Below, piece by piece: positions 1 through 64,000 of a stretch of DNA of 64,000 nt; position 1 is the stretch's first letter; each line of letters opens with the position of its first letter. The stretch comes from Pedobacter segetis. Lineage in GTDB: Bacteria > Bacteroidota > Bacteroidia > Sphingobacteriales > Sphingobacteriaceae. The notes under the pieces were generated by a model, which saw only the letters and a program-made list of their open reading frames with translations, searched no databases and had not been told where the DNA came from. The position numbers and the translations under genes are program-made. The stretch spans positions 62,001-126,000 of the forward strand of contig NZ_JAEHFY010000007.1 in NCBI RefSeq assembly GCF_016623585.1, read 5' to 3'.

Positions 1-40
1 TTAAGCCTTTATTTCTCTGTTGATCTACTAAACTTTCCAT
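1..40 (-). CDS. Start of an unidentified gene running off the left edge
   Basis: An ATG at 40 on the minus strand opens a frame of 13 codons (M-E-S-L-V-D-Q-Q-R-N-K-G-L) with no stop before the window ends. It is preceded by an A-rich leader like those of other genes here and lies 77 bases downstream of the LysR gene in the same direction, so it could be the regulator's target or neighbour. Too little is visible to name a product. Confidence 0.35.
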   Translation of the reverse strand, partial: MESLVDQQRNKGL

Positions 41-117
41 TATTTATTTTCTTTTGTTGGTACAAATTTCGATAAATAAATAGCTGTTTTTGAATACTAA
101 AAAGTGATATTATATAA

Positions 118-1008
118 CTATAAGTTATGGGTTAAAGCGAATTTTTTAAACACAGTAGCCAAAGAATTTATTTGTCCTTGTGGTTCTATAAAGTAAAATG
201 GTCGTTTTATAATGAAGTTTTTTATATCGATTATTTTTAACTCGTTGTTTTTTAGTTCTTTAATAATAGCGTGGATAGAAATAAACGCAATACAAGAACT
301 GTGTGCCAAGTAAGATTTGATACTTTCTATGCTTCCCAATTGCATCTCTATATTCAAATCATCCATTTTAATATGATGTTTATTGAGAGCATGTTCTATT
401 ACTTCTAATGTGCCAGAACCAGTTTCCCTTATCAATAATGGATAATTTTTTAAATCTTCGATTTTTAAAGTGTCTTTTTTTAGGGTTTCATCTTTGGCAT
501 TAACAGTTAACACCAATTCATCTTTTAAAAATTCTTGATAATTGATTTGGACATTTTTATTATGTCCCTCTACAATTCCCAATTCGATTTCTTTGTGTAG
601 CAAAGCTTTTTCAATTTGTTCTGTATTGCCAGAAATCAGTTGGACTTTAACATCTTTAAATTTGTGGTGAAAATCTGCTAAAATAGGAGGGATGATGTAT
701 TGTGAAATGGTAGAACTAGCCCCAATCCTTAAAATGCCGCTATGTTTTTCGGCTAAAATATTCATTTCAAATTCCAGGTTTCTATATAGTTCAAAAATCC
801 TTTCGGTATAACTTAACAAAACATCCCCCGCAGGGGTAAGGTTAATTCTATTTCCATTTCTTTCAAAAAGTTGGAGCTTAAAACCTGCTTCTAACTCTTG
901 AATGTGCTTGGTAACGGCAGGCTGACTTATAAATAGCTCTTTAGCTGCTTTGGTAAAATTTAACCTTTTAGCAACCGTATGGAAAACTTTTAATCTAAAA
1001 TCGAACAT
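118..1008 (-). CDS. LysR family transcriptional regulator
   Basis: A one-component DNA-binding regulator of normal LysR length (296 residues). Residues 1-60 form the winged helix-turn-helix, with the family signature of aromatic F-x-x-V-A, then FTKAAKELFISQPAVTKHIQ and LFERNGNRINLTPAG. Residues from about 90 to the end are the two-lobed periplasmic-binding-protein-like effector domain. It is the last complete gene of a minus-strand series that starts with the metal-efflux genes, 33 bases after the DUF3347 gene. The effector cannot be read from the sequence. LysR genes often regulate a neighbour, here either the truncated gene at the left edge or the metal cluster; that link is inference. Confidence 0.93.
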   Translation of the reverse strand: MFDFRLKVFHTVAKRLNFTKAAKELFISQPAVTKHIQELEAGFKLQLFERNGNRINLTPAGDVLLSYTERIFELYRNLEFEMNILAEKHSGILRIGASSTISQYIIPPILADFHHKFKDVKVQLISGNTEQIEKALLHKEIELGIVEGHNKNVQINYQEFLKDELVLTVNAKDETLKKDTLKIEDLKNYPLLIRETGSGTLEVIEHALNKHHIKMDDLNIEMQLGSIESIKSYLAHSSCIAFISIHAIIKELKNNELKIIDIKNFIIKRPFYFIEPQGQINSLATVFKKFALTHNL

Positions 1009-1041
1009 TTAGGAATTTGAAATGAAAGTTAATATTCAAAT

Positions 1042-1578
1042 TTAGTTAATGGTTTCATCAATAGTACCACAAGTATCCATTTTCTCGCCCAAAAATGGAT
1101 TTTTGACCTCTTTGGTTGAGCTTAACCAATAAGACCCATTTTTATACATTGGGCAAGTTATTTTATAAAACTTTTGTGATGGGTCAATTACTTTTGTAAC
1201 GATGTAAATATCCTCGCTCAACATTTTAAAATGTTCACGCTGATGCTCAATTTTATCGGCATTTTCTCCAATATGCTCTGCGTTTTCTATCGCATCAGAT
1301 TTAATTTTATCATAAGCAGATTTTTGTTCTGCATTCAATTTTGATTCGTCTAATGAACCAAAACTCTCTTTTAAAGCCTTTCCGGCATCGGCTGCTTTCG
1401 CACCATCATCATTTGCTAAAGCATCGCCAATGGCTAAGTAATTGGCCATAATTGGCGATTTTATTGCTACACTTTTCCCTGTGTTTGCTGATGTATTGCT
1501 TTCAGATTTCTTATCTGTTTGGTTACAAGCCGAAATCATGATTGTCGCTAAGGCCATTGTTAAAATTGATTTTTTCAT
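1042..1578 (-). CDS. DUF3347-type lipoprotein, probable periplasmic metal-related protein
   Basis: A 178-residue predicted lipoprotein: a short hydrophobic leader ends in a lipobox with the acylated cysteine at residue 18 (M-I-S-A-C). The middle is helical and Ala/Lys-rich, matching the DUF3347 domain found next to copper and cobalt-zinc-cadmium efflux genes in Bacteroidota. The C-terminal part has two cysteines (ITCPMYKNG and MDTCGT) plus methionines, a pattern reminiscent of metal-binding tails. It follows the ArsP-type permease gene across a 486-base block of tandem repeats, so shared transcription with the efflux genes is uncertain. The metal-handling role is inferred from family context; no residue proves it. 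Confidence 0.8.
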   Translation of the reverse strand: MKKSILTMALATIMISACNQTDKKSESNTSANTGKSVAIKSPIMANYLAIGDALANDDGAKAADAGKALKESFGSLDESKLNAEQKSAYDKIKSDAIENAEHIGENADKIEHQREHFKMLSEDIYIVTKVIDPSQKFYKITCPMYKNGSYWLSSTKEVKNPFLGEKMDTCGTIDETIN

Positions 1579-1589
1579 TTTTATAAGTC

Positions 1590-2064
1590 ATTAGTTAATT
1601 AGTCATTGGTTCATTAGGCTTTTGATAGTTGATTAAGTATTGGTTCATTAGGCTTTTGATAGTCTATTAGGCATTAAATAGTTCATTAGTCATTGGTTCA
1701 TTAGGCTTTTGATAGTCTATTAGGCATTAATTAGTTCATTAGTCATTGGTTCATTAGTCTTATTATATGGAAATTAGATTTAGTTCCCATTTAATAAGGT
1801 CTTGCTTCTTGCTTCTTGTATCTCATTTAGTTCCCATTAAATAAGGTCTTGAATCTTGATTCTTGAATCTCATTTAGTTCCCGTTAAATAAGGTCTTGAA
1901 TCTTGATTCTTGAATCTCATTTAGTTCCCGTTAAATAAGGTCTTGATTATTGATTCTTGTATCTCATTTAGTTCCCATTAAATAAGGTCTTGATTCTTGA
2001 TTCTTGTGTCTCATTTAGTTCCCGTTAAATAAGGTCTTGATTCTTGCCTCTTGATTCTTGTGTC
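1590..2064. repeat. Compound tandem repeat block (about 52-nt units, then 47-nt units built on TCTTGNN heptads)
   Basis: This gene-free stretch is almost entirely repeat. From about 1590 to 1765 there are roughly three imperfect units of about 52 bases rich in GGTTCATTAG and GGCATTA. From about 1775 to 2064 there are six units of 47-49 bases, each with TTTAGTTCCC(A/G)TTAAATAAGG followed by two to four heptads of the form TCTTGNN. Units differ at a few fixed positions. The block starts directly after the permease stop codon (minus strand) and ends just before the DUF3347 start. The same two repeat types, in the same order on the plus strand, recur at 15341-15665. Confidence 0.9.
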
Positions 2065-3165
2065 TCATTTCATCATTTTCTTCATCTCCCTTTTCCCCAT
2101 AAAAAAGAAAACAACACTTGTTGGTATCAAAATGATATTTAAAACAGTACGGTAATCCCACACAAAAACGGTTTGATCTGTGATTGTTCCTGTACCATTT
2201 TGGGGAATTAATCCCATTATATCAAAACCGAAATCTATCATTAAAGCAGTTGCCAAAATGCTTACGCTAAGGATAATGAAAAGTGTGATCATGGCTTTAT
2301 TGCCGTAATATTTTCTGTAAACCAACAACATGGGTAAGGTTACTAGATCCGAAAGGATAAAAGCAAAAACACCTCCGAAAGAAATTCCCCCATGCCATAA
2401 AACTGCTGCTAAAACAATATTGCCCACAGAGCAAACAAAGCTTAAAATGGCAACTATAATCCCTAAAACAGAGTTCCATAAGAGGATAACAACCTTCGGC
2501 AAATCTTGGTTATCGCTTAAAAAAACCTTGGTCCAGAATTCTTTTGGCACCACAACAGATAAAATTGCGGCAATGGCCACGCCAATTAAGATATCCTTTC
2601 CCACCATTTTTACATCCATATAAAAATGATGACTGGCCATTTTCAATTTCTCTTTTAAAGAACTTTTAGAAACGTCTTCTCCGCCGCCATGGTTGTGGCC
2701 GCCGGTTTCTTTGTGCTCTTTGATATGTTTATCGGCTTCTTCTTTAATTTTCTTTGGGAAAAAAGTAACGATTAACAACGCTGCAATTAAAATGAAAATG
2801 ATGCCACCGGCTATCTCACCAAAAACAAAAGCTGTTCCCAATAAAGTGAAAATAACGATGAAAATCTCAAAAACCAGATTGGTACTTGCAATAAGAAAAG
2901 CGATGGCGTTTGTCCATGAAGCACCTTTGATGATCAACGTTCGCGACATAGAGGCAGCGGCATAAGAACAGGATGATGAAATGCCACCAAAAAAAGTGGC
3001 CAAACCCAAAGATTTGGGATTGTTTTTTCCTAGCTTATCACTAATGGTTTTGGTAGATATAAAAGCCCTAATAATTGCAGAAAGTATAAACCCGAATGAT
3101 AGACCCCAAAAAATGCTCCATCCCATCTTCCCAAATTCTATTAAAATGTTTTCTACTGTTTTCAT
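2065..3165 (-). CDS. ArsP/DUF318-type permease
   Basis: A 366-residue polytopic membrane protein of the permease family that includes ArsP (organoarsenical efflux) and related carriers. About eight membrane segments are arranged as two similar halves, each with a small-residue motif (FFGGISSSCSYAAASMSR in the first, FVCSVGNIVLAAVLWHGG in the second). The conserved Ser/Cys cluster in the first half is characteristic of the family. The loop between the halves is histidine-rich (HIKEHKETGGHNHGGGED), which fits metal sensing or binding. It lies 50 bases after the second CusB-type adaptor in the same direction, so it is likely part of the metal-resistance cluster. The substrate is unknown. Confidence 0.87.
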   Translation of the reverse strand: MKTVENILIEFGKMGWSIFWGLSFGFILSAIIRAFISTKTISDKLGKNNPKSLGLATFFGGISSSCSYAAASMSRTLIIKGASWTNAIAFLIASTNLVFEIFIVIFTLLGTAFVFGEIAGGIIFILIAALLIVTFFPKKIKEEADKHIKEHKETGGHNHGGGEDVSKSSLKEKLKMASHHFYMDVKMVGKDILIGVAIAAILSVVVPKEFWTKVFLSDNQDLPKVVILLWNSVLGIIVAILSFVCSVGNIVLAAVLWHGGISFGGVFAFILSDLVTLPMLLVYRKYYGNKAMITLFIILSVSILATALMIDFGFDIMGLIPQNGTGTITDQTVFVWDYRTVLNIILIPTSVVFFFMGKREMKKMMK

Positions 3166-3186
3166 AATTTAATTTTTATTTCCATC

Positions 3187-3210
3187 ATATTTGAGTCTTG
3201 CTTCTTGATA
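3187..3210. repeat. Short heptad repeat remnant after the adaptor stop codon
   Basis: The 50-base gap between adaptor and permease contains GAGTCTTGCTTCTTGATACT, which is two to three TCTTGNN heptads like those at 1800-2064 and 15594-15655. It sits within a few bases of the adaptor's stop codon, as the large blocks do. Confidence 0.5.
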
Positions 3211-3215
3211 CTTAG

Positions 3216-4433
3216 CTACATATTCATTCCGCTCATCATGTTGCCGCCTTTTTTTAAAACAAATTCACTTGTTAACAAATAAGCTCCGCTAACCACTACA
3301 TTATCTCCAATCTTTATTCCGCTTTTTATAATGGTAGAAGCTTCGCTTTCATCTCCAATTTCTACCATCCGTACAGCAAACCTGTGCTTACCGGTTTCAA
3401 TCCAAACATAATTCCCTTTTTCGTCTCTGATTACCGCATCGTTAGGGACAGATATTATTGCGCTTTTATTGGCCGAAGGGAATTTTACTTGCGCTTGCAT
3501 CCCGGGCTGAAAGTCTCCTTTCAGGTTTGGGAGGTTTGCCCTAATCGTTAGAATTTGGGAGTTAGCATTTAATTGTGGGTTGATGAAATCGATTTTACTT
3601 TGGATGGGTGCATTAGCAAATCCCGAAACTTCAATTTGTATAGATGTTCCGGTCTTTAAGTCTTTAATCTCTGATGGATAAACATCTGCCTCTAACCATA
3701 AATTACTCAAATTTTCAATGGTCATTAAACCCATGCCTTCGGTAATATATTGCCCTTCTGTAATCGTCATTTCTGTGATTAAGCCAGTATCTGGCGCATA
3801 AACAGTAATATAGGGATCGGTTTTGTTTGCAGTTGATAATTGCTTTATCTGCCAAGTAGAGTAGCCATAAAGTGATAATTTGTTTTTAGCGGCCTCTGTT
3901 AGTTTTTTATAAATAGGTTCTGATGGGAAAGCATTTTCTTGTTTTAAGTTTAACAAATAATCTTTTTGTAAACTCAACAGATCTTCGCTATAAATCTGGA
4001 ATAAAGCTTGCCCTTTCTCAATTTTTTGTCCCGCTTCTTTAAAATATAATCTATCGATGCGGCCGCTAAATTTGCTAGAAATTACTTGTATTTTGTTTGG
4101 ATTGGTTACTATTCTGGCGTTCAACAATTTACTATGGTTAAAATTGCCGTTACCAACCGAAATGGTTTTCACGTTAGCTAACTCAATTTGTCTATCATTA
4201 AGTGTTAAACCATTGTTGTTGCTTTTTTGTTGGGTTATTTTTACCAAATCCATATTACAAATAGGGCAGGAGCCGGGATGATCTTCTACTATTTGTGGGT
4301 GCATTGGGCAGGTATATTTTGCTTCAACCAAAGCTTTTTCTGTTTTTTTATCCCCTTTTGAAGAACAAGAAATAAACAATACCCCAAAACAAAAAAGCAA
4401 TAAGAATAAACTTAAATATTTTAATTTTTTCAT
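3216..4433 (-). CDS. CusB-type RND efflux adaptor with heavy-metal-binding domain (second copy)
   Basis: Periplasmic adaptor joining an RND metal pump to its outer-membrane channel (405 residues). A lipobox places the acylated Cys at residue 23. Residues 40-63 form a heavy-metal-binding domain with two Cys pairs and MHP/NMDL motifs (YTCPMHPQIVEDHPGSCPIC). After it come the barrel-sandwich/lipoyl halves (KLYFKEAG, then APDTGLITEMTITEGQYI), a helical hairpin and beta-barrel domains. The C-terminus is methionine-rich (GGNMMSGMNM), which fits copper or silver. The gene begins 1 base after the stop of the first adaptor, so the two are co-transcribed. The sequence differs clearly from the first adaptor, so this is not a recent duplication. 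Confidence 0.93.
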   Translation of the reverse strand: MKKLKYLSLFLLLFCFGVLFISCSSKGDKKTEKALVEAKYTCPMHPQIVEDHPGSCPICNMDLVKITQQKSNNNGLTLNDRQIELANVKTISVGNGNFNHSKLLNARIVTNPNKIQVISSKFSGRIDRLYFKEAGQKIEKGQALFQIYSEDLLSLQKDYLLNLKQENAFPSEPIYKKLTEAAKNKLSLYGYSTWQIKQLSTANKTDPYITVYAPDTGLITEMTITEGQYITEGMGLMTIENLSNLWLEADVYPSEIKDLKTGTSIQIEVSGFANAPIQSKIDFINPQLNANSQILTIRANLPNLKGDFQPGMQAQVKFPSANKSAIISVPNDAVIRDEKGNYVWIETGKHRFAVRMVEIGDESEASTIIKSGIKIGDNVVVSGAYLLTSEFVLKKGGNMMSGMNM

Positions 4434-4434
4434 C

Positions 4435-5673
4435 TTAATTTATTTTGATAAAACTTTCCGTATCGATTAAATAACTGGCATTATCTGCAATTTCATCCCC
4501 AACTTTTAAACCTTTTATGGTCAATTTTTTTCCATTACTAATCCTAGAAATTTCAACTTCTTTAGCTGTTAAAACATTGTTTTTTTTGATGAAAACAATA
4601 CTTCTGTTTCCTAATTGATAAACGGCCGAACTAGGCACCCATAATCCTGTTTGGGCCGGTATAACTACTTTGCCTTTTAGTATTTCTCCGATCTTAAAAA
4701 CATGGTCGCTATTATGGAGGTAAACCCTTAAAACGTTAAAATTCTGCCCTTCATTAAAATAAGGTTGTATCAAATCTATTTTTGCTTTTACTTTTTTATG
4801 GTTAGTAGAAATGGTAATACTTTCATCTTTTTTGATGGATGTAGCTTCGTTTGGGTTTGCATAAAACTCTCCCCAAACCTCGTTATCATCAAACACCTTA
4901 AAAAGTACGTCGCCAGTTTTAATATAAGCACCTTCTTTTAAGGCAATTGCCGTATTTTCTGTGGGCATATAATTTTGTTTATCTGTATTTGATGCAGCAT
5001 CCATCACATAACCAGAAGCGTTACTAAAAACTGGAATACGATAATTGACCTTTCTTGTACTAATTATTTGATTGATCTGTGGTTCTTCAATTCCCAATAA
5101 TCTCAATTTCGTTTTAGCCTGTGCCAATAGATCAACATCGCCTTTGGCTAAAAGAAATAAAAGTTCTTGTTGTGCGGCAGCCAATTCTGGGCTATAAATC
5201 TCCATTAGCTTTTGCCCTTTGTTCACTTTCTCAAAATTATACCTCACATACAATTTCTCTATCCTACCACCAACCCTAGCGCTTAGGGTTCTCATATTAT
5301 TGGTGTTATAAGTTACCTTTCCGTTTAAAAATAAGCTATCGCCAAAACTTTGCTCTATAACTTTATAGGTTTTGATGTTGCTTACAATGTTCTCATTTGT
5401 TGGTTGTATCAAATTTGATAACGAAGCATCAACTTGCATTTTAACCTCTTGTTGATGCCGTAAAACCAAATCCATTCCGCATAGAGGGCATTGCCCCGGT
5501 TTATCTTCTACAACTTGCGGGTGCATAGAACAAGTATAAGTTTGCTCGATAGCTGTTTTTTTAAGAGATTTTTCACTTTTCTGCTCACAAGCACTTAATC
5601 CTAAAACCACCAGAAAGCATAAAACTGTCTTAAAAGCTAATTTTACCTTCCACCCTAAAGCTCTAACTTGCAT
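4435..5673 (-). CDS. CusB-type RND efflux adaptor with heavy-metal-binding domain (first copy)
   Basis: Periplasmic adaptor of the CusB/CzcB class. The open frame extends to 5724, but that would overlap the TolC-type gene by 50 bases; the ATG at 5673 lies 1 base after that gene's stop and directly precedes the signal sequence, so I prefer it (412 residues). The leader ends in a lipobox (VLGLSAC). The heavy-metal-binding domain follows (YTCSMHPQVVEDKPGQCPLC, then GMDL), then barrel-sandwich, hairpin and beta-barrel domains. Two adaptors with one pump suggests either a mixed adaptor ring or an accessory metal-loading role for one copy; the sequence cannot tell which. Confidence 0.92.
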   Translation of the reverse strand: MQVRALGWKVKLAFKTVLCFLVVLGLSACEQKSEKSLKKTAIEQTYTCSMHPQVVEDKPGQCPLCGMDLVLRHQQEVKMQVDASLSNLIQPTNENIVSNIKTYKVIEQSFGDSLFLNGKVTYNTNNMRTLSARVGGRIEKLYVRYNFEKVNKGQKLMEIYSPELAAAQQELLFLLAKGDVDLLAQAKTKLRLLGIEEPQINQIISTRKVNYRIPVFSNASGYVMDAASNTDKQNYMPTENTAIALKEGAYIKTGDVLFKVFDDNEVWGEFYANPNEATSIKKDESITISTNHKKVKAKIDLIQPYFNEGQNFNVLRVYLHNSDHVFKIGEILKGKVVIPAQTGLWVPSSAVYQLGNRSIVFIKKNNVLTAKEVEISRISNGKKLTIKGLKVGDEIADNASYLIDTESFIKIN

Positions 5674-5674
5674 A

Positions 5675-6922
5675 TTAAATCTCCACATTTCTCTCATATT
5701 CTGTTTGTGTTTGGTAATACTCATTTAATAGCATTAAGTAATTCAATTGGCTATCGTTCAGTTCTTTAAATGCTGTTAAAACTGTATTTAGCTCTTCTTT
5801 ATTTTCTTGATAATTTAATAAAAGCACTTCATAGCTTTTTTGCATAGCTGGTAAAATTTTATCCCTATAAACACTTAGTTCCATTTGCATGTGCATCAGA
5901 TGTTTTTGCTGTGTGGCAATTAATCCTAATAAATTGTTGGTTGCGTTTTCTTTTTGATATTGCATGGCGGCAACCTCAAACTGATTGGCTTTTAATTTAG
6001 ATTGATAAGATTTGGATGCCCAAGGCGCAATAGGGATACTCAAACTTCCCATCAAAGAAAATTGGTTTGGCCTGCTGGTATTATACGTTTGCATGTGGTT
6101 AAACTGGATGCTAAATTCTGGTTTGGCTTCAGTTGCGATCATTTTATTTTTTAGGTTTAAGCTGTTGATCTGCTCATTTACCATTTTAATGCTGCTTCTG
6201 TTGTTGATGGCTTCGGTCAAATCGTTTTGCATCATATAAGCCGTAAAAGATTGTGCAGTATCAATCAAAAAATCAATAGAATTATCTCTATTCATTAAAG
6301 TGTTGAGCTTAATTTTCCCAATATCTATTTTGGCTTTCGCCGATGAGATTTTATTTTCTGTCTCATAGATTTTAGCCTGCAAACTATATATTTGGGCTAA
6401 TCCGGCTTTGTTATAGGTATATCTTATTTCTGCCAGTTTCTTTAAGTTTTGTAAAACTTGAAGGTTTTTTGTAAGATAATCGAGGCTTTTTTGGATCGTA
6501 AGCACTTCATAATAATTAGAGCGGGCCAACGCCCTTAAATCGTTAAAATTATCTGCGTTTAGTTGCTTGGTAATATTAGATTGTGCCTTTAAATAAGCCT
6601 CGGTGGTTTTAATCTTAGATCTGTTGGGTATTTTTTGCTCTGCCACCAACATTATAGAACCATCTTGTTGGTTTTCAGGTCTCGAAAAATTATTATAAGG
6701 GGTCATAAACGTACCAACACCAAGCATCGGAGCCATCCAAGCCGAAGCTCCACCTACCAAAGCATCTTGGCTTTTCATCTGCTCTTGGTAAACTTTAAGT
6801 TCAGGATTATTTGTTTTGATGATGCTGATCACGGAGTCTAAACTCAAAATATTTTGCGCAAATATTACCGAACTCATCAGCATCAGCGAAAGCGTAAAAA
6901 TTATTTTTTTAGTGTACAACAT
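5675..6922 (-). CDS. TolC family outer-membrane efflux protein (CusC-like)
   Basis: Outer-membrane channel component of the metal exporter (415 residues, usual for Bacteroidota CusC-type proteins). An N-terminal signal peptide ends near residue 23 (VIFAQ). Two similar long helical halves follow, each with the family pattern of N-P-E-L near the start (IIKTNNPELKVYQEQ), long coiled-coil helices, and a beta strand containing small residues and prolines (LMGSLSIPIAPWASK). Its first 14 bases overlap the end of the CusA C-terminal half gene (6909-6922), a typical operon junction that supports translation of that half gene. Confidence 0.93.
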   Translation of the reverse strand: MLYTKKIIFTLSLMLMSSVIFAQNILSLDSVISIIKTNNPELKVYQEQMKSQDALVGGASAWMAPMLGVGTFMTPYNNFSRPENQQDGSIMLVAEQKIPNRSKIKTTEAYLKAQSNITKQLNADNFNDLRALARSNYYEVLTIQKSLDYLTKNLQVLQNLKKLAEIRYTYNKAGLAQIYSLQAKIYETENKISSAKAKIDIGKIKLNTLMNRDNSIDFLIDTAQSFTAYMMQNDLTEAINNRSSIKMVNEQINSLNLKNKMIATEAKPEFSIQFNHMQTYNTSRPNQFSLMGSLSIPIAPWASKSYQSKLKANQFEVAAMQYQKENATNNLLGLIATQQKHLMHMQMELSVYRDKILPAMQKSYEVLLLNYQENKEELNTVLTAFKELNDSQLNYLMLLNEYYQTQTEYERNVEI

Positions 6923-8810
6923 CTAATACCTCCAGTTTTCCAAATTTTTTAAGTTCATATTCTTTTGTCATTAAAAATATCAATGGTGTAACCAATAATA
7001 TATGTGTTGATGAGGTTAAAACCCCACCGATCATGGGTAAAACAATGGGTAGCATCACATCGCTTCCTACTCCGTTGCTCCATAAAACGGGTATCAAACC
7101 AAACAAGGCTACGCAAACCGTCATTATTTTTGGTCTCAACCTTTTTGCGGCACCCATTATCACGTAGTTTTTTAGGTCTTCCTTGGTAATGGTTTCTCTA
7201 GAGTTTCCTTTCTCTTTTACCAATTGTTGCATGGCATCGTTTAAGTAGATTACCATTACCACCCCGGTTTCAACCGCTATCCCAAATAGGGCGATAAACC
7301 CCACCGCTACTGCAATAGAGAGATTTACCCCATAAAAATAGACCATAAAAGCTCCGCCAATTAGTGCAAATGGGATGGTTACCAAACTCAAAAATGCTTC
7401 CCTTAAAGATTTAAAGGCTAGATAAAGCGCAAGAAAAATGATGATGAGTACAATGGGCAAGATCAATAAAAGCGTTTTTTCTCCACGGATCAAATTTTCA
7501 TATTGCCCGCTCCATTCTATAAAATATCCCTTTGGCAAATTCAGTTCGGCATTTATTTTATCTATGGCTTCTTGTACCGTTGTTCCTAAATCACGATCCC
7601 GCACATTAAACATTACCGCCCCCCTCAATAAAGCGTTTTCTGAAGTGATCATTGGTGGGCCATCTGCAAATTTAAAATCAACCACGCTCGATAGCGGAAT
7701 TATGCCGGCATCTTTAGAGTTTAGCGGAATTCGTTTTAGTTTTTCGATGCTATTCCTGTAATCTTGCCCTATCCTCAAAGAAATTCCAAATCGTTCTCTA
7801 CCTTCAATGGTTGAGGCAAAGGGAACGCCCCCGATAGCTGCTTCAACTGTGGTATTTACATCATCCACAGATAAACCATATCTCGAAATCTCATCTCTTT
7901 TGATGTTCATTTCCAGATATTTACCTCCGGTTACAGGTTCTACGTATAGGTCTTTAACACCGTTTATGGCCGTTAGCTTATCTTTTATCTGATTTTCTAC
8001 TTTATAGATGTCTTTTAGGTCTTGCCCATAAACTTTAATGCCTACATCTGTCCTTATCCCGGTTGAAAGCATATTTATGCGATTGATGATGGGCTGTGTC
8101 CAACCGTTTACCACTCCCGGGATTTGAAGTTTACCATCTAATTCTTCGATGATCTTTTTCTTGGTCATGCCCGCCCGCCACTGATCTTTCGGCTTTAGCT
8201 GGATAATGGTTTCGATCATGCTCAAAGGCGAGTTGTCTGTTGCCGTATTTGCCCTGCCCGCTTTCCCTAAAACTTGTTGCACTTCTGGTGTAGATTTGAT
8301 GATTTTATCCTGTACCTGTAAAATCCTTTTGATCTCAGAGTTAGAAACATCTGGTAAGGTAACCGGCATAAAAAGGATAGATTGCTCATCTAAAGGGGGC
8401 ATAAACTCCCTGCCCAAACTAAGAAGCAAGGGGATGCTAATTAGCAAAGCCAAAATATTAATGCCAATAGTTGTTTTTCTGTATCTTAAACAAGCCTTAA
8501 TGGTTGGTTCATAAATCCGTTCTAAAAACCTGTTTATGGGGTTATGATGGTCTGGCTTAAAATTCCCCTTCATAAAAAAGGAGATGAGAACAGGAGCAAG
8601 TGTTACCACTAAAAAAGCATCTACAATTAAAATAAATGTTTTGGTATAAGCCAAAGGATGAAAAAGCTTACCTTCTTGTCCGCCCAATAAAAACACCGGT
8701 AAAAAGGAAGTAATAATAATTATAGTAGAATAAAAAACTCCTCTTGAAACCTGTTTACAAGCTCTTTCTATGATGTTTAAACGTTCTTTTTCTGTTAATT
8801 TTGTACTCAT
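6909..8810 (-). CDS. CusA-type heavy-metal RND pump, C-terminal half of a split gene
   Basis: Residues 1-633 correspond to the second part of a CusA/CzcA pump, starting in the cytoplasmic loop after TM4. TM5 and TM6 come first (VFYSTIIIITSFLPVFLLGG), then the second periplasmic region with INMLSTGIRTDVGIKV and PPMITSENA, and TM8-TM12 at the end. By recalled alignment, the Met in NMLSTG and the Met in PPMI match two of the three copper-binding methionines of E. coli CusA (573 and 672); the third (623) has no obvious equivalent. The ATG at 8810 follows an A-rich leader supplied by the inserted element. With the 425-residue N-terminal half this makes 1058 residues, essentially a full pump. It may be a pseudogene or a functional split protein. 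Confidence 0.88.
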   Translation of the reverse strand: MSTKLTEKERLNIIERACKQVSRGVFYSTIIIITSFLPVFLLGGQEGKLFHPLAYTKTFILIVDAFLVVTLAPVLISFFMKGNFKPDHHNPINRFLERIYEPTIKACLRYRKTTIGINILALLISIPLLLSLGREFMPPLDEQSILFMPVTLPDVSNSEIKRILQVQDKIIKSTPEVQQVLGKAGRANTATDNSPLSMIETIIQLKPKDQWRAGMTKKKIIEELDGKLQIPGVVNGWTQPIINRINMLSTGIRTDVGIKVYGQDLKDIYKVENQIKDKLTAINGVKDLYVEPVTGGKYLEMNIKRDEISRYGLSVDDVNTTVEAAIGGVPFASTIEGRERFGISLRIGQDYRNSIEKLKRIPLNSKDAGIIPLSSVVDFKFADGPPMITSENALLRGAVMFNVRDRDLGTTVQEAIDKINAELNLPKGYFIEWSGQYENLIRGEKTLLLILPIVLIIIFLALYLAFKSLREAFLSLVTIPFALIGGAFMVYFYGVNLSIAVAVGFIALFGIAVETGVVMVIYLNDAMQQLVKEKGNSRETITKEDLKNYVIMGAAKRLRPKIMTVCVALFGLIPVLWSNGVGSDVMLPIVLPMIGGVLTSSTHILLVTPLIFLMTKEYELKKFGKLEVLDVVH

Positions 8811-9085
8811 GTTTTTAATTATTTTGTAATCGGCTTTCAGTAATCGGTATTCGGTATTCGGTAATCGGTTTTCGGTGATCAGTAGTCGGTTTTCGGTAAT
8901 CTGTAATCGGTATTCTGTAATCGGTAATCGGTTTTCGGTGATCAGTCAATCGGGTTGCAATTTTCCATAAAACAAGCAACCGATTACCGAATACAACTAA
9001 CCCATAACACAAGCAACCGAATACAACTAACCCATCAATCAAGAAAATCCGAATACAGCTAACCCATAAAACAATCAACCGATAT
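8811..9085. repeat. Heptad-repeat/hairpin module, left copy
   Basis: Begins right after the four-helix-bundle gene's stop and ends at the start codon of the CusA C-terminal half (minus-strand sense). On the plus strand, 8826-8945 is a run of degenerate heptads (A/T)TCGGTN. Positions 8944-9034 are an about 90-base core nearly identical to 9621-9710 in the right copy. Inside the core, GGTTGC pairs with GCAACC around a short loop, and CCGATTACCGAATAC is complementary to the heptads GTATTCGGTAATCGG, so the module can fold into a long hairpin. The end shared with the right copy is TTTTTAATTATT, which reads AATAATTAAAAA just before ATG on the minus strand. Confidence 0.88.
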
Positions 9086-9460
9086 TTATTTACAAAAAAG
9101 CTCTGCTTTGTTAATCATAGAACCAATCATTTTACCCAAAGTGGCATATTGTTTCAATAAATCGTTTTTTATTTCATCTGATAAATACAAACAATCGTGG
9201 GCTGTTTCAATCCAATGTTGTGTTTCTTGTTGTTCTGCATCTCCATCAGTAAGTTTGCTGATAAAATGTTTTTCATATTTCCTTTTTGCCCAAGCTTCTG
9301 CTATTTGAGCTCCAACCGACCTTGATGACCTTCTGATTTGATCTGTTAGAGAGTACATTTCTTCTTTCGGAAATCTCTTAGTCAATTCAAAAATCTCTTT
9401 AGATAATTTTCTCGAAAGCTTGTAGCTCTCTAAATCACTAAATCTTTTTACGTAATCCAT
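9086..9460 (-). CDS. Four-helix-bundle protein (23S rRNA intervening-sequence / S23 family)
   Basis: A 124-residue helical protein with the family features: F-x-x-L-E-x-Y-K-x-S near the start, FPKEEMYSLTDQIRRSSRSV in the middle, and a late amphipathic helix (LGKMIGSMINKA). Relatives are encoded in intervening sequences of bacterial 23S rRNA genes, and the fold is shared with the accessory protein Avd of diversity-generating retroelements, a basic pentamer that binds RNA. Its biochemical role in the intervening sequences is unknown. Here it lies between two direct repeat modules inside a split cusA gene, in the same orientation. A cargo or RNA-binding role for the repeats is inference. The product is intact, with no frameshift. 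Confidence 0.9.
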   Translation of the reverse strand: MDYVKRFSDLESYKLSRKLSKEIFELTKRFPKEEMYSLTDQIRRSSRSVGAQIAEAWAKRKYEKHFISKLTDGDAEQQETQHWIETAHDCLYLSDEIKNDLLKQYATLGKMIGSMINKAELFCK

Positions 9461-9770
9461 TTTTTAATTATTAATTTTTATTAATCGGTATTTTGTTTTT
9501 AGTTTTCTGATAATCAGTAATCGGTTTTCGGTGTTCTGTATTCGGTGATCGGTTTTCGGTAATCGGTTTTCGGTATTCGGTGATCGGTTTTCGGTGATCT
9601 GTATTCGGTATTCGGTGATTAGTCAATCCGGTTGCAATTTCCATAAAACAAGCAACCGATTACCGAATACAACTAACCCATAACACAAGCAACCGAATAC
9701 AGCTAACCCAAAACACAAGCAACCGAATACAACTAACCCATAAAACAAGCAACCGAATACAACTAACCAC
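9461..9770. repeat. Heptad-repeat/hairpin module, right copy
   Basis: Starts just upstream of the four-helix-bundle start codon and ends at the stop of the CusA N-terminal half (minus-strand sense). On the plus strand, 9500-9620 holds about sixteen degenerate heptads (A/T)TCGGTN. The core at 9621-9710 matches the left copy. Then about 30-base units (CCGAATACAACTAACCCATA plus AAACAAGCAA) repeat four times up to 9768. The gene-proximal end carries the same TTTTTAATTATT as the left copy. This accounts for the whole gap of about 300 bases. Confidence 0.88.
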
Positions 9771-11040
9771 CATCTAATTCCTCTTGCCTAATGGAAAGCT
9801 GTTTATAAGCGTTTTCACTCATGATAATTCCGTTATCTACAATTACCCCAATGGCTAAAGCAATTCCTGTTAAAGACATAATATTAGAACTGATACCGAA
9901 AGCATTTAACAAGATAAAACTTGCTGCAATGGTAATCGGGATTTGGATAATGATGCTGATGGCACTTCGCCAATGCAGTAGAAAAAGGAATACGATGATA
10001 GAAACTACAATCATCTCTTCGATCAGTGTATGTTTAATGCTGTTTATAGATTCTTTTATCAGTTTTCCACGATCATATACAATGTTGAATTTCATACCAG
10101 CGGGCAAACCTTTAGCTACTTCATCCATTTTTAGTTTAACACGATTGATTACCTCATCGGCATTTTCTCCCGTTCGCATCACTACAATCCCTCCAACCGC
10201 TTCTCCGTTTCCGTTCAGATCAAAAATACCCAACCTAGCTTTACCGGCCATTTGTACTTGGGCAACGTCCTTAATTTTTATTGGGATAGAATTATTTGTT
10301 TTAATGGCGATATTCTCAATTTCTTGGATAGATTTTAGATAACCCGAAGTTTTGATGATATAACCCATATCGCTCATCTCAAATTTTCTTCCTCCAGCTT
10401 CGTTGTTATTGCTGTTTACCGCGTCCATTATCTCTTTAATCCCCACTTTATAATAGTTGAGTTTATTAGGGTCAATAGTGATTTGATATTGTTTCTCAAA
10501 CCCACCGAAAGAAGCAATCTCGCTTACACCATCTACATTCTGAAGCGCAAATTTCACATACCAATCTTGGGTTGCCCTTTGCTCGCCCAAATCCATTCCA
10601 TCGGTTTGCAAAGTGTACCACAAAACATGGCCAACTCCGGTACCATCTGGGCCAAGTGTTGGGGTTACGCCAGTTGGTAAGCTTGCATTAACGGTACTCA
10701 GTTTTTCTAAGACCCGTGATCTTGCCCAGTAGTTATCTACACCATCCTTAAAAATGATATAAATAAAACTCATCCCAAACATAGAATTTGCCCTCACATA
10801 TTTAACGTTAGGGATGCCTTGTAAGCCTGTTACCAATGGGTAAGTAATCTGGTCTTCAATAATTTGGGGGCTTCTGCCTTGCCATTGGGTAAATACAATA
10901 ACCTGGTTTTCAGAAAGGTCTGGTATGGCATCAATCTTATTGGTTTGTACGGCATAAATACCGAAACCAAATAGTACAACCGCTAAAAGCAAAACCATAA
11001 TTCTATTGCGTAACGAAACCGCAATTAGTTTTTCAATCAT
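9763..11040 (-). CDS. CusA-type heavy-metal RND pump, N-terminal half of a split gene
   Basis: A 425-residue protein covering TM1, the first periplasmic porter region and TM2-TM4 of a CusA-type pump. Signatures include MIEKLIAVSLRNRIMVLL, IDAIPDLSENQVIVFTQWQG, TLGPDGTGVGHVLWYTLQ and the TM4 segment IALAIGVIVDNGIIMSENAY with the proton-relay aspartate. It ends a few residues into the cytoplasmic TM4-TM5 loop (RQEELDGG) at a stop supplied by the repeat element. The cut is therefore in a cytosolic loop, where two polypeptides could in principle assemble. It is the first large gene of the metal operon, 75 bases after the HYC_CC_PP gene. Confidence 0.88.
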   Translation of the reverse strand: MIEKLIAVSLRNRIMVLLLAVVLFGFGIYAVQTNKIDAIPDLSENQVIVFTQWQGRSPQIIEDQITYPLVTGLQGIPNVKYVRANSMFGMSFIYIIFKDGVDNYWARSRVLEKLSTVNASLPTGVTPTLGPDGTGVGHVLWYTLQTDGMDLGEQRATQDWYVKFALQNVDGVSEIASFGGFEKQYQITIDPNKLNYYKVGIKEIMDAVNSNNNEAGGRKFEMSDMGYIIKTSGYLKSIQEIENIAIKTNNSIPIKIKDVAQVQMAGKARLGIFDLNGNGEAVGGIVVMRTGENADEVINRVKLKMDEVAKGLPAGMKFNIVYDRGKLIKESINSIKHTLIEEMIVVSIIVFLFLLHWRSAISIIIQIPITIAASFILLNAFGISSNIMSLTGIALAIGVIVDNGIIMSENAYKQLSIRQEELDGG

Positions 11041-11115
11041 GATAAAAAAATAAACAATAAAGGATTTATCGGCGAAAGCCGATAATTAATTAGGGAAGAG
11101 AAATTGAATTAAATT

Positions 11116-11544
11116 CTAATTACGAAAATTTTGAAGAAGAAGGTAAAGCCCTTCCTTAAGGATTGGAAAGATAGAAACTTCTTTATGGTTTTCTTTTTCG
11201 GTTTCTTCTGAAGAGAAAGAGAATAATGAAGTAAAGTAGCTTTTGATAAAAACAAAGGTTTGTAAGAAACCAGTTTTCTCTTTTAATTTACTATCTATAT
11301 TCTTATTATCAGCTTTGGCCACAACTTTATGGTTCTGGCAGCAAGGGTCTTTTTTAGTGATGCTATTAGGACAATCTTTTTTTGTATTTTCTTTTGCAGA
11401 CATCATGCAATTTTCATGGCTATCTTGCAAACTTACGTTTGCCAATTTACCGGCACAATAATGTAAATTAACCGTTAAACCCGATGATGTGATGAACACC
11501 ATAGCAGATAGTAAAACAATTAAACTGTGCTTTAAAAATTTCAT
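11116..11544 (-). CDS. HYC_CC_PP-type small secreted/membrane protein
   Basis: A 142-residue protein with an N-terminal membrane or signal segment, then the family motif LHYCAGKLANVSL, a Lys/Cys-rich stretch (CMMSAKENTKKDCPN) and a CC-Q-N-H motif (KKDPCCQNHKVV). These match the Bacteroidota HYC_CC_PP family, usually found next to metal-efflux genes; its function is unknown. The Cys/His content is compatible with copper binding. It is the first gene of the minus-strand metal series. A -7 box candidate lies only 5 bases before its ATG, so its mRNA may be almost leaderless. Confidence 0.8.
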   Translation of the reverse strand: MKFLKHSLIVLLSAMVFITSSGLTVNLHYCAGKLANVSLQDSHENCMMSAKENTKKDCPNSITKKDPCCQNHKVVAKADNKNIDSKLKEKTGFLQTFVFIKSYFTSLFSFSSEETEKENHKEVSIFPILKEGLYLLLQNFRN

Positions 11545-11549
11545 TATTT

Positions 11550-11557
11550 CAAAGATA
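11550..11557 (-). promoter_or_regulatory. Candidate -7 box of the metal operon
   Basis: The minus strand reads TATCTTTG, which matches the Bacteroidota TAnnTTTG consensus, 5 bases upstream of the HYC_CC_PP start codon. No good -33 TTTG is visible at normal spacing. Confidence 0.4.
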
Positions 11558-11685
11558 TTTTTTTTTATTGAATAAATTAACGATTAACCATTTTTTTACA
11601 ATTATCCCATTATATTTATTTTTCTAATAACTCGTTATATTAAAATCGTCTTTACTTAAATGTTATGAAACCTATAATTTAATTT

Positions 11686-11693
11686 TAAATTTG
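11686..11693 (+). promoter_or_regulatory. Candidate -7 box upstream of the FGE-fold lipoprotein
   Basis: TAAATTTG matches the TAnnTTTG consensus and lies 46 bases before the ATG at 11740, in the divergent region between this gene and the metal operon. A -33 element is not obvious. Confidence 0.5.
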
Positions 11694-11739
11694 GCATCAA
11701 TACCTTAAAAAGGCATTTTCCATTTATAAATAACGATTA

Positions 11740-12822
11740 ATGAACAATTACACGATAAAAAGCTTAATTTTTTTAGCTGTTTTAGGTTTAAGCGCCTGTA
11801 ACCAAGGTAAAAGTAAATCTTCAGAACAAACTGATTCTACAACAACCCCTATTAAAAACGCCATCGAAATTAAATTTAGTGGAGATACCTCTACCACAGG
11901 GATGGTTAAAATACCCGGCGGTACCTTTATGATGGGTGGCGATAACAACCAGGCCGATAAAGATGAATATCCTAAGCATAAAGTTATGGTTGATGGTTTT
12001 TATATGGATAGCCATGAAGTTACGAATGCCCAATTTAAGGCGTTTGTAGATGCTACTGGCTATATTACCACCGCAGAAAAAAAACCAGATTGGGAAGAAT
12101 TGAAAAAGCAATTGCCTCCCGGAACTGCAAAGCCCGATGACAGCCAGTTAGTGGCGGCTTCCCTGGTTTTTACCCCACCAAATCATCCGGTAGATCTAAA
12201 CGATTATTCGCAATGGTGGAGTTGGGTGCCGGGCGCAAACTGGAAACATCCCGATGGCCCAAACTCTGATATTAAAGGGAAAGACAATTATCCAGTAACA
12301 CAGGTTAGTTGGGATGATGCCACAGCTTATTGCAAGTGGGCCGGTAAAAGATTACCCACAGAAGCCGAATGGGAATACGCCGCAAGGGGAGGGAAAGTTG
12401 ATAAAATCTATCCTTGGGGAGATGAAGGTATTTCTGTTGGTAAACCCAAGGCAAATTCATGGGATGGAGCGTTTCCGAACGCCAATTCTGGAAGAGATGG
12501 TTTTAAGGGTTTGGCACCAGTAAAATCTTTTGCGCCAAACGGTTACGGTTTGTATGATATGGCGGGTAATGTTTGGGAATGGTGTAACGATTGGTATAGA
12601 AACGACTATTACCAAACGGTAAACAAGCCAGAAGGCGTTAAAAACCCTCAAGGCCCGGCAGATAGTTATGATCCCGATGAGCCTTATACACCAAAGAAAG
12701 TAGCAAGGGGCGGTTCTTATATGTGCAACGATAGTTATTGCTCTGGTTATAGAGTGGCAAGAAGAATGAAAAGTTCTTATGATTCTGGTTTGAGCAATTT
12801 GGGTTTTAGGTGCGTTAAATAA
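11740..12822 (+). CDS. Formylglycine-generating-enzyme-like (SUMF1/GldK-type) lipoprotein
   Basis: A 360-residue predicted lipoprotein (GLSACNQG, Cys20) with one FGE-sulfatase domain. Family hallmarks in order: GGTFMMGG, DEYPKHKVMVDGFYMDSHEV, YPVTQVSWDDATAYCKWAG, KRLPTEAEWEYAARGG, YGLYDMAGNVWEWCNDWY and VARGGSYMCNDSYCSGYRVA. The C-terminal SYMCNDSYCSGYR fits the copper-binding Cys pair region of true formylglycine-generating enzymes (C-x4-C), so catalytic activity is possible. No sulfatase gene is present in the window. Related lipoproteins also include GldK of the gliding machinery, but no other gld gene is nearby, so I favour a stand-alone FGE-like enzyme. Confidence 0.9.
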   Translation: MNNYTIKSLIFLAVLGLSACNQGKSKSSEQTDSTTTPIKNAIEIKFSGDTSTTGMVKIPGGTFMMGGDNNQADKDEYPKHKVMVDGFYMDSHEVTNAQFKAFVDATGYITTAEKKPDWEELKKQLPPGTAKPDDSQLVAASLVFTPPNHPVDLNDYSQWWSWVPGANWKHPDGPNSDIKGKDNYPVTQVSWDDATAYCKWAGKRLPTEAEWEYAARGGKVDKIYPWGDEGISVGKPKANSWDGAFPNANSGRDGFKGLAPVKSFAPNGYGLYDMAGNVWEWCNDWYRNDYYQTVNKPEGVKNPQGPADSYDPDEPYTPKKVARGGSYMCNDSYCSGYRVARRMKSSYDSGLSNLGFRCVK

Positions 12823-12930
12823 GATTTTGGTAGGCTAAATTGAGTTTGTGGCATCCAAAAACTTCAATTAATACTGCGCCAGTTGGCAGATATATCTTTT
12901 ATGCCACTTGCTTTACGAATAAGGGCCAAA

Positions 12931-12974
12931 AAGCCTGCCCGAAAACAGGCTGGGATGTCGCTACGATCGTTAAC
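12931..12974. repeat. Dispersed hairpin repeat, copy 1
   Basis: A 44-base sequence with stem GCCTG/CAGGC around CCCGAAAA, followed by GGGATGTCGCTACGATCGTTAAC. It is nearly identical to 36888-36932. Both copies lie in gene-free gaps. The second half resembles a repeat I recall from many Bacteroidota genomes. Confidence 0.8.
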
Positions 12975-13054
12975 ACAAAAGGTATTTATTGATTAAAAAA
13001 ATTTTATTTAATATTTAGGCCTGAGATTTATAATTTAGGCTTAAATATTAAATA

Positions 13055-14089
13055 TTGAAAAAGCCCATACTAGTTATAAAATTTGGTTCTGCCTCTATTA
13101 CAAACTCCAATCAAGAATTAGATGAGGAAGTAATCGCAAGCGTAGCCAAACAAGTTTCTTCACTCAATAAAATTTATAATATCGTTTTGGTATCCTCTGG
13201 TGCGGTAGCGGCAGGTAAAAAGAACCTAAAAAAGTACAAAGGAACTTTAAGCGAAAAAAAAGCAGCAGCAGCAATCGGAAACCCACTTTTGCTTCAAAAA
13301 TATTCACAATATTTTGCTCCTTTTGATATTTGCATTGCCCAAAGTTTATGTGAGAGGCATCACTTTTCTAACAGGAACCAGTTTTTGCAATTAAAAAAAA
13401 CCTACGAAGAACTCTGGAAAAGTAATATTATCCCCATCGCCAATGAAAATGACGTTGTAAGTAATTTAGAAATAAAATTCTCTGATAATGATGAATTGGC
13501 AACCTTAATTGCAGTTGGTTTTGGTGCAGAAATGATTTTGTACTGTACCTCTGTGCCGGGCGTTTTTGATGCCAGTGGAAATGTGATTAAGGAGATAAAA
13601 TTGATAGATAAAGAAGCTTTATTATTAGCGAAAAAAGAGAAATCTAGCGTTGGTTTAGGTGGGATGACTTCTAAATTGACCTTTGCTAGGTTAGCAACCC
13701 AAATGGGTATTAAGGCTGCCATTTTTGGGATAAAAACTGAAAATGCTATTCTAAATGCTGTTATTGGAAAAACCGGAACTTTTTGTGCAGCTCAAAAAAG
13801 CGATATATCGGCCAGGAATAAATGGTTGGCAAGTGGTAGTTTAATTAAAGGTAAATTACAGGTAGATGAAGGGGCGGTTAAGGCATTACAAAACCGGCAT
13901 AGTTTATTAGCGGTTGGAGTAACAAAAATTATCAGAAATTTTGATGCTGGTGAAGTAATAGAGATTTTAGACGCTAAAAAAATAGTGATTGCCGTAGCAA
14001 AAAGTAAAATAGATTCGGCAGTTTTAAAACACGTGGAAAGCAAACAGAATCTAGAAATCGCTCACGCAGATGACATTGTATTAATTTAA
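13055..14089 (+). CDS. proB: Glutamate 5-kinase
   Basis: Cytoplasmic enzyme phosphorylating L-glutamate to gamma-glutamyl phosphate, the first step of proline synthesis. Residues 1-255 form the amino-acid-kinase domain (LVIKFGSASIT, IVLVSSGAVAAGKK, IPIANENDVVS, FSDNDELATLIA, GVGLGGMTSK-like SVGLGGMTSKL). Residues 270-344 are a PUA domain (DEGAVKAL, LLAVGVTKI, AGEVIEIL). The start appears to be TTG, since no in-frame ATG fits the conserved N-terminus. The gene is 3 bases from proA, forming the usual two-gene operon. Proline feedback inhibition is a known family property, not visible here. Confidence 0.96.
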   Translation: MKKPILVIKFGSASITNSNQELDEEVIASVAKQVSSLNKIYNIVLVSSGAVAAGKKNLKKYKGTLSEKKAAAAIGNPLLLQKYSQYFAPFDICIAQSLCERHHFSNRNQFLQLKKTYEELWKSNIIPIANENDVVSNLEIKFSDNDELATLIAVGFGAEMILYCTSVPGVFDASGNVIKEIKLIDKEALLLAKKEKSSVGLGGMTSKLTFARLATQMGIKAAIFGIKTENAILNAVIGKTGTFCAAQKSDISARNKWLASGSLIKGKLQVDEGAVKALQNRHSLLAVGVTKIIRNFDAGEVIEILDAKKIVIAVAKSKIDSAVLKHVESKQNLEIAHADDIVLI

Positions 14090-14092
14090 AAA

Positions 14093-15340
14093 ATGGAAAA
14101 CATTACGCAGATATTGATTGATGCTTCTGATGCAACATCGCAGATTAGAGTATTATCAGCAGTAAAAAAAGAACAACTCTTAAAAAAACTAGCTTCTAAA
14201 TTAGAAGATAATCTCTCTCTAATCATTAAAGAAAATAAAAAAGACCTGGGTAGGATGGAGGATGGAGATCCTAAAAAAGACCGTTTACTTTTAAATGAGG
14301 AACGTATTTTAGGGTTAGCTGCAAGCGTTAGGGAAGTTGCTGTTTTAGAAGACCCTACCAATCAAATCATTTTAGAGAAAACTTTGGCAAACGGGCTTTT
14401 TATACAAAAAAAATCTGTTGCCCTGGGTGTTGTTGGCGTTATTTATGAGGCTAGGCCAAACGTAACGGTAGATGTTGCCGCTTTGTGCATTAGATCTGGG
14501 AATGTTTGTGTTTTAAGGGGTGGTTCTGATGCTGATGATACCAATAAAATTTTAATAAGCATCATTCAAGATGTTTTATCAGATTTTGGATTAAATAAAA
14601 ATATTGTACAGCTTTTGCCCATTGATAGAAAGTTTGTAGAAGAGTTGCTTACCGCAGATAAATATGTGGATATCCTGATCCCACGTGGGTCGCAATCTTT
14701 GATAGATTTTGTGCGTAAAAATGCAAAAGTGCCAGTAATTGAAACCGGTGCAGGTGTTTGCCATACCTATGTAGAGGCTTCCGCCGATTTAGAAAATGCG
14801 GCGAAAATAGTTAGAAATGCTAAGGTTACCCGTCCTTCGGTCTGTAATGCTTTGGATACTGTTTTATTGGATAAATCTATTGCTGTAGATTTTATCCCAA
14901 AAATGGCCAAGCTTTTAAGAGCAGACGAAGTTGAGATTTTTGCGGATGAACAATCGTACCAATTATTAAAAAACATAGATTATCCCTTGCTTAATAAAGC
15001 TGAGGAAGAAGATTTCGGACGTGAGTTTTTATCGTTGAAATGTTCGGTAAGATTAGTAAATGATATTGATGAAGCCCTATCTCACATCAAAAAATTCTCT
15101 TCTAAGCACTCTGAAGCCATTATAAGTGAAAACCCAGAAAAAATCGAAAGATTTTTAAATGAAGTGGACGCTGCCGCAGTTTACGCCAATGCTTCTACCC
15201 GCTTTACCGATGGAGGCGTTTTTGGCTTAGGTGCAGAAATTGGCATCTCTACCCAAAAATTGCATGCCCGTGGGCCTTTTGCACTAGAAAAACTAGTGAC
15301 CGAAAAATGGGTAGTTAAGGGAAACGGACAAGTTAGGTAG
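14093..15340 (+). CDS. proA: Gamma-glutamyl phosphate reductase
   Basis: NADPH-dependent reductase converting gamma-glutamyl phosphate to glutamate semialdehyde, the second step of proline synthesis (415 residues, standard length). It has the aldehyde-dehydrogenase fold with GVVGVIYEARPNVTVDVAAL, LRGGSDADDTN, LIPRGSQSLIDFV, ETGAGVCHTYV and the catalytic cysteine in TRPSVCNALDTVL. The C-terminal part has FTDGGVFGLGAEIGISTQKL and HARGPFALEKL, both typical. It is translated right after proB. The final enzyme, proC, is not in the window. A block of tandem repeats starts directly after the stop. Confidence 0.97.
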   Translation: MENITQILIDASDATSQIRVLSAVKKEQLLKKLASKLEDNLSLIIKENKKDLGRMEDGDPKKDRLLLNEERILGLAASVREVAVLEDPTNQIILEKTLANGLFIQKKSVALGVVGVIYEARPNVTVDVAALCIRSGNVCVLRGGSDADDTNKILISIIQDVLSDFGLNKNIVQLLPIDRKFVEELLTADKYVDILIPRGSQSLIDFVRKNAKVPVIETGAGVCHTYVEASADLENAAKIVRNAKVTRPSVCNALDTVLLDKSIAVDFIPKMAKLLRADEVEIFADEQSYQLLKNIDYPLLNKAEEEDFGREFLSLKCSVRLVNDIDEALSHIKKFSSKHSEAIISENPEKIERFLNEVDAAAVYANASTRFTDGGVFGLGAEIGISTQKLHARGPFALEKLVTEKWVVKGNGQVR

Positions 15341-15665
15341 GTTTTAGTTCATTAGGCATTGGTTCATTAGTACTTGCAATGTTGTTTTGGTTCATTAGGC
15401 ATTGGTTCATTAGTACTTGCAATGTTGTTTTGGTTCATTAGGCATTGGTTCATTAGTATTTGAAATGTTTGTTTTGGTTCATTAGGCATTGGTTCATTAG
15501 TATTTGCAATGTTTGTTTTAGTTCATTAGGCATTGGTTCATTAGTACTTGCAATGCTTGTCTAGTTTGAGGATAAAATATCTTGCATCTTATTTCTAATA
15601 TCTTGTTTCTTGTCTCTTGTTTCTTGTCTCTTGTCTCTTGTCTCTTGTTTCTAATGTCTTGCATC
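15341..15665. repeat. Compound tandem repeat block (about 46-nt units, then TCTTGNN heptads)
   Basis: The gap between proA and the convergent peptidase-like gene is almost all repeat. About five units of 45-48 bases (TTCATTAGGCATTGGTTCAT plus TAGTACTTGCAATG) run from the proA stop to about 15560. They are followed by about ten near-perfect heptads TCTTGNN (15594-15655) that end at the stop of the minus-strand gene. Type and order match the block at 1590-2064. Each end touches a stop codon. Confidence 0.92.
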
Positions 15666-15677
15666 TAATCAAAAAAG

Positions 15678-16433
15678 CTATCTATAATAATCGTTAAACC
15701 CTTTTTCAAAGTTTGAAACACTTCCAAATAATGTACTAAATATCTTTTCTTGCGGATAACCTTTCTTGTACATTTGCGCCATCTTAGAAATTAGGGAGCG
15801 GTCTGTTTTATTGAGGAAATAGATGATAGCGTATGAAGTGGTGTACAAATAATCTAGTTTCTTTTTATCTTGCCAACCGCTTCTGTTGTTTAAAAACTGT
15901 AATAGATTAAGTGGTTCCTCTTTTTGATATTGATATTTCATGCGCTCTAATCTATCAAACTGTGCAACTATTTGTACATCAAAGTTCTTTAATTGTAAGG
16001 TTTCTAAAAACTCTGCCAAACCTTCTGTAAACCATCTGGGATAATACTTAGAATTGTTTTTTAACAAGGCATGGCTAATTTCATGCAAAACAGTATGCAG
16101 GTTTTCTATCCCCTCAAAATAGATGTAAGATTGGTCTGTTACTGGGCTGTAAAAACCAGATTCGGTTAAACCTTTCATCCCTCTTTCTTCTAACAATGAT
16201 TTAAAATCCCTCTTTTTGTTGTAAAGGTTCAAAGTGATCTTTAAACTATCGTTAATCAAGTTATCATAAAGGCCATTAAAAATTCTGGCTTCGTAAGAGG
16301 CCAATCGCTCAATTTTGGCCCTGTCTTCTGGCTTTAGCTCAAAACCAATGGTGTTAAAAGTTATTTTTTGGGCAAACCCGTAAGATGATAAAAAACATAA
16401 GATAGCAACAGAATATATTTTCCTCATCATCAA
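15678..16433 (-). CDS. Gluzincin-type peptidase-like secreted protein
   Basis: A 251-residue protein with a signal peptide (cleavage near SSYGFAQ). It has a zinc-peptidase motif HEISHALL (HExxH) followed about 20 residues later by WFTEGLAEFLE, whose glutamate would be the third zinc ligand; this is the arrangement of peptidase MA-like and DUF1570-type proteins. The C-terminal third is helical and resembles the alpha-superhelical tail of these proteins. It likely acts in the periplasm or at the cell surface. Its first 4 bases overlap the TMEM175-type gene. Three Met codons begin the frame, so the exact start is uncertain by two residues. The substrate is unknown. Confidence 0.8.
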   Translation of the reverse strand: MMMRKIYSVAILCFLSSYGFAQKITFNTIGFELKPEDRAKIERLASYEARIFNGLYDNLINDSLKITLNLYNKKRDFKSLLEERGMKGLTESGFYSPVTDQSYIYFEGIENLHTVLHEISHALLKNNSKYYPRWFTEGLAEFLETLQLKNFDVQIVAQFDRLERMKYQYQKEEPLNLLQFLNNRSGWQDKKKLDYLYTTSYAIIYFLNKTDRSLISKMAQMYKKGYPQEKIFSTLFGSVSNFEKGFNDYYR

Positions 16434-17005
16434 TCAACAAAATGCTTTTCTATTCTTTTATCTGGTAAAAACCAGATTACCGCTACGGCAATATATAATA
16501 AAGATGCTATTAGGGGAACAAAAAATGAAATTGAGATACCCACGATGTAAAATATTGGGGATAAATATTCTTTATATTTATTTTGCAAGGATTTGCCTAA
16601 AACAGAATCTTTGGTATTTATCTGCAAAAGAAAGTATTCTAAGATGAAATAGGCAATTGCCGCCATTAGTAATATCAAACCATAAACTGCCAAAGTAAGG
16701 GGCTCGAAATTATTTTCCCCCATCCAAGCTGTGGCAAATGGGAACAACGATAACCAAAACAACAGGTGAAGATTGGCCCACAATACCTTACCATTGATTT
16801 TTTTTACGGCCTGAAAAGTATGATGGTGATTATTCCAATAAATCCCTACATAAATAAAACTTAAAACATAGCTGCCAAAAACGGGTATCAAAGGCAATAA
16901 GCCTTTTAACCCATATCCCTTCGGAACTTTTAACTCTAGCACCATTATGGTGATGATAATGGCCAACACACCATCGCTGAAAGCTTCTAACCTACCTTTA
17001 TTCAT
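16430..17005 (-). CDS. TMEM175 family (DUF1211) potassium-channel-like membrane protein
   Basis: A 191-residue membrane protein with about six transmembrane helices. The N-terminal signature RLEAFSDGVLAIIITIMVLE contains the FSDGVLAI motif, whose hydrophobic positions form the pore in bacterial TMEM175 channels. The YWNNHHHTF motif after TM3 is also typical. Bacterial members have a single six-helix repeat and assemble as tetramers. It overlaps the peptidase-like gene by 4 bases (ATGA junction), so the two are co-translated. Its physiological role is unknown. Confidence 0.9.
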   Translation of the reverse strand: MNKGRLEAFSDGVLAIIITIMVLELKVPKGYGLKGLLPLIPVFGSYVLSFIYVGIYWNNHHHTFQAVKKINGKVLWANLHLLFWLSLFPFATAWMGENNFEPLTLAVYGLILLMAAIAYFILEYFLLQINTKDSVLGKSLQNKYKEYLSPIFYIVGISISFFVPLIASLLYIAVAVIWFLPDKRIEKHFVD

Positions 17006-17112
17006 TAGTTATTATTAGTTTTAAACTAGCCCTAAGCTTATATTTTTATCTAAATATCACAAAATTTTTACTTTAAATCTTTATTTTTTAAGACAATAAA
17101 TCTCACTAATAT

Positions 17113-17128
17113 TACTTTTATAAAAGTA
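17113..17128. promoter_or_regulatory. Perfect 16-bp palindrome upstream of the BLUF gene
   Basis: TACTTTTATAAAAGTA is a perfect palindrome ending 13 bases before the BLUF ATG at 17142, at promoter position. It could be an operator for a dimeric regulator. An AT-rich palindrome can occur by chance, but 16 of 16 matched positions without a spacer is unusual. Confidence 0.5.
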
Positions 17129-17141
17129 CCTATAAAAAATT

Positions 17142-17573
17142 ATGATACATTATATCCTTTATCAGGGCATCGAGTCTGCTATCTTTAAAAAGCAAGAAAG
17201 AGGGATCGAAGTTCTTTTGGCCAAAGCAAGAGAAAAAAACAAAAAGTTGGGGATCACCGGTATGTTGTTGTTCATAGAAGGAACATTTATCCAATATATT
17301 GAAGGTAACGAAAAAGATGTTAAAGATTTATACCAATCTATAGTTAAAGATAAACGTTTGGCCACTATTAAGATCATAAGTGAGGGGAAATCAGAAAAAC
17401 GTATTTTTGATAATTGGGATATGGCTTATGATAACTTTGGTTTAACAACCATTAATAAAATAGAAAAGATACACTACCCAGATGTTCAATCTTATTTAAA
17501 ATCTTCATCTGCGATCAATTTGATAAAGTTAATGGTACAAAGAAAAATTATCTTTGAAGATTTAGACAGCTGA
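17142..17573 (+). CDS. BLUF domain blue-light sensor
   Basis: A 143-residue protein consisting of one BLUF domain (FAD-binding blue-light sensor) plus a short helical tail. Expected photocycle residues are present: Tyr7 in I-L-Y near the N-terminus, Asn in REKNKKLGITGMLLF, Gln in GTFIQYIEGN, and Trp/Met in NWDMAY. The usual serine after the tyrosine region is replaced by Gly (LYQG). There is no output domain, as in short BLUF proteins that act by protein-protein contact. A perfect palindrome sits just upstream. No light-linked partner gene is adjacent. Confidence 0.92.
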   Translation: MIHYILYQGIESAIFKKQERGIEVLLAKAREKNKKLGITGMLLFIEGTFIQYIEGNEKDVKDLYQSIVKDKRLATIKIISEGKSEKRIFDNWDMAYDNFGLTTINKIEKIHYPDVQSYLKSSSAINLIKLMVQRKIIFEDLDS

Positions 17574-17583
17574 TCTTTAACCC

Positions 17584-17814
17584 CTAGATAGACTTTTTGA
17601 TCCCCTCGCTTATACTGTGCAGCGTGTTGCTGTCTAATGGGGTTCCTTCTGTTTGCACCAGCTCGCCATTTTTAGAAAATTTTACGGCAATTTTTTGGGT
17701 TTTATCGGGTAAGATGATGTCAAAATCATCAGAATTTTCTTGCTGGCTAACATTTGCAATCTGGCTTTTCACATCGCCCATTTTATGTATAGAAATATCG
17801 AAAGTTTTTTTCAT
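17584..17814 (-). CDS. Small hypothetical protein
   Basis: A 76-residue protein I do not recognise. It has no signal peptide or membrane segment. It is polar, with a likely beta-rich middle (FDIILPDKTQKIAVKFSKNG) and a C-terminal helix. It lies convergent to the BLUF gene with 10 bases between the stops, and 55 bases downstream of the BrkB gene in the same direction, so it may share that gene's transcript. Confidence 0.6.
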   Translation of the reverse strand: MKKTFDISIHKMGDVKSQIANVSQQENSDDFDIILPDKTQKIAVKFSKNGELVQTEGTPLDSNTLHSISEGIKKSI

Positions 17815-17869
17815 GGCTTTATATTTCTTTAAATGCTACAATTTTAATACCGTTTAAACCGTATTAAAG

Positions 17870-18766
17870 TTATTCCTCAATTTTTTCTGTCTTAAATTTA
17901 TGCGCATTTTCTGATGGTAAGATCGGGTTTTTTGATTCTTGGCAAATCGCATTTACAAGGCAAGCACCGTAATAAAATATAAAAGACGAATAAAAAATAA
18001 ACAGCATTACCAATAATATTGCACCAGAAGTACCATAAATTTGATTGATGTTAGAATTTAACAAAAAATAGCGCATTATTAGTTTACCAAAGGTAAGTAA
18101 GGCCCCCGTAAATGCGGCACTTATCGTTACCGATTTCCATTTTGGTTTTCCATTGCCAATAAACCTGTAAGCGATACACAGCCAAGCTGCGGTAACTACA
18201 AAAAAAATAGCTTCGTTAATTAAATTGTTTAAAAAAGTAATCTCCCCAGAGAACTGTTTTTGCAAGAATAGCCTAATGCCCTCAATTATAAAGGCAATTA
18301 TCAATAAAAGCCCACCAGAAGATATGATAGCCAAAGATTTTAACCTTTGCTTTAAATTAAACGCAAAACCTAGATCTTTATTTATCCTGATGCACCAAAG
18401 CTGGTTGATGGAGTTTCTGATAACAACAAAAAGCGTGGTTGATACAAAAATCAAGAATAACAACATGATGGCCGTGAAAAACCAATTTTCGCCAATTTTT
18501 AAGAGATTGATCAATATATGTTTGATCTCTATGGCACTATTCTCTCCAATTATTTGAGTTAATTTTTGGATAATGTTTCTCCCAAATTGTTTCCTGTTTA
18601 AAAAAACGCCAAACATTTGTAAGATAACCACCAAAATAGCAGGTATTGCAAAAGTGCCGAAAAAAGCCGTTGAAGAGGCGATCCTTAACGGATCATTTTG
18701 TTCTAAATTTTTAAAAGCTGCCTTTAAAATCTTCCAACTTTTGCTTAGTAAATCTTTTTTGATCAT
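17870..18766 (-). CDS. YihY/BrkB family inner-membrane protein
   Basis: A 298-residue membrane protein with about six transmembrane helices and the family pattern: a short cytosolic N-terminus with SSTAFFGTFAIPAILVVI in TM1, NSINQLWCI after TM2, and YGTSGAILLVMLFIFYSSFI with YYGACLVNA near the C-terminus. The family was once misnamed RNase BN; its members are broadly conserved and their transport role is not settled. It is not clearly in an operon with upstream genes, and the toxin-antitoxin locus is divergent from it. Confidence 0.9.
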   Translation of the reverse strand: MIKKDLLSKSWKILKAAFKNLEQNDPLRIASSTAFFGTFAIPAILVVILQMFGVFLNRKQFGRNIIQKLTQIIGENSAIEIKHILINLLKIGENWFFTAIMLLFLIFVSTTLFVVIRNSINQLWCIRINKDLGFAFNLKQRLKSLAIISSGGLLLIIAFIIEGIRLFLQKQFSGEITFLNNLINEAIFFVVTAAWLCIAYRFIGNGKPKWKSVTISAAFTGALLTFGKLIMRYFLLNSNINQIYGTSGAILLVMLFIFYSSFIFYYGACLVNAICQESKNPILPSENAHKFKTEKIEE

Positions 18767-18952
18767 TAAAAATTATAATATATTGAATTTTAATCTATCC
18801 AGATGATGTTTGATTAAGTTCGATTCTTAAAAATACAGCTATTTGATCGATATTTATATATTAACCAACAATAGCACCAAATATTGATGAGCCCATTAAC
18901 CTATCTTGAAAGTTATGAGCAATATTGCCTCTAAAAAACTCCATTACTTTAG

Positions 18953-18986
18953 ATACATAAGTTTCTTTTTAACGAAACTTATGTAT
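18953..18986. promoter_or_regulatory. 13-bp inverted repeat, probable operator of the toxin-antitoxin pair
   Basis: ATACATAAGTTTC (18953-18965) and GAAACTTATGTAT (18974-18986) are perfect inverted repeats with an 8-base spacer. The right arm overlaps the candidate -7 box at 18984. Antitoxins with an HTH domain commonly repress their own promoter through such sites. Confidence 0.7.
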
Positions 18987-18991
18987 ATTTG
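18984..18991 (+). promoter_or_regulatory. Candidate -7 box of the toxin-antitoxin operon
   Basis: TATATTTG matches TAnnTTTG. A TTTC lies 18 bases upstream (18962-18965), close to the normal place for the -33 element. Transcription would start near 18998, just before the ATG at 19014, which supports that start over the upstream in-frame ATG at 18915. Confidence 0.6.
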
Positions 18992-19013
18992 TTCAGAAAT
19001 AATATTTGACAGA

Positions 19014-19370
19014 ATGGAGAAACTTTTTGAGATTATTATTTTAGAGGAAGTACTGGAATTTTTAAAGGGCTTACATAAAAAGCATTCTGAGAAAATCTTA
19101 TATAATATCAGAAAATCTCAAGTTGAACCAGACTCTGAACTCTTCAAAAAATTAAACAATGAAATTTGGTAATTCCGAACTTTGTATCAAGGACTTCAAA
19201 ATAGACTGCTAGCTTTTTGGGATAAAACGTCAGAAAATCAAACATTTGTTGTATCTACACATGGATTTGTGAAAAAGCGAAGTAAAGTTCCAGACAATGA
19301 GATTCAAAAAGCCATGCAGACTAGGGAAAAATCTTTAATAGAAAAAGGACTAAAAAATAAAAAGAAATGA
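19014..19370 (+). pseudogene. RelE/ParE (HigB, Gp49-like) toxin gene with in-frame stop
   Basis: Reading from the ATG at 19014, codons 1-52 and 54-118 lie in one frame and together give a typical 118-residue Gp49/HigB-like toxin, but codon 53 is TAA (19170-19172). The flanks are NNEIW before and FRTLYQGLQNRLLAFWDK after; relatives have a Glu there (I-W-E-F-R), so one G-to-T change (GAA to TAA) explains it. The toxin is thus cut to 52 residues without its catalytic C-terminal half. The reading frame ends in an ATGA overlap with the antitoxin. A sequencing error is possible. Confidence 0.85.
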
Positions 19371-19681
19371 AAACATACACATTAGACGAAGTGCAGGACA
19401 GAATTATCGGGAAAATCGGAACTCCTGACCGTGATTTCTTTGAATATGAACTTCAAATGGGTTTAATTGGTAAGGCTATCAAACAGACAAGACAGGAACG
19501 GAATTTGACACAGGAAGAGCTTGGAAAGCTAATAGGGGTTCAGAAAGCGCAAATCTCCAGAATCGAAAATAACGCAAGCAACGTGACAATGGATACCCTA
19601 ATGAGGGTTTTTTCTGCATTGAAAGCAAAGGTAAAATTGCATGTTGAACTTGCAAATCTGAATATAAATGTGGGCAAATAA
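19367..19681 (+). CDS. XRE-type HTH antitoxin (HigA-like)
   Basis: A 104-residue protein with a Cro/CI helix-turn-helix at about residues 35-90 (IKQTRQERNLTQEELGKLIG, then QKAQISRIENNASNVTMDTL). It follows the toxin gene with a 4-base overlap; toxin-first order is that of HigBA systems. It is intact although its toxin is broken. It probably neutralises the toxin and represses the operon through the inverted repeat at 18953-18986. Retention after toxin loss would fit a remaining regulatory or anti-addiction role, which is inference. Confidence 0.88.
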   Translation: MKTYTLDEVQDRIIGKIGTPDRDFFEYELQMGLIGKAIKQTRQERNLTQEELGKLIGVQKAQISRIENNASNVTMDTLMRVFSALKAKVKLHVELANLNINVGK

Positions 19682-19770
19682 TACGGTTTATAATTACAAA
19701 TTTGTATTGTAATGGCTTATCAGCATTACGTTATTCATCTCAATTAACTAAATTTATAGGGTCAGACGGG

Positions 19771-19800
19771 TTTGTGCAAGCAATGCCATTTCTGCACAAA
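19771..19800. repeat. 8-bp inverted repeat in the gap after the antitoxin
   Basis: TTTGTGCA (19771-19778) and TGCACAAA (19793-19800) are perfect inverted repeats with a 14-base loop, in the 180-base gap between the antitoxin and the convergent hydrolase gene. It has no T-tract of a classical terminator. It may be a remnant of a dispersed repeat. Confidence 0.4.
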
Positions 19801-19861
19801 TTCGCCTATCATTACAAATATCAATGGTTAAAACTTTTAGCAAGCTGTTTAAAATTTGGTT

Positions 19862-21301
19862 CTATTGCTTGCCTATGAAGCTTTTATAGATGCTTTTTGC
19901 CAAAAGCGGGAAATTATTATCGAAATGATGGTCTCCGGGGATAAGGATTATTCTTTGGTGGTCTGCTTCAAATTTTCTTCTAACGGCTTCATCTTCGCTT
20001 TCCCCAAAACAAATTACAGATTTAATGGCGTTAATTTTTTTAAATTCTGCTAAAACATCATAATGATCTTCTGTATTATCTAGGTTAAGCATATCAGATA
20101 TATGAATCTCAAAGTCTGCCTTAATATCTGGCGATAGGGAGAACAAACCAGATACATTGTTTTTCACTTCCTTTGGCAAACGATCGGCGATAAAAGGAAT
20201 CACAGAAGCACCAAAAGAATACCCCGCAAGGATAAAGTTTTTTTGCTTTAAAGCATATTGCTCTTGTACGATTACTTTTAAAATGTCTAAAGTGGTTTTA
20301 TCTGGTGTTTTTGCGTTCCAAAAATATTTTTGGGCATCAAGCCCTATGATATTGAAACCTAATTTTGATAGGCTTTCTGCATAAGATTGGTCAAAACTGG
20401 TCCAGCCGCCATCGCCAGAAAGCATGATGATGAAGGGGAGCTTAGTTTTCTTTTCAGAATAAATATGGGTTAATGGTAAATCGTCTATGTTTGGGGCATG
20501 ATTGCCTGGCGAGAAGAAAATCTTTTTTGCGTTGTTTTTTTGGCTAAAACTAGGTTGCGATAGTATTTTATGATATGCACTATCAAATGCAGGCAACCAA
20601 TGGTTTGCTAAAGAAAAACCATGGCCAACATTTTCTAACAGAACAAGCTGGGCATTCTTAATGCCACGCATAAATTTGATGGTGTTTTTATAAGGGCATT
20701 CTTGGTCTTTCTTTCCGTTTAGGGCGATAAAATACTCGTTAAAAGCCTTAATTTTATCCATATTATAAGATTTGTTTTTTACCAACACCGTTTGGGTTAA
20801 ACCATTCCCTTTGCACAAGGGTTTTTTTATGATCAGATCCGGACTAAAACCGATAGCTATCGCACCTTTAAAGGTATTGGCCGGTGCTTGGGCTAAAATC
20901 CCATAGGCTAAAGTTGCGCCATAAGAATAACCTATTAAAACCGGTTTTTGGTAGCTATTAAAATGAAATTTCTTTTGGATCATTAAACTCAGGTTTTCTA
21001 GATCTGCTGCTGGGTAATAACAATCGGCCTTGCTTTTTTCTAGGGCATTCATGTAAAACTTGGCATCTATCCCTAAAACCAATGCGTTTTGGTGGCAGAT
21101 GTTTTTTGCCATGTTAATTACCCCATGTTCCCAACCACCATCGCCAGAAATAAATAACGCTACCGAAGAAGGTGCTTTAGCAGGTATGTAAATTGTTATT
21201 TTTCCAAATCTGCCATAATAAATAGAGTCTATTTTTTGCGCTGTAACGTTTTGCTTTACGCAGATAAATAAACCAAATAACAAGATGTTTTTTAATTTCA
21301 A
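19862..21301 (-). CDS. AcvB/VirJ family double alpha/beta hydrolase
   Basis: A 479-residue secreted protein (signal peptide ending near QNVTAQ) made of two tandem VirJ-like alpha/beta hydrolase halves. Each half has LFISGDGGWEHG or IMLSGDGGWTSF near its start and a lipase box: GYSYGATLAYG at about residue 125 and GYSFGASVIPF at about 340, with a late catalytic-type His (NVGHGFS; GDHHFDN). AcvB/VirJ proteins of alphaproteobacteria hydrolyse lysyl-phosphatidylglycerol in the periplasm. No MprF/LpiA synthase is in the window, so the substrate here may differ. It is last in the apparent RND-efflux/two-component operon, 27 bases after the kinase. Confidence 0.88.
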   Translation of the reverse strand: MKLKNILLFGLFICVKQNVTAQKIDSIYYGRFGKITIYIPAKAPSSVALFISGDGGWEHGVINMAKNICHQNALVLGIDAKFYMNALEKSKADCYYPAADLENLSLMIQKKFHFNSYQKPVLIGYSYGATLAYGILAQAPANTFKGAIAIGFSPDLIIKKPLCKGNGLTQTVLVKNKSYNMDKIKAFNEYFIALNGKKDQECPYKNTIKFMRGIKNAQLVLLENVGHGFSLANHWLPAFDSAYHKILSQPSFSQKNNAKKIFFSPGNHAPNIDDLPLTHIYSEKKTKLPFIIMLSGDGGWTSFDQSYAESLSKLGFNIIGLDAQKYFWNAKTPDKTTLDILKVIVQEQYALKQKNFILAGYSFGASVIPFIADRLPKEVKNNVSGLFSLSPDIKADFEIHISDMLNLDNTEDHYDVLAEFKKINAIKSVICFGESEDEAVRRKFEADHQRIILIPGDHHFDNNFPLLAKSIYKSFIGKQ

Positions 21302-21328
21302 AATTTATAAACTTAATTTTTGGTGTTT

Positions 21329-22606
21329 TTAACCTTTGCTAGAAAAATTGATGTTAAAGAAATGTTTGGTATTGTTGTATTGATAGGTTAGCTTGAAATG
21401 GTGTACTTCTGCAATTTTATTTGAAATGGCTAAGCCAAGGCCGTTTCCTTTCTGGTCTTTTTCTATGGTTTTAGAAAATCTAGAGAACAACTTCTCTTCA
21501 GAAAAATTTAAAGCTGCACCTTCGTTAATAAAAATTAAGTCGTCATCATTTAATTGGATATTGATTATGGTACCTTTAGATGAATGTTGGATGGCGTTGA
21601 TCAATAAATTTTGGATCAATTGGGTAAACAAACTTAAATTACCTTTTATAAAAACCTGCTTGGGCCTGTTAAATAAGATCTGCTGATATTTAGCATCGGC
21701 GAAGAAGCTCAAATGCTCAATTACCGCTTTTATTTGCTCTCTAACATCAATTTCTTCATCAAAATGGAACTGTTGGTTTTCTAATTTGGTAAGCAATAGC
21801 AAGTTTTTGTTCAAATCGCCCAATTTTTGCAGCACATAACTAATTTGTTCTACAATTAAACTTTGGTTTTTTGTTAGGTCTTTATCTTGTAAAAACAAAT
21901 CGAGCTTGCTTTTGATGATAGCTACCGGCGTTTGAAGCTCATGGGCGGCATTTTCTGTAAATTCTTTTTGCAAATGATAGGTTTTCTCTGTTCTTGTGAT
22001 CAAACTATTAACTTCCATGTTCAGATCATTAAACTCATCAATGCCTAATATTTCTTGATGTAAGGGTGTTTTCTTATCTAGATCGTAATTTTTTAAAAAG
22101 CTTAAGATTTTATTGAAAGGTTTCCATACCCTTTTACTAATGCTTCTGTTAACCAGTTGAAATCCGACTAATAAAAAGATCAATAATGTGATCTGCACCA
22201 TTAATATGCTTTGTATCAGATCATCGTTTTCTAAAAGTGACACCTTAAAAGACACGTTATAGTATTTCCCAAAAACATTGGTTTTGGTTTCTAAAATCCG
22301 GTAACGTTCATCCTCCTTAGTTTCTGGGTTATAAAATTCTTTGGTAAAAGGGCCTTTCACAAAATTCTTAGGGTCATAGGTGGTAATTTCCACGTCATGG
22401 TCAACGTTTTTCCAAAGATCTAGATCAGCCTCGCTTTTTAACTGGCTAATGTATTGAGGGATCAGGTTGGTTTCTTTTTTTAAAGCCTCATCTGTTGATT
22501 GTAAAAACAGAGAGTTTACCACAAAATAAAAACAGGGGATGCTTAATAAAATGATAATGGCAGAAAGCCAAAAATATTGCCTGGAGCTGTAAGTAAGTAA
22601 TTTCAA
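21329..22606 (-). CDS. Two-component sensor histidine kinase
   Basis: A 425-residue membrane kinase. TM1 is at about residues 11-33 and TM2 at about 138-160, enclosing a periplasmic sensor region of about 100 residues. A HAMP-like linker follows, then the dimerisation H-box ENAAHELQTPVAIIKSK near residue 220 and the ATPase domain (NLLINAIQHS, GNGLGLAISNKIAEVHHF). It lies 4 bases after its response-regulator gene and belongs to the efflux operon, so it probably senses the pump's substrate or envelope stress and controls this operon. That role is inferred from context. Confidence 0.93.
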   Translation of the reverse strand: MKLLTYSSRQYFWLSAIIILLSIPCFYFVVNSLFLQSTDEALKKETNLIPQYISQLKSEADLDLWKNVDHDVEITTYDPKNFVKGPFTKEFYNPETKEDERYRILETKTNVFGKYYNVSFKVSLLENDDLIQSILMVQITLLIFLLVGFQLVNRSISKRVWKPFNKILSFLKNYDLDKKTPLHQEILGIDEFNDLNMEVNSLITRTEKTYHLQKEFTENAAHELQTPVAIIKSKLDLFLQDKDLTKNQSLIVEQISYVLQKLGDLNKNLLLLTKLENQQFHFDEEIDVREQIKAVIEHLSFFADAKYQQILFNRPKQVFIKGNLSLFTQLIQNLLINAIQHSSKGTIINIQLNDDDLIFINEGAALNFSEEKLFSRFSKTIEKDQKGNGLGLAISNKIAEVHHFKLTYQYNNTKHFFNINFSSKG

Positions 22607-22610
22607 ATTG

Positions 22611-23276
22611 CTAAACTATTTTGTAACCTGTACCATAAACCGTTTTGATGTAATCGCCGGCGGCACCCAATTTTTTCTTCAGATTTTTAATGTGGGTGTA
22701 TATGATATCAAAGTTATCAAAATATAATGCAGATTGCCCACTTAAATGTTCGGCAATTGCATTTTTTGAAACAACTTTTGCTTTATTGTTCAATAAAAAC
22801 AGAAAAAGCGCAAATTCTGTTTTGGTAATATCAATCTCTAAATTGTTAACAAATATGTTTTTTGAAGAAAGATCTACCTTTATTTCTTTATACCTGATGA
22901 TGTTATTCCCTTGGAAATTCCGACGCCTAATTACTGATTGTATCCTTGCGCTAAGTTCTGCCAAATGAAACGGTTTAGAAAGATAATCATCAGCGCCTAG
23001 TTTTAGGGAGAAAATACGGTCTTCTACAGAGTCTTTTGCAGAGATAATGATCACGCCATCCAATTTGTTTGCTTTTTTTATTTCTTCTAATAAATCTAAA
23101 CCGCTGCCTTTTGGTAACATTATGTCCAATAAGATACAATCGTAATCAAACATAGATATTTGTTCTCTAGCTTCTTCAATATCGGTGGCAACCTCACAAA
23201 AATAATCTTCGTTCTGAAGGTATTTAGCCATACTTTCTGCCAAATCCTTCTCGTCCTCAACTATCAGTATTTTCAT
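22611..23276 (-). CDS. OmpR/PhoB-type response regulator
   Basis: A 221-residue regulator. The receiver domain has the acidic pocket (LIVEDEKDL), the phospho-acceptor Asp51 in DCILLDIMLPKGSG, and the conserved Lys in ADDYLSKPFHLAEL. The C-terminal winged-helix DNA-binding domain has ITKTEFALFLFLLNN and KTVYGTGYKIV. It overlaps the end of the RND pump gene by 20 bases and precedes its kinase by 4, showing tight operon coupling. Its likely targets are this operon's own promoter and possibly others. Confidence 0.95.
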   Translation of the reverse strand: MKILIVEDEKDLAESMAKYLQNEDYFCEVATDIEEAREQISMFDYDCILLDIMLPKGSGLDLLEEIKKANKLDGVIIISAKDSVEDRIFSLKLGADDYLSKPFHLAELSARIQSVIRRRNFQGNNIIRYKEIKVDLSSKNIFVNNLEIDITKTEFALFLFLLNNKAKVVSKNAIAEHLSGQSALYFDNFDIIYTHIKNLKKKLGAAGDYIKTVYGTGYKIV

Positions 23277-26200
23277 TTTGTATAGATTTAGGTTTAATAA
23301 AGCTTAAGAAAGTGGGTAAAACTATCAATAATAAAGGTAAGGCAACCAAAAAACCACCTATTACGGCAATGGCCAAAGGTTGGTGTAATTGTGCGCCAGT
23401 ACCAATTCCCAAGGCCAAAGGCATCAAAGCGATGATGGCACCCAACGCAGTCATTAATTTTGGCCTTAATCTGGTACTGATAGCAAAAATTAACGCTGGT
23501 TTTTGCTCCATTTCTAAGATGGCCTCATTGTATTGAAGATAAGTGAAAATGGCATTTTCGCCAATAATACCAACCATCATAATTAAACCGGTATAACTCC
23601 CAACGTTTAAAGGCGTATGGGTAAAAAACAACAAGATATAGCTTCCGGCAATGCCTAAAACCGCTATCAGCAAAATAATGGCCGCTACCCAAATATCCCT
23701 AAATAAGAACAACATTACCGTAAAAACCAGTAAGCTTGATAAGCAAAGTATCAATAACAATTCTTTAAAAGATTGTTGCTGCTCTGCATAAGAACCACCA
23801 TAACTAATGCTATAACCTTTTTCTAACGATACATTTTTATTTATTTGTTGCTTAATATCTGTTACTGTACTGCCCAGATCGCGGTTATCTAAACGGCTGC
23901 TAACTACGCCCATGGTTTGCAGGTTTTCCCTTTCCAATTCTGCTTCTCCTTTATCTATCCTAATTTCGGCAAATTCATTTAAGGGTTTAACTTGGCCGTT
24001 GGGTAAAAATATTTTTGTATTTCTGATGTTTGATAGATCTTTGTTTTCTTTAGAGTTGATGAAACGGATAGGGGTGAGCTGCTGTTTATCATAAATGTTA
24101 CCGTTTACATTTCCGTCTATGGCATTCTGAAGTTGATACTGGAAATCGCTTACACTGATGTTATACTTAGCCAGCTGATTAAAGTTGGGTAAAATGGTAA
24201 TTGATGGGCCAGCGATAACGATACCGTCAAAAACATCTGCCGTACCTTTGGTGTTTTCTATTATTTTACTGATCTGTTTGGCATATTCTTGTATTTTTGA
24301 TTGGTCTGGGCCAAAAACCTTGATTTCTATCGGTTGTACAGAACTCATCAAATCGCCCAACATATCACCGATAACCTGCCCAAAATCTATCCTTAATGCA
24401 GGCTGTGAGCTTTCTATCTTCTGTCTTATATCATCGATAACCTCACTGGTGCTCCTGCTCCTGTCTTTTTTTAATTGTATCAGATAATCGCCTCTATTGG
24501 GTTCTGTAATAAAGAAGCCCATTTGGGTTCCTGTTCTACGGCTATATGCGGCAACTTCTGGCACCTTAACGATCAGTTTCTCTGCCTCGTTTAGCATCCT
24601 ATCCGTTTCTTCTAAACTGGTGCCTGGCGGCGAGTCATAATCCAAAACTATACTGCCTTCATCCATCTCTGGCAAAAAGCCGGTTTCTAATTTGGGCAAT
24701 ATCAAAACTACCGAGGCAATTAAAACAGCTATAAAAGCAAAGCTATAAATTGGCCTTGCAATAAAATAACCCACCCATTTTCGCTCTTTTACTTCGTGGG
24801 CATCTTCTTTTCCTTTTCGTTTTTTATCATCTTTTGTTAAAAGCAGATAAATAACGGGTAGTAAAATCCATGTTGTTAAAAAAGAACAGACCAAAGTAAC
24901 GATCATGGTGTTTGTCATCACTTTAAAATACGCACCAGCCACGCCGCTCATCAAAACAAAAGGAAGAAAGATCACAATGGTACTGATGGAAGAGCCCACC
25001 ATTGCTTTAAAAAGATATTTTATGGCCTTGTTAACCAAGTTTTTTGTAGCCTCGTTTGGGTGTTCTTCATGTGTTCTGTGGATCTGCTCTACAATTACGA
25101 TGGCATCATCAATAATTAAACCTATGGCTGCGGCAATGGCCCCCAAAGTCATGATATTGAAGGTTTGGCCTGTAAAATAAAGTACTATTAAAGTTAAGGC
25201 TAAGGTAACCGGGATGGTAATTAAAATGGTTAAACTGGCTTTCCATGATCTTAGAAATAGTATGGCCACAAAAATTGCCAATGCCAAACCGATCCATAAA
25301 CTATCGGTTACGCTTTTTACGGCATCGTTTACAAAATCTGCCTGTTCGTAATAGGGTTTTATGGTTACATCTGCGGGTAAAATGTTTTTTAACTGCGCAA
25401 TTTTAGCGTCCATGGCTTTAGAAACATCTACTAAATTTGCGTTGGGTTGTTTTATTACGGCAATCAGTAGGCTTTCTTTGCCGTTGGCGTTAACCTTAAT
25501 ATATTCTTTTGCTTCATGGATTTCTATGGTTGCAATATCTTTTAATTGGATAGCCCTTTGGGCAGAATTGCTCACAACCAAATCTGCAAGCTGTTGTTTA
25601 TCTGTGATTTGAGAATCGTCTAGGGTAAGGTATAATAACCTATAATCTGCTAAATAACCGTTAGATCTTACAAAATTGGTTTCGTTTAAAACCTGAGAGA
25701 TCTTAGATGGCGTTAAACCCAAAGTCGCCATTTTCTCTTGGTTTAATATTACCCAATATTCTTTGGACTTACCACCGATAATACGAATATCGCTAGTACC
25801 TTCAACTTGTGAAAGAAACGGTTTAATGGTATATAAGGCAAGTTGTTTAAGCGCAATTGGAGATTTTTCTGAACTATTTACCGAGTAGCCAATGATGGGT
25901 AAAATAGATGGGTTCATTTTTTCTACCACAATGTTCACATCGGCCGGAAGGCTACTTCTTATCTGGTTTATTTTAGATTCAATCTGTTGCTTGCTCAGAT
26001 CAACATCTGCTTTCCAATCTATAAATGCAGAAATCTCGCAACTCCCACGGCTGGTGGTACTCCTTATTTTGGTAAGGTTAGGTACTTGCTTAATGGCGTT
26101 TTCTAGCGGCCTAGTAATAGAAATTGTCATTTGGGAAACTGGTTGTTGCCCAGCATCTGCAATGATTTTTATTTTAGGAAAGGTAATTTCTGGAAAAAGT

Positions 26201-26301
26201 GCGGTTTGCATCTTCTGGAAAGAAAACACGCCGCCAAACAATATCAGTATAATTAAAACTAATAAGGGGCTTTTGTATTGATGGAAGAAAGCATTTTTCA
26301 T
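23257..26301 (-). CDS. HAE1-type RND efflux pump permease
   Basis: Inner-membrane proton-driven exporter of 1014 residues with the full RND layout: TM1 at residues 12-30, porter region 1, TM2-TM6, porter region 2, TM8-TM12. TM4 carries the proton-relay pair in AAIGLIIDDAIVIVEQIHRT. The porter motifs (QTALFPEITFPKIKI, PGTSLEETDRML) fit the hydrophobe/amphiphile class (HAE1), distinct from the metal class at 6909-11040. The adaptor and TolC-type genes are upstream and a two-component system downstream, so this is a complete tripartite exporter. The substrate is unknown. A hexad-repeat block separates it from the adaptor. Confidence 0.95.
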   Translation of the reverse strand: MKNAFFHQYKSPLLVLIILILFGGVFSFQKMQTALFPEITFPKIKIIADAGQQPVSQMTISITRPLENAIKQVPNLTKIRSTTSRGSCEISAFIDWKADVDLSKQQIESKINQIRSSLPADVNIVVEKMNPSILPIIGYSVNSSEKSPIALKQLALYTIKPFLSQVEGTSDIRIIGGKSKEYWVILNQEKMATLGLTPSKISQVLNETNFVRSNGYLADYRLLYLTLDDSQITDKQQLADLVVSNSAQRAIQLKDIATIEIHEAKEYIKVNANGKESLLIAVIKQPNANLVDVSKAMDAKIAQLKNILPADVTIKPYYEQADFVNDAVKSVTDSLWIGLALAIFVAILFLRSWKASLTILITIPVTLALTLIVLYFTGQTFNIMTLGAIAAAIGLIIDDAIVIVEQIHRTHEEHPNEATKNLVNKAIKYLFKAMVGSSISTIVIFLPFVLMSGVAGAYFKVMTNTMIVTLVCSFLTTWILLPVIYLLLTKDDKKRKGKEDAHEVKERKWVGYFIARPIYSFAFIAVLIASVVLILPKLETGFLPEMDEGSIVLDYDSPPGTSLEETDRMLNEAEKLIVKVPEVAAYSRRTGTQMGFFITEPNRGDYLIQLKKDRSRSTSEVIDDIRQKIESSQPALRIDFGQVIGDMLGDLMSSVQPIEIKVFGPDQSKIQEYAKQISKIIENTKGTADVFDGIVIAGPSITILPNFNQLAKYNISVSDFQYQLQNAIDGNVNGNIYDKQQLTPIRFINSKENKDLSNIRNTKIFLPNGQVKPLNEFAEIRIDKGEAELERENLQTMGVVSSRLDNRDLGSTVTDIKQQINKNVSLEKGYSISYGGSYAEQQQSFKELLLILCLSSLLVFTVMLFLFRDIWVAAIILLIAVLGIAGSYILLFFTHTPLNVGSYTGLIMMVGIIGENAIFTYLQYNEAILEMEQKPALIFAISTRLRPKLMTALGAIIALMPLALGIGTGAQLHQPLAIAVIGGFLVALPLLLIVLPTFLSFIKPKSIQNENTDS

Positions 26302-26334
26302 TTCCTATCTTTTATTTTAAATCTATTTTTTTAA

Positions 26335-26480
26335 TCCTCAACCTCGTCCTCAACCTCAACCTCGTCCTCAACCTCAACCTCAACCTCGTCCTCAACCTCA
26401 ACCTCGTCCTCAACCTCAACCTCGTCTTCCTCAATCTCAACCTCGTCCTCAACCTCAACCTCAACCTCGTCCTCAACCTT
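26335..26480. repeat. Hexad repeat CCTC(A/G)(A/T) between adaptor and pump genes
   Basis: About 24 hexads, mostly CCTCAA with CCTCGT at irregular positions, fill the 183-base gap between two genes of one operon. The block starts a few bases after the adaptor's stop codon (minus strand). On the transcript it would read as a purine-rich run of GAGGTT/GAGGAC units. The interspersion is irregular, unlike a simple microsatellite. Confidence 0.92.
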
Positions 26481-26484
26481 CTAC

Positions 26485-27396
26485 CTATCTAACCCTAACC
26501 AACGCGGTATCGGCCAAACCATAATTGCCGCTTTTTAAGATACGATCTTGGGGTTTAAACTCTGGCGATAAAATCTCTATCCTACCTTTACTCTCTATTC
26601 CTTTTTTTATGGGTGTTTTTACGGCTGTGCTATCGTTGATCATTTTCATCACCCAAAACCCCGTTTGGCTTTCATCTGTTAAAACACTTTGTTTTGGTAG
26701 GGAAACATGTGATGATTCTTTTTTTGTGATGGCTATGGTTGCGATCAAATTATTGGGGATATCATGGGATGAGTTTACCTTTACCAATACTTTTTGGGTT
26801 TGGGAAACAGAATCCAAACCGGGCATAATTTGCGAAACCACACCGTCTAAAATATTACCATCAGGTAAACTTACCTTTACTTTTTTGTTGTTAGCTAAAA
26901 GCTGATGATATTCATAAGGAAGGTTCATCACAAACCCGAAACTGCTTTTATCTGCCAATTCTACCAACATCTCGCCATCTTGTACATAATCTCCGCTTTG
27001 ATGGTTTAATGCGGTAACGTAACCATTAAGTGGGCTTTTTACCACGTTCACTCCGGTAAAGTTGAAAGAATTATCTAATTTATTGATGGTATTTCCTAGG
27101 CTTTTGGCTTCTTTGGTCTTTAGCGTAAATAAAACTTTCCCTTTATTTACAAACTGACCGATTTTGATCGATGAAGATTGTATATAACCATTAATTGGGG
27201 CTTTCACGCTTATTTTTAACAAATAAGTTGATGTGGCATTTAAAACTATTTCTTCTTTTAATGGTATATTTTCTACAGAAGTTACGGTTACGGGCGTAAT
27301 GGTTTTAACTTCATCGGCTTGGCCATTATCAGTGCTGTTACCTCCGCATGAAGATAAAATAAAGGCTAGAAACAACAGGTTTAAAAGAATTTTCAT
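26485..27396 (-). CDS. RND efflux adaptor (membrane fusion protein)
   Basis: A 303-residue periplasmic adaptor with lipobox FILSSC (Cys17). Barrel-sandwich/lipoyl halves are present (VKAPINGYIQSSSIKIGQFV, VVKSPLNGYVTALNHQSG), flanking a very short hairpin. Beta-barrel and membrane-proximal domains follow (SLPDGNILDGVVSQIMPG, LPKQSVLTDESQTGFWVM). The hairpin is much shorter than in AcrA-type adaptors, which is common in Bacteroidota. It lies 2 bases after the TolC-type gene and before the pump, completing the tripartite exporter. There is no metal-binding N-terminus, unlike the adaptors at 3216-5673. Confidence 0.92.
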   Translation of the reverse strand: MKILLNLLFLAFILSSCGGNSTDNGQADEVKTITPVTVTSVENIPLKEEIVLNATSTYLLKISVKAPINGYIQSSSIKIGQFVNKGKVLFTLKTKEAKSLGNTINKLDNSFNFTGVNVVKSPLNGYVTALNHQSGDYVQDGEMLVELADKSSFGFVMNLPYEYHQLLANNKKVKVSLPDGNILDGVVSQIMPGLDSVSQTQKVLVKVNSSHDIPNNLIATIAITKKESSHVSLPKQSVLTDESQTGFWVMKMINDSTAVKTPIKKGIESKGRIEILSPEFKPQDRILKSGNYGLADTALVRVR

Positions 27397-27398
27397 AC

Positions 27399-28637
27399 TT
27401 ATTTTAATGTAAAGTAATGTAACTGATTGATGGTTTGCAGCTGGTTAAGTTTGTTTTGGAGTAAACTGACCTCTGTATTGAGATAGTTGGAAATAGACAA
27501 TAAATAATCCGTCATCCTGATATCACCGGTAGATAATTGCAGCTCGTTAGCTTTTATCAGGGTTTTAGAATACAGCAGCTGGCTATCTGCTTTTTTGATC
27601 AAATCGGCGTAAGCCAAAACCATATCTTTTAACTGTTTTTGCTGGATCGCAAACTGGTTCTGATAATATTCTTTGTATTGATATTGTGTTTGTTGCCGAA
27701 GCTTAATTTGTTGGGTGTTTAATTTGCGTAAGCCGCCATCATAAATTGGGATGCTTAAATTTAAACCAACAGAAAAACCGAAATTTTTATAATAATTTGA
27801 TGGGAGGGACGATTGATATCCCCCGTCTGCAAAAACAGAGGCTTTTGGTTTATAGTTATAAGCTAATTGCTTTAAGGCATTGATGGTTCTTAAACTATCA
27901 ATTGCGTATCGTTTTAAGATCAATGTTTCTCCAATGCTGTTTTCTTTGATCTTTTGGAGATTTAAGGGTGCCAATTGATAGCTTGTTGTATCTTTTATCC
28001 CGCTTAAAAGGTTAAGGGAGCTTAGATCGTATTTAAGTTGGGTCTCGTTTTGCTTTACCAAAAACAGTTGTTGTTCTAAAGCTACTTTAAATGTGAGGTA
28101 ATCGGTTTGCTTAAATACCGATTTTTGAGTGAGCTTTTTTAATATGGTATCTTGTTTTTGAAGAAGGGATAATATTTTATAAGATAATTCTAAATTTTGC
28201 TGGCTGCCCCAAGCAGTTATATATTGTGAACTGATGCTTTTATAGATGTCTTGTGTGCTAAACTCTTTTTGTACGCCTAAACTATCTTTACTTAATTGTA
28301 TGGCTGTTAAAAGTGTTCTTATTCTGGTATTTGGAGTAATCTGCTTGCTAACGGTAACTAGGCCATTAATCAATTGCCCGTTAGAAATGGCAGGATCGTA
28401 TCCAAAGCCTTTAATAATAGGAGCGTAATATAAATTGGTTGCCGCAGAAACTTGAGGCCTAAGGCCAGCTTTGATGATAGAACTATCTAAGGTTAAAGAT
28501 CGTAACTGATTTTGGTAATCTTTAAATAAAGCGCTATTGTTTTTTGCCTGCTGTAGAAAAAAATCTAGATTTTTTTCTTGGGCTTTTGTTATAGAATTAA
28601 ATAACAACAGACATAAAAATGTATAAACAAATCTCAT
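27399..28637 (-). CDS. TolC family outer-membrane efflux protein
   Basis: A 412-residue outer-membrane channel protein with a signal peptide (cleavage near SITKAQ). Two TolC-like helical repeats are visible, with long Gln/Leu-rich coiled-coil segments and the strand motif FSVGLNLSIPIYDGGLRKL in the second half. It is the first gene of the efflux operon, followed 2 bases later by the adaptor. It is distinct in sequence from the CusC-like protein at 5675-6922, so the two exporters have separate channels. Confidence 0.92.
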   Translation of the reverse strand: MRFVYTFLCLLLFNSITKAQEKNLDFFLQQAKNNSALFKDYQNQLRSLTLDSSIIKAGLRPQVSAATNLYYAPIIKGFGYDPAISNGQLINGLVTVSKQITPNTRIRTLLTAIQLSKDSLGVQKEFSTQDIYKSISSQYITAWGSQQNLELSYKILSLLQKQDTILKKLTQKSVFKQTDYLTFKVALEQQLFLVKQNETQLKYDLSSLNLLSGIKDTTSYQLAPLNLQKIKENSIGETLILKRYAIDSLRTINALKQLAYNYKPKASVFADGGYQSSLPSNYYKNFGFSVGLNLSIPIYDGGLRKLNTQQIKLRQQTQYQYKEYYQNQFAIQQKQLKDMVLAYADLIKKADSQLLYSKTLIKANELQLSTGDIRMTDYLLSISNYLNTEVSLLQNKLNQLQTINQLHYFTLK

Positions 28638-28679
28638 TGGTTCTAATTACGGCTTAAATTCTGAACCAATTCTGAAGAT

Positions 28680-28958
28680 TTAGAGTTTAGTCCATCTAAA
28701 CACCATTAAATTTACCGAGAGCACTACTGCACCTAACAAGAACTGGAAGGTATCGCCAAAAGGCAAAATATTTAATGAAATGATCCAGCAGGTAATACTC
28801 AAAATAGATAAAAGATATAAGAAGCCTGTGTAAACGTTAGATTTTACACGGTCGGCAGCTAATTTGTTTTTTTCAAATCGGTTTGAGTTTAAAATTGAAA
28901 ATTCTCCCCCAAAATTTTCTTTTTTGTGGTTAAAATCAGAGTTGGTTAATGTTTTCAT
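28680..28958 (-). CDS. Small two-helix membrane protein, unknown function
   Basis: A 92-residue protein I do not recognise. The first 40 residues are polar, followed by two predicted membrane helices (FLYLLSILSITCWIISLNIL and FQFLLGAVVLSVNLMVF) with a short loop and a cytosolic RWTKL end. It lies 42 bases upstream of the TolC-type gene in the same direction, so it may be the first gene of the efflux transcript. A regulatory or accessory role for the pump is possible but not shown. Confidence 0.65.
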   Translation of the reverse strand: MKTLTNSDFNHKKENFGGEFSILNSNRFEKNKLAADRVKSNVYTGFLYLLSILSITCWIISLNILPFGDTFQFLLGAVVLSVNLMVFRWTKL

Positions 28959-29050
28959 ATCAGTTTGCTTTTATTTTCTATACGTAGTGTATGTTTAAAC
29001 CGATACCAATACTATACCAAAAAAACAGAACTTATAACTTATTTTAAAAC

Positions 29051-30163
29051 TTATCTGTATTTGACCATATTGTTAAACTTTGGGATATAGGTTTTCTCTC
29101 TATGCTTTTCTAGTTCATAAACTTTTTTACCTAGGTTTTTTAAAAAAGAAAGGCATTCTTTCTCGTTTTCAATACCGTCTTGTTTTAAGCTAACGCTCAA
29201 AATAAATTCTGCTTTATGTTCAAAATCAATAAAATAGGCATTATCAGTAATATAATCTTTGGCTTTTCCAGATGTATTAAATATTTTAATGTTAGGGTAA
29301 TTATATTCTTTTTGATCGGCACCGTAAAACAGAAATTTACCTTGGTTTATAAAATAATCATTTGGTATTTTTTCTTTTGGGATATTGGAACCGCTTAATT
29401 GTGTGTATAAAAAATCATAATCATCTGGTTTTAAATTGAGTTGTTTTGTTGATGGATAACTTTCTGGGAAAATCAATTTTTTAATCAAATTATTTTGATC
29501 AGAAAGCTGAAAAGCGTTTTGGTTAGATACATCGATCAAATTATCGTTAAATTTTATCGGATAATTAAACTTATCGATTGATCGGCCTTTTTTGAATACT
29601 AATTTACCATCTTTAAAAAAATGGACCTCTGGGTTTTTCCTTGCGGCATCCATACTTTCATCTACCCCCAATCTGTGAACTATTTTAGAGTGCCTTAAAT
29701 CGTAATATTTTAATTTTTTATTGATCTCTGTCCTATCAATAAAATCATAGAGTTTGTTAAAGGCATCATCGTCATTAAATAAAAAGCAGTTTTCTATACA
29801 ATCAGAAAGGCTAATCTCTTTAGTTCCAAGCTCCTCGGTTTCTCCAATTTTCATTGGTGTGTATTTGTCCAGATAACCCAGGTCAAATCGGTTCAGTTTT
29901 TCGAGCGCAAAAATAGCCAATGGCAGTTTTACGCTTTCTCCGGGATAAAAATAATTCTTATCATCTAGCTGATAATCAAATGTTCTAAAATATGCCTTGT
30001 TTTTTCTATCCCTATTTATCTGGGTAAGGATAATTTGCAACTCATTCTTATTGTTCGGTTTTAGAAAGGCCTCAAAGATCTTTGGGTTACGCTCAAAAAT
30101 CTGCTCTATGGGGTTAGGCTCTAAAGATTTCGCTAATTGATCGTACATGATGGTAAATTGCAA
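29051..30163 (-). CDS. Class A beta-lactamase-fold protein with degraded catalytic motifs
   Basis: A 370-residue protein of the serine-hydrolase (beta-lactamase2) family. The fold landmarks are clear, but every catalytic motif is altered. Where relatives have PASTVKLP (SxxK nucleophile) this protein has PGESVKLP, so the nucleophilic serine position is Glu. SDN is replaced by NDD (LFNDDDAFNKLYDF). K-T/S-G is replaced by T-S-G (FNTSGKAKDYITDNAYF). No signal peptide is obvious at the annotated start. It therefore looks like a pseudoenzyme, perhaps a binding protein. Alignment is from memory of the family. Confidence 0.82.
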   Translation of the reverse strand: MQFTIMYDQLAKSLEPNPIEQIFERNPKIFEAFLKPNNKNELQIILTQINRDRKNKAYFRTFDYQLDDKNYFYPGESVKLPLAIFALEKLNRFDLGYLDKYTPMKIGETEELGTKEISLSDCIENCFLFNDDDAFNKLYDFIDRTEINKKLKYYDLRHSKIVHRLGVDESMDAARKNPEVHFFKDGKLVFKKGRSIDKFNYPIKFNDNLIDVSNQNAFQLSDQNNLIKKLIFPESYPSTKQLNLKPDDYDFLYTQLSGSNIPKEKIPNDYFINQGKFLFYGADQKEYNYPNIKIFNTSGKAKDYITDNAYFIDFEHKAEFILSVSLKQDGIENEKECLSFLKNLGKKVYELEKHREKTYIPKFNNMVKYR

Positions 30164-30280
30164 TTAATAGGTTTAAGATCGGTAATTATAAATAATTTTT
30201 TTTTTGATTGCAATCTTACCAAATGAGATCAGAATTTCTTAAATGTTAGCTTTATATGACAAGCCTTTGCGGCAGAAAAC

Positions 30281-30288
30281 TAAATTTG
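30281..30288 (+). promoter_or_regulatory. Candidate -7 box of the M16 peptidase operon
   Basis: TAAATTTG matches TAnnTTTG, with its end 18 bases before the ATG at 30307. A good -33 element at normal spacing is not visible. Confidence 0.5.
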
Positions 30289-30306
30289 CGCTTCTAAGCA
30301 ATTAAT

Positions 30307-31542
30307 ATGGTTAAGTTTGAAAAATTTACTTTAGAAAACGGTTTAAGGGTTTTGGTGCATGAGGACCATACCACACCAATGGCCGTTTTAAATATTTTGT
30401 ACGATGTTGGCGCAAGGGACGAAAACCCAGAACAAACCGGTTTTGCCCATCTTTTTGAACATTTGATGTTTGGCGGTTCTGTAAATATCCCATCTTATGA
30501 CGAGCCTTTGCAACGTGTTGGGGGCGAAAATAACGCCTTTACCAGTAACGACATGACTAATTATTACATCACGCTACCGGCCGTAAATTTAGAAACCGCT
30601 TTTTGGTTAGAATCTGATAGGATGTTGAGTTTGGCTTTCTCAGAAAAAAGCTTGGAAGTGCAGCGTAACGTGGTTTGTGAAGAGTTTAAACAACGCTATC
30701 TCAATCAGCCTTATGGCGATGTTTGGCTAAAACTACGCCCTTTGGTTTATAAAAAGCATCCATATAAATGGGCAACCATCGGCAAAGAACTATCGCATAT
30801 AGAAGATGCCAAGATAGAAGACGTAAAGGCGTTCTTCAAAAAGCATTACAATCCTCAAAACGCAATAATGGTTGTTGGGGGCGCCGTTAACCTGGCCGAA
30901 GTTAAAAAACTGGCAGAAAAATGGTTTGCCCCGATTGATAAAGGTGTTAAATATGAACGTGATCTGCCGCAAGAACCCGTTCAAACTGAAGCTGTAACAG
31001 AGACATTAAGAGCAGATGTGCCCTCAAATGCCATATATAAAGTGTTTAAGATGCCGGGTAGGATGGAAGCCGGCTATGCCGAAACCGATTTGATGTCTGA
31101 TATTTTATCCCAAGGTAAATCTTCTCGTTTATACCAAAACCTGGTACAACAAAACCCGGTTTTTAGCCAGATAAATGCCTATAATTATGGAAGCTTAGAT
31201 ACAGGTATGTTTGTGATAGAGGGTAAATTATTGCCGGGCGTTGATGTGGCTTATGCCGATGAGTGCATTTGGAAAGAACTGGAGATGTTGAAAACAGAAC
31301 CAATTTTTGAGGACGAACTGACGAAAGTGAAAAACAAATACGAGTCCACAAAAGAATTTGGCGAGATGAGTTTGTTGGACAAAGCCATGAACTTGGCTTT
31401 TTATGAACTTTTTGGAGATGCCAACCTCATCAATACAGATATTGAAAATTATCTAAAAATAGCTACAGAAGATATTCAAAAACAAGCAAACAACCTGTTC
31501 AAAAAAGAAGCAGCCACCACTTTATATTATTTAGCCAATTAA
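30307..31542 (+). CDS. M16 family zinc metallopeptidase, catalytic subunit
   Basis: A 411-residue pitrilysin-family peptidase with the inverted zinc motif HxxEH at residues 48-52 (AHLFEHLMFGG) and the distal ligand glutamate in NVVCEEFKQRY about 75 residues later. NAFTSNDMTNYY is also typical of active members. There is no signal peptide, so it is probably cytoplasmic. The next gene, 3 bases downstream, encodes the non-catalytic partner, and the two should form a heterodimer as in other M16B pairs. Such enzymes degrade peptides inside a closed chamber; the natural substrate here is unknown. Confidence 0.94.
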   Translation: MVKFEKFTLENGLRVLVHEDHTTPMAVLNILYDVGARDENPEQTGFAHLFEHLMFGGSVNIPSYDEPLQRVGGENNAFTSNDMTNYYITLPAVNLETAFWLESDRMLSLAFSEKSLEVQRNVVCEEFKQRYLNQPYGDVWLKLRPLVYKKHPYKWATIGKELSHIEDAKIEDVKAFFKKHYNPQNAIMVVGGAVNLAEVKKLAEKWFAPIDKGVKYERDLPQEPVQTEAVTETLRADVPSNAIYKVFKMPGRMEAGYAETDLMSDILSQGKSSRLYQNLVQQNPVFSQINAYNYGSLDTGMFVIEGKLLPGVDVAYADECIWKELEMLKTEPIFEDELTKVKNKYESTKEFGEMSLLDKAMNLAFYELFGDANLINTDIENYLKIATEDIQKQANNLFKKEAATTLYYLAN

Positions 31543-31545
31543 GAA

Positions 31546-32817
31546 ATGTTAAACAGAACGCAAGAACCTGTATTTAAGCAAATTGAAAATATAGATTTTA
31601 TAAAAGCAGAAAAGTATTTGTTAAAAAACGAGATTCCTGTTTTTATCGTTAACGCCGGCGAGCAAGAACTGGTGAGGATAGAGTTTATTTTTAAGAATAA
31701 AGCATGGGAACTAGAGAAACCTTTGATGCCAAGTATAACCAATGCCATGCTTACAGAAGGTACGCATTCATTGTCATCGGCACAAATAGCCTCTAAAATA
31801 GATTTTTACGGTGCTTTTTTCCAAACAGATTATAATCATGATAGATCATCGTTAAACCTGTTCTCTTTAAACAAATACTTGGCAAATACTTTACCAATCA
31901 TAAAAGAGATGCTAACGGGATCTATTTTTCCAGAGAAAGAATTAAAGATCTTATTAAGAAACCAAAACCAAAAATTAAAGGTTGGCCTAGAAAAAAACGC
32001 AAACATTGCCAGAAGAGCTTTTACTTCTGCATTATTTGGGGATACTTTATACGGTTACGCCAACCAGTTAAAAGATTATGACCAAGTTAAAAGGGAAAAC
32101 CTTTTGGCTTATTATCAAAAAGTATATCAGCCCAAAAACTGTAGTATTATTGTATCGGGCAAAATAGAAAAATCTGTTTTAGCGCTTTTGGAAGATTTAT
32201 TTGGCAATTGGGAAGGTTTTGCAGATAAAGAAGATTTAAAGGTAGATTTTAAAAGTTCTCAAGAAAAACTACACTATATAGAAAAACCTGATGCTTTGCA
32301 ATCTGCCATCCGTATAGGCATCCCGTTCGTTAACCGTAAACACCCAGATTTTATTGGTTTGCAAGTTTTAAATACTGCCTTGGGTGGCTATTTTGGCAGC
32401 CGGTTAATGAACAACATCCGTGAAGAAAAGGGCTATACCTACGGCATTGGTTCTGGCATTGCTTCTTTAGAAAAAGCAGGCTATTTCTTTATAGCAACAG
32501 AGGTAGGTGTTGATGTTACACAAAACACCTTGGCCGAGATAGAAAAAGAGGTTAACCTATTAAAAACAGAATTAATTGGTGATGGCGAGCTATCCCTTAT
32601 TAAAAATTATTTGATGGGAAGTTTATTGGGAAGTTTAGAAAATGCTTTTAGCCATGCCGATAAATTTAAAAACCTTTATTTCTTTGGTTTAGATTATGGT
32701 TATTATGAGAAGTATATCCACACGATAAAAAACATCACTCCACAACAATTAAAAGATTTAGCCAACCAATACTGGGATTATAACTCTTTTTATAAAATAA
32801 TTGTGGGTAAAATGTAG
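31546..32817 (+). CDS. M16 family peptidase-like non-catalytic subunit
   Basis: A 423-residue M16-fold protein that lacks the HxxEH zinc motif; the corresponding segment reads ITNAMLTEGTHSL. The C-terminal half keeps the substrate-binding R/Y-type signature of partner subunits (LGGYFGSRLMNNIREEKGYT, then YGIGSGIASLEKAGYFFI). It follows the catalytic subunit by 3 bases. Its role would be to complete the proteolytic chamber and bind substrate. Confidence 0.93.
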   Translation: MLNRTQEPVFKQIENIDFIKAEKYLLKNEIPVFIVNAGEQELVRIEFIFKNKAWELEKPLMPSITNAMLTEGTHSLSSAQIASKIDFYGAFFQTDYNHDRSSLNLFSLNKYLANTLPIIKEMLTGSIFPEKELKILLRNQNQKLKVGLEKNANIARRAFTSALFGDTLYGYANQLKDYDQVKRENLLAYYQKVYQPKNCSIIVSGKIEKSVLALLEDLFGNWEGFADKEDLKVDFKSSQEKLHYIEKPDALQSAIRIGIPFVNRKHPDFIGLQVLNTALGGYFGSRLMNNIREEKGYTYGIGSGIASLEKAGYFFIATEVGVDVTQNTLAEIEKEVNLLKTELIGDGELSLIKNYLMGSLLGSLENAFSHADKFKNLYFFGLDYGYYEKYIHTIKNITPQQLKDLANQYWDYNSFYKIIVGKM

Positions 32818-32875
32818 CAACTTTTTTAATATCCCTAAATAGAGAATCTTATGATTTAAACTTAGTGTTTACGTT

Positions 32876-32917
32876 AAGGTTTTATTTCATTCTTTAGATG
32901 AAATACGTTAAAACCTT
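32876..32917. other. Stem-loop with 5-nt bulge upstream of the PAS kinase
   Basis: AAGGTTTTA (32876-32884) pairs with TAAAACCTT (32909-32917), and TTTCAT (32885-32890) pairs with ATGAAA (32898-32903) around a 7-base loop, leaving TACGT as a bulge. It lies between the M16 gene stop and the kinase start. It could act as a terminator-like or leader structure, but there is no T-tract. Confidence 0.45.
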
Positions 32918-32974
32918 TTAACTTAAAGGTTAAATTTATATTTTAGCAGAGTGTACTTGTCTTAAAACTATAAA

Positions 32975-34099
32975 ATGTTTGATCAAGATTTAAACTTAAA
33001 CCTAAATGGATTACCCTTAACCGAAGAAGAATTTGCTTTTTACAAAGATTTATCGTTATTCTTCAATACCACCCAAGATCTATTGTGCATAGCAGATACC
33101 AATGCCAGGTTTAAAAGGGTAAACCCGGCAGTAATCAAATTGTTGGGCTATTCTGTAAAAGAACTTTTCTCTCATCCTATCAATTATTTTGTTCATCCTG
33201 ATGATCAAGATAAGACCAATAAAACCAGAACAGAGATGTTTGGGGGCAAACCATTGCATAATTTCGAGAATAGGTACATTACAAAAAACGGTGAGGTAGT
33301 TTGGCTCTCTTGGACATCTGTTTACGCTCCAGAACGCCAGCTGGTATTTGCAGTGGCAAAAGACATTACGCTAAGAAAGAATATCGAACATGAAAAGAAC
33401 AATCTTTACCATAAGCTAGAAGCGGTAAATAAAGAACTAGAATACTTTGCAAGGATTGCCTCTCATGATCTAAGGGCACCGGTTTCTAATATTTTGTCGT
33501 TATTTGATATTTTGGATGAAAGCAAAATAGACGACGAAGATTCTTTGAACGTAATGAGGCTGATCAAAAAATCTACAGAGAGGGTTTATTCTACCTTAGA
33601 GAAATATATTGATGATCTTAAAAACAAAGAAAAATTACATAGATTAAAGTCTGATCAAAACATCAAAGAAACCACACGATCTGTTATAGATTCTATAGAA
33701 AACATCATCAATAAAAGCAACGCAAAAATTGAGACAGATTTCTTAGCTTTTGATACCATCCCCTTTGATAAAGGATATTTAACCAGCGTAATCCTTAATT
33801 TATTAACCAATGCCATTAAATATGCCAGCCCCAACAGGGCTCCGGAGATTAAAATATTAACCAGATTTTTAGGTCATAAAAAGCAGTTAATGATTATTGA
33901 TAACGGTTTAGGGATGGATATGATGCTGATCAAAAACAAGATATTTGGGCTAAACCAAACTTTCCATCAAAATAAAGACGGCAAAGGCTTAGGATTATTT
34001 TTGGTAAAATCACAATTAGAGGAGATGGGAGCAGAGATTGATGTGGAGAGCGAGGTTGACAAAGGTACTACCTTCATCATCACTTTTAATAACGGTTAA
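32975..34099 (+). CDS. PAS domain sensor histidine kinase
   Basis: A 374-residue soluble kinase without membrane segments. Residues 25-145 form a PAS domain (LFFNTTQDLLCIADTNARFK, NRYITKNGEVVWLSWTS) with a PAC tail (VFAVAKDITLRKNIEHEKNN). The dimerisation helix has the phospho-accepting His in ARIASHDLRAPVSNIL. The ATPase domain has LNLLTNAIKYASP, IDNGLGMD and GKGLGLFLVKSQLEEMG. It is monocistronic; its stop overlaps the convergent heptose-kinase stop by 4 bases. The signal is unknown. Confidence 0.92.
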   Translation: MFDQDLNLNLNGLPLTEEEFAFYKDLSLFFNTTQDLLCIADTNARFKRVNPAVIKLLGYSVKELFSHPINYFVHPDDQDKTNKTRTEMFGGKPLHNFENRYITKNGEVVWLSWTSVYAPERQLVFAVAKDITLRKNIEHEKNNLYHKLEAVNKELEYFARIASHDLRAPVSNILSLFDILDESKIDDEDSLNVMRLIKKSTERVYSTLEKYIDDLKNKEKLHRLKSDQNIKETTRSVIDSIENIINKSNAKIETDFLAFDTIPFDKGYLTSVILNLLTNAIKYASPNRAPEIKILTRFLGHKKQLMIIDNGLGMDMMLIKNKIFGLNQTFHQNKDGKGLGLFLVKSQLEEMGAEIDVESEVDKGTTFIITFNNG

Positions 34100-35079
34100 G
34101 CTTCCTCGGCTTTTAAAGCTTCTTGCAATAACAAATCTTTGTTGATAGGTACAACACCTACTTTTTCACAAACCAAGCCGCCCGCTAAATTACCTAATCT
34201 AGCCGCCAAAAAAATATCAGTCCTGGCCGCTATACAAGTAGCAACTACGCTTATTACGGTATCGCCAGCCCCAGAAACATCTGCTATGGTTCTTATATGC
34301 GCCGGCGTTAACTTATCCTCTTTATCGTTTATGGCGTAAATCCCCAATTCAGAGAGGGTAAGCAAAATATTTTTGGCTTTAATTTTTTCTTTTAAAAGCG
34401 TAGTGTTGTTTTTTAATTCGAGGTAGTTTTTAGGGTCGAAATCTACTTTTAAACCTTCTTTTAATTCTTTTAAATTAGGTTTAAAAACATCAACATCTTT
34501 ATAAGATAAAAAGTTTCTTTTCTTGGGGTCAACAATTAAGGGTATGTTATTGGCTTTCGCCGATTTGGAAACCTCATCTATAAGGTAAGGAGTGATCAAT
34601 CCTTTATCGTAATCCTGAAAAATGATAGCATCAATTTTTTGTCGCTCTAAAATCAACCTAAACTTATTTAAAACTAAATTGCTCTCTTCAATATTTATCT
34701 CTGTATCCGTTTCAGCATCAACCCTTAATATTTGCTGGTTTTGGGCAATTACCCTGGTTTTAACCGTGGTTTTTCTACCTACAATCTTAACCAAACTAGT
34801 GGCATCTATATCAGCGGCAGAAAATAGATCCAACAATTGCCTTCCTTCTATATCATCGCCCACGATAGCGCAAATAATGGGTTTTGCCCCTAGTGCTTTG
34901 ATGTTTAAAGCAACATTTGCTGCACCGCCCAACCTTGCCTCTTTTTTACCCACAGAAACTATCGGTACGGGTGCCTCGGGCGAAACCCTATCTACCTTTC
35001 CAAACAAATAAGCATCCATCATCACATCACCTATAATAAGGATGCTTAGATCTTTAAAGCTATTGAAAAGGGATCTCAT
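34096..35079 (-). CDS. rfaE1: D-glycero-beta-D-manno-heptose-7-phosphate kinase
   Basis: A 327-residue PfkB-family kinase that phosphorylates heptose 7-phosphate at C1 in ADP-heptose synthesis for LPS. Motifs: DLSILIIGDVMMDAYLFGKV, SPEAPVPIVSV, RLGGAANVALNIKALGA, IIFQDYDKGLIT, VDPKKRNFLSYKDVDVFKPN and the catalytic IADVSGAGDTVISVVA. The C-terminal adenylyltransferase domain of bifunctional HldE is absent, so a separate enzyme must supply that step. Other kinases share the fold, but the GDVMMDAY and PEAPVP signatures point to this one. It indicates heptose-containing LPS in this organism. Confidence 0.92.
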   Translation of the reverse strand: MRSLFNSFKDLSILIIGDVMMDAYLFGKVDRVSPEAPVPIVSVGKKEARLGGAANVALNIKALGAKPIICAIVGDDIEGRQLLDLFSAADIDATSLVKIVGRKTTVKTRVIAQNQQILRVDAETDTEINIEESNLVLNKFRLILERQKIDAIIFQDYDKGLITPYLIDEVSKSAKANNIPLIVDPKKRNFLSYKDVDVFKPNLKELKEGLKVDFDPKNYLELKNNTTLLKEKIKAKNILLTLSELGIYAINDKEDKLTPAHIRTIADVSGAGDTVISVVATCIAARTDIFLAARLGNLAGGLVCEKVGVVPINKDLLLQEALKAEEA

Positions 35080-35220
35080 CAGTTCTTAAGGATTGATTTT
35101 TAAGGAGTGAATTATAGAATTATTGTTTTAACTATTTACATTTAATAGATGTCTGTTTTGTTATGCTTAAGAAAATGATGTTAAAACAAAAATCCCTTAA
35201 AAATAAAAGTTTTAAGCCAG

Positions 35221-35265
35221 AATGGAGTAGAAGGGGAGCGATGTGCTTTAAGCTTCCACTCCATT
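35221..35265. other. Strong imperfect stem-loop in the gap before the aminotransferase
   Basis: AATGGAGT (35221-35228) pairs with ACTCCATT (35258-35265), and GGGAGC (35234-35239) pairs with GCTTCC (35252-35257; one G-U) around a 12-base loop, with AGAAG as a one-sided bulge. It lies in a 336-base stretch without a gene. This could be part of a small RNA or a leader structure; no promoter or T-tract was identified. Confidence 0.5.
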
Positions 35266-35318
35266 CAGTGTTACAGATGTCTCTGCGATTAATAAATATA
35301 AATTATTGATATTAACCG

Positions 35319-35349
35319 AGTTTAAGATCAATTTTCATGATCTTAAACT
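35319..35349. other. 12-bp inverted repeat near the aminotransferase 3' end
   Basis: AGTTTAAGATCA (35319-35330) and TGATCTTAAACT (35338-35349) pair perfectly around the 7-base loop ATTTTCA. It lies 67 bases beyond the aminotransferase stop (minus strand). A weak bidirectional terminator is likely, though no long T-tract follows. The rest of the gap 35080-35415 shows nothing else I can name. Confidence 0.5.
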
Positions 35350-35415
35350 TCGTACAGTAAAAAAACATCATTACAAATAAGCGTAAATTTAGCATTACGC
35401 CTTTTGTCTTAAGCC

Positions 35416-36609
35416 TTATTTTAAATTGTTTAAAGCATTTGCAATGCGCTTGCAAGCTTCTCTCAACTCATCTTCAGAGGCAGCATAAGAAATCCTGATA
35501 CATTTTTCGTTACCAAAAGCTTCACCTGTAACGGTAGAAACATGGGCGGTATTCAATAAATATAAAGAAATATCTTCTGCGTTATTTAAGGTTTTTCCAT
35601 CAACAGATTTACCAAAGAAAGAAGAAACATCAGGGAAGAAGTAAAAAGCCCCATCGGGTAAATTAACTTTTAGACCATCTATCGCACTCAATAATCCGTG
35701 TACAATCCCCCTTCTCTTCAAAAAGGCATCACGCATTTCATGCACTTCTTTTAAGCCACCGTTAAGGGCTGCAACGCCAGCTTTTTGGGTAATAGAACAA
35801 GTGCCAGATGTAATTTGGCCTTGTAGTTTATCTGCAGCATCAGAAATCTCTTTTGGTGCCGCTAAATAACCAATTCTCCAACCCGTCATAGCGTAAGCTT
35901 TAGAAAACCCGTTTACCACAATGCAACGGTCTTTTACAGATGCAAATTCTGCGATGGATACATGGCCACCAATAAAATTGATATGCTCGTAAATCTCATC
36001 AGAAAGGATGTAAATATTTGGATGTTTTTCAAAAACCTTAACCAAAGCGGCTAATTCTTCCCTGCTATAAACGCTACCTGTTGGGTTACAAGGCGAAGAG
36101 AACATAAACATTTTGGTTTTTGGCGTAATGGCGGCTTCTAACTCTTGTGCCGTAATTTTAAAATTGTTTTCTGCCGTTGCATTGATGAAAACAGACTCAC
36201 CCTCGGCCAACTTTACCATTTCTGAATAAGAAACCCAATAAGGCGTAGGGATAATCACTTCATCGCCAGGGTTTAACATAACCATAAGTGCATTTGCCAA
36301 AGCTTGTTTAGCACCGGTAGAAACAACTATCTGATCAAAGTTATAGTCTAGGTTGTTTTCTCTCTTTAGCTTTTCTGCAATGGCTTTCCTTAAATCTGGA
36401 TAACCAGAAACAGGGGTGTAATAAGTGAAGTTTTTGGCCATTGCCTCTGCCGCCGCATCTTTGATAAATTGTGGCGTATGAAAGTCTGGTTCTCCAAAAC
36501 TTAAATTAATCACGTTAATTCCTTTTGCAGAAAGTTCTCGGCCTAATTTGGCCATTTTAATAGTCTGGGATTCTGCCAGATTATTGATCCTATTAGATAA
36601 AATACTCAT
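35416..36609 (-). CDS. Pyridoxal-phosphate-dependent aminotransferase, aspartate aminotransferase type
   Basis: A 397-residue class I aminotransferase. It has GEPDFHTPQFIKDAA near the N-terminus, the NPTGSVYSREELAAL motif, PLP ligands D and Y in ILSDEIYEHI, and the Schiff-base lysine in NGFSKAYAMTGWRIGYLA. A substrate-carboxylate-binding Arg is in KCIRISYAAS. The overall signature fits bacterial class I-gamma aspartate/prephenate aminotransferases, which transfer amino groups between aspartate and 2-oxoglutarate (sometimes prephenate). It is monocistronic, with a good -7 box upstream. Whether prephenate is a substrate cannot be decided by eye. Confidence 0.93.
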   Translation of the reverse strand: MSILSNRINNLAESQTIKMAKLGRELSAKGINVINLSFGEPDFHTPQFIKDAAAEAMAKNFTYYTPVSGYPDLRKAIAEKLKRENNLDYNFDQIVVSTGAKQALANALMVMLNPGDEVIIPTPYWVSYSEMVKLAEGESVFINATAENNFKITAQELEAAITPKTKMFMFSSPCNPTGSVYSREELAALVKVFEKHPNIYILSDEIYEHINFIGGHVSIAEFASVKDRCIVVNGFSKAYAMTGWRIGYLAAPKEISDAADKLQGQITSGTCSITQKAGVAALNGGLKEVHEMRDAFLKRRGIVHGLLSAIDGLKVNLPDGAFYFFPDVSSFFGKSVDGKTLNNAEDISLYLLNTAHVSTVTGEAFGNEKCIRISYAASEDELREACKRIANALNNLK

Positions 36610-36625
36610 TGTTTACGTTGAGCCG

Positions 36626-36633
36626 CAAATATA
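36626..36633 (-). promoter_or_regulatory. Candidate -7 box of the aminotransferase gene
   Basis: The minus strand reads TATATTTG, matching TAnnTTTG, ending 16 bases before the ATG at 36609. Confidence 0.55.
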
Positions 36634-36672
36634 TAAAAATTGTTTTTCTCTGTTTAGATCGATGTGAAATTG

Positions 36673-36768
36673 ATGAGTAATAATCGTATTTTTTATTTCT
36701 TTGAAAATGATTTTTCAATATATGAAGTTGATAAAAATGAAATTGTAGAAAAAGTTAGTCTAGCTTAA
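36673..36768 (+). CDS. Possible 31-residue peptide
   Basis: ATG to TAA encodes a 31-residue acidic, aromatic peptide (MSNNRIFYFFENDFSIYEV plus KNEIVEKVSLA after one Asp). Composition resembles real coding sequence, and no other gene covers the 368-base gap 36610-36977. There is no visible promoter or family match. It could be a gene remnant. Confidence 0.25.
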   Translation: MSNNRIFYFFENDFSIYEVDKNEIVEKVSLA

Positions 36769-36845
36769 TGACCTGAGAGATTGATTTGGTTTTTTCATTG
36801 GGAGTTTTAAAACGCCTGCCCGTATAGGCGAGCTTTTCGCTATAT

Positions 36846-36932
36846 CTTTTTTGTCTTATCCTTCGACTCCGCTCAGGATGACAAAAAAAGCCTGCCCGAA
36901 AAACAGGCGGGGATGCCGTTCCAGTCGTTAAC
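36846..36932. repeat. Dispersed hairpin repeats, including copy 2 of the GCCTG/CAGGC element
   Basis: Two hairpins lie side by side. At 36846-36890, CTTTTTTGTC pairs with GACAAAAAAAG around CCTTCGACTCCGCTCAGGAT; the latter I recall as a very common Bacteroidota interspersed sequence. At 36888-36932, GCCTG/CAGGC with CCCGAAAAA loop is followed by GGGGATGCCGTTCCAGTCGT, nearly identical to 12931-12974. Together they sit downstream of ispD (minus strand). Confidence 0.78.
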
Positions 36933-36977
36933 GCTTTACAAAGTTCAAAAAGATGTTTAATATTTTAATTATTGAGT

Positions 36978-37655
36978 TTATGCTAACAAAGCTGCAGCAA
37001 TCAATAAATCTTCTTTAAAAGTGATCTTGATGTTGAATTCATCTCCTTTTTCCAGATGAATATCAAAACCTGCTTTTTCTACCACGGAAGCATCATCGGT
37101 AAAGGATTCTTGATGATCTTGTGAATAGGCTTTTTTTAATTGATGATATTGAAAAGTTTGCGGTGTTTGCACCAAATAAATCTCTTGCCTATCTAATGCT
37201 GTGGTTTTTCCGTTTGCAGATCTCCTGATAGAATCTTTTGATGATACGGCTGCAATTGCATTTCCTTTTTCTTGGGCCGTTTTAAAACAATTGTTGATGG
37301 TGTTTTGAGAAACCATCGGACGCACAGCATCATGTACGGCAATAATCGCGTTTTTGTCTTCTATCTTTTGTAATCCGTTTTTAACGGAATCAAACCTTTG
37401 TTTACCGCCGTAAACAATTTGATGTGGGCAATCAAATTGATGTTTTTGAAGAAGGTCTTTCCATCTTTCTTCATCGGCTTTAGCCAAAACTAAAATGATT
37501 ATGGGCCTATATTTATTATGATGAAAAACTTGGATTGTGTGCATCAAAATAGGGAGGCCATTTACCGTTAAAAATTGTTTGGGTACAGGGCTATTCATTC
37601 TGTTGCCACTTCCCCCAGCAACTATTAGCACATAAAAAGTGTTTTGATCATCCAT
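36978..37655 (-). CDS. ispD: 2-C-methyl-D-erythritol 4-phosphate cytidylyltransferase
   Basis: A 225-residue cytoplasmic enzyme attaching CMP to methylerythritol phosphate in the MEP isoprenoid pathway. The N-terminal nucleotide-binding motif is VLIVAGGSGNRMNSPVPKQF. IVAVHDAVRP-like AIIAVHDAVRPMVSQ, SSKDSIRR, LVQTPQTFQYHQLKKAY and FTDDASVVEKAG follow; the Asp and Arg/Lys residues of the active site are all in place. It lies downstream of queA on the minus strand, separated by a strong terminator, so it is probably transcribed on its own. Confidence 0.95.
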   Translation of the reverse strand: MDDQNTFYVLIVAGGSGNRMNSPVPKQFLTVNGLPILMHTIQVFHHNKYRPIIILVLAKADEERWKDLLQKHQFDCPHQIVYGGKQRFDSVKNGLQKIEDKNAIIAVHDAVRPMVSQNTINNCFKTAQEKGNAIAAVSSKDSIRRSANGKTTALDRQEIYLVQTPQTFQYHQLKKAYSQDHQESFTDDASVVEKAGFDIHLEKGDEFNIKITFKEDLLIAAALLA

Positions 37656-37746
37656 TTTGTAAAGTTAAAAGTTTAGGGTTGAAAGTTTATAGTGTATAAC
37701 ATTGAATAGTTTATAGTTTAGGCTAAGAAGTGGAAATCTATCAAAC

Positions 37747-37775
37747 AAAAAAGACCGAGTAAATCGGTCTTTTTT
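37747..37775 (-). terminator. Rho-independent terminator after queA
   Basis: AAAAAAGACCGA (37747-37758), loop GTAAA, TCGGTCTTTTTT (37764-37775) form a perfect 12-bp stem with A- and T-tracts, so it can act in both directions. It lies 20 bases beyond the queA stop on the minus strand. Confidence 0.88.
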
Positions 37776-37794
37776 GTTTGTGTTCTGTTTAATA

Positions 37795-38844
37795 TCAGAT
37801 GATCAACATGGCATCGCCGTAGCTATAAAACCTGTATTTTTCTTTTACGGCTTGCTCATAAGCGTTCATTACATGATCATAGTCTCCAAATGCGGCAACC
37901 ATCATCAATAAAGTAGATTCTGGTGTATGGAAATTAGTTACCATGCTATTCGCGATACTGAAATCATAAGGAGGGAAAATGAATTTTGAGGTCCAATCGT
38001 TAACCGCTTTTAAGGTATGGTTGGCAGAAACCGCAGATTCTATGGTTCTCATAACGGTTGTACCCACCGCACAAACCCTCCTTTTTTCTGCCTTTGCTTT
38101 GTTTACAATGTCGGCAGCTTTTTGATCAATGATGATTTGCTCCGAATCCATTTTATGCTTGGTAAGGTCTTCTACCTCAACCTGCCTAAAAGTACCTAAA
38201 CCAACATGCAGGGTTACTTCCGCAAAATCGATTCCTTTTAATTCCAAACGTTTCATCAGCTCGCGACTAAAGTGCAAACCTGCAGTTGGTGCAGCTACGG
38301 CTCCTTCGTTTTTGGCGAAAATAGTTTGGTAACGCTCTTTATCATCTGCTGTTGGCTTACGTTTTATGTATTTTGGGAGTGGTGTTTCACCTAAAATCTC
38401 TATGTTTTGCCTAAATTCTTCATCTGTACCATCAAACAAGAAACGGATGGTACGCCCTCTAGATGTGGTATTATCTACCACTTCTGCTACTAAAAGATCA
38501 TCATCACCAAAATATAGTTTGTTGCCCACCCTAATTTTACGGGCTGGATCTACCAAAACATCCCAAAGACGCAATTCTTTATTTAGCTCTCTTAACAAAA
38601 AAACTTCTATGGTTGCACCAGTTTTTTCTTTATTGCCATATAAACGGGCAGGGAAAACCTTGGTGTTATTTAAAATCATCACGTCTTTCTCGTCAAAATA
38701 GTTAAGAATATCCTTAAAAATTTTGTGCTCAATTTTACCTGTTTTTTTATCCAAAACCATCAAACGAGATTCGTCGCGGCTTTCTGAAGGGGTATGAGCA
38801 ATAAGAGATTCTGGTAGATGGAATTTGAATTGTGATAACTTCAT
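37795..38844 (-). CDS. queA: S-adenosylmethionine:tRNA ribosyltransferase-isomerase
   Basis: A 349-residue enzyme transferring the ribosyl moiety of SAM to preQ1 in tRNA, forming epoxyqueuosine. Signatures: [79 protein letters not shown] and [16 protein letters not shown]. The length is normal. Another queuosine-pathway gene, queE, is about 9 kb away at 47231, so the cell probably makes preQ1 itself. It is single-gene, with a -7 box candidate upstream and a terminator downstream. Confidence 0.96.
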
Positions 38845-38870
38845 ATAAATTTATTCAGTAATTTGGAGCG

Positions 38871-38878
38871 CAAATTTA
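38871..38878 (-). promoter_or_regulatory. Candidate -7 box of queA
   Basis: The minus strand reads TAAATTTG, matching TAnnTTTG, ending 26 bases before the queA ATG. No preQ1 riboswitch was recognised between it and the start; the leader is only about 20 bases. Confidence 0.5.
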
Positions 38879-39031
38879 AGAAAAATATAATAAAATAATT
38901 AATGTGATTATTTTAAAGGTTTGTTGGTAAGAAAATGAAGCCAAACTATTACGGGCACTATTCAATTTAGTTCAATAAACAGGGTAAACTTTCTAAAATA
39001 GTTTAAGGACGTGTTTAGTTTAACAGACTAA

Positions 39032-39346
39032 TTATAGGTAAACATATTTAACAATGAGCATCCCTATGATTATAAGAACTGCAAGGCAGATGATCACTTT
39101 ATATTTACGGTAATAATAAAAAATAATCATGGCAAATAGCCCTAAACTTGTTATTAAAGCCGCTATCAAAAAAGGCTTTATTTGATTAAATGTTAAGCTT
39201 AGGGAAGAATAATATTGAAGCCTAAACGGTTCTGAGATAGTACGCACAAGGGCAATCAATATGATGATGGTTGCTATTTTCGCAATCTTTGCTTCATTTT
39301 TCATCCTTATATAAGCATTAGGTTTAGCAAAAATACTTACTCCCAT
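39032..39346 (-). CDS. Small three-helix membrane protein
   Basis: A 104-residue protein of unknown function with about three membrane segments (IAKIATIIILIALV, FLIAALITSLGLFAMIIFYY, VIICLAVLIIIGMLIVKYV). The basic N-terminus suggests that end is cytosolic. It overlaps the end of the ABC permease gene by 10 bases and follows it in the same direction, so it is probably co-translated and may be an accessory of the exporter. I recognise no family. Confidence 0.6.
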   Translation of the reverse strand: MGVSIFAKPNAYIRMKNEAKIAKIATIIILIALVRTISEPFRLQYYSSLSLTFNQIKPFLIAALITSLGLFAMIIFYYYRKYKVIICLAVLIIIGMLIVKYVYL

Positions 39347-40434
39347 TTAAAAACCTTTACGGCTACTGCGTATATCCCAATTCCCCAAATTAAAAGGATC
39401 AATATCTGATGATGCACATCCCACAAACCAGCACCTTCAAAAGCTACTTTTCTTAAAGCATCGTTAAGATAAGTAAGCGGCAAGGCTTTGCTAATGGGTT
39501 GTAGCCAGCTTGGGAATGCCGAGATTGAAAAGAAAGTGCCAGAAAGCAAAAACTGGGGCAATGTGATGATGTTTGCGATCGGCGGCACCATGCTCTCGTT
39601 TTTTGCCACCCCAGAAACTGCCAGGCCAAAACCTAAGAAAACAATTAGCCCCAAGGTAGAGAGTATGAGCATATTTATGACCGTGGTTACACCGTTGATC
39701 AATGTAAACCCAAAGGCATAATGACCCACCACAATGATAAAAATAGCGGTAAACAGCGCAAAAACAATCCTTGCAACAGCTTCGCCCAAAACAATGCTGG
39801 CTTTGGTTACCGGTGTGGCAAAAAACCTTTTGATTACCAATGTTAAACGTAAACTGATGAATACGAATGCAGTACCAAAAACGCCCGTACTTAGTAAAGC
39901 AAACCCTAATTGCCCCGGTAAAATGAAATCTATGGTTTTATATTCTCTGCCCCTTATGGTTGTTTCTTTCAATTCGGCAACGGGCGGGGGGGCATCATTT
40001 GCTTTGGCATTTATGGGTAAAATTACATTGCTTAAAACAGATTTTAATATGCTGCCTTTTTCTTTGCTGGCTTCGGTATATTTAACATTTACAAAATAGG
40101 CAGGCAAGCCTTTAGGGTTTTTTTGGATGTTTAGAATGGCATCTATTCTGCCTTTTTCTAAATCTTGGTCCATTTGTTTTTCATTACCATCTATAAACTT
40201 AATGACATCTATTTTGCATAAAGTTTTATAAACTGGATTGATGGTATCGCTATTGTTGGCTAAGCCTACATCAACCGTAATGCCCCCGCTACCTATAAAA
40301 CCAAATACAACAATGAATATCAACGGAAACAACAGGGAGAAAACCACCGCTGATGGGCTTCTTAGAATAGATTTGAAACTTGCCCTAGCAATGGCCAAGG
40401 TTGCTTTTAGATGACTATATTTTTTTATCTTCAT
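39337..40434 (-). CDS. ABC-2 type transporter permease
   Basis: A 365-residue membrane subunit of an ABC-2 exporter. The N-terminal helix (PSAVVFSLLFPLIFIVVFGF) is followed by an extracytoplasmic domain of about 130 residues, then a cluster of about five helices with the ABC-2 patterns RFFATPVTKASIVLGEAV and FLLSGTFFSISAFPSWLQPI followed by LPLTYLNDALRKV. It lies 25 bases after the ATP-binding subunit. Typical cargoes are drugs, polyketides or lipids, but nothing here identifies the cargo. Confidence 0.92.
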   Translation of the reverse strand: MKIKKYSHLKATLAIARASFKSILRSPSAVVFSLLFPLIFIVVFGFIGSGGITVDVGLANNSDTINPVYKTLCKIDVIKFIDGNEKQMDQDLEKGRIDAILNIQKNPKGLPAYFVNVKYTEASKEKGSILKSVLSNVILPINAKANDAPPPVAELKETTIRGREYKTIDFILPGQLGFALLSTGVFGTAFVFISLRLTLVIKRFFATPVTKASIVLGEAVARIVFALFTAIFIIVVGHYAFGFTLINGVTTVINMLILSTLGLIVFLGFGLAVSGVAKNESMVPPIANIITLPQFLLSGTFFSISAFPSWLQPISKALPLTYLNDALRKVAFEGAGLWDVHHQILILLIWGIGIYAVAVKVFKWE

Positions 40435-40459
40435 TTTGATGGGATTTCTAAATCGGTAA

Positions 40460-41230
40460 TTAATCTTCTCTTAAATCTTTGCCTGTTAAATTGATGAATA
40501 CATCTTCTAAATTGGCTTTTTTAACTTCTTTTTTACGCTCAAAACCAGAAGAAACCAGATCGTCTATAAATTGATCTGGAGAATTTATACCGATGATCTC
40601 GCCATTATCGATAAATGCTACCCTATCACATAAAATTTCTGCCTCGTCCATATAATGCGTGGTTAAAACGATGGTAGTGCCCGCCGATCTGATTTCTAAG
40701 ATCAGGTCCCATAAATTTCTTCTGGCCTGCGGATCTAAACCTGTTGTTGGTTCATCTAAAAAGATGATTTTTGGCTGGTTGATTAAGGTTGTGGCAATGG
40801 AAAAACGTTGTTTTTGCCCACCAGAAAGCTCCTTGAATTTCGCTTTGGCTTTATCTGTTAAAGAAACCTTTTCTAGTAAAGAAATCGCATTTACCTCTAT
40901 CCCGTAAAGGCCAGAGAAAAGTTTTATGAGTTCTGTAAGGTTAAGATTGGGATAATAACCGGCCGCTTGTAACTGCACACCAATGATATGCTTGATCTCG
41001 TTTGGGTTCTTGGCCAGATCATAACCGCCAATATTGATGTTACCAGAGGTTTTATCCCTTAGGGTTTCCATTATTTCTAATGTGGTGGTTTTACCAGCCC
41101 CGTTTGGGCCTAACAGACCAAAAATTTCTCCTTGATATACCTCAAAGCTGATGCTTTTTACCGCTTCAAACTTATCATAATTCTTTACCAAGTTCCCTAC
41201 CGAAATAATTATCGATTTTTCCATGCCCAA
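40460..41230 (-). CDS. ABC-2 type transporter ATP-binding protein
   Basis: A 256-residue ATPase with Walker A (GLLGPNGAGKTTTLEIM), Q-loop (IGVQLQAAGYYPNLNL), the ABC signature (FKELSGGQKQRFSIA), Walker B (KIIFLDEPTTGLDPQARRN) and the H-loop (TIVLTTHYMDEAEIL). The C-terminal segment (KKANLEDVFINLTGKDL) is typical of DrrA/CcmA-type exporters with an ABC-2 permease partner, which follows 25 bases later. It powers the exporter from the cytoplasmic face. Confidence 0.95.
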   Translation of the reverse strand: MGMEKSIIISVGNLVKNYDKFEAVKSISFEVYQGEIFGLLGPNGAGKTTTLEIMETLRDKTSGNINIGGYDLAKNPNEIKHIIGVQLQAAGYYPNLNLTELIKLFSGLYGIEVNAISLLEKVSLTDKAKAKFKELSGGQKQRFSIATTLINQPKIIFLDEPTTGLDPQARRNLWDLILEIRSAGTTIVLTTHYMDEAEILCDRVAFIDNGEIIGINSPDQFIDDLVSSGFERKKEVKKANLEDVFINLTGKDLRED

Positions 41231-41325
41231 ATGTAATTGCTAAAGTTTATTTATGGTAAATTATAAAGGCGAAATTTGAAATTTAATGACGGGCGGTATC
41301 TTGCCATTGACTGGTTTCTTAAAAC

Positions 41326-41358
41326 AAAAAAAGGCCACCTTTGCAGATCGCCTTTTTT
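41326..41358 (-). terminator. Rho-independent terminator after the FKBP gene
   Basis: AAAAAAAGGC (41326-41335) and GCCTTTTTT (41350-41358) form the stem around a 14-base loop, 20 bases beyond the FKBP stop on the minus strand, with T-tract in that direction. Stem core is short (GGC/GCC plus A-T pairs). Confidence 0.72.
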
Positions 41359-41378
41359 AATTTGTTTTTAAGGAAATA

Positions 41379-42095
41379 CTATTTTCCTATTTTCATTAAT
41401 TCTATCTCAAAAATCAGGGTGCTGTACGGAGGGATGTCTTGCCCTGCACCACGCTCGCCGTATCCTAATTGGTAAGGGATATAAAAACGGAATTTAGAAC
41501 CAACGGGCATTAACTGAACGCCTTCTGTCCATCCTGGAATCACGTTATCTAAAGGCAAGGTTAAAGGCTCGTTCCTATCATAAGAACTGTCAAACTGTTT
41601 CCCGTTGATCAAACTTCCTTTATAATTTACGGTAACCTCGTCCGTTGCTTTGGGCTTTGGGCCAGTTCCCATCGTGATCACTTCATATTGTAAACCACTT
41701 GGCAGGGTTACAACTTTTGGGTTCTTTTTGTTGGCTTCTAAAAAAGCTGCGCCAGAATCTTTTACTGCAGCATATTTAGATTCACTGATCTGCTTTAAGA
41801 AGTTATTGATCACTGTACCGGCTTGTTCATCAGTCATTTTTAATGTTTTATCAGAAAAAACATCATCCATGGCCTCACTTATCAATGCGTAGTTTAAGCT
41901 TTTTACGCCATCAGATTTTAAGCCCGAGGCGATTTTTAATCCAAAAGAATAACTGGCAGAATCTAATGCCGACATTGGCATTGTAGCAGCTGCTTCGGTG
42001 TTGTTTTTCTTTTTTTGTTTTTCTTTTTTGGTTTGCGCCGAGGCGAAAAATGTGCAGGCCGCCAAGCCTACAGTTAAAATTACTTTAGATACCAT
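41379..42095 (-). CDS. FKBP-type peptidyl-prolyl cis-trans isomerase, periplasmic
   Basis: A 238-residue chaperone-isomerase. A signal peptide (AACTFFASAQ) is followed by a Lys-rich linker and an FKBP_N-type helical dimerisation domain (residues 35-120; SYSFGLKIASGLKSDGVKSL). The C-terminal FKBP domain has VTVNYKGSLINGKQFDSSYD, VIPGWTEGVQLMPVGSKFRF and IPYQLGYGERGAGQDIPPYS followed by TLIFEIEL, with the active-site residues kept. This layout is that of FkpA/Mip proteins, which help fold secreted proteins. It is monocistronic, divergent from the nuclease gene. Confidence 0.95.
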   Translation of the reverse strand: MVSKVILTVGLAACTFFASAQTKKEKQKKKNNTEAAATMPMSALDSASYSFGLKIASGLKSDGVKSLNYALISEAMDDVFSDKTLKMTDEQAGTVINNFLKQISESKYAAVKDSGAAFLEANKKNPKVVTLPSGLQYEVITMGTGPKPKATDEVTVNYKGSLINGKQFDSSYDRNEPLTLPLDNVIPGWTEGVQLMPVGSKFRFYIPYQLGYGERGAGQDIPPYSTLIFEIELMKIGK

Positions 42096-42215
42096 ATGTT
42101 AAAAATAAATTGGTTGAAGATAGAAATTAGAAACGAAATAGCTAAATAAAGATTATCATCGTTCTTTTTTTGATTTTTTACTAAAATTATTAGCCAAATA
42201 TATTATTTTTGTGCG

Positions 42216-43589
42216 ATGGATAACCTGTACGCAATTGTTGATATTGAAACCACTGGTGGCCATGCCAGCGCACATGGTATCACAGAGATTGCCATTTATA
42301 TCCATAACGGCAATGAAATTGTTGATGAATACCAAACCTTGATCAACCCTTTCCAAGAAATCCCGGTTTTTATCCAAAGCTTAACGGGCATCAGTAACGA
42401 GATGGTGAGCAAAGCGCCTTCTTTTGAAGAAGTTGCACCTAAGATATTTGAGCTTTTAGATCAAAAGATATTTGTTGCCCATAACGTAAATTTCGATTAT
42501 TCTTTTGTAAACCATCATTTAAAAAAAGAAGGTTTTACCTTGGGAAACAAGAAATTATGTACGGTAAGGTTGGCCCGTAAGATATTTCCTGGTTTGCCCT
42601 CTTACAGTTTGGGCAAGTTAAGCAGGAGCTTAAACATCAGCATAAAAAACAGGCACAGGGCAGCTGGTGATGCTTTTGCAACCGCAAGCATCTTTAAGAT
42701 GATGGTAGATGCAGATGATAAGGGTTACATTACAGAAGCATTGAAAGCCAAAGCCAAAGAAGAGGCCTTACCTCCGTTTATCTCTCGTAGCCAAATAGAA
42801 AGCATACCAAGGCAGCCAGGTGTTTATTATTTTAAGGATAAGAAAGACAAGATCATCTATGTTGGCAAAGCTAAGAACCTTTATAGAAGAATTTTAAGCC
42901 ATTTCTCTAATAACAGTCCGAACAGGAATAAACAAGATTTTTTAAGGGAGATAAGGAAAATATCCCATCAGGTTTGCGGTACAGAACTGCAGGCCATGAT
43001 TTTAGAGAACATTGAGATAAAAAGGTTGTGGCCGGCAAACAACAGGGCAGCCAAAAGACCAGAAAGAAGGTATTGTTTATATGTTTACGAGGATCAAAAA
43101 GGGTTTTTAAGGTTTGGCGTGGGTAAAAAGATAAAAAATATTAAGCCCACCTATTTGTTTAGCTCGCTTGCCCAATCCTATACCTTGGTAAACAATTGGT
43201 GCCAACAATACGGTTTATGCCCCAAATTATGTAACATCCAAAAATCTACGGAGGTGTGCAGCCATTTAGAAAACGGCAGTTGTTATTGTAATGATGAAGC
43301 TGGTTATTTAAGCTATAATGAAAAAGTAAATACCCTGATTACCGATCTTAGAAAAGAATTGCCATCGTTTATGATTGTTGATAGCGGGAGAAATACGCTA
43401 GAAAAAAGCTGTATCTTGATTGAAAAAGGTGTTTTTTACGGTATGGGTTATTTGAGGGAACATGAAGTACCCAATAGTTTAGAGAAAGCAAAATCGGTTT
43501 TGCAACCTTATCCTTCTTATCAGTTTATAGAAAAACTTATTTTTGATTTTGCTTTGCAGCATCCCCATAGGCAAATATTGCTCAATTAA
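42216..43589 (+). CDS. DnaQ-type exonuclease fused to GIY-YIG (UvrC-like) nuclease
   Basis: A 457-residue two-domain nuclease. Residues 1-170 are a DEDDh exonuclease like Pol III epsilon (YAIVDIETTGGHASAHGITE, VAHNVNFDYSFV, HRAAGDAFATASIF). Residues 195-280 are a GIY-YIG domain (QPGVYYFKDKKDKIIYVGKA) with Arg in NLYRRILSHF and the metal-binding Glu in ILENIEIKRLWPANN. A UvrC-like Cys-rich segment follows (CPKLCNIQKSTEVC, CYCND). Fusions of this kind occur in several phyla; a DNA-repair role like that of Cho is probable but not demonstrated. UvrB-binding and helix-hairpin-helix parts of UvrC are not seen. Confidence 0.92.
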   Translation: MDNLYAIVDIETTGGHASAHGITEIAIYIHNGNEIVDEYQTLINPFQEIPVFIQSLTGISNEMVSKAPSFEEVAPKIFELLDQKIFVAHNVNFDYSFVNHHLKKEGFTLGNKKLCTVRLARKIFPGLPSYSLGKLSRSLNISIKNRHRAAGDAFATASIFKMMVDADDKGYITEALKAKAKEEALPPFISRSQIESIPRQPGVYYFKDKKDKIIYVGKAKNLYRRILSHFSNNSPNRNKQDFLREIRKISHQVCGTELQAMILENIEIKRLWPANNRAAKRPERRYCLYVYEDQKGFLRFGVGKKIKNIKPTYLFSSLAQSYTLVNNWCQQYGLCPKLCNIQKSTEVCSHLENGSCYCNDEAGYLSYNEKVNTLITDLRKELPSFMIVDSGRNTLEKSCILIEKGVFYGMGYLREHEVPNSLEKAKSVLQPYPSYQFIEKLIFDFALQHPHRQILLN

Positions 43590-43723
43590 AATGTACTTAA
43601 AATTAGACGTTAGTTGTTTTTATAATCCTTAAAATTTAATCCATTACCTGTTTTAATCGAGTTTTTATTTTGGCTTAATTTTTATATATTCATCAACAAA
43701 TAAAATCCATTAAAATAATTCTC

Positions 43724-44032
43724 ATGAAAAAATTAATTTACTTAACATTATCGCTTTTTTTATTAGTTGGAAGTGTAAACGTAGCATCAGCTAAAACAAA
43801 CAACGAAACCAAACCATTAACAGAAAAACAACAGTTAGAATTAAAAAAACTGACCGATAGGGTAGAAGAGATCAGAAATATGGATAGGTCTAACCTAAGC
43901 CGTGAGCAAAAGAAAGAATTAAGGGCAGAATTACGGGCCATGAAAAAGGAAGCAAATTCTATCAGCAACGGTGGGATCTACCTTTCTGTAACCGCATTAC
44001 TTGTAATCATCATTATTCTATTGATTTTATAA
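43724..44032 (+). CDS. Small secreted or membrane-anchored coiled-coil protein
   Basis: A 102-residue protein with an N-terminal signal-like helix (LIYLTLSLFLLVGSVNVASA), a charged coiled-coil middle (residues 35-78; LKKLTDRVEEIRNMDRSNLS) and a C-terminal hydrophobic helix (SVTALLVIIIILLIL). It probably spans or anchors in the membrane with a periplasmic coiled coil. I recognise similar small proteins in Bacteroidota but no assigned function. A good terminator follows, so it is a single-gene unit. Confidence 0.72.
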   Translation: MKKLIYLTLSLFLLVGSVNVASAKTNNETKPLTEKQQLELKKLTDRVEEIRNMDRSNLSREQKKELRAELRAMKKEANSISNGGIYLSVTALLVIIIILLIL

Positions 44033-44052
44033 GACGCAAAAAAAAATTATTT

Positions 44053-44088
44053 AAAAACCGCACAGATTAAGTTTGGTGCGGTTTTTTT
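44053..44088 (+). terminator. Rho-independent terminator after the coiled-coil protein gene
   Basis: AAAAACCGCAC (44053-44063) and GTGCGGTTTTT (44076-44086) pair perfectly around a 12-base loop, with a T-tract to 44088, 20 bases after the stop. Confidence 0.9.
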
Positions 44089-44257
44089 GTTGATAAAAAT
44101 TTATTAATCGTAAATCGATATTTAATTTACCCGTTAAAAACTGGTATAATTAAGATGGGTAACAGTGATTTTATTTTATTAAAGTTAAGTTCAAACATTT
44201 AAAAATCATTTTGCCTTCTAAATTAAATTCTTTTATAGCATTACAATTTATTCTAGA

Positions 44258-44265
44258 TATTTTTG
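44258..44265 (+). promoter_or_regulatory. Candidate -7 box of metA
   Basis: TATTTTTG matches TAnnTTTG, ending 30 bases before the metA ATG. The upstream gap 44089-44295 is AT-rich; I looked for SAM-I and SAM-II riboswitch signatures and did not find them. Confidence 0.45.
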
Positions 44266-44295
44266 CGGAAATGATACAACGATTATTCTATTGAT

Positions 44296-45240
44296 ATGCC
44301 AGTAAAAATCCCAAATAATCTCCCAGCAATAGAACTTTTAAAAGAAGAAAATATCTTTGTAATGAGTGATTTAAGAGCTGATATCCAAGATATTAGGCCA
44401 ATGAAGGTTTTAATTTTGAACTTAATGCCCATTAAAATCACTACGGAAACGGATTTTGTGAGGTTGTTATCTAATAATCCTTTACAGGTAGAGGTAGAGT
44501 TTTTAAGATTAGATTCACATACTTCTAAAAATACATCAGAAAAGCATCTAGAAGAATTTTATAAAGGTTTTAGCAGCGTAAAAAACAATTATTATGATGG
44601 GATGATCATTACCGGTGCGCCCGTAGAACTTTTAAAGTTTGAAGAGGTTAATTATTGGAAAGAGGCTACCAAAATTTTTGATTGGGCAAGAACACACGTA
44701 ACCTCTACCTTATACATTTGTTGGGCCTCGCAAGCTGCGCTTTACCATTTTTACGGTGTGCAAAAAACCGCTTTGGATAAAAAACTTTTCGGGGTTTTTA
44801 AACATACCGCCACAGAAAAAGGCTACCCTTTGTTTCGCGGTTTTGATGATGAGTTTTTTATCCCTCATAGTAGATATACCAGTATTTTAAAATCAGAATT
44901 TGAAGGTAAAAATGATATTTCTATTCTATCAGAATCTGAAGATGCGGGTATTGCTATCGCTTCTTCTAGGGGAGGGCGTGAGTTTTATCTTACAGGCCAT
45001 TCTGAATATGCGCCACTTACTTTACATACAGAATATCAAAGAGATATAAAAAAGGGGATCAAGGCCGAATTACCCAAAAATTATTATAAAGCAGACAATC
45101 CTAAAAATGCACCGTTGGTTTGTTGGACAGGCCATGCCAACCTACTTTTTAATAATTGGCTAAATTATTTTGTTTATCAAGAAACTCCTTTTGATCTAAA
45201 AGATGTAGCGCATTTGGGAGATTTAAAGAACAATAATTGA
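44296..45240 (+). CDS. metA: Homoserine O-acyltransferase, MetA type (probably acetyl-specific)
   Basis: A 314-residue cytoplasmic enzyme that activates homoserine for methionine synthesis. Catalytic Cys lies in LYICWASQAALYHFYG, with His/Glu in FYLTGHSEYAPLTL. Relative to E. coli MetA (TGAPLG), the acyl-CoA-selecting position holds Glu: TGAPVELLKFEEV. Established work on the family links Glu at this position (residue 111) with acetyl-CoA and Gly with succinyl-CoA, so this one is predicted to make O-acetylhomoserine. It is single-gene. Confidence 0.92.
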   Translation: MPVKIPNNLPAIELLKEENIFVMSDLRADIQDIRPMKVLILNLMPIKITTETDFVRLLSNNPLQVEVEFLRLDSHTSKNTSEKHLEEFYKGFSSVKNNYYDGMIITGAPVELLKFEEVNYWKEATKIFDWARTHVTSTLYICWASQAALYHFYGVQKTALDKKLFGVFKHTATEKGYPLFRGFDDEFFIPHSRYTSILKSEFEGKNDISILSESEDAGIAIASSRGGREFYLTGHSEYAPLTLHTEYQRDIKKGIKAELPKNYYKADNPKNAPLVCWTGHANLLFNNWLNYFVYQETPFDLKDVAHLGDLKNNN

Positions 45241-45290
45241 TAACTGGATAAAAACTTAACGTAGCGTTGATTTAGGTAGTTAGCAAGTTT

Positions 45291-47198
45291 TTATTTTCCA
45301 GTTTTTGTGATCAAAAATTCTGTTCTCCTATTGTTTGCCCTTCCTTCTTCAGTATCGTTATCAGACATTGGGGATGATTTTCCATAACCTTTATAGCTCA
45401 GTCTATCGGCACTTATTTGGTTGGAGATAAGATATTTATAAACCGCTTTGGCCCTGTTTTTGGATAGTTCTAAATTATGGGCATCATCGCCGGTATTATC
45501 GGTATATCCGCTTAATTCTATACTTACCTTTGGGTTTTCTTTCAAAAAATCGATGATTTTCTCTAACTCGGTTTTAGATTCTGGTTTTAGGTTATATTTA
45601 TCGGTATCAAAAAATATATTTTTCAATATCACTTTTTTCCCTATCGCAATTTTTTGCAATGGTACTTGTAATAAAATGGGCTTGCCTACGGCATTTTTTA
45701 TAACAGAGAAATTTCCAGAATAAAATAAGTAACCGTTCTTAGAAACATTTAATCCGTACTCCTTGTTCACTGGCAAGGTTGCCAAAAAGGAACCGTCAAT
45801 GGCATCAGAAAGCGAGGTATGAATAGATTTAGCCGTTTTTAGATCGATAATTTCTATGACAGACTCTAATTTTTGCTTACTATCTGCATCAAAAACCACT
45901 CCTTTAACATAATTTACTGCTTCTGGCCTCAAATTTTGAGGTAAATCAAAAGAATAAATATCAAAGCCTCCGTAACCGTTAAAATTGTTGGAAGAGAAAA
46001 ATGCTTTGGTACCAGAAGCATTAATGGTTAAACCGTTTTCTTCTCCGTAAGTATTTATTGGATAACCCAAGTTAGCGGGTTTGCCCCAATTGCCTAAACT
46101 ATCTAATCTACTAATAAAAATATCTTTGTTTCCCATCCCTGGCCATCCGTTTGATGAAAAATACAATGTTTTGTTATCTGGGTGTATAAACGGCGATTGC
46201 TCGTCATAAGGTGTATTGATGTTTGGCCCCAAATTTTCTGGATCGCCCCATTTACCATCTGTTTGTAACTGGCTTTTCCAAATATCGTAACTACCCAAGC
46301 CGCCTTTTCTATCGCTCACAAAATAAAGCGTATGCCCGTCTGCTGATAAAGAAGGTTGAGACTCCCATCCCTTTGTGTTGATAGGGAAGCCTAAATTTAA
46401 TGGCCTGCTCCAATCATTGCCTTCTTTTTGAGAAATGTAGATATCACAACGCCCGTATCCATCAGGCCGGTTACATCCCGTAAAAAAAAGGTATTGCCCA
46501 TCAGGAGAGATACATTGTGCACCTTCATTGTAATTGGGTGTGTTGATATTTTTACTCAGATATTTTGCAGTAGTGTAGCCGGTATCAGTTTTAAAACTAC
46601 GGTAAAAATCCTCATTCCTGTTTATCTGACGGGTAAATATAAGTGTGCTTTCATCTGCAGTAAGGGCAGCAAAATATTCTTCTTCTTTTGTATTTACGCC
46701 AGGCCCAAGGTTTTGTGGTTTAAAACTTACTGGATTTTTTATCGCATTTAATGCAAAAACACAATCTGCAATATATTTATCTGCTAGGGCAAGCTTGTCT
46801 GTTGCGGGGCTAGTTTTTTCTTTAAATAAGTTGTAATTGATGATGGCGCCTTCGTAATCGCCGGTTTTAAGTTGGCTTTCTGCAAAGTAGTAATAGCGAT
46901 CTGGTGCAAAATTTGGGTTGATGGCAAAAGCCTTTTTATAAGTTTCTTTGGCGTTCAAATTATCAAACGTTACGCGATAAACATCTGCCAATAGCAAATA
47001 TGCCTCAATAAATTTATCGTCTTGTTTAATTGCTTCGTTAAGTTCGTTTTCTGCTTCTTTAAAGTTGTTTAGATCTAAAAGATAACGGGCTTTTTCATAA
47101 CTTTTTATTGCGGATCTACTGCTAACAGAATATTGGGTTTGTGAGAAACCCATTTGGCAAGCCAAAATCAAAACGGTTAAGAAGCAGATAGGTCTCAT
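45291..47198 (-). CDS. OmpA family protein with TPR and PD40 repeats
   Basis: A 635-residue outer-envelope protein. A signal peptide (cleavage near CQMGFSQ) is followed by about three TPR-like units (residues 30-135), four to five WD40-like PD40 beta-propeller units (e.g. EGAQCISPDGQYLFFTGCNR, SADGHTLYFVSDRKGG, HPDNKTLYFSSNGWPG), a carboxypeptidase-regulatory-like beta-sandwich (VKGVVFDADSKQKLESV) and a C-terminal OmpA peptidoglycan-binding domain (IELSGYTDNTGDDAHNLELS, NRRTEFLITK). This layout is common in Bacteroidota and includes PorE-like proteins of type IX secretion. Without neighbouring por genes I leave the function open; cell-wall anchoring is expected. Confidence 0.92.
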   Translation of the reverse strand: MRPICFLTVLILACQMGFSQTQYSVSSRSAIKSYEKARYLLDLNNFKEAENELNEAIKQDDKFIEAYLLLADVYRVTFDNLNAKETYKKAFAINPNFAPDRYYYFAESQLKTGDYEGAIINYNLFKEKTSPATDKLALADKYIADCVFALNAIKNPVSFKPQNLGPGVNTKEEEYFAALTADESTLIFTRQINRNEDFYRSFKTDTGYTTAKYLSKNINTPNYNEGAQCISPDGQYLFFTGCNRPDGYGRCDIYISQKEGNDWSRPLNLGFPINTKGWESQPSLSADGHTLYFVSDRKGGLGSYDIWKSQLQTDGKWGDPENLGPNINTPYDEQSPFIHPDNKTLYFSSNGWPGMGNKDIFISRLDSLGNWGKPANLGYPINTYGEENGLTINASGTKAFFSSNNFNGYGGFDIYSFDLPQNLRPEAVNYVKGVVFDADSKQKLESVIEIIDLKTAKSIHTSLSDAIDGSFLATLPVNKEYGLNVSKNGYLFYSGNFSVIKNAVGKPILLQVPLQKIAIGKKVILKNIFFDTDKYNLKPESKTELEKIIDFLKENPKVSIELSGYTDNTGDDAHNLELSKNRAKAVYKYLISNQISADRLSYKGYGKSSPMSDNDTEEGRANNRRTEFLITKTGK

Positions 47199-47230
47199 TA
47201 TTAGGTAATAAAAACTAAAACTATAAATAT

Positions 47231-47860
47231 TTACGGAATATTTAAGAACTTATGTGTTTGTAACGAAATTTCCCACTTCGGATTGTTCATCACGTAATCA
47301 ATTATTAAGGGTGTCATCTCTGCAGATTTAGACCATTCTGGCTGTAAATACAGTTTGCAAGTTGGCGAAACCATTGCTGCATATTCTTCTGCCCATGTAA
47401 AATCACTTTTATTAAACAAAATTACCTTCAATTCATTTGCGAAAGGGGCAATATCTTTTCGGGGGGCTTTAAATTTTTTTGGGGATAAACAAATCCAGTC
47501 CCAAAAACCAGAAAGGGGGTAGGCACCCGAGGTTTCGATAAAAGTCGCTATACCCGCAGTTTTCAATTGTTTGGTCAAATAATCGAGGTTATAAAGTAAA
47601 GGCTCGCCACCTGTTACCACCACTGCCTTGCCGGGATATTGTTTAGCGTTTTGTACAATTTTGTCTGCCGTAGTCAATGGATGTAAATTAGCGTCCCAGC
47701 TTTCTTTCACATCGCACCAATGGCAGCCCACATCACAACCTCCCAAACGAATAAAATAAGCAGCTTTTCCTGAATTGAACCCCTCACCCTGTATGGTGTA
47801 AAACTCTTCCATTAAAGGTAATAAAGAGCCGTCTTCGGGAATAATATTTTGTGTTTTCAA
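47231..47860 (-). CDS. queE: 7-carboxy-7-deazaguanine synthase
   Basis: A 209-residue radical-SAM enzyme that contracts the ring of 6-carboxytetrahydropterin to make CDG in queuosine synthesis. It begins with the family motif LMEEFYTIQGEGFNSGKAAY. The [4Fe-4S] cysteines are in RLGGCDVGCHWCDVKESWD with the Cx3CxxC spacing. VVVTGGEPLLYNLDYLTKQL is the SAM-binding stretch, and IETSGAYPL and LSPKKFKAP are typical. It lies 32 bases upstream of the OmpA/PD40 gene in the same direction. queA is in the same window, the other pathway genes are not. Confidence 0.95.
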   Translation of the reverse strand: MKTQNIIPEDGSLLPLMEEFYTIQGEGFNSGKAAYFIRLGGCDVGCHWCDVKESWDANLHPLTTADKIVQNAKQYPGKAVVVTGGEPLLYNLDYLTKQLKTAGIATFIETSGAYPLSGFWDWICLSPKKFKAPRKDIAPFANELKVILFNKSDFTWAEEYAAMVSPTCKLYLQPEWSKSAEMTPLIIDYVMNNPKWEISLQTHKFLNIP

Positions 47861-47966
47861 GCAGGCAAAGATAAGCCTATTTTGATAATCGGAGATTTAT
47901 TTGTCAAATTAATGATATTTATATGAAATGGTTTTACATAGCATACGGTCGAAACTATGTACCCCG

Positions 47967-48028
47967 CGGTTTCAACCGTGAACCCAACCCACCGTTGAAA
48001 CCGTGAACCCAACCCACGGTTGAAACCG
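47967..48028. repeat. Three copies of a CGGTTTCAACCG palindromic repeat
   Basis: CGGTTTCAACCG (47967-47978) is the reverse complement of CGGTTGAAACCG at 48017-48028 and, with one change, of 47992-48003; AACCCAACCCAC spacers separate them. The copies can pair into alternative hairpins. The array ends 7 bases before the nucleoside-phosphorylase stop codon (minus strand), in the gap after that gene. A similar REP-like sequence is familiar from many Bacteroidota genomes. Confidence 0.8.
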
Positions 48029-48035
48029 TGGGCTA

Positions 48036-48896
48036 TTAAACCCTTTCTAAAACTTTAACAATCATATCGGCCACAATTTTTTCTGGGTTTTTGGCAAATT
48101 GAAATTTAAGGCGATGGGCTAATATGGCATTGATCGATAAGGCTTGATGGCCCAAAGCATTTGCCAAAGCGTAAATACCTGCTGTTTCCATTTCTAAATT
48201 GGTAATCTTTTGATTATGGAGTTCAAAAGTGCTCAGCTTTTCTAGTAAAAGAGGCTGGGCTATTTTTGCCCTCACTTGCCGCCCTTGTGGCGCATAAAAT
48301 CCCGGAGCCGTTGCGGTAATGCCCCGTGGCATATCGAAAGCAATTTTTTTCAACAGCTTTTTAGATGCTGATGTAAGGTATGGTTGTGAATTTAATTTTG
48401 GTAAATGTTGTGTAATTGCCTGTGCCAGATATTTATCCTCTATGGTAACATCTTGTACGTAATAATTCATCAGGGCATCTAAGCCCAAACCATGGCTAGA
48501 GGCCAAGATGGTACCTACTCCTATATCTTCTCTTATGCTGCCAGAGGTGCCCACCCTTATAATATTTAAACTTTTCAATTCGTTTTTAACTGTTCGGGTC
48601 GTAAAATCTAAGTTTACCAGGGCATCTAATTCGTTTAAAACGATGTCGATATTATCGGTTCCAATCCCGGTAGAAATTACGGTTATTCTTTTATCGCCCA
48701 GAAAACCTGTATGCGTCTTAAACTCTCTTTTCCCTTTTTTTATTTCTATTTTATCAAAGTGTTTACTTACCTCATCCACGCGATCTGGATCGCCAACGGT
48801 TATTATGGTATCTGCCACATCTTGTGGCAAAATATTGAGGTGGTAGATGCTACCATCGGGATTGATGATCAAGTCTGCTTCTGAAATGGTTTTCAT
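48036..48896 (-). CDS. Nucleoside phosphorylase (uridine phosphorylase-like)
   Basis: A 286-residue member of the PNP/UDP phosphorylase family. Motifs: TIITVGDPDRVDEVSKHFDK, ITVISTGIGTDNIDIVLNEL (phosphate and ribose binding), IIRVGTSGSIRED and TNLEMETAGIYALANALGH, whose M-E binds the ribose. Such enzymes split nucleosides with phosphate to base plus ribose 1-phosphate, in salvage. The base specificity (uridine or purine) cannot be fixed by eye; the GTSGSI and GDPDR pattern favours the uridine phosphorylase-like branch common in Bacteroidota. It is single-gene, followed by a palindromic repeat array. Confidence 0.9.
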   Translation of the reverse strand: MKTISEADLIINPDGSIYHLNILPQDVADTIITVGDPDRVDEVSKHFDKIEIKKGKREFKTHTGFLGDKRITVISTGIGTDNIDIVLNELDALVNLDFTTRTVKNELKSLNIIRVGTSGSIREDIGVGTILASSHGLGLDALMNYYVQDVTIEDKYLAQAITQHLPKLNSQPYLTSASKKLLKKIAFDMPRGITATAPGFYAPQGRQVRAKIAQPLLLEKLSTFELHNQKITNLEMETAGIYALANALGHQALSINAILAHRLKFQFAKNPEKIVADMIVKVLERV

Positions 48897-49089
48897 AATG
48901 TATAAAGATATTTGAATTTTATCGTTTCGATTTTTTCTAATTTATCGATTATTTTATTTAAACCATACTGATTGATGGAGATTTCCATTTTACAAAGTGG
49001 ACAGAAACTTTGTTCTAAATTGTTCTTAATAAAATGGATAGGCGAGGGCTAAAGATTTGTTCCTATTATCTCTACAAATAACTTAGGTT

Positions 49090-49947
49090 TTAAATAGCAT
49101 TTGGTAAATTTAAGATGGCAATGGCCACCAAAGCTAATCCTAAACCTATGATGTTTAGCTTGCTCAATTTTTCTTTAAAAAGCCAAATGCCAACTATTGA
49201 TCCTAAGGTAACCACCCCAATATCTAAAGAAGAAAACACCACCGATGGCCTATTGCTTTCTATCTGTAAAGCCTTGATGTAAAATAAGATACTCCCAAAA
49301 TTGAAAAGCCCGAGAACAATACCTGCAAATGCGGCTTTAAGCTGAAATTTTAATTTCCCTGTTAAATATTGAACCAGTAAACTAGCAAAGCCCAAAAATG
49401 TAGCGATGGTAAAAATATAAACCAATGAAGCGGTAAAGGGTATGTCCTTTAATTTGGTAAGCAAATTAAGTAGCACATCAATGATCCCTGTACCAAAAAA
49501 AACGATTAAAGGATACCAATTAGCGCCGCTTTTAAAGTTGGTTCTGCCAGGAGGTTTTGAAGCATAAATGGCTGTAAGGCCTATTGCCAAGCCTATGATT
49601 TTAATTAAAGTAGGTGTTTCGGTAAATATCAAAAATGCAGAGAGAACTGGGATTATCAAAGACAACCTTTGTGCAATTGCAGTTAAAACGATACCCGATG
49701 TAGCAATGCTTTTCCCGATGAAATAGAAAATAGAAATCAATAAAAGGGCAATTATCGCATAAAGCAACCATTCTGTTTGGTTTGGAGCGGTTGATAAGTT
49801 TGGTTTAAATACGAAATAGCAAAATAATGCCGCAGTGGGATAATTAAAAACTATAGCTTGGTAAGCATTGGTATCGTACCTTTTAAAAAGTTTAAAATTT
49901 ATGCTTACAATAACGCTGCACAATATGGCGATAAAGACATAAATCAT
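49090..49947 (-). CDS. EamA/DMT family transporter
   Basis: A 285-residue membrane protein with about ten short helices in two EamA-like halves (first half IALLLISIFYFIGKSIATSG and IIKIIGLAIGLTAIYASKPP; second half with FSSLDIGVVTLGSIVGIWLF and KLNIIGLGLALVAIAIL). DMT carriers export or import small metabolites. Its start overlaps the ribD stop by 4 bases, so it is co-translated with ribD. This suggests, without proof, a link to riboflavin or its precursors; the pairing may also be simple proximity. Confidence 0.87.
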   Translation of the reverse strand: MIYVFIAILCSVIVSINFKLFKRYDTNAYQAIVFNYPTAALFCYFVFKPNLSTAPNQTEWLLYAIIALLLISIFYFIGKSIATSGIVLTAIAQRLSLIIPVLSAFLIFTETPTLIKIIGLAIGLTAIYASKPPGRTNFKSGANWYPLIVFFGTGIIDVLLNLLTKLKDIPFTASLVYIFTIATFLGFASLLVQYLTGKLKFQLKAAFAGIVLGLFNFGSILFYIKALQIESNRPSVVFSSLDIGVVTLGSIVGIWLFKEKLSKLNIIGLGLALVAIAILNLPNAI

Positions 49948-50996
49948 TGTTTTAAGGGGTTTACAATGGTTAGTAAATCTTCTCCTATTTGTTCTTTATT
50001 GATGATTTTTCCCTCTAAAACGGGAGATTTAATCCCTTCTCCCCATAATTTTGGGGCAGTAAAAATCCTTGCTTCATCCCAAAGCTGGGCATCTATAAAA
50101 GACTGTAAAGTTTTGCTGCCACCTTCTATGATCACAGATTGCACATCCTGCAAATACAGTTGAAACATTATATACTGGGGTAAAAAATGCTCGAAATCTT
50201 CGATAGAGATATACAGAGTTTTATCATTTATATCGGTTAAAACATCATTAAAAACAAATGTTTTAGTACTGTTATCGAATAAGTTAAGGTTTTTTGGTAA
50301 ACTTAGCTTCTGGTCTATAACCGCCCTAATTGGGTTTCTGCCACTTACCAACCTCACATTTAATTGAGGATCATCTGCCAAAGCAGTATTTTTACCTACC
50401 AAAATACAATCTTCTTGGCCTCGCCAAAGATGTACCAACCTTTGGGCTGCTTTGCCAGAAATCCATTTTTGCTCACCAATAGAGGGGGCAAAAAAACCAT
50501 CTTGGGTTTGTGCCCATTTAAGGATAATGTATGGTCTCTGTTTTAAAACTTTGGTAAAGAAACGTTTATTTAACGCAAGGCACTCATTTTCTAAAATACC
50601 AGCAACCACATTGATCCCAGCTGCTTTTAACTTAGCAATTCCTTTTCCGTTAACGTTTTTAAAAGGATCTAAGCAACCTATTACAACGTTCGGGATTTGA
50701 TGCCTGATGATTAAATCTGCACAAGGCGGGGTTTTGCCAAAATGTGCGCAGGGTTCTAGGGTTACATAAAGGGTTGCTTCTTTTAAAAGCTCGGCAGCAT
50801 TTTTGTAATTCTCAAAAACCCGATCAATAGCATTAACCTCGGCGTGTGGCCCACCATAATATTGATGGTAACCTTCGCCTATAATTTTATCTTTATAAAT
50901 GATTACAGATCCCACCATTGGGTTAGGGCTTACACTGCCCAAACCAAGTTTAGCTAAAAAAATAGCTCTTTTTAAAACTGTTTCATGCGTTATCAC
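49944..50996 (-). CDS. ribD: Bifunctional riboflavin biosynthesis deaminase/reductase
   Basis: A 350-residue enzyme with an N-terminal zinc-dependent deaminase domain (GPHAEVNAIDR; TLEPCAHFGKTPPCADLIIR) and a C-terminal NADPH-dependent reductase domain (YIILKWAQTQDGFFAPSIGE, LVGKNTALADDPQLNVRL, SVIIEGGSKTLQSFIDAQLW). It carries out the second and third steps from GTP to lumazine in riboflavin synthesis. Zinc-ligand His, Cys and Cys are all present. It is first of a two-gene unit with the DMT transporter, and divergent from the TPR kinase. Confidence 0.95.
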   Translation of the reverse strand: MITHETVLKRAIFLAKLGLGSVSPNPMVGSVIIYKDKIIGEGYHQYYGGPHAEVNAIDRVFENYKNAAELLKEATLYVTLEPCAHFGKTPPCADLIIRHQIPNVVIGCLDPFKNVNGKGIAKLKAAGINVVAGILENECLALNKRFFTKVLKQRPYIILKWAQTQDGFFAPSIGEQKWISGKAAQRLVHLWRGQEDCILVGKNTALADDPQLNVRLVSGRNPIRAVIDQKLSLPKNLNLFDNSTKTFVFNDVLTDINDKTLYISIEDFEHFLPQYIMFQLYLQDVQSVIIEGGSKTLQSFIDAQLWDEARIFTAPKLWGEGIKSPVLEGKIINKEQIGEDLLTIVNPLKQ

Positions 50997-51055
50997 GTAC
51001 CAAAGTTAATAATTACACACCATCGGTTTATCAAAACCTTTGTTATCGTTAAAAT

Positions 51056-52972
51056 ATGCTCAAATTATTACTTGCAACTGTTTTAAGCCTCCTTTTTTTA
51101 GGTTCTAATGATCAAGATCTAGAATCTAAAAAGGTGTCTTTTGATACCGTAACAGTTGTATTTAATAGGCTGCAATCTAAAAAACCTAGTGATGCCTTGG
51201 TTGATCGGCTTAATAATTTGGCAGAAGATGTTTTAGACAAAGATTACATCCAATCCTTATCCATTTCAAAAAAATCTTTAGCCATAGCAGAAAATTTAGG
51301 CTATTTAAAAGGACAGGCAGAAGCCTTGCATATTATAGGGTCTTCCTTTAATGCCAGCGAGAATTATACCATTGCTTTAGAGCAATTAGATAGGGCGGCA
51401 TCAATTGCTAAATCTATCAATGACAGGCTTTTATTTGCTAAAATAAACAATACCAGAGGGCTTTTATTTATAAACATTGGGTATTTTAACGATGCTTTAA
51501 CCGTTTTAAAACAATCTTTGGTAGAACTTAAACAAATTGATCCTAATCATCCGTTTATTGGTGCAGTTCTTCATAATCTAGGTTATTTATACCTTAACAA
51601 AAACAACAATGTTTTGGCTATCCAATTTTTTGATCAAGCTATAAACCATAATAGCCAAAATATAAATTGGTTGGCCCAAAATTATTTTGAAAGGGCGGTT
51701 GCCAATAAAAACTTAAGCAATTACGATCAAGCTAAATCAGATGCGATAACCGCTATCAGGCTATCAGAAAAGGCAGGTAATTTTGCGCTCACTGTACAAA
51801 ACCTTAATTTATTGGGTACTATTTCTTTAAATTTTGATGAGTATAAAAAAGCCGACCAACTTTTGGATAAAGCTTTAGAACTTTCTTTTCAGCATCAGTT
51901 ATTTAAAGAAAGGTTGTTGATCTACAAGTCTTTATCACGCCTTAACGAAAAAAGCCAAAATTATAAAGCAGGTTTTAATATAGAAAAAAGCTATAATAAA
52001 CTTTATGATAGCCTTTTTAATAAAGAAAGATATAAGCAATTAGACGAGTTTAGGGTTTATTACGGAGCCAAACAAAAACAGAATGAAAACATCGCCCTAA
52101 AAAAAGCTAATCTGAACAAAGAAATTAAAATCCAGAATAAAAACTATTTTATTCTAGCTTTTGTATTCATCTTGCTTTTAACGGTTTACCTGCTTTGGCT
52201 GTTTTTTAAACGTGGCAAAAGGATGGATAACTATAATCATCTTTTAACCAAGCAAAACGAAGAGATAAATTTGCAAAAAAAGAAGTTAGAAGAATTGAGC
52301 CAATGGAAAAGCAAATTTTTTTCTATCATTTCGCATGATCTAAGGGGGCCAATTTTATCTTTAAAAGGAATGCTGTCACTTTATAACGATAAATTACTGA
52401 GCGATGATGACCTCAAGCTTTTCATGGCAGAGCTAAACAAAAATTTTGTAACCACCTCTAATTTGATGGATAATCTTTTAATGTGGTCTAAAAGCCAGAT
52501 GCAGGGACAAAAATTGGCCAAGCAAGAGATAGACGTTTCTAAAATCACGGATGAGAATTTAGATGTATTAAAGCTAAAGATAGATGATAAAAACCTTCAG
52601 GTAGAAAAAGAAATAACAGATAGTTATGCTTATGCTGATGAAGAATCTATATCTATCGTGATTAGAAATTTATTGGCAAACGCCATCAAATTTTCTAATA
52701 TAGGGGGCGTGATAACAATATCATCGCACAAAGAAAGCGACAAATTGATCGTTTGCGTAAAAGATAATGGTTTGGGAATGTCCGTAGGGCAGATTTCGAT
52801 GGTGCTTAAGCATACTTTTTATACCACAGAAGGCACAAAAAACGAAAAGGGAAGCGGTTTGGGAGTACTATTATGTGAAGAATTTGTGCGTAAAAACGGT
52901 GGAAGATTTTGGGTAGAAAGTGAGATGGGATTAGGCAGTTCTTTTTACTTTAGTTTACCTTTGAAAAAATAA
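51056..52972 (+). CDS. TPR-containing membrane sensor histidine kinase
   Basis: A 638-residue kinase. A signal peptide (LLLATVLSLLFLGSN) is followed by about seven TPR-like helical repeats (residues 55-330; for example ALHIIGSSFNASENYTIALE), one membrane helix near 365-385 (YFILAFVFILLLTVYLLWLF), a coiled coil, then the kinase with H-box FFSIISHDLRGPILSLKGML, RNLLANAIKFSNIGG and GSGLGVLLCEEFVRKNGG. The periplasmic TPR region as sensor is a common Bacteroidota layout. The gene is followed by prmC after 7 bases, so they may share a transcript. No response regulator is adjacent. Confidence 0.93.
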   Translation: MLKLLLATVLSLLFLGSNDQDLESKKVSFDTVTVVFNRLQSKKPSDALVDRLNNLAEDVLDKDYIQSLSISKKSLAIAENLGYLKGQAEALHIIGSSFNASENYTIALEQLDRAASIAKSINDRLLFAKINNTRGLLFINIGYFNDALTVLKQSLVELKQIDPNHPFIGAVLHNLGYLYLNKNNNVLAIQFFDQAINHNSQNINWLAQNYFERAVANKNLSNYDQAKSDAITAIRLSEKAGNFALTVQNLNLLGTISLNFDEYKKADQLLDKALELSFQHQLFKERLLIYKSLSRLNEKSQNYKAGFNIEKSYNKLYDSLFNKERYKQLDEFRVYYGAKQKQNENIALKKANLNKEIKIQNKNYFILAFVFILLLTVYLLWLFFKRGKRMDNYNHLLTKQNEEINLQKKKLEELSQWKSKFFSIISHDLRGPILSLKGMLSLYNDKLLSDDDLKLFMAELNKNFVTTSNLMDNLLMWSKSQMQGQKLAKQEIDVSKITDENLDVLKLKIDDKNLQVEKEITDSYAYADEESISIVIRNLLANAIKFSNIGGVITISSHKESDKLIVCVKDNGLGMSVGQISMVLKHTFYTTEGTKNEKGSGLGVLLCEEFVRKNGGRFWVESEMGLGSSFYFSLPLKK

Positions 52973-52979
52973 TTTTCTA

Positions 52980-53804
52980 TTGCAAGTAAATAAAACACAT
53001 TTTAAATCGGCTTTAAAACACCTTTATAACAATAGCGAATCTGAAATTCTTTATCAAATGTTGATGGAGAATTTGCTTAGTAAACGTGTTTTTGATACTG
53101 TTGAATTGGACCAACAAAAGCATGAAATCTATCTCAATTATTTAGATCAGTTAAAACAAGAAGTCCCAATTCAGTATATTTTGGCCATAGCAGATTTCTA
53201 TCAACTAAAATTTAAGGTAGATAAAAATGTTTTGATCCCACGGCCAGAAACAGAGGAGTTAGTGCATTTAATTATTTCTGATCATAAAAATAAAGCCGAT
53301 TTATCGATCCTAGATATTGGCACAGGTAGCGGATGTATCCCTGTTGCGTTAAAAAAGAATATTACGCAGGCAAAGGTTTACGCCATTGACATTAGTGAAA
53401 AAGCTTTGGAAATTGCTAAAGAAAATGCTCTAATAAATAGGGTAGAGGTAGATTTTATATTAGATGATGCGCTGAATTTATTGAACCAAAAATACCCTAA
53501 ATTTGATGTGATCGTAAGCAACCCACCATACATTGCAGCAAAAGAAAAGCAAGAATTACAAAAACAGGTTTTAAACCACGAGCCACATTTGGCTTTATTT
53601 GTAGATGATGAAAGCCCCTTGGTTTTTTATGATAAGATTGCTGATTTTGCCATTAACAATCTAAATAAGAACGGATTTTTATATTTTGAAATTAACCAGT
53701 ATTTAGCTTTAGAAACCAAGCAATTAATTGAAAATAAGGGATTTAAAGTTGATGTTATTAAAGATATGAATGATAATTACAGAATTATCAAGGCTAGTTT
53801 CTAG
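52980..53804 (+). CDS. prmC: Peptide chain release factor N5-glutamine methyltransferase
   Basis: A 274-residue SAM-dependent methyltransferase that modifies the GGQ glutamine of release factors RF1 and RF2. It has the PrmC N-terminal helical domain, then IPRPETEELVHLI, the SAM-binding LDIGTGSGCIPVALKK and the catalytic VSNPPYIAA motif (NPPY). The apparent start is TTG at 52980, 7 bases after the kinase stop; no in-frame ATG gives the full N-terminal domain. Its 3' end overlaps the convergent xerD by 11 bases. Confidence 0.95.
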   Translation: MQVNKTHFKSALKHLYNNSESEILYQMLMENLLSKRVFDTVELDQQKHEIYLNYLDQLKQEVPIQYILAIADFYQLKFKVDKNVLIPRPETEELVHLIISDHKNKADLSILDIGTGSGCIPVALKKNITQAKVYAIDISEKALEIAKENALINRVEVDFILDDALNLLNQKYPKFDVIVSNPPYIAAKEKQELQKQVLNHEPHLALFVDDESPLVFYDKIADFAINNLNKNGFLYFEINQYLALETKQLIENKGFKVDVIKDMNDNYRIIKASF

Positions 53805-54693
53805 GATGAAACTCTTTAATGGTCTGCTTTAAAAAATCCCTATCTAAATGGGTATAGATCTCTGTTGTGGTAATGCTTTCATGCCCTAACATTTCTTGTA
53901 TCGCCCTTAGATCTGCACCACCTTCTATTAAATGTGTAGCAAAAGAATGCCTAAACGTATGCGGACTTATATTTTTCTGTAAGCCTATTTTTTGCGCCAG
54001 GTCTTTGATCAACATAAAAACCATTATCCTACTTAGTTTGGTTCCCCTACGGTTTAAAAACATAAAATCTTCTTGCCCTTTTTTTATTTCTTGATGATTT
54101 CTTACCGTTTGCCTGTAAATAGCGATATGCTTCATTGCGGTATCACCGATAGGCACCAATCTTTCTTTATTTCCCTTTCCAGAGATTTTAATAAACTCCA
54201 CATCGGGGAAATAGTTAGATATTTTTAATTCTATCAATTCGCTTACCCGCAAACCGCTGCTGTACAAAGTTTCTAACATCGCTTTATTCCTGATGTTTTC
54301 TGGTTTGCTTAGGTCTAATGCCGCTATTAAGCCCTCAACTTCTTCAACCGTAAGTACATCTGGTAGTTTTCTCCTAGTTTTTGGTGCTTCTATTAGGGCA
54401 GAGGGGTCTTTTGTGATCAGATCTTCTATGATTAAAAATTTATAGAAAGACTTTATCCCACTGATCAACCTTGCTTGGCTTGTGGCCAACATACCCAATT
54501 GGTTAACCCATTGCAAAAGATCTTTTAGATCTTGAGTGGTTATTTTTAATGGAGCTATGCTTTTATCATGATAAATTAAAAACTGCTCTATTTTATCAAT
54601 ATCACGCAAATAAGCCTCAATAGAGTTTTTAGATAGCGAACGCTCTAATTTTAGATAATTTTTGAATGCTTTTTTTGCCGATTGCCAATCCAC
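53794..54693 (-). CDS. xerD: Site-specific tyrosine recombinase
   Basis: A XerD-type recombinase resolving chromosome dimers at dif with XerC. The frame is open to 54741, but a GTG at 54693 gives the standard N-terminus V/M-D-W-Q-S-A-K-K-A-F-K-N-Y-L and a normal 299 residues, and avoids overlapping the divergent aroQ start, so I use it. The N-terminal core-binding domain has LERSLSKNSIEAYLRDID. The catalytic residues are Arg in LYSSGLRVSELIEL, Lys in SGKGNKERLVPIG, HTFRHSFATHLIEGG (H-x-x-R), and LGHESITTTEIYTHL with His and nucleophilic Tyr. Assignment to XerD rather than XerC rests on recalled motifs. Confidence 0.92.
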   Translation of the reverse strand: MDWQSAKKAFKNYLKLERSLSKNSIEAYLRDIDKIEQFLIYHDKSIAPLKITTQDLKDLLQWVNQLGMLATSQARLISGIKSFYKFLIIEDLITKDPSALIEAPKTRRKLPDVLTVEEVEGLIAALDLSKPENIRNKAMLETLYSSGLRVSELIELKISNYFPDVEFIKISGKGNKERLVPIGDTAMKHIAIYRQTVRNHQEIKKGQEDFMFLNRRGTKLSRIMVFMLIKDLAQKIGLQKNISPHTFRHSFATHLIEGGADLRAIQEMLGHESITTTEIYTHLDRDFLKQTIKEFHPRN

Positions 54694-54729
54694 TTTTTGT
54701 TTTAAAAATTTAATGATAAGTTTGAGCGC

Positions 54730-55146
54730 ATGAAGATACAAATTATCAACGGGCCAAATTTAAACCTTTTGGGCAAACGCGAACCAGGGATTTATGGTAA
54801 CCAAGGTTTCGAGAGCTATTTTGAAGATTTAAAACGTAAATATACCGATGTAGATCTATATTATTTCCAAAGTAATGTAGAAGGAGAGATTATTGATAAA
54901 CTTCATGAAATAGGTTTTTCTTTTGATGGTGTTGTGATGAATGCGGGAGCTTACACACATACATCTGTTGCCATAGCTGATGCCGTTGCCGCTATAAAAA
55001 CACCCGTTGTTGAAGTTCATATCTCTAATGTTTATGCCAGGGAAGAATTTAGGCACCATAGCATGATGGCCAAAAATTGTAAGGGTGTTATCACGGGTTT
55101 TGGGATGATGAGCTATGAACTGGCTTTAAAGAGTTTTATGCCTTAA
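54730..55146 (+). CDS. aroQ: 3-dehydroquinate dehydratase, type II
   Basis: A 138-residue flavodoxin-like dodecameric enzyme converting 3-dehydroquinate to 3-dehydroshikimate in aromatic amino-acid synthesis. Active-site residues are visible: Arg and Tyr in NLLGKREPGIYG, Asn in VVMNAGAYTHTSVAIADA, His in VEVHISNVYAREEFRHHSMM. Length and motifs are standard. Its 3' end overlaps the convergent MFS gene by 11 bases. It is divergent from xerD with about 36 bases between the preferred starts, so the two promoters overlap. Confidence 0.97.
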   Translation: MKIQIINGPNLNLLGKREPGIYGNQGFESYFEDLKRKYTDVDLYYFQSNVEGEIIDKLHEIGFSFDGVVMNAGAYTHTSVAIADAVAAIKTPVVEVHISNVYAREEFRHHSMMAKNCKGVITGFGMMSYELALKSFMP

Positions 55147-56302
55147 CTCTTTTTTTATAAGTAAACAGATAAACAAAAACCGCACATAAAGCCATTATTG
55201 CAGAGGCGATACAGATAGATTGCCAACCTTGCCACTCCCATAATGCCAAACCAATTGCAGAACCCAGCGATGCCCCGATAAAGCTCATGGTCATTAAAAC
55301 GGTGTTTAACCTATTTCTTGCCGCAGGGTCCAAAGCATAAACCCTGGTTTGGTTGCTTACATGAACCGCTTGTTGACCCATTTCTAACAAAATAATACCT
55401 CCGATAAAAACAAAAAGCTTGGCACTAAAAAAGTAAAATATAACCTGACTTATAAAAAGAATAATTAAGCCATAGCCTACGGCAATCCTTGGGTTTGCCT
55501 TATCTCCAACGCTACCAATTAACGGTGCTGTGAAAGCTCCAACAGCACCTACCAAGCCAAATAAACCTATTTTGTCGCTCTCAAAACTATAAGGTTGTTG
55601 GGCAAGCAGTAAAACCATGTTGGTCCAAAAAGTACCAAAAATCATAAACACAAAGAAATTGATGATGGAGCTTTCTCTTAAAACAGGCTCTTTTTTTATC
55701 AAGGTGGTTAAAGAACCCATCAGCTTTTTATAACCTCCGGTAAAGGTTGGGTGGTTTTTTGGAAAACGATAGTAAATCAACCCGATTATTATGGTACAGA
55801 TGCAGGCTGCAATCCAAAACATTGTCCTCCAACCGTATAAATCGCCCACAAACCCACTTACAGTTCGAGATACCAAAATCCCTATTAAAAGTCCACTCAT
55901 TACAATGCCAATTACCTTGCCCCTGTTTTTTGGTGCAGAAAGTTGGGCTGCCAACGGTAATATCAGTTGCGGAACCACAGAACTAAATCCTATAATAAAA
56001 CAAGCAAGCTCTAAAACCCAAAATTTTGTTGCTATGGCAGCGCAAATTAAAGCTATAACGGCCAATATTGTGGTAAGTATTATTTGTTTCTTGCGCTCAA
56101 ACATATCGCCCAAAGGCACCAAAAACAACAAACCAGCTGCATAACCAGCCTGTGTTAAATATGAAGTATGCCCAGCTTGTGCAGAAGAAATATGGAAATC
56201 TTTAGCGATCAAAACAATAAGAGGTTGGCAATAATAAATGTTTGCAACAATGAAACCTGTTGCCAAGGCCATTATAATTACGTCAGATTTTTTTAATTCC
56301 AT
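55136..56302 (-). CDS. MFS transporter
   Basis: A 388-residue 12-helix secondary carrier of the major facilitator superfamily (drug:H+ antiporter-like). TM1 has ATGFIVANIYYCQPLIVLIA, the TM2-TM3 loop has LLFLVPLGDMFERKKQIILT (motif A: G-D-x-x-x-R-K), and TM5 has GKVIGIVMSGLLIGILVSRT. The QPLIVLIAKDF start is close to the YnfM/YhhS-like carriers. Substrate unknown. It follows no gene directly, being first in a small minus-strand stretch read toward aroQ, convergent with it. Confidence 0.92.
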   Translation of the reverse strand: MELKKSDVIIMALATGFIVANIYYCQPLIVLIAKDFHISSAQAGHTSYLTQAGYAAGLLFLVPLGDMFERKKQIILTTILAVIALICAAIATKFWVLELACFIIGFSSVVPQLILPLAAQLSAPKNRGKVIGIVMSGLLIGILVSRTVSGFVGDLYGWRTMFWIAACICTIIIGLIYYRFPKNHPTFTGGYKKLMGSLTTLIKKEPVLRESSIINFFVFMIFGTFWTNMVLLLAQQPYSFESDKIGLFGLVGAVGAFTAPLIGSVGDKANPRIAVGYGLIILFISQVIFYFFSAKLFVFIGGIILLEMGQQAVHVSNQTRVYALDPAARNRLNTVLMTMSFIGASLGSAIGLALWEWQGWQSICIASAIMALCAVFVYLFTYKKRVKA

Positions 56303-56310
56303 AAAAAGGT

Positions 56311-57333
56311 TTAATTTTTCCTTAAGTTTTTAAACCTTTTATTTCCTAATAAAAAATAATCTATCACTATGCTTTTATTGTACATCCCAACCAAATTTGG
56401 GGTTTTACTAATGTCCCTGTTATATTTTATGGAATGGTTATAAAAAGCTTTTATCACATGTCTGTGTGCTTTAGAAACAGCAGCAGCATTTTTAAATTTT
56501 CCATCCACCAAAAATTTTATTATGGCCAAAAAGTCTAAACAGAACCTAAAGGGGATTAAAAAGTTTGCCCGCCAAGGTTTAATGTTCTTTTTTATTAGAT
56601 AATGGTTGTTTCTAAAATTTAGGTAGGTTTTAAAAGGGCTTTCTGCGTTTAAGGTGCCTCCGCCAACATGGTAAACCATAGACTTGCCACAATACATTAC
56701 TTTGTATCCTAAGTTTTTAACTCGCCAGCAAAGGTCAATCTCTTCCATGTGGGCAAAAAACCGCTCGTCCAAACCATTTACGCGTTTCCAGACAGAAGAT
56801 TTTATAAACAAGGCACAACCAGCGGCCCAAAAAATCTCTCGGTTATCGTTATACTGCCCAACATCCTCCTCTACAAAATCAAAAATACGCCCTCTACAAA
56901 ACGGATAAGCCCATTTATCGATAAAACAACCTGCTGCGCCAGCATATTCGAAATGGTTTTTGATTAAAAGCGAACGTATTTTAGGTTGTGCAATGGCAAT
57001 TTTATCATCACTCTCCATTAAATCTATAACGGGTTTAATCCAACCCGTGGTTACTTCAACGTCAGAATTTAATAAGATAAAATAATCGGCCTTTACCTGT
57101 GCCAAAACTTTGTTATAACCTTCGGCGAAGCCAAAATTTCGCTCGTTTCTAATGATCTTTACCAATGGGAAATTATCCTTCAAGAAATTACAAGATTCAT
57201 CTGTAGAGTCGTTATCGCCAACAATAATCTGCAGGTTTGGATAAGGGCAATTAAATACGGATGGCAAAAATTTCTCCAAGTAATTTTGCCCGTTCCAGTT
57301 TAGGATCACAATGGCTACGCTAGGTTGTTCCAT
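56311..57333 (-). CDS. Glycosyltransferase family 2 (rhamnosyltransferase-like)
   Basis: The frame opens at 57396, but the family motif begins at the ATG at 57333 (MEQPSVAIVILNWNGQNYLE), which also gives a 14-base overlap with the acyltransferase gene; I take that start (340 residues). Features: GDNDSTDESCNFLKDN, FILLNSDVEVTTGW (DxD-like N-S-D), EYAGAAGCFIDKWAYP and ERFFAHMEEIDLCWRVKNLG (the E-E-x-D-x-x-x-R active-site region). It should add a sugar to a surface polysaccharide or LPS. It is co-translated with the LpxL-like acyltransferase, in line with a cell-envelope role. Confidence 0.92.
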   Translation of the reverse strand: MEQPSVAIVILNWNGQNYLEKFLPSVFNCPYPNLQIIVGDNDSTDESCNFLKDNFPLVKIIRNERNFGFAEGYNKVLAQVKADYFILLNSDVEVTTGWIKPVIDLMESDDKIAIAQPKIRSLLIKNHFEYAGAAGCFIDKWAYPFCRGRIFDFVEEDVGQYNDNREIFWAAGCALFIKSSVWKRVNGLDERFFAHMEEIDLCWRVKNLGYKVMYCGKSMVYHVGGGTLNAESPFKTYLNFRNNHYLIKKNIKPWRANFLIPFRFCLDFLAIIKFLVDGKFKNAAAVSKAHRHVIKAFYNHSIKYNRDISKTPNLVGMYNKSIVIDYFLLGNKRFKNLRKN

Positions 57334-58210
57334 TTGCCACCTCCTTTTTATATTTCCATCTTTTGTGCGACCATAGCCAGTAAGCAGGTTCTGCATTGAT
57401 CCTATCCTCTAAAATCTTGGTGTGCTTTTTTGTTATTTCTAAAGTATCCGTTTTAGAAGGATCATCGCAAACCAATTTAAAATCGCAAGTGTAATAGCCT
57501 CGTTTTGCCAAAGCGACATCACAAAATATAATGGGCGAATTTGTAGATTTTGCAATTTTTTCTAAACCCATAAAAACCGCGGTTTCTTGGTTTAAAAAAG
57601 TAACCCATGCTTGTGAATCTCCATGTGCGGGCGTTTGATCTGTTGCAAATATAGTAGAGGTTAAATCGTTCTTCCTCCTAATTATTTCTTTTAAAGATGT
57701 TTTCATCCTTATCATCTTGGCCCCGCTTTTTTCCCTCGCTTTTTTAAAAAAATCATCAAAAAAAGCATTATTCAAGGGCTTGTAAATGATCAATACGGCA
57801 GCTTTCATTGCAATAGGGGTAACTATTGCGCTCCATTCCCAATTGCCATAGTGGCCTACGGCAGATAGGTAACTTTGGCTCTTCTCTTCATATTTTCTTA
57901 ATAATTCTATATTACTGAAACTAAAGCGTTTCTCTATAAAGCTTGGTGGAGCAGAAATCATTTTAATGGTTTCTACAAATAAGTCTGCTAAGTATTTAAA
58001 AAACTTTTTTTCAATAGCCTTTAGTTCTTCTAGGCTTTTATCGGGGAAAGAGTTTTGCAAATTACTTAATACCACATGTCTTCTGTATTTGATCACATAA
58101 AAAAGAACGAGATAAATAAAATCTGACAATAGATATAGCAAGAACATGGGGAGCAGGGAGAGCAAGTACAAAAAAAATGCTGCAACATAAAAAAGCCCTC
58201 TATTTATCAT
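57320..58210 (-). CDS. LpxL/HtrB-like lysophospholipid acyltransferase
   Basis: A 296-residue membrane-anchored acyltransferase. An N-terminal helix (YVAAFFLYLLSLLPMFLLYL) is followed by the family motifs: NLQNSFPDKSLEELKAIEKK, AVGHYGNWEWSAIVTPIAMK, where H-x5-E-type catalytic residues are His and Glu in SAVGHYGNWEWS, and PAHGDSQAWVTFLNQETAVF. It should add a secondary acyl chain to lipid A. The end WLWSHKRWKYKKE matches the LpxL/LpxM signature. It overlaps the glycosyltransferase start and is divergent from wbqC. Confidence 0.93.
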   Translation of the reverse strand: MINRGLFYVAAFFLYLLSLLPMFLLYLLSDFIYLVLFYVIKYRRHVVLSNLQNSFPDKSLEELKAIEKKFFKYLADLFVETIKMISAPPSFIEKRFSFSNIELLRKYEEKSQSYLSAVGHYGNWEWSAIVTPIAMKAAVLIIYKPLNNAFFDDFFKKAREKSGAKMIRMKTSLKEIIRRKNDLTSTIFATDQTPAHGDSQAWVTFLNQETAVFMGLEKIAKSTNSPIIFCDVALAKRGYYTCDFKLVCDDPSKTDTLEITKKHTKILEDRINAEPAYWLWSHKRWKYKKEVANGTT

Positions 58211-58254
58211 TAATTTTACGGTGTAATATTATTTGCAAACATAAAAATTTTGAA

Positions 58255-58866
58255 ATGGAAAAAGGAGCTGTATTTCCTTTGTTTTATCTACCAAATGTAG
58301 AATTTTTTAATACCCTACGATCTTATAGCGAAAATGGAATCTTTTTAGAAAATAAAGAACATTACCCTAAGCAAACCTTTAGAAACAGAACCGTTATTGC
58401 TGGGCCAAATGGTAAATTAGAGTTGAGTGTGCCCATAAAAAAAGGGCGTTTACAACATACACCATATAAAGATATAAGGATAAGTAATGACGATGACTGG
58501 CAACGCATACATTGGTTAAGTTTAGGAACAAGTTATAGAAGCTCGGCCTATTTCGAGTTTTATGAAGACGATTTCGCCCCGTTTTATCAACAAAAGTTCA
58601 ATTTTTTGTTTGATTACAACCTGCAGCTTTTAGAAGTAATCCTGAAATCTATCAAAATGAAAGTTGATTATAAATTTACAGAAGAATACCATCCTCAGTA
58701 TAATGATAAAGAAGACTTTAGGTCATCATTAAATATCAGAAAACCTAGTGCTTACCAAACAAAAAAATACCATCAAGTTTTTGAGGATAGAAACCCATAT
58801 TTGAACAATATCTGTATATTGGATCTGTTGTTTAACCAAGGCCCACAGGCATCAAAGTTTTTTTAA
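58255..58866 (+). CDS. WbqC family protein
   Basis: The frame opens at 58177, but the ATG at 58255 (MEKGAVFPLFYLPNVEFF) matches the family start and avoids overlapping the divergent acyltransferase; I prefer it (203 residues). WbqC-like proteins contain a QRNRT-like motif; here it is TFRNRTVIAGPNGKLELSVP, plus WQRIHWLSLGTSYRSSAYFE. They occur in O-antigen loci or as stand-alone genes of unknown enzymatic role, sometimes linked to NTN-type hydrolase relatives. It is followed by corA 15 bases later. Confidence 0.88.
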   Translation: MEKGAVFPLFYLPNVEFFNTLRSYSENGIFLENKEHYPKQTFRNRTVIAGPNGKLELSVPIKKGRLQHTPYKDIRISNDDDWQRIHWLSLGTSYRSSAYFEFYEDDFAPFYQQKFNFLFDYNLQLLEVILKSIKMKVDYKFTEEYHPQYNDKEDFRSSLNIRKPSAYQTKKYHQVFEDRNPYLNNICILDLLFNQGPQASKFF

Positions 58867-58881
58867 ATTAAATTATCAGTT

Positions 58882-60024
58882 TTGAAAATCCCTCTTCCGA
58901 AAATCGATATTTCTAAGATCAACATTACCCAGCACAGAAGGAGAAATAACCCAGGCGAGGTCCCAGGTACTTTCTTTATTAATGAAACTGCCTTACCCAG
59001 TAAGATTTTTGTTTATTCTTATAAAGAAGATCACTTAGAAGAACTAGCGGCAAACGATATGGCTGATGCCATAAACTTTACAAAAAATCATAGAGGTTAT
59101 ACCCATTGGATAGATGTTAAGGGCTTAGGCTCTCAAAGTGTTCTGGATTTTATCCAAAAAGAATTTGATGTTAATCCTCTAGTGATGGAAGATATAGTGC
59201 ATACCCACCAACGGCCAAAAAACGAGGAATACGACCATTTTATGTTTGTGGTAAGCAGGATGTTAGAGCTAGACAAAGGGCTGCAACTCAAAAACGAACA
59301 ACTTTCTTTTCTGCTTTTTAAAGATACCCTTATCAGTTTTCAGGAAGATTATGACGATGTACTGGACCCCGTAAGAAACCGTTTAAGAAAAAACGTGAAT
59401 GGTAACATAAGGGTTTTAGGGCCCTCTTATATGCTATACGCATTAATGGATACCGTTATTGATCATTATTTTACCATCATCAATAGGTTAGGAGATGAGC
59501 TTGAAATTGTAGAGGACCATCTTTATCAAAAACCAAGAAAGCAATTGATGTACCGTATCCAAGGGGTTAAAAAGCTGATGATTACTATGAGAAGAGGATC
59601 TTGGCCAGAACGCGATAAGCTCAATGAGCTTTTAAAATCCACCAATCCTTTGATCAACGAAGAGGTTAAGTTATTTTTAAGGGATGCCTATGATCATAGT
59701 ATCCAAATTATAGATCTGATAGAAAGCATGCGTGAAACCGCCACCAGTTTGTTGGATCTATACCTTTCATTGATGAGCAATAAGATGAACGAAGTGATGA
59801 AAACCCTAACCATCATCTCGGCTATTTTTATCCCATTAACATTTATTGCCGGCATTTATGGGATGAATTTTGCCTATCAAGACCCAAAAACGGGCGAAAT
59901 ATTGAAAGACAACATGCCAGAATTATACATGCACAACGGATATATGTATGTGATGATATTGATGCTTCTGATCGCTATTGCCCAAATATGGTATTTTGCT
60001 AGAAAAGGTTGGTTTAGGGATTAA
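58882..60024 (+). CDS. corA: CorA-type magnesium/cobalt transporter
   Basis: A 380-residue channel for Mg2+ and Co2+. A large cytosolic domain (DVNPLVMEDIVHTHQRPKNE; the long helix with RIQGVKKLMITMRRGSWPE) is followed by two transmembrane helices at the C-terminus with the signature GMN in TFIAGIYGMNFAYQ. The Ile/Gln-rich pore helix and the C-terminal RKGWFRD are typical. The start seems to be TTG at 58882; no ATG is better placed. It follows wbqC by 15 bases; a functional tie is not evident. Confidence 0.95.
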   Translation: MKIPLPKIDISKINITQHRRRNNPGEVPGTFFINETALPSKIFVYSYKEDHLEELAANDMADAINFTKNHRGYTHWIDVKGLGSQSVLDFIQKEFDVNPLVMEDIVHTHQRPKNEEYDHFMFVVSRMLELDKGLQLKNEQLSFLLFKDTLISFQEDYDDVLDPVRNRLRKNVNGNIRVLGPSYMLYALMDTVIDHYFTIINRLGDELEIVEDHLYQKPRKQLMYRIQGVKKLMITMRRGSWPERDKLNELLKSTNPLINEEVKLFLRDAYDHSIQIIDLIESMRETATSLLDLYLSLMSNKMNEVMKTLTIISAIFIPLTFIAGIYGMNFAYQDPKTGEILKDNMPELYMHNGYMYVMILMLLIAIAQIWYFARKGWFRD

Positions 60025-60791
60025 GACTTTTTTTGGTTTCTTCCTATCTGATCAAAAATTTCTGTGATCTTATCCTTGTTGCTTTTAGAAACGCTTATCT
60101 TCTCTCCATCTTCCATTAAAACATAGCCACCGTCATTTCTGATGTACTTTTTTAGATATGCGGGGTTTATCAAATGAGATTGGTGTATACGTACAAAACC
60201 GTTCTTAAATAATATTTGCTCTACTTCTTTTAAGGTTCTACATATCAGATGCTTCTCTTCGTTTTTTAAAAAAAAATGGGTGTAACTACTTTCTGATTGG
60301 CACCTAATAATATTCTCTATTGCAATAAACTCTAGCCCATAGGTTGTTGGCAATGCTAGTTTCTTATTTTGCGCATTCCCGTTTTGCAAAGAATCTATCA
60401 GAAAATCAAATTGGTTTAACGTTAAATATTTTTGATTTTTACGTTCCCAAAGATCTATGCAATTAGAAAGCTCTAAAGGATCAATCGGCTTTAGCAAATA
60501 GCTAACGGCACTAAAATTAAATGCTTTAATTGCATATTGATCATAAGCGGTGGTAAAAACAACGTCGAATTTAAACTGGGATAAGCTATTAAGCAACTCA
60601 AATCCGTTTAGCCCAGGCATTTCAATATCTAAAAAAAGCAAATCAAAAGTGTTTTGCCTCAAATAATCTTGTGCCAATCTCGCATCGTTAAAAACAGCTA
60701 TTATCTGTATGTTTTTGTTTAGGCCATCTATTAGCATTTGTAAAGACGCAGTACAATGCAGCTCATCATCTATTATTACAATACTGATCAT
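60021..60791 (-). CDS. LytTR-type response regulator
   Basis: A 256-residue regulator with a receiver domain (IVIIDDELHCTASLQMLIDG; phospho-acceptor Asp in FDLLFLDIEMPGLNGFELL; Lys in YLLKPIDPLEL) and a C-terminal LytTR DNA-binding domain (ENIIRCQSESSYTHFFLKNE, GFVRIHQSHLINPAYLKKYI). Its stop overlaps the corA stop by 4 bases. It follows the 7TMR-DISM kinase by 6 bases, forming an AgrA/LytR-like two-component system with it. Target genes are not visible here. Confidence 0.94.
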   Translation of the reverse strand: MISIVIIDDELHCTASLQMLIDGLNKNIQIIAVFNDARLAQDYLRQNTFDLLFLDIEMPGLNGFELLNSLSQFKFDVVFTTAYDQYAIKAFNFSAVSYLLKPIDPLELSNCIDLWERKNQKYLTLNQFDFLIDSLQNGNAQNKKLALPTTYGLEFIAIENIIRCQSESSYTHFFLKNEEKHLICRTLKEVEQILFKNGFVRIHQSHLINPAYLKKYIRNDGGYVLMEDGEKISVSKSNKDKITEIFDQIGRNQKKS

Positions 60792-60797
60792 AATTGT

Positions 60798-62870
60798 TTA
60801 TTTTAAGCTTAAAATAATTTTTGTGCCATCTGGCAATCCGTTGGTTTCCATATCAACTATTTTCAGGTAAATCTTTGTTGTGGAGGTATTGTTAAAAAGG
60901 GCGATGCGTTCTTGGGTTAGCAGCATACCGTATGATTGATGTTTTTTGAATTTACTTTTCAAACTTTCTGATTTTTTTCGGCCAATGCCATTGTCTTCAA
61001 TCAAAATTTGGCAACTTTTATCGTTTTCGTTTAGTGGGTTAATTCTAATATCTATTGCTTTTTCTGTACGGTTGCTATTCAGCAACCCATGCCAAATTGC
61101 ATTTTCTATAAAGGGCTGTAAAAGTAATGGAGGCAAGTAAATCTCATTGGTATTTAGTTTTGGCGAAACGGTTATGTTATAGGTAAATTTTTCTTCAAAT
61201 CTATTGGCTTCAATATCAAGGTATAACCGTAATGCCGTCAATTCTTGATTTAAGTTTATCTTTTCTTTTCGGCTGTTTTCTAAGATCAATCTTATCAACC
61301 TCGAAAATTTATTTAAGTAATTAACCGCCTTTTCATCTTGGTTGCTCATTACCAAATACCTGATGGAATTTAAGCTGTTGAACAAAAAATGTGGGTTCAT
61401 CTGCGAGCGTAAAGCTTGCATTTCTGCCTCTGCGATTTTTCTCTCAAAATCTAGCTTTAGAGATGTCAACTTACGCTGTTCCATTTCTCTGTTAACTGCA
61501 ATTAATTTTTGCGTTCTTTCGTTAACTTTTTGCTCTAGTTCTAAATTGGAAGATTCTATCAATTGTTTATTGATCTGTAATTGGTTGATGAGGGCAAGCT
61601 GGTTATTGTTCTTATCCTTCTCTGTTATCCTGATGCGGTATCCGATAGCAAGTGAAAAACAAAGAACTTCGGCCAGTATGCCTAATTGAAAAACATTTAA
61701 CGAGTTTAGGCCAAGCGTTATGAATTGAAAAGATTGAAACCTATAATCAACAAAGGCAGCTAAAAAACCAGAGAATATGTAACAACTTACACCTACCAAA
61801 AAATAATTTAAGACCGGTGTTTTGACTTTTTTTGCAGCCCACACAACCAATATGATATTTAAAGGCACTAATATTATCCTTGTGATTACAAATAGCGTAC
61901 TGCGCAATTGTAAGGGATAATAAAAGTACATCATAAAGAAATGCAAAACAGCATAGCATATATATACATATGAAAGTGATTTAAGAACTTTTACCAACTT
62001 CGGGTCGTATTTTTTAATGTCCAATAAATAAATCACAAAAAAGTGGTAAACCGCAAAAAACAAAAACTGGATCGGTTCATTGATATATATTCTGAAGAGT
62101 GGAAACTCGCCCAGCAAACTGCCTATATAGGTAATCCTATCAAGCCTCATTAAGGCATATATAATTGCTCCCAGTAAATAAAGAGAGTAAAAAAGATATA
62201 TTTTATGATAGCTCTTTAAGAAAAGAAATATCATAAAAAAGAAAAGAAAACTTAATGAACCAATAAATACAATGGGTATAAATGTGTCTTTAAAAGAGGT
62301 TTGATAATATTTTAATATCTCTTGGTCAAAAGTATTGCTATCTTCTAAACTTAAATCTAAATCAGCACTATGGTTGCCTTTATTAAATACTTTAACAAAA
62401 ATATTTTTTTTCTCGCCCTTCTTTATCTTAAAGGAAAAATAATAGGGAATATTTTCTATCTGTAAAACTGATGTTTTGTTAAGCGTACCTGCCCTACCTA
62501 AAAGAATTACGCTATCTTCTCGTTGCTCATAAAGTTCGGTGTAATCATTATTTCCACAATAAATAAAGTGAATGATGTCTTGGTCCAAATCATTAAAAAG
62601 CGGGATTTTAAACCAATAAGCTTTATCTTTTTCAATATTTATGAGCCGTTTATTAGAGGTAAATTTTGCTGCAAAAACAGTTTCTATACCCGTTTCTTTG
62701 TTAGTTTTTGCAAGCGATATTTGCTGAATATCAAAAAAATAATTAATGCCCTTTAAATTAGAAATTTTTAAACTTTCGTTTTGTTGGCAGCTTACATTGC
62801 TACTAATACATATAAAAAATATGACAATGAGAACCTTAAAGAACAATTTAAAACCCAGCCTAAAATTCAC
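60798..62870 (-). CDS. 7TMR-DISM domain sensor histidine kinase (LytS-type)
   Basis: A 690-residue membrane kinase. A signal peptide is followed by a periplasmic 7TMR-DISM extracellular domain (residues 30-180; KDKAYWFKIPLFNDLDQDII), seven transmembrane helices (about 190-400), a coiled coil and a LytS-like kinase with the H-box MQALRSQMNPHFLFNSLNSI and ATP-binding LLQPFIENAIWHGLL and DNGIGRKKS. DISM stands for diverse intracellular signalling modules; the extracellular domain is thought to bind carbohydrate-type ligands. The pair with the LytTR regulator is a complete two-component system. Confidence 0.94.
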   Translation of the reverse strand: MNFRLGFKLFFKVLIVIFFICISSNVSCQQNESLKISNLKGINYFFDIQQISLAKTNKETGIETVFAAKFTSNKRLINIEKDKAYWFKIPLFNDLDQDIIHFIYCGNNDYTELYEQREDSVILLGRAGTLNKTSVLQIENIPYYFSFKIKKGEKKNIFVKVFNKGNHSADLDLSLEDSNTFDQEILKYYQTSFKDTFIPIVFIGSLSFLFFFMIFLFLKSYHKIYLFYSLYLLGAIIYALMRLDRITYIGSLLGEFPLFRIYINEPIQFLFFAVYHFFVIYLLDIKKYDPKLVKVLKSLSYVYICYAVLHFFMMYFYYPLQLRSTLFVITRIILVPLNIILVVWAAKKVKTPVLNYFLVGVSCYIFSGFLAAFVDYRFQSFQFITLGLNSLNVFQLGILAEVLCFSLAIGYRIRITEKDKNNNQLALINQLQINKQLIESSNLELEQKVNERTQKLIAVNREMEQRKLTSLKLDFERKIAEAEMQALRSQMNPHFLFNSLNSIRYLVMSNQDEKAVNYLNKFSRLIRLILENSRKEKINLNQELTALRLYLDIEANRFEEKFTYNITVSPKLNTNEIYLPPLLLQPFIENAIWHGLLNSNRTEKAIDIRINPLNENDKSCQILIEDNGIGRKKSESLKSKFKKHQSYGMLLTQERIALFNNTSTTKIYLKIVDMETNGLPDGTKIILSLK

Positions 62871-63051
62871 CTATTTTTAATTTTAAATATAATAGGTTCA
62901 AATTATAACGATAATTTTTAAAATCAAAATCAAATTCTTACGCTAAAGTGCCAAATACTTATTCAAATGGTACAAATACTTATCGCCTATTTTTTATTGG
63001 TTTTTTTGATGATATAATTGATCATCATTTAAAAAAATTAAATAAAAAAAA

Positions 63052-64000
63052 ATGAAAAAATTTAATCTACTTTTTATGTTGTTCGCAATTATTATTTGCA
63101 CCTCATCTACTTTTGCACAAGAAACTTTTAAACAAAAGCTAGAAAGAAAGCTTAAAGAAGCAAAAGAACAAAAAATAGATAAAACCATTGATAAAGCTCT
63201 TGGTAAAAGTGAAGAGAAATTAGACAAAGGGGTTAATGGAGTGCTAGAAGGCAAAGATAAAAGCAAAAAAGATAGGTCTTTAAATAGCGAAGGCAATCTT
63301 GATAACAACGCCGTAAACGACAAAGAAAACGTTACTAATACACAAAATAAGCAGTCGGTGCGAATTTCTGCTACCTCTAAATTCGATTTTATACCAGGAG
63401 AAAAAGTTTTGTATTACGATGATTTTTCCACTACCTCAATTGGTGATTTTCCTCATGGATGGAACACAAACTCCTCTGCCGAGATTGTGAAACTTACGGG
63501 TTCAGAAGATAAATGGCTTTTTATGACCAAAGACGGCTATTTCCAACCAATTATGGTAACCGATATGCCAGAGAATTTCACTTTAGAATTTAATCTTTTT
63601 AACAGATATAGGAGCAACAATATATTGAATTATCATTTCATCTTGGCAGCATCAGATAACCCAAAGAAAGATTTAAGTGAAGGCGATATGACCAATATGT
63701 TTAGGTTTAATTGGGCGGGTTGCATTGGCGAGGCAGGTTTTTATACTAATGAAAATGGAGAGAAAACAAATGAAAACGCAAGTTTAAACATTAAAGGATT
63801 AATGGGCGGAGGGGATAATTTTGAGACCCCAGTAAATGCTAAAATTTCTATTTGGAGACAGAAAACAAGGTTGCGCATTTATGTGAACGATGCAAAGGTA
63901 TTAGACCTGCCGCAAGCTTTGGACCCTAAACTTAGATACAATGTTTTCAAGTTTGGCAGCAATTACATGAATTATTCTGATAATGAGAAAAAAGATGAGT
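63052..64000 (+). CDS. Secreted OmpA-family-type protein, N-terminal part, cut by the window edge
   Basis: An ATG at 63052 opens a frame that continues to the end of the window without a stop (316 residues visible). A signal peptide ends near STFAQ. A Lys-rich coiled-coil linker (KQKLERKLKEAKEQKIDK) is followed by a beta-sandwich-like domain (VLYYDDFSTTSIGDFPHGWN, MPENFTLEFNLFNRYRSNN, SIWRQKTRLRIYVND). This N-terminal architecture is familiar from Bacteroidota OmpA family proteins, whose OmpA domain would lie beyond the edge. Function unproven; the fold call is from memory. Confidence 0.75.
   Translation, partial: MKKFNLLFMLFAIIICTSSTFAQETFKQKLERKLKEAKEQKIDKTIDKALGKSEEKLDKGVNGVLEGKDKSKKDRSLNSEGNLDNNAVNDKENVTNTQNKQSVRISATSKFDFIPGEKVLYYDDFSTTSIGDFPHGWNTNSSAEIVKLTGSEDKWLFMTKDGYFQPIMVTDMPENFTLEFNLFNRYRSNNILNYHFILAASDNPKKDLSEGDMTNMFRFNWAGCIGEAGFYTNENGEKTNENASLNIKGLMGGGDNFETPVNAKISIWRQKTRLRIYVNDAKVLDLPQALDPKLRYNVFKFGSNYMNYSDNEKKDE

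What the first reader, a model, noticed from the sequence alone, without database searches (positions are those of the whole stretch)
8811..11040. A pump gene split into three apparently translatable cistrons by a self-punctuating repeat/four-helix-bundle cassette
Seen directly: the CusA-type pump is divided into 425 + 633 residues, with no obviously missing segment, in its cytoplasmic TM4-TM5 loop. Between the parts lies repeat module, four-helix-bundle gene, repeat module. The stop of the N-terminal half sits inside a repeat unit, and each module ends in AATAATTAAAAA directly before an ATG: one belongs to the four-helix-bundle gene, the other to the C-terminal half. The insert therefore appears to provide both the stop and the next start. 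Established: four-helix-bundle proteins of this family occur in 23S rRNA intervening sequences, where the rRNA is cut but still works as fragments. Inference: this could be the protein-level analogue, an insertion tolerated because both halves are translated and assemble.
Basis: partly seen in the sequence, partly recalled or inferred. Interest (0 to 1): 0.82.

Follow-up and report, generated by a model that had tools for sequence, protein, structure and literature searches.

The report
Two-gene metal pump hosting a passenger
A metal-export pump that is normally one protein is encoded as two separate genes across much of a bacterial class, and in this genome a small passenger gene with self-pairing repeats has landed in the gap between the two pump genes rather than breaking the pump.

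Summary
The anatomy is confirmed: CusA-type pump parts of 425 and 633 residues, with repeat module, PF05635 four-helix-bundle (FHB) gene and repeat module between them. The causal reading is wrong. The cassette did not split the pump. In the closest relatives the pump is already two genes, 58-206 nt apart. Across the class I found 193 distinct two-gene copies, 8 fused and 8 loci with the N-half gene at the far end of the operon (C-TolC-MFP-MFP-N). The tree fits one old fission and four re-fusions; homologues listed from other classes are almost all one gene. So this looks like an ancient two-subunit RND pump. The FHB cassette later replaced about 64 nt of the gap, including the C-gene's short leader. 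Pontibacter oryzae carries an independent FHB cassette in the same gap. FHB genes in this family often have complementary flanks (38 of 90, against 1 of 147 control genes), as in 23S rRNA intervening sequences, but between genes of operons. Pump function, assembly and RNA processing are untested. My literature searches found neither feature in print.

The parts
9763..11040 (-). cusA-N: N-terminal pump subunit, 425 aa, equals E. coli CusA residues 8-428; carries the invariant Asp (D401) of the GVIVDNG motif
9461..9768 (-). repeat module 1: 30-nt units (GTATTCGG-type strand) then complementary heptad-type units, ending AATAATTAAAAA before the FHB ATG; the stop of cusA-N lies in its first unit
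9086..9460 (-). four-helix-bundle gene, 124 aa, PF05635 23S_rRNA_IVP (S23-type); weaker match to bAvd PF22296
8811..9085 (-). repeat module 2, 87% identical to module 1 over 246 nt, self-complementary and complementary to module 1, ending AATAATTAAAAAC before the cusA-C ATG
6909..8810 (-). cusA-C: C-terminal pump subunit, 633 aa, equals E. coli CusA residues 437-1042; methionines M148, M198, M247 invariant in 42 C halves; short leader MSTKLTEK instead of the longer cationic leader of most relatives
5675..6922 (-). outer-membrane efflux (TolC-like, PF02321) gene, overlaps the end of cusA-C by 14 nt
4435..5724 (-). periplasmic adaptor (CusB-type, PF16576 plus HMBD) gene 1, overlaps the TolC-like gene
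3216..4433 (-). periplasmic adaptor (CusB-type, PF16576 plus HMBD) gene 2

Best explanation
The pump is an ancient two-subunit HME-RND transporter. A single fission in the cytoplasmic TM4-TM5 loop, early in the history of this CusA clade, turned cusA into two genes, cusA-N (TM1-4 plus the first periplasmic domain) and cusA-C (TM5-12 plus the second), whose stop and start codons usually overlap or nearly touch, and the two proteins assemble into one pump (translation coupling and assembly are inferred; helix numbers are recalled from CusA). In most lineages cusA-C has a short cationic leader. Because the junction is now an ordinary gap between genes, it collects insertions. In this genome an FHB cassette of the S23/intervening-sequence type, with repeat modules that can pair across it, replaced about 64 nt of the gap including the cusA-C leader, and its A-rich module ends serve as translation starts for the FHB gene and for cusA-C. 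The cassette most likely behaves as a transcript-embedded selfish element like a 23S rRNA intervening sequence: its arms form a stem in the operon mRNA that RNase III could cut, separating the cusA-N, FHB and cusA-C messages (this last step is inferred).
For: Split present without insert in the nearest relatives, with stop-start forms such as TAATATG, TGATATG, ATGA, ATGTGGAATAA. Family search: 101 of 301 genomes carry it, and of the listed matches only G306, G207 and G142 are fused. Class search: 55 of 395 genomes, only G668, G391, G029 and G035 fused among the listed matches. 193 distinct adjacent split copies and 8 fused; in 162 of 190 the C start chosen lies within 15 nt of the N stop, in 99 overlapping it. 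Eight loci have the order C-TolC-MFP-MFP-N (in L246 only the last 71 residues of the C half are in view) and form one clade in FastTree. Careful tree: the 60 split rows plus 8 fused rows form a clade (100/99), 5 changes forced by starred branches, outgroup fused. Purifying selection on both halves. 135 of 175 C halves have a leader of 14 aa or more, with net positive charge in the first 12 residues in 135 of 135. One record is annotated as two CDS overlapping by 1 nt. Cassette: the window spacer folds with 176 pairs between the two modules across the FHB ORF; FHB flanks complementary in 38 of 90 against 1 of 147 controls; an independent PF05635 gene (E 1.8e-16) with arms complementary at 31 of 33 positions lies in the same gap of Pontibacter oryzae.
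Against: No expression, protein or transport data. dS is about 0.7 to over 1.7 and some branch estimates come out infinite or negative, so timing and recent relaxation are poorly resolved; cusA-N of the window has a somewhat higher branch dN (0.020-0.026) than its sister branches (0.012-0.021), while cusA-C does not (0.018-0.024 against 0.020-0.026), though one of four cusA-C branch ratios is higher in the window (0.081 against 0.022). FastTree on more rows needs 6 changes rather than 5 (7, which still held the misclassed L026). The AlphaFold model of a fused homologue is weak (mean pLDDT 54) and that of the C half moderate (71; best PDB match CusA but with rmsd near 10). Each window module also folds well on its own, so the long stem is only one option. 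Complementary arms pass the threshold in 38 of 90 FHB loci, in at least half of the members at 17 of 36 sites, and in 2 of the 6 own-genome loci (L002, L003).
Confidence: 0.85

Rival explanations
1. The cassette inserted into an intact cusA, split it into two still-translated cistrons, and is a protein-level analogue of the rRNA intervening sequence.
For: Module ends provide the stop of the N half and the starts of FHB and the C half; both halves are intact and constrained.
Against: Relatives without any insert are already split; the split is spread over the class, and in 8 loci the halves are far apart in the operon.
Confidence: 0.02
2. The pump is a decaying pseudogene and the halves are remnants.
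For: Some plasmid records list no gene over the halves, as if they had been taken for broken genes.
Against: The two-gene form is kept in many genera, dN/dS is 0.024-0.037 for the window against its two nearest relatives, the TM4 Asp and three methionines are invariant, and stop-start spacing is tight.
Confidence: 0.04
3. A single full-length pump is still made by frameshifting or stop read-through at the junction.
For: Many copies have ATGA overlaps, which put the halves one frame apart with a tiny gap.
Against: Distances range from -29 to +1073 nt between copies, I saw no shared slippery sequence in the junctions printed (by eye), and in 8 loci the halves are 3.6-4.6 kb apart in reverse order.
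Confidence: 0.05
4. The FHB gene is an ordinary host operon gene with a cellular role and the repeats are unrelated intergenic arrays.
For: Given co-directional neighbours, FHB genes are in sense as often as other genes (86% and 86%); several sites recur in many genomes (up to 16 loci); 52 of 90 loci do not pass the arm threshold.
Against: Tandem arrays, mostly of period 7/14/21, lie within 250 nt in 62 of 90 FHB loci against 54 of 354 control genes, and complementary flanks in 38 of 90 against 1 of 147; two arrays without FHB in the same window are not self-complementary.
Confidence: 0.3

Closest known systems
E. coli CusA and the HME-RND (CusA/CzcA) permeases
   Same: Homology along both halves; methionines and TM4 Asp kept; operon with TolC-like and CusB-type adaptor genes
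   Different: Encoded, and presumably made, as two polypeptides broken between CusA residues 428 and 437
SecD/SecF (RND-superfamily pair made as two proteins or one; recalled)
   Same: An RND-type protein that exists both fused and as two gene products
   Different: SecDF is divided between its two six-helix repeats; here the break is after TM4, giving 4 + 8 helices (recalled topology)
23S rRNA intervening sequences with S23p ORFs (e.g. Coxiella, PMC4990558, abstract and passages seen)
   Same: FHB ORF enclosed by complementary borders within a longer transcript
   Different: Sits between protein genes of an operon, with tandem heptad-type arms, not in the 23S rRNA gene; excision not shown
TAACTGA heptamer arrays upstream of start codons in Beggiatoaceae and some Bacteroidetes (PMC4679880, passages seen)
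   Same: 7-nt tandem arrays between genes ending close to a start codon
   Different: One fixed heptamer there; here the units differ from site to site, and in many loci the two flanks are complementary and enclose an FHB gene

Membership tests
HME-RND permease (CusA/CzcA, TIGR00914) | Homology over the whole permease | tested here: met
   N half covers model 1-427, C half 430-1036; PDB CusA 8-428 and 437-1042
HME-RND permease (CusA/CzcA, TIGR00914) | TIGR00914 curated cut-off (701 bits) by one protein | tested here: not met
   447 and 611 bits for the separate halves, as expected for a divided protein
HME-RND permease (CusA/CzcA, TIGR00914) | TM4 proton-relay Asp and substrate methionines (residue roles recalled) | tested here: met
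   D401 invariant in 10 N halves; M148, M198, M247 aligned with CusA methionines of MPSTLPG, LEMVET and NRIDMLSTG and invariant in 42 C halves
HME-RND permease (CusA/CzcA, TIGR00914) | One polypeptide of 12 TM helices | tested here: not met
   Two ORFs here and in 193 of 201 distinct copies and in 8 permuted loci
HME-RND permease (CusA/CzcA, TIGR00914) | Metal transport | not testable with these tools
   No assay data
S23 / 23S rRNA intervening sequence element | PF05635 four-helix-bundle ORF | tested here: met
   E 6.2e-30, 104 bits against cut-off 33.8
S23 / 23S rRNA intervening sequence element | ORF enclosed by complementary borders able to form a stem | tested here: met
   176 pairs between modules in the MFE fold; window locus L003 scores 29 against threshold 28 with 150-nt flanks; group test 38 of 90 against 1 of 147
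S23 / 23S rRNA intervening sequence element | Located in an rRNA gene | tested here: not met
   Lies between two protein genes of an operon
S23 / 23S rRNA intervening sequence element | Excised by RNase III | not testable with these tools
   No RNA data
Diversity-generating retroelement Avd | NCBIfam DivGenRetAVD curated cut-off (80 bits) | tested here: not met
   35.9 bits; bAvd-like PF22296 just passes its cut-off (41.7 against 40)
Diversity-generating retroelement Avd | Reverse transcriptase with template/variable repeats nearby | not tested
   No dedicated search was made

The most novel reading that the evidence does not exclude
FHB/S23 cassettes of Bacteroidota are intervening sequences of messenger RNA: self-pairing FHB elements that insert between genes of operons, are cut out or cut open by RNase III, and so are tolerated, with the two-gene CusA pump providing a landing gap at least twice independently (the window genome, whose nearest named relative is a Pseudopedobacter MAG, and Pontibacter oryzae).
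Probability: 0.4. Interest if true: 0.85.

Novelty: new variant of a known kind. Interest (0 to 1): 0.76.

Why it matters
A heavy-metal RND pump that much of a bacterial class keeps as two separately encoded proteins, broken after the fourth helix, gives a natural test of how such trimeric pumps fold and assemble (if trimeric like CusA, six chains), why evolution has held the halves apart, and why several lineages joined them again. It also suggests that annotation may take these genes for broken ones. The FHB result makes an open question, what S23-type proteins outside rRNA genes do, directly testable in ordinary laboratory Bacteroidota.

Tried and rejected
Rejected: insertion as the cause of the split (insert-free split relatives); frameshift as a general explanation (varied distances and permuted operons); decay. 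No target-site duplication of the cassette is visible by eye: the gap seen in L181 is replaced, not duplicated. Direct-repeat flanks as the general rule for FHB cassettes: strong in the window and a few loci but only 13 of 90 or 10 of 90, against 8 of 147 controls. Sense orientation as a special property of FHB genes: no more than control genes once neighbours are co-directional (86% and 86%); only the share with co-directional neighbours differs (86 of 94 against 224 of 355), and many loci are the same site in different genomes (36 sites in the 90-locus set). A methyltransferase reading of the frame in the L155 gap and any name for the L179 frame: no Pfam match.

Duplicates were dropped by the last 600 nt of the N half (215 loci gave 198 distinct; 201 after additions). 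L026 (open frame 601 aa, ambiguous) was left out but was. L199 ends at a contig end just after the N half. In one search the row G864 (426 aa) lies at a contig edge and was not classed. Genes were called by a simple ORF rule; for the window FHB (L003) that rule took a spurious ORF in module 2 as downstream neighbour, of the same strand as the true one. The 95 FHB loci are from the stronger matches; one (L321) lacked a neighbour and four loci with several FHB genes were left out of the flank tests. The C start was taken as the ATG nearest the N stop. Matches beyond the listing limits were not examined. The fused-protein model was used only for the position of two helices.

Literature: for the split pump and 19, 41, 69, 80 and 90 for FHB cassettes (listings seen; passages of PMC4679880, PMC4990558 and PMC5524665). 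I saw neither feature described; the library lacks most subscription journals and preprints. PMC5524665 tables an FHB gene between guanylate kinase and nicotinate nucleotide adenylyltransferase genes in Flavobacterium columnare, which fits the same placing.
Full report
WHAT IS IN THE WINDOW. The three ORFs, their lengths and order are as reported: cusA-N 9763-11040 (425 aa), FHB 9086-9460 (124 aa) and cusA-C 6909-8810 (633 aa), all on the minus strand. The outer two are consecutive parts of an HME-RND permease: TIGR00914 positions 1-427 and 430-1036, and E. coli CusA residues 8-428 and 437-1042. Nothing conserved is missing. The break falls between the fourth and fifth membrane helices (topology recalled; a weak model of a fused homologue, pLDDT 54, has helices 387-418 and 423-451 on either side). 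The genes downstream, an outer-membrane efflux protein and two CusB-type adaptors, overlap or nearly touch one another and cusA-C, which suggests one operon. The middle ORF is PF05635 23S_rRNA_IVP. The modules are near copies, 87% over 246 nt, of 30-nt and 7/21-nt units.

THE SPLIT IS OLDER THAN THE CASSETTE. In 41 genomes (own plus relatives) searched with cusA-N, each listed match of the family at 63% identity or more ended in its own frame of 429-469 aa. In the 16 closest loci (L008-L023) the homologous parts are 58-206 nt apart, with the stop of one gene overlapping or near the start of the next (in L017 137 nt before it, with a repeat between), and no cassette. The two nearest, L008/L181 (a contig of a Pseudopedobacter MAG in the named collection) and L009, have N halves 94% and 93% identical to the window's and a 64-nt gap. 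In a 301-genome family search 101 genomes carry the gene and only three listed matches are fused (G306, G207, G142). In 395 genomes of the class 55 carry it, with four fused among the listed matches (G668, G391, G029, G035). Eighty named loci include Pedobacter, Mucilaginibacter, Sphingobacterium, Chitinophaga, Niastella, Pontibacter, Rufibacter, Hymenobacter, Flavobacterium, Kaistella, Cytophaga and Runella; of these 80, 76 are split with the C half adjacent, one (L234, a Saprospiraceae MAG) is fused, and three had no C half in the adjacent stretch (L199 at a contig end, L233 and L246, see below). Together, 201 distinct copies with both halves adjacent or fused: 193 split, 8 fused. In classes outside the window's, the listed homologues are single frames of at least 1,031 aa, except G830 and G845 (next paragraph) and G864 at a contig edge. 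Homologues within the class with frames of 1,215-1,304 aa, matching less well, are not split.

THE HALVES ARE INDEPENDENT GENES. In eight loci the C half was not beside the N half. With more sequence, all eight show the order C half, TolC, adaptor, adaptor, N half, with 3.6-4.6 kb between the end of the C half and the start of the N half. In L246 only the last 71 residues of the C half lie in the locus. G830 and G845, from another class, belong to this set. The eight form one clade in FastTree. In the gap of adjacent copies other genes have settled: heavy-metal-binding-domain proteins (PF19335; L166, L174, L231, L241), and frames without a Pfam match (L155, L179), besides repeat-like sequence seen by eye (L017, L082, L086, L089, L093, L098). 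A Mucilaginibacter robiniae plasmid is annotated with two permease genes overlapping by 1 nt. Plasmids of Pontibacter actiniarum and Spirosoma linguale list no gene there (that table leaves out pseudogenes).

ORIGIN AND COUPLING. In a careful tree of 80 N halves, the 60 split rows and 8 fused rows form a clade with 100/99 support, with fused outgroups; starred branches force five changes, most simply one fission and four re-fusions (L024; L135, L137 and L139; L173, L025 and L165; L234). FastTree on 228 rows needs six; in the FastTree L173 stood apart from L025 and L165, at support 12. Such counts cannot by themselves tell gain from loss; the fused outgroup makes this direction the simplest. 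Of 190 distinct adjacent split copies, the nearest C start lies within 15 nt of the N stop in 162 and overlaps it in 99; 54 are at -4 (ATGA). The distances vary and I saw no shared slippery site in the junctions printed. Of 175 distinct C-half N-termini, 135 have a leader of 14 aa or more; its first 12 residues are net positive in 135 of 135, the whole leader in 124; the window (MSTKLTEK), Pontibacter and the group with MTTAERIK lack it. I infer a membrane-targeting or topology role.

CONSTRAINT. Between the window and L181/L009, dN/dS is 0.024-0.037 in both halves. The window branch of cusA-C has dN 0.018-0.024 against 0.020-0.026 on the sister branches; that of cusA-N is somewhat higher than its sisters (0.020-0.026 against 0.012-0.021). 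dS is high and some branch estimates fail, so this is a coarse test. The TM4 Asp and three methionines are invariant. The C-half model (pLDDT 71) matches CusA structures best, with a large rmsd.

THE CASSETTE. Its insertion replaced the gap: L181 has 64 nt between the homologous parts, and none of it (old stop, start and leader) is recognisable in the window. The same gap in Pontibacter oryzae (L182) holds another PF05635 gene (E 1.8e-16) between arms complementary at 31 of 33 positions; the Pontibacter loci L183, L187 and L196 have gaps of 53, 176 and 55 nt, too small for it. The own genome has six PF05635 genes, all six in sense between co-directional neighbours. Over 94 FHB loci, neighbours are co-directional with each other in 86, against 224 of 355 control genes; the 90 loci used further fall into 36 sites. 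Tandem arrays, mostly of 7, 14 or 21 nt, lie within 250 nt in 62 of 90 loci against 54 of 354 control genes. The telling feature is complementarity between the upstream and downstream flank: 38 of 90 pass a threshold set at the 99th percentile of mismatched pairs, against 1 of 147 control genes (Fisher p 7e-18, ignoring shared ancestry); 17 of 36 sites have at least half of their members above it, 24 at least one. Of the six own-genome loci two pass, L002 and the window's L003 (29 against 28). In the window the spacer folds with 176 pairs joining the two modules around the FHB ORF, though each module can also fold alone (z -4.6, -4.8). Two arrays in the same window without an FHB gene are not self-complementary. 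This is the plan of a 23S rRNA intervening sequence: FHB ORF inside complementary borders, described for Coxiella as a selfish element cut by RNase III (PMC4990558, abstract and passages). Whether the mRNA versions are cut is unknown.

HOW IT MOST LIKELY WORKS. Shown by sequence: two genes, a split older than the cassette, and a cassette between them. Best fit of the tree: one fission and several re-fusions.

NOVELTY. Literature searches showed me neither the two-gene CusA nor operon-spacer FHB cassettes with complementary arms; the library is partial. I rate it a new variant of known kinds.

On rechecking I corrected the distance in the permuted operons, the branch rates, the unsupported name of the L155 frame, and added the Pfam test of the P. 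oryzae gene; confidence in the best explanation went from 0.86 to 0.85 because of the cusA-N rate and the FastTree count.

Noticed in passing
window 1579-2064 and 15341-15677: Two further tandem arrays fill whole intergenic gaps, with their own heptad-type units and no FHB gene; they are not self-complementary.
   Followed up: partly
window 26335-26479: Array of CCTCAA/CCTCGT-type hexamers, 18-nt period.
   Followed up: partly
L004, L262, L263, L267, L268, L282, L284, L298, L300, L302, L315, L324, L326, L333, L338, L346: Sixteen loci share an FHB gene at the same site, apparently between argC- and argD-type genes (names by eye from L004), with differing arm scores: old insertion or a repeated target.
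   Followed up: partly
L291 (G058:C25): Three PF05635 genes in a row within 3.4 kb.
   Followed up: no
L166, L174, L231, L241: Small heavy-metal-binding-domain (PF19335) protein genes sit between the two pump genes, possibly functional partners of the pump.
   Followed up: partly
L001, L002 (own genome): The module after the upstream gene and the module after the FHB gene begin alike, as in the window, suggesting some cassettes carry or duplicate the local module.
   Followed up: partly
L401, L402 (plasmids of Pontibacter actiniarum and Spirosoma linguale): No gene is listed over the split pump; in Spirosoma the locus tags skip from Slin_6820 to Slin_6822, as if a pseudogene had been called.
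   Followed up: no
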